A stretch of DNA of 9,310 nt from NCBI GenBank assembly GCA_016783505.1, contig JADHWK010000073.1:1-9310 (forward strand), read 5' to 3'. Made by a program: the position numbers and the translations under genes. The DNA comes from Candidatus Zhuqueibacterota bacterium. GTDB taxonomy: Bacteria > BS750m-G25. The notes beneath the pieces were generated by a model that did no database searches, was not told where the DNA came from, and was given only the letters and a program-made list of their open reading frames with translations. The first letter of the stretch is position 1. Each line of letters opens with the position of its first letter. This document shows positions 1 through 9,310 of the stretch, one piece after another.

Positions 1-1023
1 CTCTTTCAAACGGTAGAAACGCCGATGGTCCTTCCCTGAAAGCTCGTCCCACTCCAGCTCATACTCCTCCAATCGTTTTTGTGACACATTCTCTTCCCTG
101 ATCGCCCGAGCGGCCACCTGACCGGCCAGCCTTCCCGCCTCCATGGCGTTAATAATTCCACCTCCGCTCATAGGGTTAGACTGATGAGCTGCATCCCCGG
201 CTAACATAAACCCGTTGGTCACCATTCTTTTCACGGGTTTATCAATGGGTACCCCACCGGCCACCATGGTAAGGATGGCCGCCCCCGGAAACCGTTTTTC
301 AACAAACTCATTTAAATAAGAAAGGGGGGAACGATTCTTCACATAATCCCCGCGGATTCCGATACCGACGTTGGCCAACCTCTCCCCTTTAGGGAAGATC
401 CAGACGTAGCCGCCCGGGGCCACTTTTTTGCCGAAGAAGAAGTCGCAAAATCGTTGGTCAATGGCGGAATGGGCTAGGGTCATCTGAGCACAGATCTCCA
501 TGTTACGAGGAGTGGTCATGGTACGCAGACCGGCCCAGCGGCCGGCACGGGACTCTACCCCATCAGCACCGATTACCACCTGAGCCCCGATCATCTGTTC
601 CCGGCCATCGTAAAGGACAGTCACCCCCTTCACCCATCCGTTTTCCCGGATTAGACCGTTCACAAAGGCCTTAGTCAATATTCGGACACCCCTGGCCGCC
701 GCTTGCCTGGCCAGCTCATAATCAAACACCTTGCGATTTAGGATATAACCCAATTCTTGGCTGTATACGGGAACCACCGTCCCATCAGGGGCGATGAACC
801 GAACCCCATCAATGCGGTTAGCAATCCAGCGGTCATCCGGTTCCATAAACTCTTTTAGCCCCTTCACCCCCACCCCCTCGGCGCACCTCACCGGAACGCC
901 TATCTCCCGGTCCTTCTCCAGAAGAAGAACGCTAACTCCCCCCTCAGCCGCTGTCCGGGCCGCCAGCAACCCCGCCGGCCCCCCGCCGACCACGATGACA
1001 TCATAAGATTCTTTGAAAACCAA
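1..1023 (-). CDS. Geranylgeranyl reductase family FAD-dependent oxidoreductase (3' end cut by window)
   Basis: This FAD flavoprotein belongs to the geranylgeranyl reductase (GGR) family, which saturates double bonds in prenyl chains of lipids, quinones or chlorophyll. 341 residues are visible and the C-terminus runs off the left edge; relatives are usually about 380-400 residues. An N-terminal dinucleotide-binding motif VIVVGGGPAG lies at residues 9-18, a PVRCAEG cysteine segment near residue 48, GADG at 152-155, the family hallmark YVWIFPKG at 206-213, and the FAD-binding motif GDAAHQSNPMSGGGI at 276-290. I chose the TTG at 1023 because a GGGAG-type ribosome site lies 6 bases upstream. An in-frame GTG at 1041 has no such site, and an ATG at 1037 is out of frame. 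The ferredoxin gene just upstream is its likely electron donor. The family call is firm; the prenyl substrate is unknown. Confidence 0.9.
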   Translation of the reverse strand, partial: MVFKESYDVIVVGGGPAGLLAARTAAEGGVSVLLLEKDREIGVPVRCAEGVGVKGLKEFMEPDDRWIANRIDGVRFIAPDGTVVPVYSQELGYILNRKVFDYELARQAAARGVRILTKAFVNGLIRENGWVKGVTVLYDGREQMIGAQVVIGADGVESRAGRWAGLRTMTTPRNMEICAQMTLAHSAIDQRFCDFFFGKKVAPGGYVWIFPKGERLANVGIGIRGDYVKNRSPLSYLNEFVEKRFPGAAILTMVAGGVPIDKPVKRMVTNGFMLAGDAAHQSNPMSGGGIINAMEAGRLAGQVAARAIREENVSQKRLEEYELEWDELSGKDHRRFYRLKE

Positions 1024-1048
1024 GGCTCTCTCCCATCCCACTCAAACT

Positions 1049-1231
1049 TTAAACCATATCTTCTTGAAAGGTCAGCGCTTCAAATGGACAGACATGAACA
1101 CAGTTCAGACAATCCGTGCAGGCTTCCTTGTCTATAACTATTTTGGCCTCATATAGTTCGATGCAATCAGCTGGACAGACGGCCACACACACCCCGCAAA
1201 AGTCACATCTTCCTTCCCTAATTTCGATCAT
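1049..1231 (-). CDS. 2[4Fe-4S] ferredoxin
   Basis: A 60-residue bacterial-type ferredoxin, a soluble low-potential electron carrier. Two complete cluster motifs CxxCxxCxxxCP are present: C9-C12-C15-C19-P and C38-C41-C44-C48-P. In this family the fourth cysteine of each motif ligates the other cluster. An extra cysteine, C23, follows the first motif. The longest open frame begins at a TTG at 1246, inside the upstream prenyltransferase gene. The ATG at 1231 is preferred because AGGTGAGG lies just before it. With this start the gene is 4 bases after the UbiA stop, implying translational coupling. It sits between a prenyltransferase and a GGR-family reductase, so it probably feeds electrons to that reductase. 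Methanosarcina has a comparable ferredoxin-GGR partnership. The pairing here is inferred from position. Confidence 0.92.
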   Translation of the reverse strand: MIEIREGRCDFCGVCVAVCPADCIELYEAKIVIDKEACTDCLNCVHVCPFEALTFQEDMV

Positions 1232-1235
1232 TTCC

Positions 1236-2201
1236 TCACCTGCCAATGACTGGATAGATCACATCAAACCGGGCCCGATAATACCATCGGGTGGCTAAAA
1301 AGACGACTCCCAGAAAAATTAAATAAATGGGAAACAATAATGAAACTAAAAAGACAAACACACGTCCGCTGGCCTGAGAAGAAATGAGAAAGGTCCTCTT
1401 GTCCTTTTTGATCAACGCCCGGACAAAAAAGGGTAAAGAAATAACGGCGGCCACAAGACAGATAGGATTGTTTTGAATCACGCTGAAAATTATTGCCAAC
1501 CCCAGCAGGCCCGTGCTTAACAGAGCGGCATTTCTCATCCCCAAAAAAAGACCAGTTGTAACGTCCCCGTTGTTTTGGTCCCCACAATTATCTGGAATGG
1601 TGGTATTCACAAAGGTCGCTCCAACCGCCAACACATAAGGTAGAGAAAACCAGAAGACCTTATGGGAATAGGGGGCTACCGTCAGCCAACCGACCAAGAA
1701 GGCTACGAAACCGTATCCCAAGGCATTAAACAATAAGTCCCAAAAGGGTCTTCCTTTGAACTTAAAAGGAGGAACACTGTATAAAACCCCCATGAAAAAG
1801 GAAACAACAAACAATAGAACCAATGGAAATGAAGAAGAGAGCATCAAAACAGTACAGATCAGCACAAGCAAAACGGTTTCTAACCTTGCTTGTTTAAGGG
1901 AAATTAAGCCTTTGGGAATAAAAAACAATTTGTCATTAATCAAGTCCGATTCCCGATCATAGATTTGATTAATTATATATATAGCTCCCATTAGCAGGGT
2001 GTAAGCCAGCCAGACGTACCACACCCTCTCCGAAAAGAAAAACCTGGTCAACTCGGGAAGGTATTCTTGGTACCATTGTAGAAATCCTGTAAAGGGAACG
2101 ACCTTCCCCTGGGTTTTCAGCCAGCCGTGATAAAATCCCAATAAAAAAAATGTCCACACCGGTATCAGGATAATCGGCCGCAGGAAGAAGAGGTAATCCA
2201 A
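1236..2201 (-). CDS. UbiA-family membrane prenyltransferase (start codon uncertain)
   Basis: An integral membrane prenyltransferase that moves a polyprenyl group from its diphosphate to an acceptor. It shows about eight or nine hydrophobic segments and both aspartate-rich motifs. The first is NxxxDxxxD at N78-D82-D86 (NQIYDRESD). The second is a D204/D208/D213 cluster (DNCGDQNNGDVTT). YSVPPFKFKGRP at 141-152 matches the family's YSxPPxRxK loop. The segment after motif 1 reads KLFFIPKG instead of the common RPIPSG, so it is a divergent member and acceptor specificity (glycerol phosphate, quinone precursor or other) cannot be assigned. The only conventional start is TTG 2201, but the strong GGAGGT site lies about 33 bases upstream and the frame stays open to 2240. 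The true protein may therefore be 8-10 residues longer. It is followed closely by ferredoxin and a GGR-family reductase. Confidence 0.88.
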   Translation of the reverse strand: MDYLFFLRPIILIPVWTFFLLGFYHGWLKTQGKVVPFTGFLQWYQEYLPELTRFFFSERVWYVWLAYTLLMGAIYIINQIYDRESDLINDKLFFIPKGLISLKQARLETVLLVLICTVLMLSSSFPLVLLFVVSFFMGVLYSVPPFKFKGRPFWDLLFNALGYGFVAFLVGWLTVAPYSHKVFWFSLPYVLAVGATFVNTTIPDNCGDQNNGDVTTGLFLGMRNAALLSTGLLGLAIIFSVIQNNPICLVAAVISLPFFVRALIKKDKRTFLISSQASGRVFVFLVSLLFPIYLIFLGVVFLATRWYYRARFDVIYPVIGR

Positions 2202-2234
2202 ACACGCCAGAAATTTCTTTTTGATAGGAATTCT

Positions 2235-2240
2235 ACCTCC
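2235..2240 (-). promoter_or_regulatory. Strong Shine-Dalgarno site upstream of the UbiA gene
   Basis: Minus-strand GGAGGT directly follows an in-frame TAA at 2243-2241. The next in-frame codons downstream include ATT (2231), ATC (2225) and CTG (2210), before the first TTG (2201). No ATG or GTG in this frame lies within normal distance of the site. This suggests initiation at a rare codon, or a sequence error. Confidence 0.6.
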
Positions 2241-2263
2241 TTAAACAGAATTACTGTACAATC

Positions 2264-2728
2264 TCAATCTAAGGCGAAAACCAAACCAATTCCTAAACCC
2301 ATACCAACGACATCGGTCACCAGATCTTTCCAACTGGCATTATGTCTGTTGGGATGTTTAGCGTCATAGCACTCTTTGGCCACCCCTAAGGTGAGGGTAA
2401 AACCGGCACTAAAATAAAGGGTCCCCTCCGGGGTATTATGGAATTGATAGCGGTAGACGTAATAACTGGTGGAGGACAGAAGTGCACTGACCCCCAAGTG
2501 CAGGGCCTTATCCCAGGCCAGCCATTTATCCTCCGGTGGGGTCTTGGGTTTTAAAAATGATTTTATCCAAACGCAAATGGTACTAGCAACAGGGTAGTCA
2601 ATCCCTTTACCCGTAGTTGCTGCTCCTACCGACTCGCCTGAGGAAACAGGCAGAGCGAACCCCTCAGAAGCGAAAAAAAGAGCAACTGATAATAATAATA
2701 AAAGATAAAAGAATCTCGATAAAAACAT
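2264..2728 (-). CDS. Small exported DUF2279/YfiM-like protein
   Basis: A 154-residue protein with an N-terminal hydrophobic signal sequence (residues 1-25) and probable membrane-embedded helices after residue 75. The conserved pattern is DKxxH at D73-H77, GxxKExxD at G115-D122 (GVAKECYD), and SWKDLVTDVVG at 132-142. This resembles the DUF2279/YfiM group of periplasmic or membrane-associated proteins, whose function is not established. The ATG at 2728 lies 4 bases after the stop of the HD-domain gene and has only a weak ribosome site, so it is probably translated by coupling. The UbiA gene follows after about 30-60 bases, so this protein may be co-transcribed with the prenyl-lipid module, but nothing links it functionally. 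The family assignment is by motif memory and moderate in confidence. Confidence 0.75.
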   Translation of the reverse strand: MFLSRFFYLLLLLSVALFFASEGFALPVSSGESVGAATTGKGIDYPVASTICVWIKSFLKPKTPPEDKWLAWDKALHLGVSALLSSTSYYVYRYQFHNTPEGTLYFSAGFTLTLGVAKECYDAKHPNRHNASWKDLVTDVVGMGLGIGLVFALD

Positions 2729-2732
2729 ATAT

Positions 2733-3281
2733 TTATAACCCTAACTCTTTATCAATGGATTGCATGGCCTTCAGGGATAGGTTCAAAAACGCATCTAAGT
2801 CGAGCCCCAACTTCTGACAATCGGACATCTGTTCCCGGCTGGCCCCGGCGGCAAATCTTTTTTCTTTAAATCGTCTTTTCAGAAAACTGATGTCGAGGTT
2901 CTTCAGCTTTTTCGAAGGGTGCATCAGGGCGCAGGCCACGATGAACCCCGTTAGGGGATCCACGGCCCACAGCGCCCAGTCCATGCGACTTCGGGGCTCG
3001 GCCTTTTGGTTATGGCATTTTATCGCATGAATAATATCCCCACTTATTCCCTTCTCTGAAAGAATATCGGCGGTAATCAGGGTGTGGTGGTCGGGGTCGT
3101 CTACGGTCTGATCATAGTCTAAATCATGAAGGAGACCGGTTAACTCCCACGTAGAGACGTCTTCATCGAAATGCCCAGCCAGGGCACCCATCACCGTTTC
3201 GACAGCCAACATATGTTTGATCAGGTTTTTGTTGGAAACCTTCTCTTTTACTAAAATCAGCGCCTCCGCTCTCGATAACAT
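2733..3281 (-). CDS. HD-domain metal-dependent phosphohydrolase
   Basis: A 182-residue stand-alone HD-domain protein. The metal-binding signature H...HD...D is complete: H23 (KHMLAVE), H52-D53 in GLLHDLDYD, and D108 (WAVDPLTG). Additional histidines at 65-66 (DPDHHT), 85 and 90 are typical of HDIG-type domains. HD proteins hydrolyse phosphate esters of nucleotides or related compounds; the substrate cannot be read from the sequence. The start is well supported: AGGAGG lies 4 bases before the ATG at 3281. The gene begins about 85 bases after the transporter stop and ends 4 bases before the DUF2279-like gene, so those two form a tight pair. No regulatory output domain is present. Confidence 0.88.
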   Translation of the reverse strand: MLSRAEALILVKEKVSNKNLIKHMLAVETVMGALAGHFDEDVSTWELTGLLHDLDYDQTVDDPDHHTLITADILSEKGISGDIIHAIKCHNQKAEPRSRMDWALWAVDPLTGFIVACALMHPSKKLKNLDISFLKRRFKEKRFAAGASREQMSDCQKLGLDLDAFLNLSLKAMQSIDKELGL

Positions 3282-3366
3282 AGATCCTCCTAAAAACCTA
3301 GGGCTTAAAATAACCTTTATTTTCGGATCAGACTATCTGATTTTTGTCGTAGTCCTGTGTACCCGC

Positions 3367-4716
3367 TCAGATTTTACCGGCAATTCCCGCCATTAAGGTG
3401 ATGAGGATAAACACCGAGGAGATAATCAGGATGATCCTCACTGCTGGGGGCTTCAGTGGGAAATGAGAATAGCCGGACCGGATTTCCTCCACCAATCCTT
3501 CCGGCCCCCAGACCCAGGCGATGAACAGGGCCACCAATAACCCCCCGATGGGCAACATATATTTGAAGGACAAATAGTCCATAAAGTCAAAAAAGGTTTT
3601 CCCCAGAAATACAGTTACCCCTTCCATCACTCCATAGGAGAGGGACGCCGGCACCCCCAATAGGAAAATAGCCCCTCCAAAAACCAGGGTCGCCCGCTTC
3701 CGCGACCATCCCTTTTCATCCACAAAGTAGGCGGTGACTACCTCCATTAAGGAGACAGCCGAGGTTAAGGCGGCGATAGCGAGGAGCACAAAAAAGAGAA
3801 CACCGAAGAGGAATCCACCGGGCATGCGGGTAAAGACAGCCGGTAGTACGTGAAATACCAGTCCTGGCCCTGCTGCCGGGTTGAGTCCCATGGCAAAAAC
3901 AGCGGAGAAAATAGCCACCCCTGCCACCAGGGCGATAAGGGTGTCCAAAATCACGATAGCAAAGGCTGCTGAGATAAGGTTAGCACCCTTGGACAAATAA
4001 CTCCCATAGGTGATCATTGCCCCCATGCCCAAGCTCAAGGTGAAGAAGGCATGTCCAAGGGCAACTAAAATGGCGTCACCGGTCAATTTACTAAAATCGG
4101 GCTTCATCAAAAAAATCAGTCCTGCCTTTGACCCGGGCAAACTAATCCCCCGGATAACCAAAGCCAACAGGATGATCACCAGGGTGGGCATCAGGATTTT
4201 ACACCACTTTTCGATCCCCTCCTTTACCCCTTTGATTACGATTAACACCGTCAGACCCATAAACAGGGCATGATACCCCAGCGGGATCCATGTGCCCCCG
4301 GAAAATTCTTCAAAATGGCGACCAGCCTCGGCGGGATCGTGAAATTGGGAAAAGGTCCCGGTAACGGCTTTTACGATGTAACCAATCGTCCAACCCGCCA
4401 CCACACTGTAGTAAGAGAGAATCACAAAACCGCTGGCCACTCCCAGGGTGCCGGCTAAAAACCAGTAGCCGGTGGGACGAAGGGTAAGGTAGGCCCCGAC
4501 AGGGTTTTTCTGGGTACGGCGACCGAGGACAAACTCAGCCACCATGATGGGCATCCCTACCAGAATGATTGACAACAGGTAGACGAGGATAAAGGCCGCC
4601 CCCCCGTACATTCCGGTAACAAAGGGAAACTTCCAGACATTACCCAATCCCACCGCTGACCCAGCCGCCGCCAGCACAAAACCAAATTTTGATCCCCAAT
4701 GCTCCCGGACCGCCAT
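3367..4716 (-). CDS. Sodium-dependent amino-acid transporter, SLC6/NSS (SNF) family
   Basis: A 449-residue polytopic transporter with about 11 transmembrane helices, similar in length to the bacterial family member MhsT. Helix 1 carries the family signature GSAVGLGNVWKFP. G19, A21, V22 and N26 align with the LeuT sodium-site residues G20, A22, V23 and N27. The unwound helix 6 reads HAFFTLSLGMGAMITYGSY, matching the LeuT FFTLSLGFG region. Helix 8 has AxxTS at A315-T318-S319, the rest of the Na2 site. Family members import amino acids or related amines with sodium; the substrate is not predictable here. The frame can begin at GTG 4722, but ATG 4716 is better because AAGGGG lies 5 bases upstream of it and the GTG falls inside that site. 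It follows the DUF5683-like gene after about 48 bases. Confidence 0.94.
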   Translation of the reverse strand: MAVREHWGSKFGFVLAAAGSAVGLGNVWKFPFVTGMYGGAAFILVYLLSIILVGMPIMVAEFVLGRRTQKNPVGAYLTLRPTGYWFLAGTLGVASGFVILSYYSVVAGWTIGYIVKAVTGTFSQFHDPAEAGRHFEEFSGGTWIPLGYHALFMGLTVLIVIKGVKEGIEKWCKILMPTLVIILLALVIRGISLPGSKAGLIFLMKPDFSKLTGDAILVALGHAFFTLSLGMGAMITYGSYLSKGANLISAAFAIVILDTLIALVAGVAIFSAVFAMGLNPAAGPGLVFHVLPAVFTRMPGGFLFGVLFFVLLAIAALTSAVSLMEVVTAYFVDEKGWSRKRATLVFGGAIFLLGVPASLSYGVMEGVTVFLGKTFFDFMDYLSFKYMLPIGGLLVALFIAWVWGPEGLVEEIRSGYSHFPLKPPAVRIILIISSVFILITLMAGIAGKI

Positions 4717-4764
4717 AGACACCCCTTAAAATCACCCATACCGTTTCCCGATTGTTCTTATTGA

Positions 4765-5628
4765 TTACCAACGAAGGCTTACCGAAATTACCGGACAATC
4801 GGTTAATTTTAAGTTAAAACTTAAATTTCCACTGGTATCAAAGTCTAAAAGATGGGCGTCCACATAAGCATCCCCCATAGAAACCAATATCGTACCCACC
4901 AACCACCATGAGGATTTCTTTAACAACTCCTCATACTCTATCTTCCTGGCCCCATAGTAGGCAGACACAATTGGAACACTGTCCATAAAATCCATCTCTT
5001 TTTGATGGTACTCATCGTATCTTACCTTTGAAAGGATAATTCGGTAAATCAAATAGCCCTCGAAGGTGAAGAACAATGATCCTTTCGCCAGCTTTTTGTT
5101 ATACCATTGACCCCAGCCGGGAAAAACCATGGATCGAATTAAGGCTCCCCTGGGGGATCCCATCCCTGCGGGTGCGGCTGGTGACCCGCTCTCCGCCCCT
5201 ATCTTCTGCCTGCCCCCCTCGTAGGCATCCAAAAAGTTCGCCACATGCAGGCCCCCTGTCCACCAGATGAATTTGTTGCGGTCATCGTAATAATAATTTT
5301 TCTCATAAATCAGATAGGGATCTGAATTCGTATTGATCTTCCTGACGACATCCAGATAGCGTTGATTTTGCAGATAAAATCCGGAAAACAACATGATTTC
5401 GGACCCCAGGATGATAAGACCCTTAAGCTTTTGTCCATTGGCCCATTGTCCCCAGCCTGGTATAAAAAGGGAGCGCCACAGAGCGCTTTTGGGTGGGGTT
5501 GGGTAATCCTTCTGATGGGAATCATTCCTAACCTTTCCCGGACAGGGGAGAGTAAAGAAAACAGTTATAAGAAGTACCACCCACCATTTCGCCGCTATAT
5601 TAATGGGTCTTTTCAAATTCTGATTCAA
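4765..5628 (-). CDS. Tandem DUF5683-like membrane protein
   Basis: A 287-residue protein with an N-terminal signal or anchor segment (about 14-30) and two homologous halves. Half 1 starts SALWRSLFIPGWGQWANGQ (48-66). Half 2 starts GALIRSMVFPGWGQWYNKK (161-179). Each continues with a hydrophobic segment, a tyrosine/charged region, a WW-containing segment, and then DAYEGG (134-139) or DAYVDAHL (253-260). The PGWGQ(W/I)YN motif is typical of DUF5683, a family common in Bacteroidota and relatives and of unknown function. The last 20 residues look like beta strands. The start is uncertain: the frame offers TTG 5628 and TTG 5616, neither with a visible ribosome site, and no ATG before residue 79. 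The envelope location is inferred from the signal segment. Confidence 0.8.
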   Translation of the reverse strand: MNQNLKRPINIAAKWWVVLLITVFFTLPCPGKVRNDSHQKDYPTPPKSALWRSLFIPGWGQWANGQKLKGLIILGSEIMLFSGFYLQNQRYLDVVRKINTNSDPYLIYEKNYYYDDRNKFIWWTGGLHVANFLDAYEGGRQKIGAESGSPAAPAGMGSPRGALIRSMVFPGWGQWYNKKLAKGSLFFTFEGYLIYRIILSKVRYDEYHQKEMDFMDSVPIVSAYYGARKIEYEELLKKSSWWLVGTILVSMGDAYVDAHLLDFDTSGNLSFNLKLTDCPVISVSLRW

Positions 5629-5682
5629 TAACAGTGAAATTTGAAAATTTATGATGCTATTTTTACAACCGCTCTAAAGAAC

Positions 5683-5725
5683 GGTTCTGGTTAGGTAATG
5701 GTTAAAGAAAGCTCGAACCAGAACC
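5683..5725. repeat. 10-bp perfect inverted repeat with 23-base spacer
   Basis: GGTTCTGGTT at 5683-5692 is the exact reverse complement of AACCAGAACC at 5716-5725. It lies 55-97 bases upstream of the DUF5683-like start. A 6-bp hairpin, CTATCT-TC-AGATAG (5725-5738), abuts its distal arm. It could be a leader RNA structure or a two-half-site operator. No function is established. Confidence 0.6.
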
Positions 5726-5898
5726 TATCTTCAGATAGTTTAAGCCCCCAAACTCTAAACCTATTCGCCTTACTATTTTTTACGTATGTTTTTCAATCCG
5801 TTTTAACTTCGGAATCATCCAAAATAAAACACATTCCTCAAGCTGCTTGTGATGAACCACTATATTCGGAAAATTTATTGAGGCTTACAAATAAATCG

Positions 5899-5912
5899 GT
5901 CAGGCGCCCGAC
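5899..5912 (-). terminator. Weak candidate terminator after ridA
   Basis: The minus-strand GTCGGGCGCCTGAC folds into a short GC-rich hairpin with one G-U pair. It is followed by a T-rich but interrupted tract (CGATTTATTTGT). It lies 54 bases past the ridA stop. The loop is tight and the T-run is poor, so this is only a candidate. Confidence 0.3.
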
Positions 5913-5965
5913 TGAGGGGTGAAATTCCGAAACCTGATTAAACTGCCCCAGGGATCCCCCAGCTT

Positions 5966-6355
5966 TCACCGGAGGGCTATGCATTCGATTTCCACCAGCA
6001 CATCCTTGGGCAACCTGGATACTTCCACCGCCGAACGAGCCGGGGGATTGGTGGGAAAATATTCCCCGTAAACCCGGTTCATCTCGGGGAAATCATCCAT
6101 GTTTTTCAAAAAAACCGTGGTCTTCACTACTCGGTCGAGGTCAGAACCCCCGGCGATCAGTACCGCCTTGAGGTTCTCCAGCACCCGCTTTGTCTGTTCT
6201 ACGATGCCCCCACCCACCAACTGGCCCTTGGGGTCAATGGGGATCTGACCGGCGGTAAAAATGAAATTGCCGGTTACTGTCCCCTGGCTATAAGGCCCGA
6301 TCACCTCTGGGGCATTGGGAGTAGAAATAACTGATTTTTCTATCGAATGCTTCAT
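5966..6355 (-). CDS. ridA: RidA-family enamine/imine deaminase
   Basis: A 129-residue protein of the RidA (YjgF/YER057c/UK114) family. These soluble trimers hydrolyse reactive enamine/imine intermediates, such as 2-aminoacrylate released by PLP enzymes, to ketoacids and ammonia. Diagnostic features are GPYSQG at 20-25, FTAGQIP at 33-39, the substrate-carboxylate arginine R107 in [10 protein letters not shown], and E122 in the C-terminal signature VLVEIECIA. The arginine marks the catalytically active RidA subgroup. Length is typical for the family. The ATG at 6355 has a GGGG ribosome site 5 bases upstream. It lies 95 bases after a small membrane-protein gene and may share its transcript. The family is certain; the physiological substrate is inferred from the family. 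Confidence 0.95.
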
Positions 6356-6450
6356 AAGAGCCCCAACTAACGATTACTTCGCTGTTTAATGAACACATTG
6401 ACCGGATGGTTGTCCGAAAAACCAAGAATAAGCCCCATATAAGTCTAGAG

Positions 6451-6636
6451 CTATTCAATATCTTCATAGTCAGCATCTTCTACATCTTCATCTTTTAAAT
6501 CCAAAGATTCTTTTCCCTTCGGCTTTCCCCGGACAGGGAATTCCCCCTTTAGGTGTCGCCAAAAGTTCTTCAAAAATCGGTAAAGCAGATAAAACAAAAG
6601 AAACAGTACGATCAGCCTAATGAGTCTGGCAAGCAT
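6451..6636 (-). CDS. Small single-span membrane protein with acidic tail
   Basis: A 61-residue predicted protein with a hydrophobic segment at residues 4-22 (LIRLIVLFLLFYLLYRFL), a basic stretch at 23-44 and a strongly acidic C-terminus, SLDLKDEDVEDADYEDIE. The basic region after the helix suggests the tail lies in the cytoplasm by the positive-inside rule. The tail loosely resembles the DADFEEV-type ends of DnaK proteins and other small bacterial membrane proteins, and may be a protein-docking tail; this is only a resemblance. I recognise no family. The ATG at 6636 has weak ribosome-site options (AGG 11 bases upstream, AGAG adjacent). Regular organisation (helix, basic, acidic) and position upstream of ridA support a real gene, but it is not proven. 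Confidence 0.6.
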   Translation of the reverse strand: MLARLIRLIVLFLLFYLLYRFLKNFWRHLKGEFPVRGKPKGKESLDLKDEDVEDADYEDIE

Positions 6637-6687
6637 CTCTTTATTAACCTAATCATCAGTAAATCACAATGATGCTAAGAAGCTTGT

Positions 6688-6800
6688 AAATTGCCAAAAT
6701 TGCCATAAGTTCAAAAATTGCCAAAATTATTGAAGTTTAGGCATTTTTTGAAATTTTTAAAATTTAGGCAATCTTTGAACTCTTTAAAATTCAGGCAATT
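6688..6800. repeat. Degenerate AT-rich 27-bp tandem repeat
   Basis: AAATTGCCAAAATT occurs at 6688-6701 and again at 6715-6728, exactly 27 bases apart. A second 27-base unit follows at 6736-6762 and 6763-6789, both beginning TTTAGGCA and ending TTTAAAA. A partial third copy (TTCAGGCAAT) starts at 6790. The left units contain TTGCC and the right units GGCAA, so the two halves are also loosely inverted relative to each other. It lies between the deoxynucleoside kinase stop (6811) and the small membrane protein. Confidence 0.65.
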
Positions 6801-6810
6801 CTGTATAGTT

Positions 6811-7446
6811 TCACATAGGATTATAAAAATTAATACCCTGGCGGGCCTTCTTAATCCCCTCGATAAGCTTCTCCAGATCATTCGGATTGTGGACAAAATC
6901 AATGGTAGTGGCATTGACGATCAGGAGAGGAGTCTCATAATAATGATGAAAAAAGTGATTATACGACTCACACAGAGCGCGAATATAGTCGGGGGAAATC
7001 TCCCTTTCATATTCTCGGTCCCTCTGCCTGATATTCTCGAGCAATCGCTGGGGGGTGGACTGCAAATAGATGACTAGATCGGGCTTGGGGATGTCCTTCT
7101 CCATAAAAGACCAAATTTTTTCGTAGAGCAAAAGTTCTCGGTCTTCCAGGTTAAGATAGGCAAATATCTTATCCTTGGCGAAAATATAATCGGAAATGAT
7201 TAGCCGATGAAAAAGGTCAATCTGGGGAAATTCCATCTGCTGCCGGTAGCGGGAGAGCAGAAAGAATAGCTGGGTCTGAAAGGCAAACCGTTTCGGGTCC
7301 TGATAAAAATCCTCCAGGAAGGGGTTCTCTTCGGGTTTTTCCAGCACCAGCCGGGCGTTCACCCGACGCCCTAAGATCTGGGCCAGACTGGTCTTGCCCA
7401 CCCCGATGACCCCCTCAATCGCAATGTAGTGAAGATCCTTTAACAT
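6811..7446 (-). CDS. Deoxynucleoside kinase (dNK family)
   Basis: A 211-residue cytosolic kinase that phosphorylates deoxynucleosides using a nucleoside triphosphate, for the salvage of DNA precursors. The P-loop GVIGVGKTS lies at 12-20, preceded by IAIEG. A catalytic-region glutamate pair lies near 36-40 (EKPEE). SDYIFAKDKIFA at 85-96 occupies the place of the (D/E)RS motif. An arginine-rich lid, NIRQRDREYE, lies at 138-147. Length is typical of the dCK/dGK/dAK family. The specific nucleoside (dA, dG or dC) cannot be assigned. Its ATG (7446) overlaps the folK stop by 7 bases, so it is translationally coupled; an AAAGG site lies 7 bases upstream. A folK-dNK pairing is also known in Bacteroidota, sometimes as a fusion. 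Confidence 0.9.
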   Translation of the reverse strand: MLKDLHYIAIEGVIGVGKTSLAQILGRRVNARLVLEKPEENPFLEDFYQDPKRFAFQTQLFFLLSRYRQQMEFPQIDLFHRLIISDYIFAKDKIFAYLNLEDRELLLYEKIWSFMEKDIPKPDLVIYLQSTPQRLLENIRQRDREYEREISPDYIRALCESYNHFFHHYYETPLLIVNATTIDFVHNPNDLEKLIEGIKKARQGINFYNPM

Positions 7447-7943
7447 AATAGGGCCTTTGGATAAGGTACAACCCTGGACTTATCACCGCATTTATCTTTC
7501 AACTGAGCGATCGTATTACCCGTTAGCGGGTCAACAAAATCCGGGGCTATCTCGGCTAAGGGGACCAACACAAAATTCCGATCCCGAAACCGGGGATGGG
7601 GCACCTCAATATTTTCATCCTTATAGTTAATGTTCCCTAAGAGGACTATATCAAGGTCAATAATTCTGGGGCCCCACCTAAGGGAGGGCTCTCTACCCAT
7701 TTCCCCTTCGATTCCTTTTAATTCCTTTACCAATTGGTTTGGACCCAACGTGGTAGAAACCTGAACCACCATGTTTAAGAACGGATTCTGATCGGGTAGA
7801 CCCCAGGGTTGGGTTTCATAAACCGAAGACCTTTTTACCAGCGTCAACCGTGGTAATCCCTTAATCCGACCAACCGCCCAGGACAGGTGATCAAGTCGCT
7901 TCCCGAGGTTAGTTCCCAGGCAAATAAAGGCCATCTCCCCCAT
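7440..7943 (-). CDS. folK: 2-amino-4-hydroxy-6-hydroxymethyldihydropteridine diphosphokinase (HPPK)
   Basis: Transfers pyrophosphate from ATP to 6-hydroxymethyl-7,8-dihydropterin, the step before dihydropteroate synthase in folate synthesis. The 167-residue protein begins with the family's LGTNLG motif (9-14). It carries the signature RWGPRIIDLDIVL at 89-101, whose aspartates D96 and D98 bind magnesium. PHPRFRDRNFVLVPLAEI follows near 115-132. ETQPWG (43-48) lies in the substrate-binding region. The frame extends to TTG 7946, but ATG 7943 has AGGGG 7 bases upstream and overlaps the folB stop by one base (TGATG). The downstream kinase overlaps it by 7 bases. This is a tight folB-folK-dNK operon. 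Confidence 0.95.
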   Translation of the reverse strand: MGEMAFICLGTNLGKRLDHLSWAVGRIKGLPRLTLVKRSSVYETQPWGLPDQNPFLNMVVQVSTTLGPNQLVKELKGIEGEMGREPSLRWGPRIIDLDIVLLGNINYKDENIEVPHPRFRDRNFVLVPLAEIAPDFVDPLTGNTIAQLKDKCGDKSRVVPYPKALLC

Positions 7944-8332
7944 CAATCCGCCCCTGAACTTTCAGAAACTGAGTAGCGTTCAATCTCACACTCTACCCCA
8001 TCAAGCAATCCGGGCAGGGGGGGATGGGGCTTCTTGACCCGCACGACCACTTTTTCCACCCTAAAATTTGAGAGGATCCGACCAGCGATCTTCTCCGCCA
8101 GGGTTTCCAAAAGGTTTAATGGGTCACCATTCATCACGGCCTTAATCTCCCCATAAACCCGGGAGTAGTCAACCGTCTGATTTAAATCATCCGCCCTGAT
8201 CGCCCCCTGACAGCGGTAGAACAGCTCCACATCCACTGCTAATTTCTGATCCCTCCTCCGCTCATCCTGGTAGCATCCATGATGAGCGAAGAAAACCATA
8301 TCCTTCAGTCTCAATATATTAATTTTATTCAT
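7943..8332 (-). CDS. folB: Dihydroneopterin aldolase
   Basis: Cleaves 7,8-dihydroneopterin to 6-hydroxymethyl-7,8-dihydropterin and glycolaldehyde, giving the substrate of the next gene's product. The 129-residue protein has the family motifs FFAHHGCYQDE (14-24, E24), VDYSRVY (54-60), LLETLAEKIA (74-83) and VRVKKPHPPLPG (97-108), which contains the catalytic lysine (K100 or K101). The open frame extends to a TTG at 8371, but that TTG is part of the TTGACA -35 element of the operon promoter. The 13 extra residues are unlike the family N-terminus. The ATG at 8332 fits the family's usual M-x-K-I-x-I-x-x-L start. No good ribosome site precedes it, consistent with a very short or absent leader. 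Confidence 0.94.
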   Translation of the reverse strand: MNKINILRLKDMVFFAHHGCYQDERRRDQKLAVDVELFYRCQGAIRADDLNQTVDYSRVYGEIKAVMNGDPLNLLETLAEKIAGRILSNFRVEKVVVRVKKPHPPLPGLLDGVECEIERYSVSESSGAD

Positions 8333-8342
8333 TTGAATCTTC

Positions 8343-8371
8343 AATATATCAAAAAAAAAGATAAGTGTCAA
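8343..8371 (-). promoter_or_regulatory. Sigma70-type promoter of the folB-folK-dNK operon
   Basis: On the minus strand TTGACA (8371-8366, perfect consensus) is followed after exactly 17 bases, including a T9 run, by TATATT (8348-8343, five of six matches). Transcription would start near 8336, only a few bases before the folB ATG at 8332. It lies just downstream of the terminator for the preceding gene. Confidence 0.8.
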
Positions 8372-8385
8372 GTAAAAATATCTAT

Positions 8386-8410
8386 AAAAAAGCCCATCGT
8401 AAGGATGGGC
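8386..8410 (-). terminator. Intrinsic terminator after the TPR gene
   Basis: On the minus strand a perfect 7-bp stem GCCCATC/GATGGGC (8410-8404 and 8398-8392) with loop CTTAC is followed by TTTTTT (8391-8386). It lies 93 bases after the TPR stop codon and about 15 bases before the fol promoter. It therefore separates the two transcription units. Confidence 0.9.
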
Positions 8411-8503
8411 CCGGGGTCACCCGTTGCTTTTTATCGGTTTAATTAAAGGAGAAACTATCATTAACTTTAGGTAGCTAAGCAATTTCATTTTTTAACATTC
8501 ATT

Positions 8504-9310
8504 TTAATGGGTATACCTATCGCTCTCTTTAATCATTTTTATCCTGTATTCGGCGGTTGCCCTCCAGGTGCGGTCGGTAAGTGCCTTCTGGTAAACTTCT
8601 AGGGCTTTATCTTTCTGACCCAGGCTTTCGTAGGCGGTGCCCATTTCGATGTAAGCCTCAGCATAGTTCTTTTTGTATCTCAAGCAGTTCTCAGCTTCCT
8701 TAATGGCCTCCTCACTTCTCCCTAATTCGTTATATACCCTCGCCAACTGACAATAAGCAGGCCAATAATTCTTTTTATGTTTGGTAGTTATTAAAAAGGC
8801 GGAAACAGCCTCCTCATAGTTGCCCTGATCACGCATAATAAGACCTTTAAGATAAAGGGCTTTTGCGTATTTTGGATTTATCTGAATAGCCATCTCAATG
8901 TTCTTAAGGGCATCGGAATATTTTTTCTGTTTGTTGAAAATTTTACCAAGCAAATAATAGGCCTTATAAAGGGTCGTATCATACTTGGTCGCCTGGGATA
9001 GGAATTTTACCGCATTTTCATAACCATCCATTTTTTCGTAGAGCTGCCCTAAGTCGAAGTAAGATTTGGCATAAGTAGAGTCCTTTTCAATAGCCTTTAA
9101 ATAAACCGTAATTGCTTCCTCATATTTTTTGGCCTTCTGGTAAGCAACCCCCAAACTATTGTATGCTTTTGTATTGTTTTCTTCCAGGGTCAACGATTTT
9201 TTAAAGGACTCAATGGCATCCTCGTATTTGCCCATCTTAAGAAAGTTATTTCCCTCATTATAGGCCTTATCGGCGTCCGCTTTTCTCTTTATTTCTCTAT
9301 TGATAATATC
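8504..9310 (-). CDS. Tetratricopeptide-repeat protein (5' end cut by window)
   Basis: A TPR scaffold protein whose C-terminal 268 residues are visible. The frame stays open through the right edge, so its N-terminus is missing and the ATG at 9235 is internal. At least seven 34-residue TPR units run back to back. Representative cores are KAYNEGNNFLKMGKYEDAI, KAYNSLGVAYQKAKKYEEAI, KAYYLLGKIFNKQKKYSDAL and EAYIEMGTAYESLGQKDKAL. Each shows the G/A-Y-A spacing of the TPR consensus. It ends with a short charged tail after the last repeat. TPR arrays bind partner proteins; nothing here identifies the partner or the location, because any signal peptide would lie outside the window. The gene ends its own transcription unit, with the terminator 93 bases downstream. 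Confidence 0.9.
   Translation of the reverse strand, partial: DIINREIKRKADADKAYNEGNNFLKMGKYEDAIESFKKSLTLEENNTKAYNSLGVAYQKAKKYEEAITVYLKAIEKDSTYAKSYFDLGQLYEKMDGYENAVKFLSQATKYDTTLYKAYYLLGKIFNKQKKYSDALKNIEMAIQINPKYAKALYLKGLIMRDQGNYEEAVSAFLITTKHKKNYWPAYCQLARVYNELGRSEEAIKEAENCLRYKKNYAEAYIEMGTAYESLGQKDKALEVYQKALTDRTWRATAEYRIKMIKESDRYTH

Follow-up and report, generated by a model that had tools for sequence, protein, structure and literature searches.

The gene set at the start of the window

The stretch of DNA analysed here (the window, 9,310 nucleotides) comes from a Candidatus Zhuqueibacterota bacterium whose genome (G000) is a 2.5 Mb draft, 59.9% complete. At one end of the window, genes for a UbiA-family prenyltransferase, a ferredoxin and a geranylgeranyl reductase (GGR) follow one another in that order on the minus strand, adjacent and co-directional as the first-pass annotation had described them:

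2202 to 2245, minus strand: Shine-Dalgarno sequence (aaggaggt) and a 5' extension of the UbiA frame lacking ATG and GTG (sequence and translation)
1236 to 2201, minus strand: divergent prenyltransferase of the UbiA family, 321 aa when counted from the TTG at 2201 (PF01040 profile, AlphaFold model, family tree)
1049 to 1246, minus strand: 2[4Fe-4S] ferredoxin (Fer4 51 bits, Fer4_10 50 bits; the same small ferredoxin lies beside GGR in 9 further related loci)
1 to 1041, minus strand: GGR of the archaeal digeranylgeranylglycerophospholipid-reductase type (TIGR02032, structure 3oz2, motifs)

The UbiA gene ends at 1236 and the ferredoxin gene starts at 1246, an overlap of 11 bases, and only a small gap separates the end of the ferredoxin gene (1049) from the start of the GGR gene (1041), an arrangement of overlapping or nearly touching stops and starts as in a translationally coupled operon. 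The C terminus of GGR is missing because position 1 of the window is base 1 of contig C12. Searches against Pfam retrieved PF01040 for the UbiA protein (75.5 bits, cut-off 34.2), Fer4 for the ferredoxin and GGR_cat (PF22578, 95.9 bits) for the reductase. The order UbiA, ferredoxin, GGR, whose conservation in relatives had been proposed as a check, recurs in genomes G044, G053, G332, G324 and G193, and modified versions of it occur in G298, G102 and G320; since it recurs in the first five of these, the set is not a chance arrangement.

The beginning of the UbiA gene is unusual. A strong Shine-Dalgarno sequence lies at about 2240 and is followed in frame by ATT and ATC codons only, with no ATG or GTG start, and the first conventional start codon is the TTG at 2201. 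The true start probably lies upstream of 2201, at most at about 2237, and uses a non-standard codon, which may be ATT or ATC; the missing ATG or GTG suggests either that the start codon is a rare one or that the assembly is in error here.

Upstream of the three genes, YfiM-like, HD-domain, sodium symporter and DUF5683 genes occupy 2264 to 5628 on the minus strand, in an order largely kept in G044 (locus L028) and partly in G053 (L032). In several relatives purF precedes the UbiA gene.

Archaeal-type reductase and adjoining ferredoxin

The window GGR scored 232.4 bits against TIGR02032 (GG-red-SF, cut-off 158.8), which places it among the archaeal-type GGRs, and the remaining best profiles are those of archaeal digeranylgeranylglycerophospholipid reductases. 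All of the features that define GG-red-SF are present (GxGxxG, PxxYxWxFP, RxxxD, LxGD and a conserved Cys), and the archaeal GGR motifs were all found in the window protein as GGGPAG, PVRCAE, RKVFD, PGGYVWIFP and LAGDA. The closest solved structure is the Thermoplasma digeranylgeranylglycerophospholipid reductase (3oz2, E 6e-68). Scores against BchP (129 bits, cut-off 343) and MenJ (54 bits) were far lower, and the contig-truncated GGR sequence stayed below the cut-offs of the two equivalog profiles for digeranylgeranylglycerophospholipid reductase (NF041160, 240 of 780 bits; NF041080, 177 of 580 bits). The GGR tree suggested by the first-pass annotation was built, but its deep branches are unresolved, and the archaeal affinity of the reductase therefore rests on the profile scores and motifs.

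A similar ferredoxin adjoins GGR in the 9 further related loci outside the window, and weaker matches were found at 2 more. In Methanosarcina acetivorans, GGR requires a ferredoxin encoded at the same locus, which is its specific reductant (PMC10821996). The window ferredoxin is the probable electron donor to the window GGR.

The UbiA family and its genomic company

The UbiA protein is a member of the UbiA superfamily, as judged from its PF01040 score, its two Asp-rich motifs and Z scores of 22 to 25 to UbiA structures. It carries motif 1 as NQIYDRESDLINDKLF, motif 3 as DNCGD and a C-terminal YYRARFDVIYP. Its AlphaFold model (pLDDT 95.5) is a confident all-helical UbiA fold, and the structural matches include AfUbiA (4tq4, the best, Z 25.3) and DGGGP synthase (DGGGPS; 7bpu, Z 22.7). 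No NCBIfam equivalog was found for it. A sequence search against solved structures gave E 2e-6 for chlorophyll synthase and only 0.02 for DGGGP synthase; in contrast, the ordinary DGGGPS-type UbiA of a relative (G053) matched MjDGGGPS at E 6e-34. A chlorophyll synthase pair was considered and rejected, as ChlG is the best profile for the UbiA protein and yet scores 59 bits against a cut-off of 313.

Besides the window's own genome, 385 bacterial genomes were sampled with a profile built from 11 relatives, and 46 of them gave strong matches (176 bits or more, after which the scores fall to 143 and then 109). The tree covers 78 UbiA proteins, and the 43 family members in it form one side of a branch (SH-aLRT 86), separate from the DGGGPS, MenA, UbiA, ChlG and DPPR groups. 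The family joins the MenA clade and AfUbiA at one fork (SH-aLRT 91), but the MenA clade itself excludes it (SH-aLRT 99); the window protein falls outside MenA and the other quinone clades, so that the placement which the first-pass annotation had named as refuting its reading was not seen. Genome G102 carries two tandem family copies, one of them strongly diverged (L196, 3007 to 4936, minus strand).

The family is recognised by the signature NQxxDxxxDxxNxKLF ... YYxxRFxxxYP. Within the family, N78, D82, D86, D204 and D208 are invariant, as are K91, Y316 and P317, with R311 near-invariant. The KLFFIPKG stretch after motif 1, already remarked on from the sequence, is present, and its core is a trait of the whole family (N89 and K91 invariant across 42 sequences). 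Of the MjDGGGPS residues, those of the Mg/diphosphate motifs (N62, D66, D70, Y125, K130, D183 and D187) are kept family-wide, but R77, R175, E176, K179 and D180 are replaced family-wide, although the first four are invariant in DGGGPS and the last is present in 93%. According to a review, UbiA enzymes fall into groups that follow their acceptors, and the D180A change greatly lowers the activity of MjDGGGPS (PMC9385802). Because the Mg/diphosphate residues are kept and the DGGGPS-invariant ones lost, the sequences suggest an active enzyme with an acceptor other than that of DGGGPS. On the position of the family outside the MjDGGGPS clade, together with the five replaced residues, DGGGP synthase proper was rejected.

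The archaeal route through DGGGP synthase, GGR and ferredoxin, which had been brought up for the three genes, fits GGR and the ferredoxin, but not the UbiA protein, which is not a standard DGGGP synthase; the relatives examined have a separate DGGGPS-type UbiA, and all 11 genomes classified on the tree have one family member and one DGGGPS-clade UbiA each. The wider expectation of archaeal-type prenyl-lipid chemistry was borne out, with an archaeal-type GGR beside its ferredoxin and a UbiA family that accompanies GGGPS across bacteria. Of the 46 genomes carrying the family UbiA, 41 have GGGPS, versus 25 of the 339 without it (odds ratio 103, Fisher p 3e-32). Counted per taxonomic family, it occurs in 30 of 33 with the UbiA family versus 18 of about 226 without it (p 2e-23), where the figure of about 226 is read from family labels and the test ignores shared ancestry above the taxonomic-family level. 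To call the window genes a self-contained set, as had been done, is too strong: in relatives, GGGPS and DGGGPS are encoded at other places in the genome, and searches of the window's own, 60%-complete genome found neither GGGPS nor a DGGGPS-type UbiA.

Five of the 46 family-bearing genomes have no GGGPS match. Four nearly complete genomes are of this kind (Delongbacteria G059/G081, and G388, G123 and G261). Of these, G059, G388 and G123 have a DGGGPS-type UbiA, which GGR adjoins in G123, and the family members of G059/G081, G388 and G123 group near the window enzyme on the tree. Either these genomes have a different GGGPS, or the first ether bond is formed there in some other way. The reductase is not obligatory, because G052, G006, G050 and G061 carry a family UbiA without a GGR match. 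The G1P dehydrogenase family (PF13685) was tried as a marker and was uninformative, as it gave a strong match only in G060, mostly weak matches otherwise, and a match in E. coli as well. In G060, GGGPS and GGR are neighbours of each other, apart from the family UbiA (L096, 6213 to 8109, minus strand).

A lack of linkage with the reductase in relatives, the other outcome that the first-pass annotation had named as refuting its reading, was not seen either, since the linkage holds in part of the family: GGR lies beside the family UbiA in 9 of 49 loci, accompanied by the ferredoxin (rough chance estimate p 1e-8). Loci with all three genes are scattered over the family tree (the window, L182, L028, L032, L179, L183, L184, L196 and L197). 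DGGGPS lies directly beside the family UbiA in two lineages, in L004 (Delongbacteria; UbiA, then DGGGPS) and in L182 (G320). The L182 locus holds the full cluster, with family UbiA, DGGGPS, ferredoxin, GGR and GGGPS sharing a strand over a span of 5.1 kb (6154 to 11274); its full order is polysaccharide deacetylase, family UbiA, DGGGPS, an RNA-methyltransferase-like gene, ferredoxin, GGR and GGGPS. Other neighbours among the 49 loci include CdsA (4), PgsA (4) and UppS (3).

The commonest neighbour is a polysaccharide deacetylase, present at 12 of the 49 loci and in 8 of them directly adjoining on the same strand. This may be a hint that the lipid carries a sugar; our literature search for a UbiA paired with a polysaccharide deacetylase retrieved no paper. 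Such genes lie at or near UbiA in L005, L027, L169, L171, L172, L174, L176, L182, L196, L200 and L201, and in L184 the deacetylase is farther away, on the opposite strand. LpxL-like, glycosyltransferase-like and heptosyltransferase-like genes are found near some family copies.

Proposed role and comparison with known systems

We consider it reasonably probable that the three window genes form one operon making and saturating an isoprenoid lipid, with the UbiA protein belonging to a separate family and using an acceptor within the same archaeal-type pathway. Because the family occurs almost only in bacteria with archaeal ether-lipid genes, its UbiA probably performs an extra prenyl-transfer step in the archaeal-type lipid pathway proposed for FCB bacteria. 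With its Asp-rich motifs, of the usual kind, the enzyme would bind a prenyl diphosphate (probably GGPP), and it would move the prenyl group to an acceptor other than GGGP; the likeliest acceptor is a further lipid of this pathway, one bearing glycerol or a sugar. The ferredoxin would then hand electrons to the FAD-containing GGR, which would saturate the prenyl chains.

Several other readings share part of this evidence. The UbiA protein could make a prenylated glycolipid or other envelope lipid, with the link to GGGPS reflecting the shared donor GGPP or host ancestry and not one pathway. The polysaccharide deacetylases and the LpxL-, glycosyltransferase- and heptosyltransferase-like genes agree with this, as do the family genomes without GGR; we nevertheless think it unlikely, given the DGGGPS gene adjoining the family UbiA in two lineages, the full cluster in G320 and the CdsA and PgsA neighbours. 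It is unlikely that the family is a fast-evolving second DGGGP synthase, catalysing the same reaction redundantly or under other conditions: the fold and the host genomes are the same, and in G320 it is clustered with GGGPS and DGGGPS, but its clade is separate, the DGGGPS residues listed above are replaced throughout, and an ordinary DGGGPS-type UbiA is already present in every classified genome. Quite unlikely, in our view, is that in some of these bacteria the family UbiA makes the first ether bond in place of GGGPS or, more generally, is a third ether-forming enzyme, which would yield membrane lipids with structures unseen in archaea.

A partly saturated quinone, made by a MenA-like UbiA and a MenJ-like reductase, appears very unlikely. 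The fork shared with the MenA clade and AfUbiA would fit it, as would the MenA-clade UbiA on contig C30 of the window's own genome, but the MenA clade is well supported without the family, and the reductase scores far higher against GG-red-SF than against MenJ. Two quinone markers were used, MqnA/D (PF02621) and MenB, and in six family genomes (G053, G029, G002, G044, G059 and G060) neither MqnA/D nor MenB over its cut-off was found; quinone prenylation by the family UbiA is unlikely because these genomes are without the markers, and on this absence and the tree a quinone enzyme was rejected. Four genomes, G006, G050, G061 and G008, do possess men or mqn genes, and in each of them a different UbiA is found close to those genes.

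The preferred reading, an added prenyl transfer in the archaeal-type pathway, bears on the claim of archaeal-type "mixed" membranes in some FCB bacteria, which rests mainly on GGGPS and DGGGPS. The co-occurrence with GGGPS, together with neighbourhoods containing ferredoxin and GGR, DGGGPS, CdsA and PgsA, suggests an unassigned step in the bacterial pathway, and the lipid may therefore differ from archaeol. The family offers a specific gene to co-express with GGGPS, DGGGPS and the ferredoxin and GGR pair, and it can serve as a marker in the search for bacteria of this kind.

Villanueva et al. (2020) proposed GGGPS and DGGGPS in FCB bacteria, tested them partly in E. coli and noted GGR (PMC7852524). 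Like the genomes considered here, those of Candidatus Cloacimonetes and the other FCB bacteria with that GGGPS, DGGGPS and GGR pathway belong to bacteria that carry archaeal-type ether-lipid genes, among them GGR; unlike here, a second UbiA is not described in the text consulted. Its DGGGPS search demanded 70% coverage together with a DGGGPS annotation or, where the protein was hypothetical, 90% coverage. Beyond this work, searches of the open-access literature for an additional UbiA in FCB bacteria retrieved no paper, and the family is, provisionally, apparently undescribed. The Methanosarcina acetivorans locus likewise unites GGR with a small ferredoxin gene, but the host is an archaeon and the consulted text mentions no third (UbiA) gene (PMC10821996).

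Among UbiA enzymes, AfUbiA from Archaeoglobus fulgidus (4tq3 to 4tq6) is the best structural match and the nearest single tree row, but it shares only 20% identity and sits on a very long branch, in a tree that used an AfUbiA fragment only; the source consulted gives no physiological product for it. Chlorophyll synthase or BchG with BchP also presents a UbiA and GGR pair in one gene cluster (L206), and ChlG is the top sequence match of the window UbiA in both the solved-structure and NCBIfam searches; unlike that pair, however, the window UbiA belongs to another clade, and both proteins score far below the ChlG and BchP cut-offs. Compared with DGGGP synthase (MjDGGGPS, 6m31 and 7bpu), the family forms another clade without R77, R175, E176, K179 and D180, differs in its invariant K91, Y316 and P317 and near-invariant R311, and has 19% identity in the structural alignment, but it shares the UbiA fold and the Mg/diphosphate motifs and occurs in the same genomes as DGGGPS, sometimes in one gene cluster with it.
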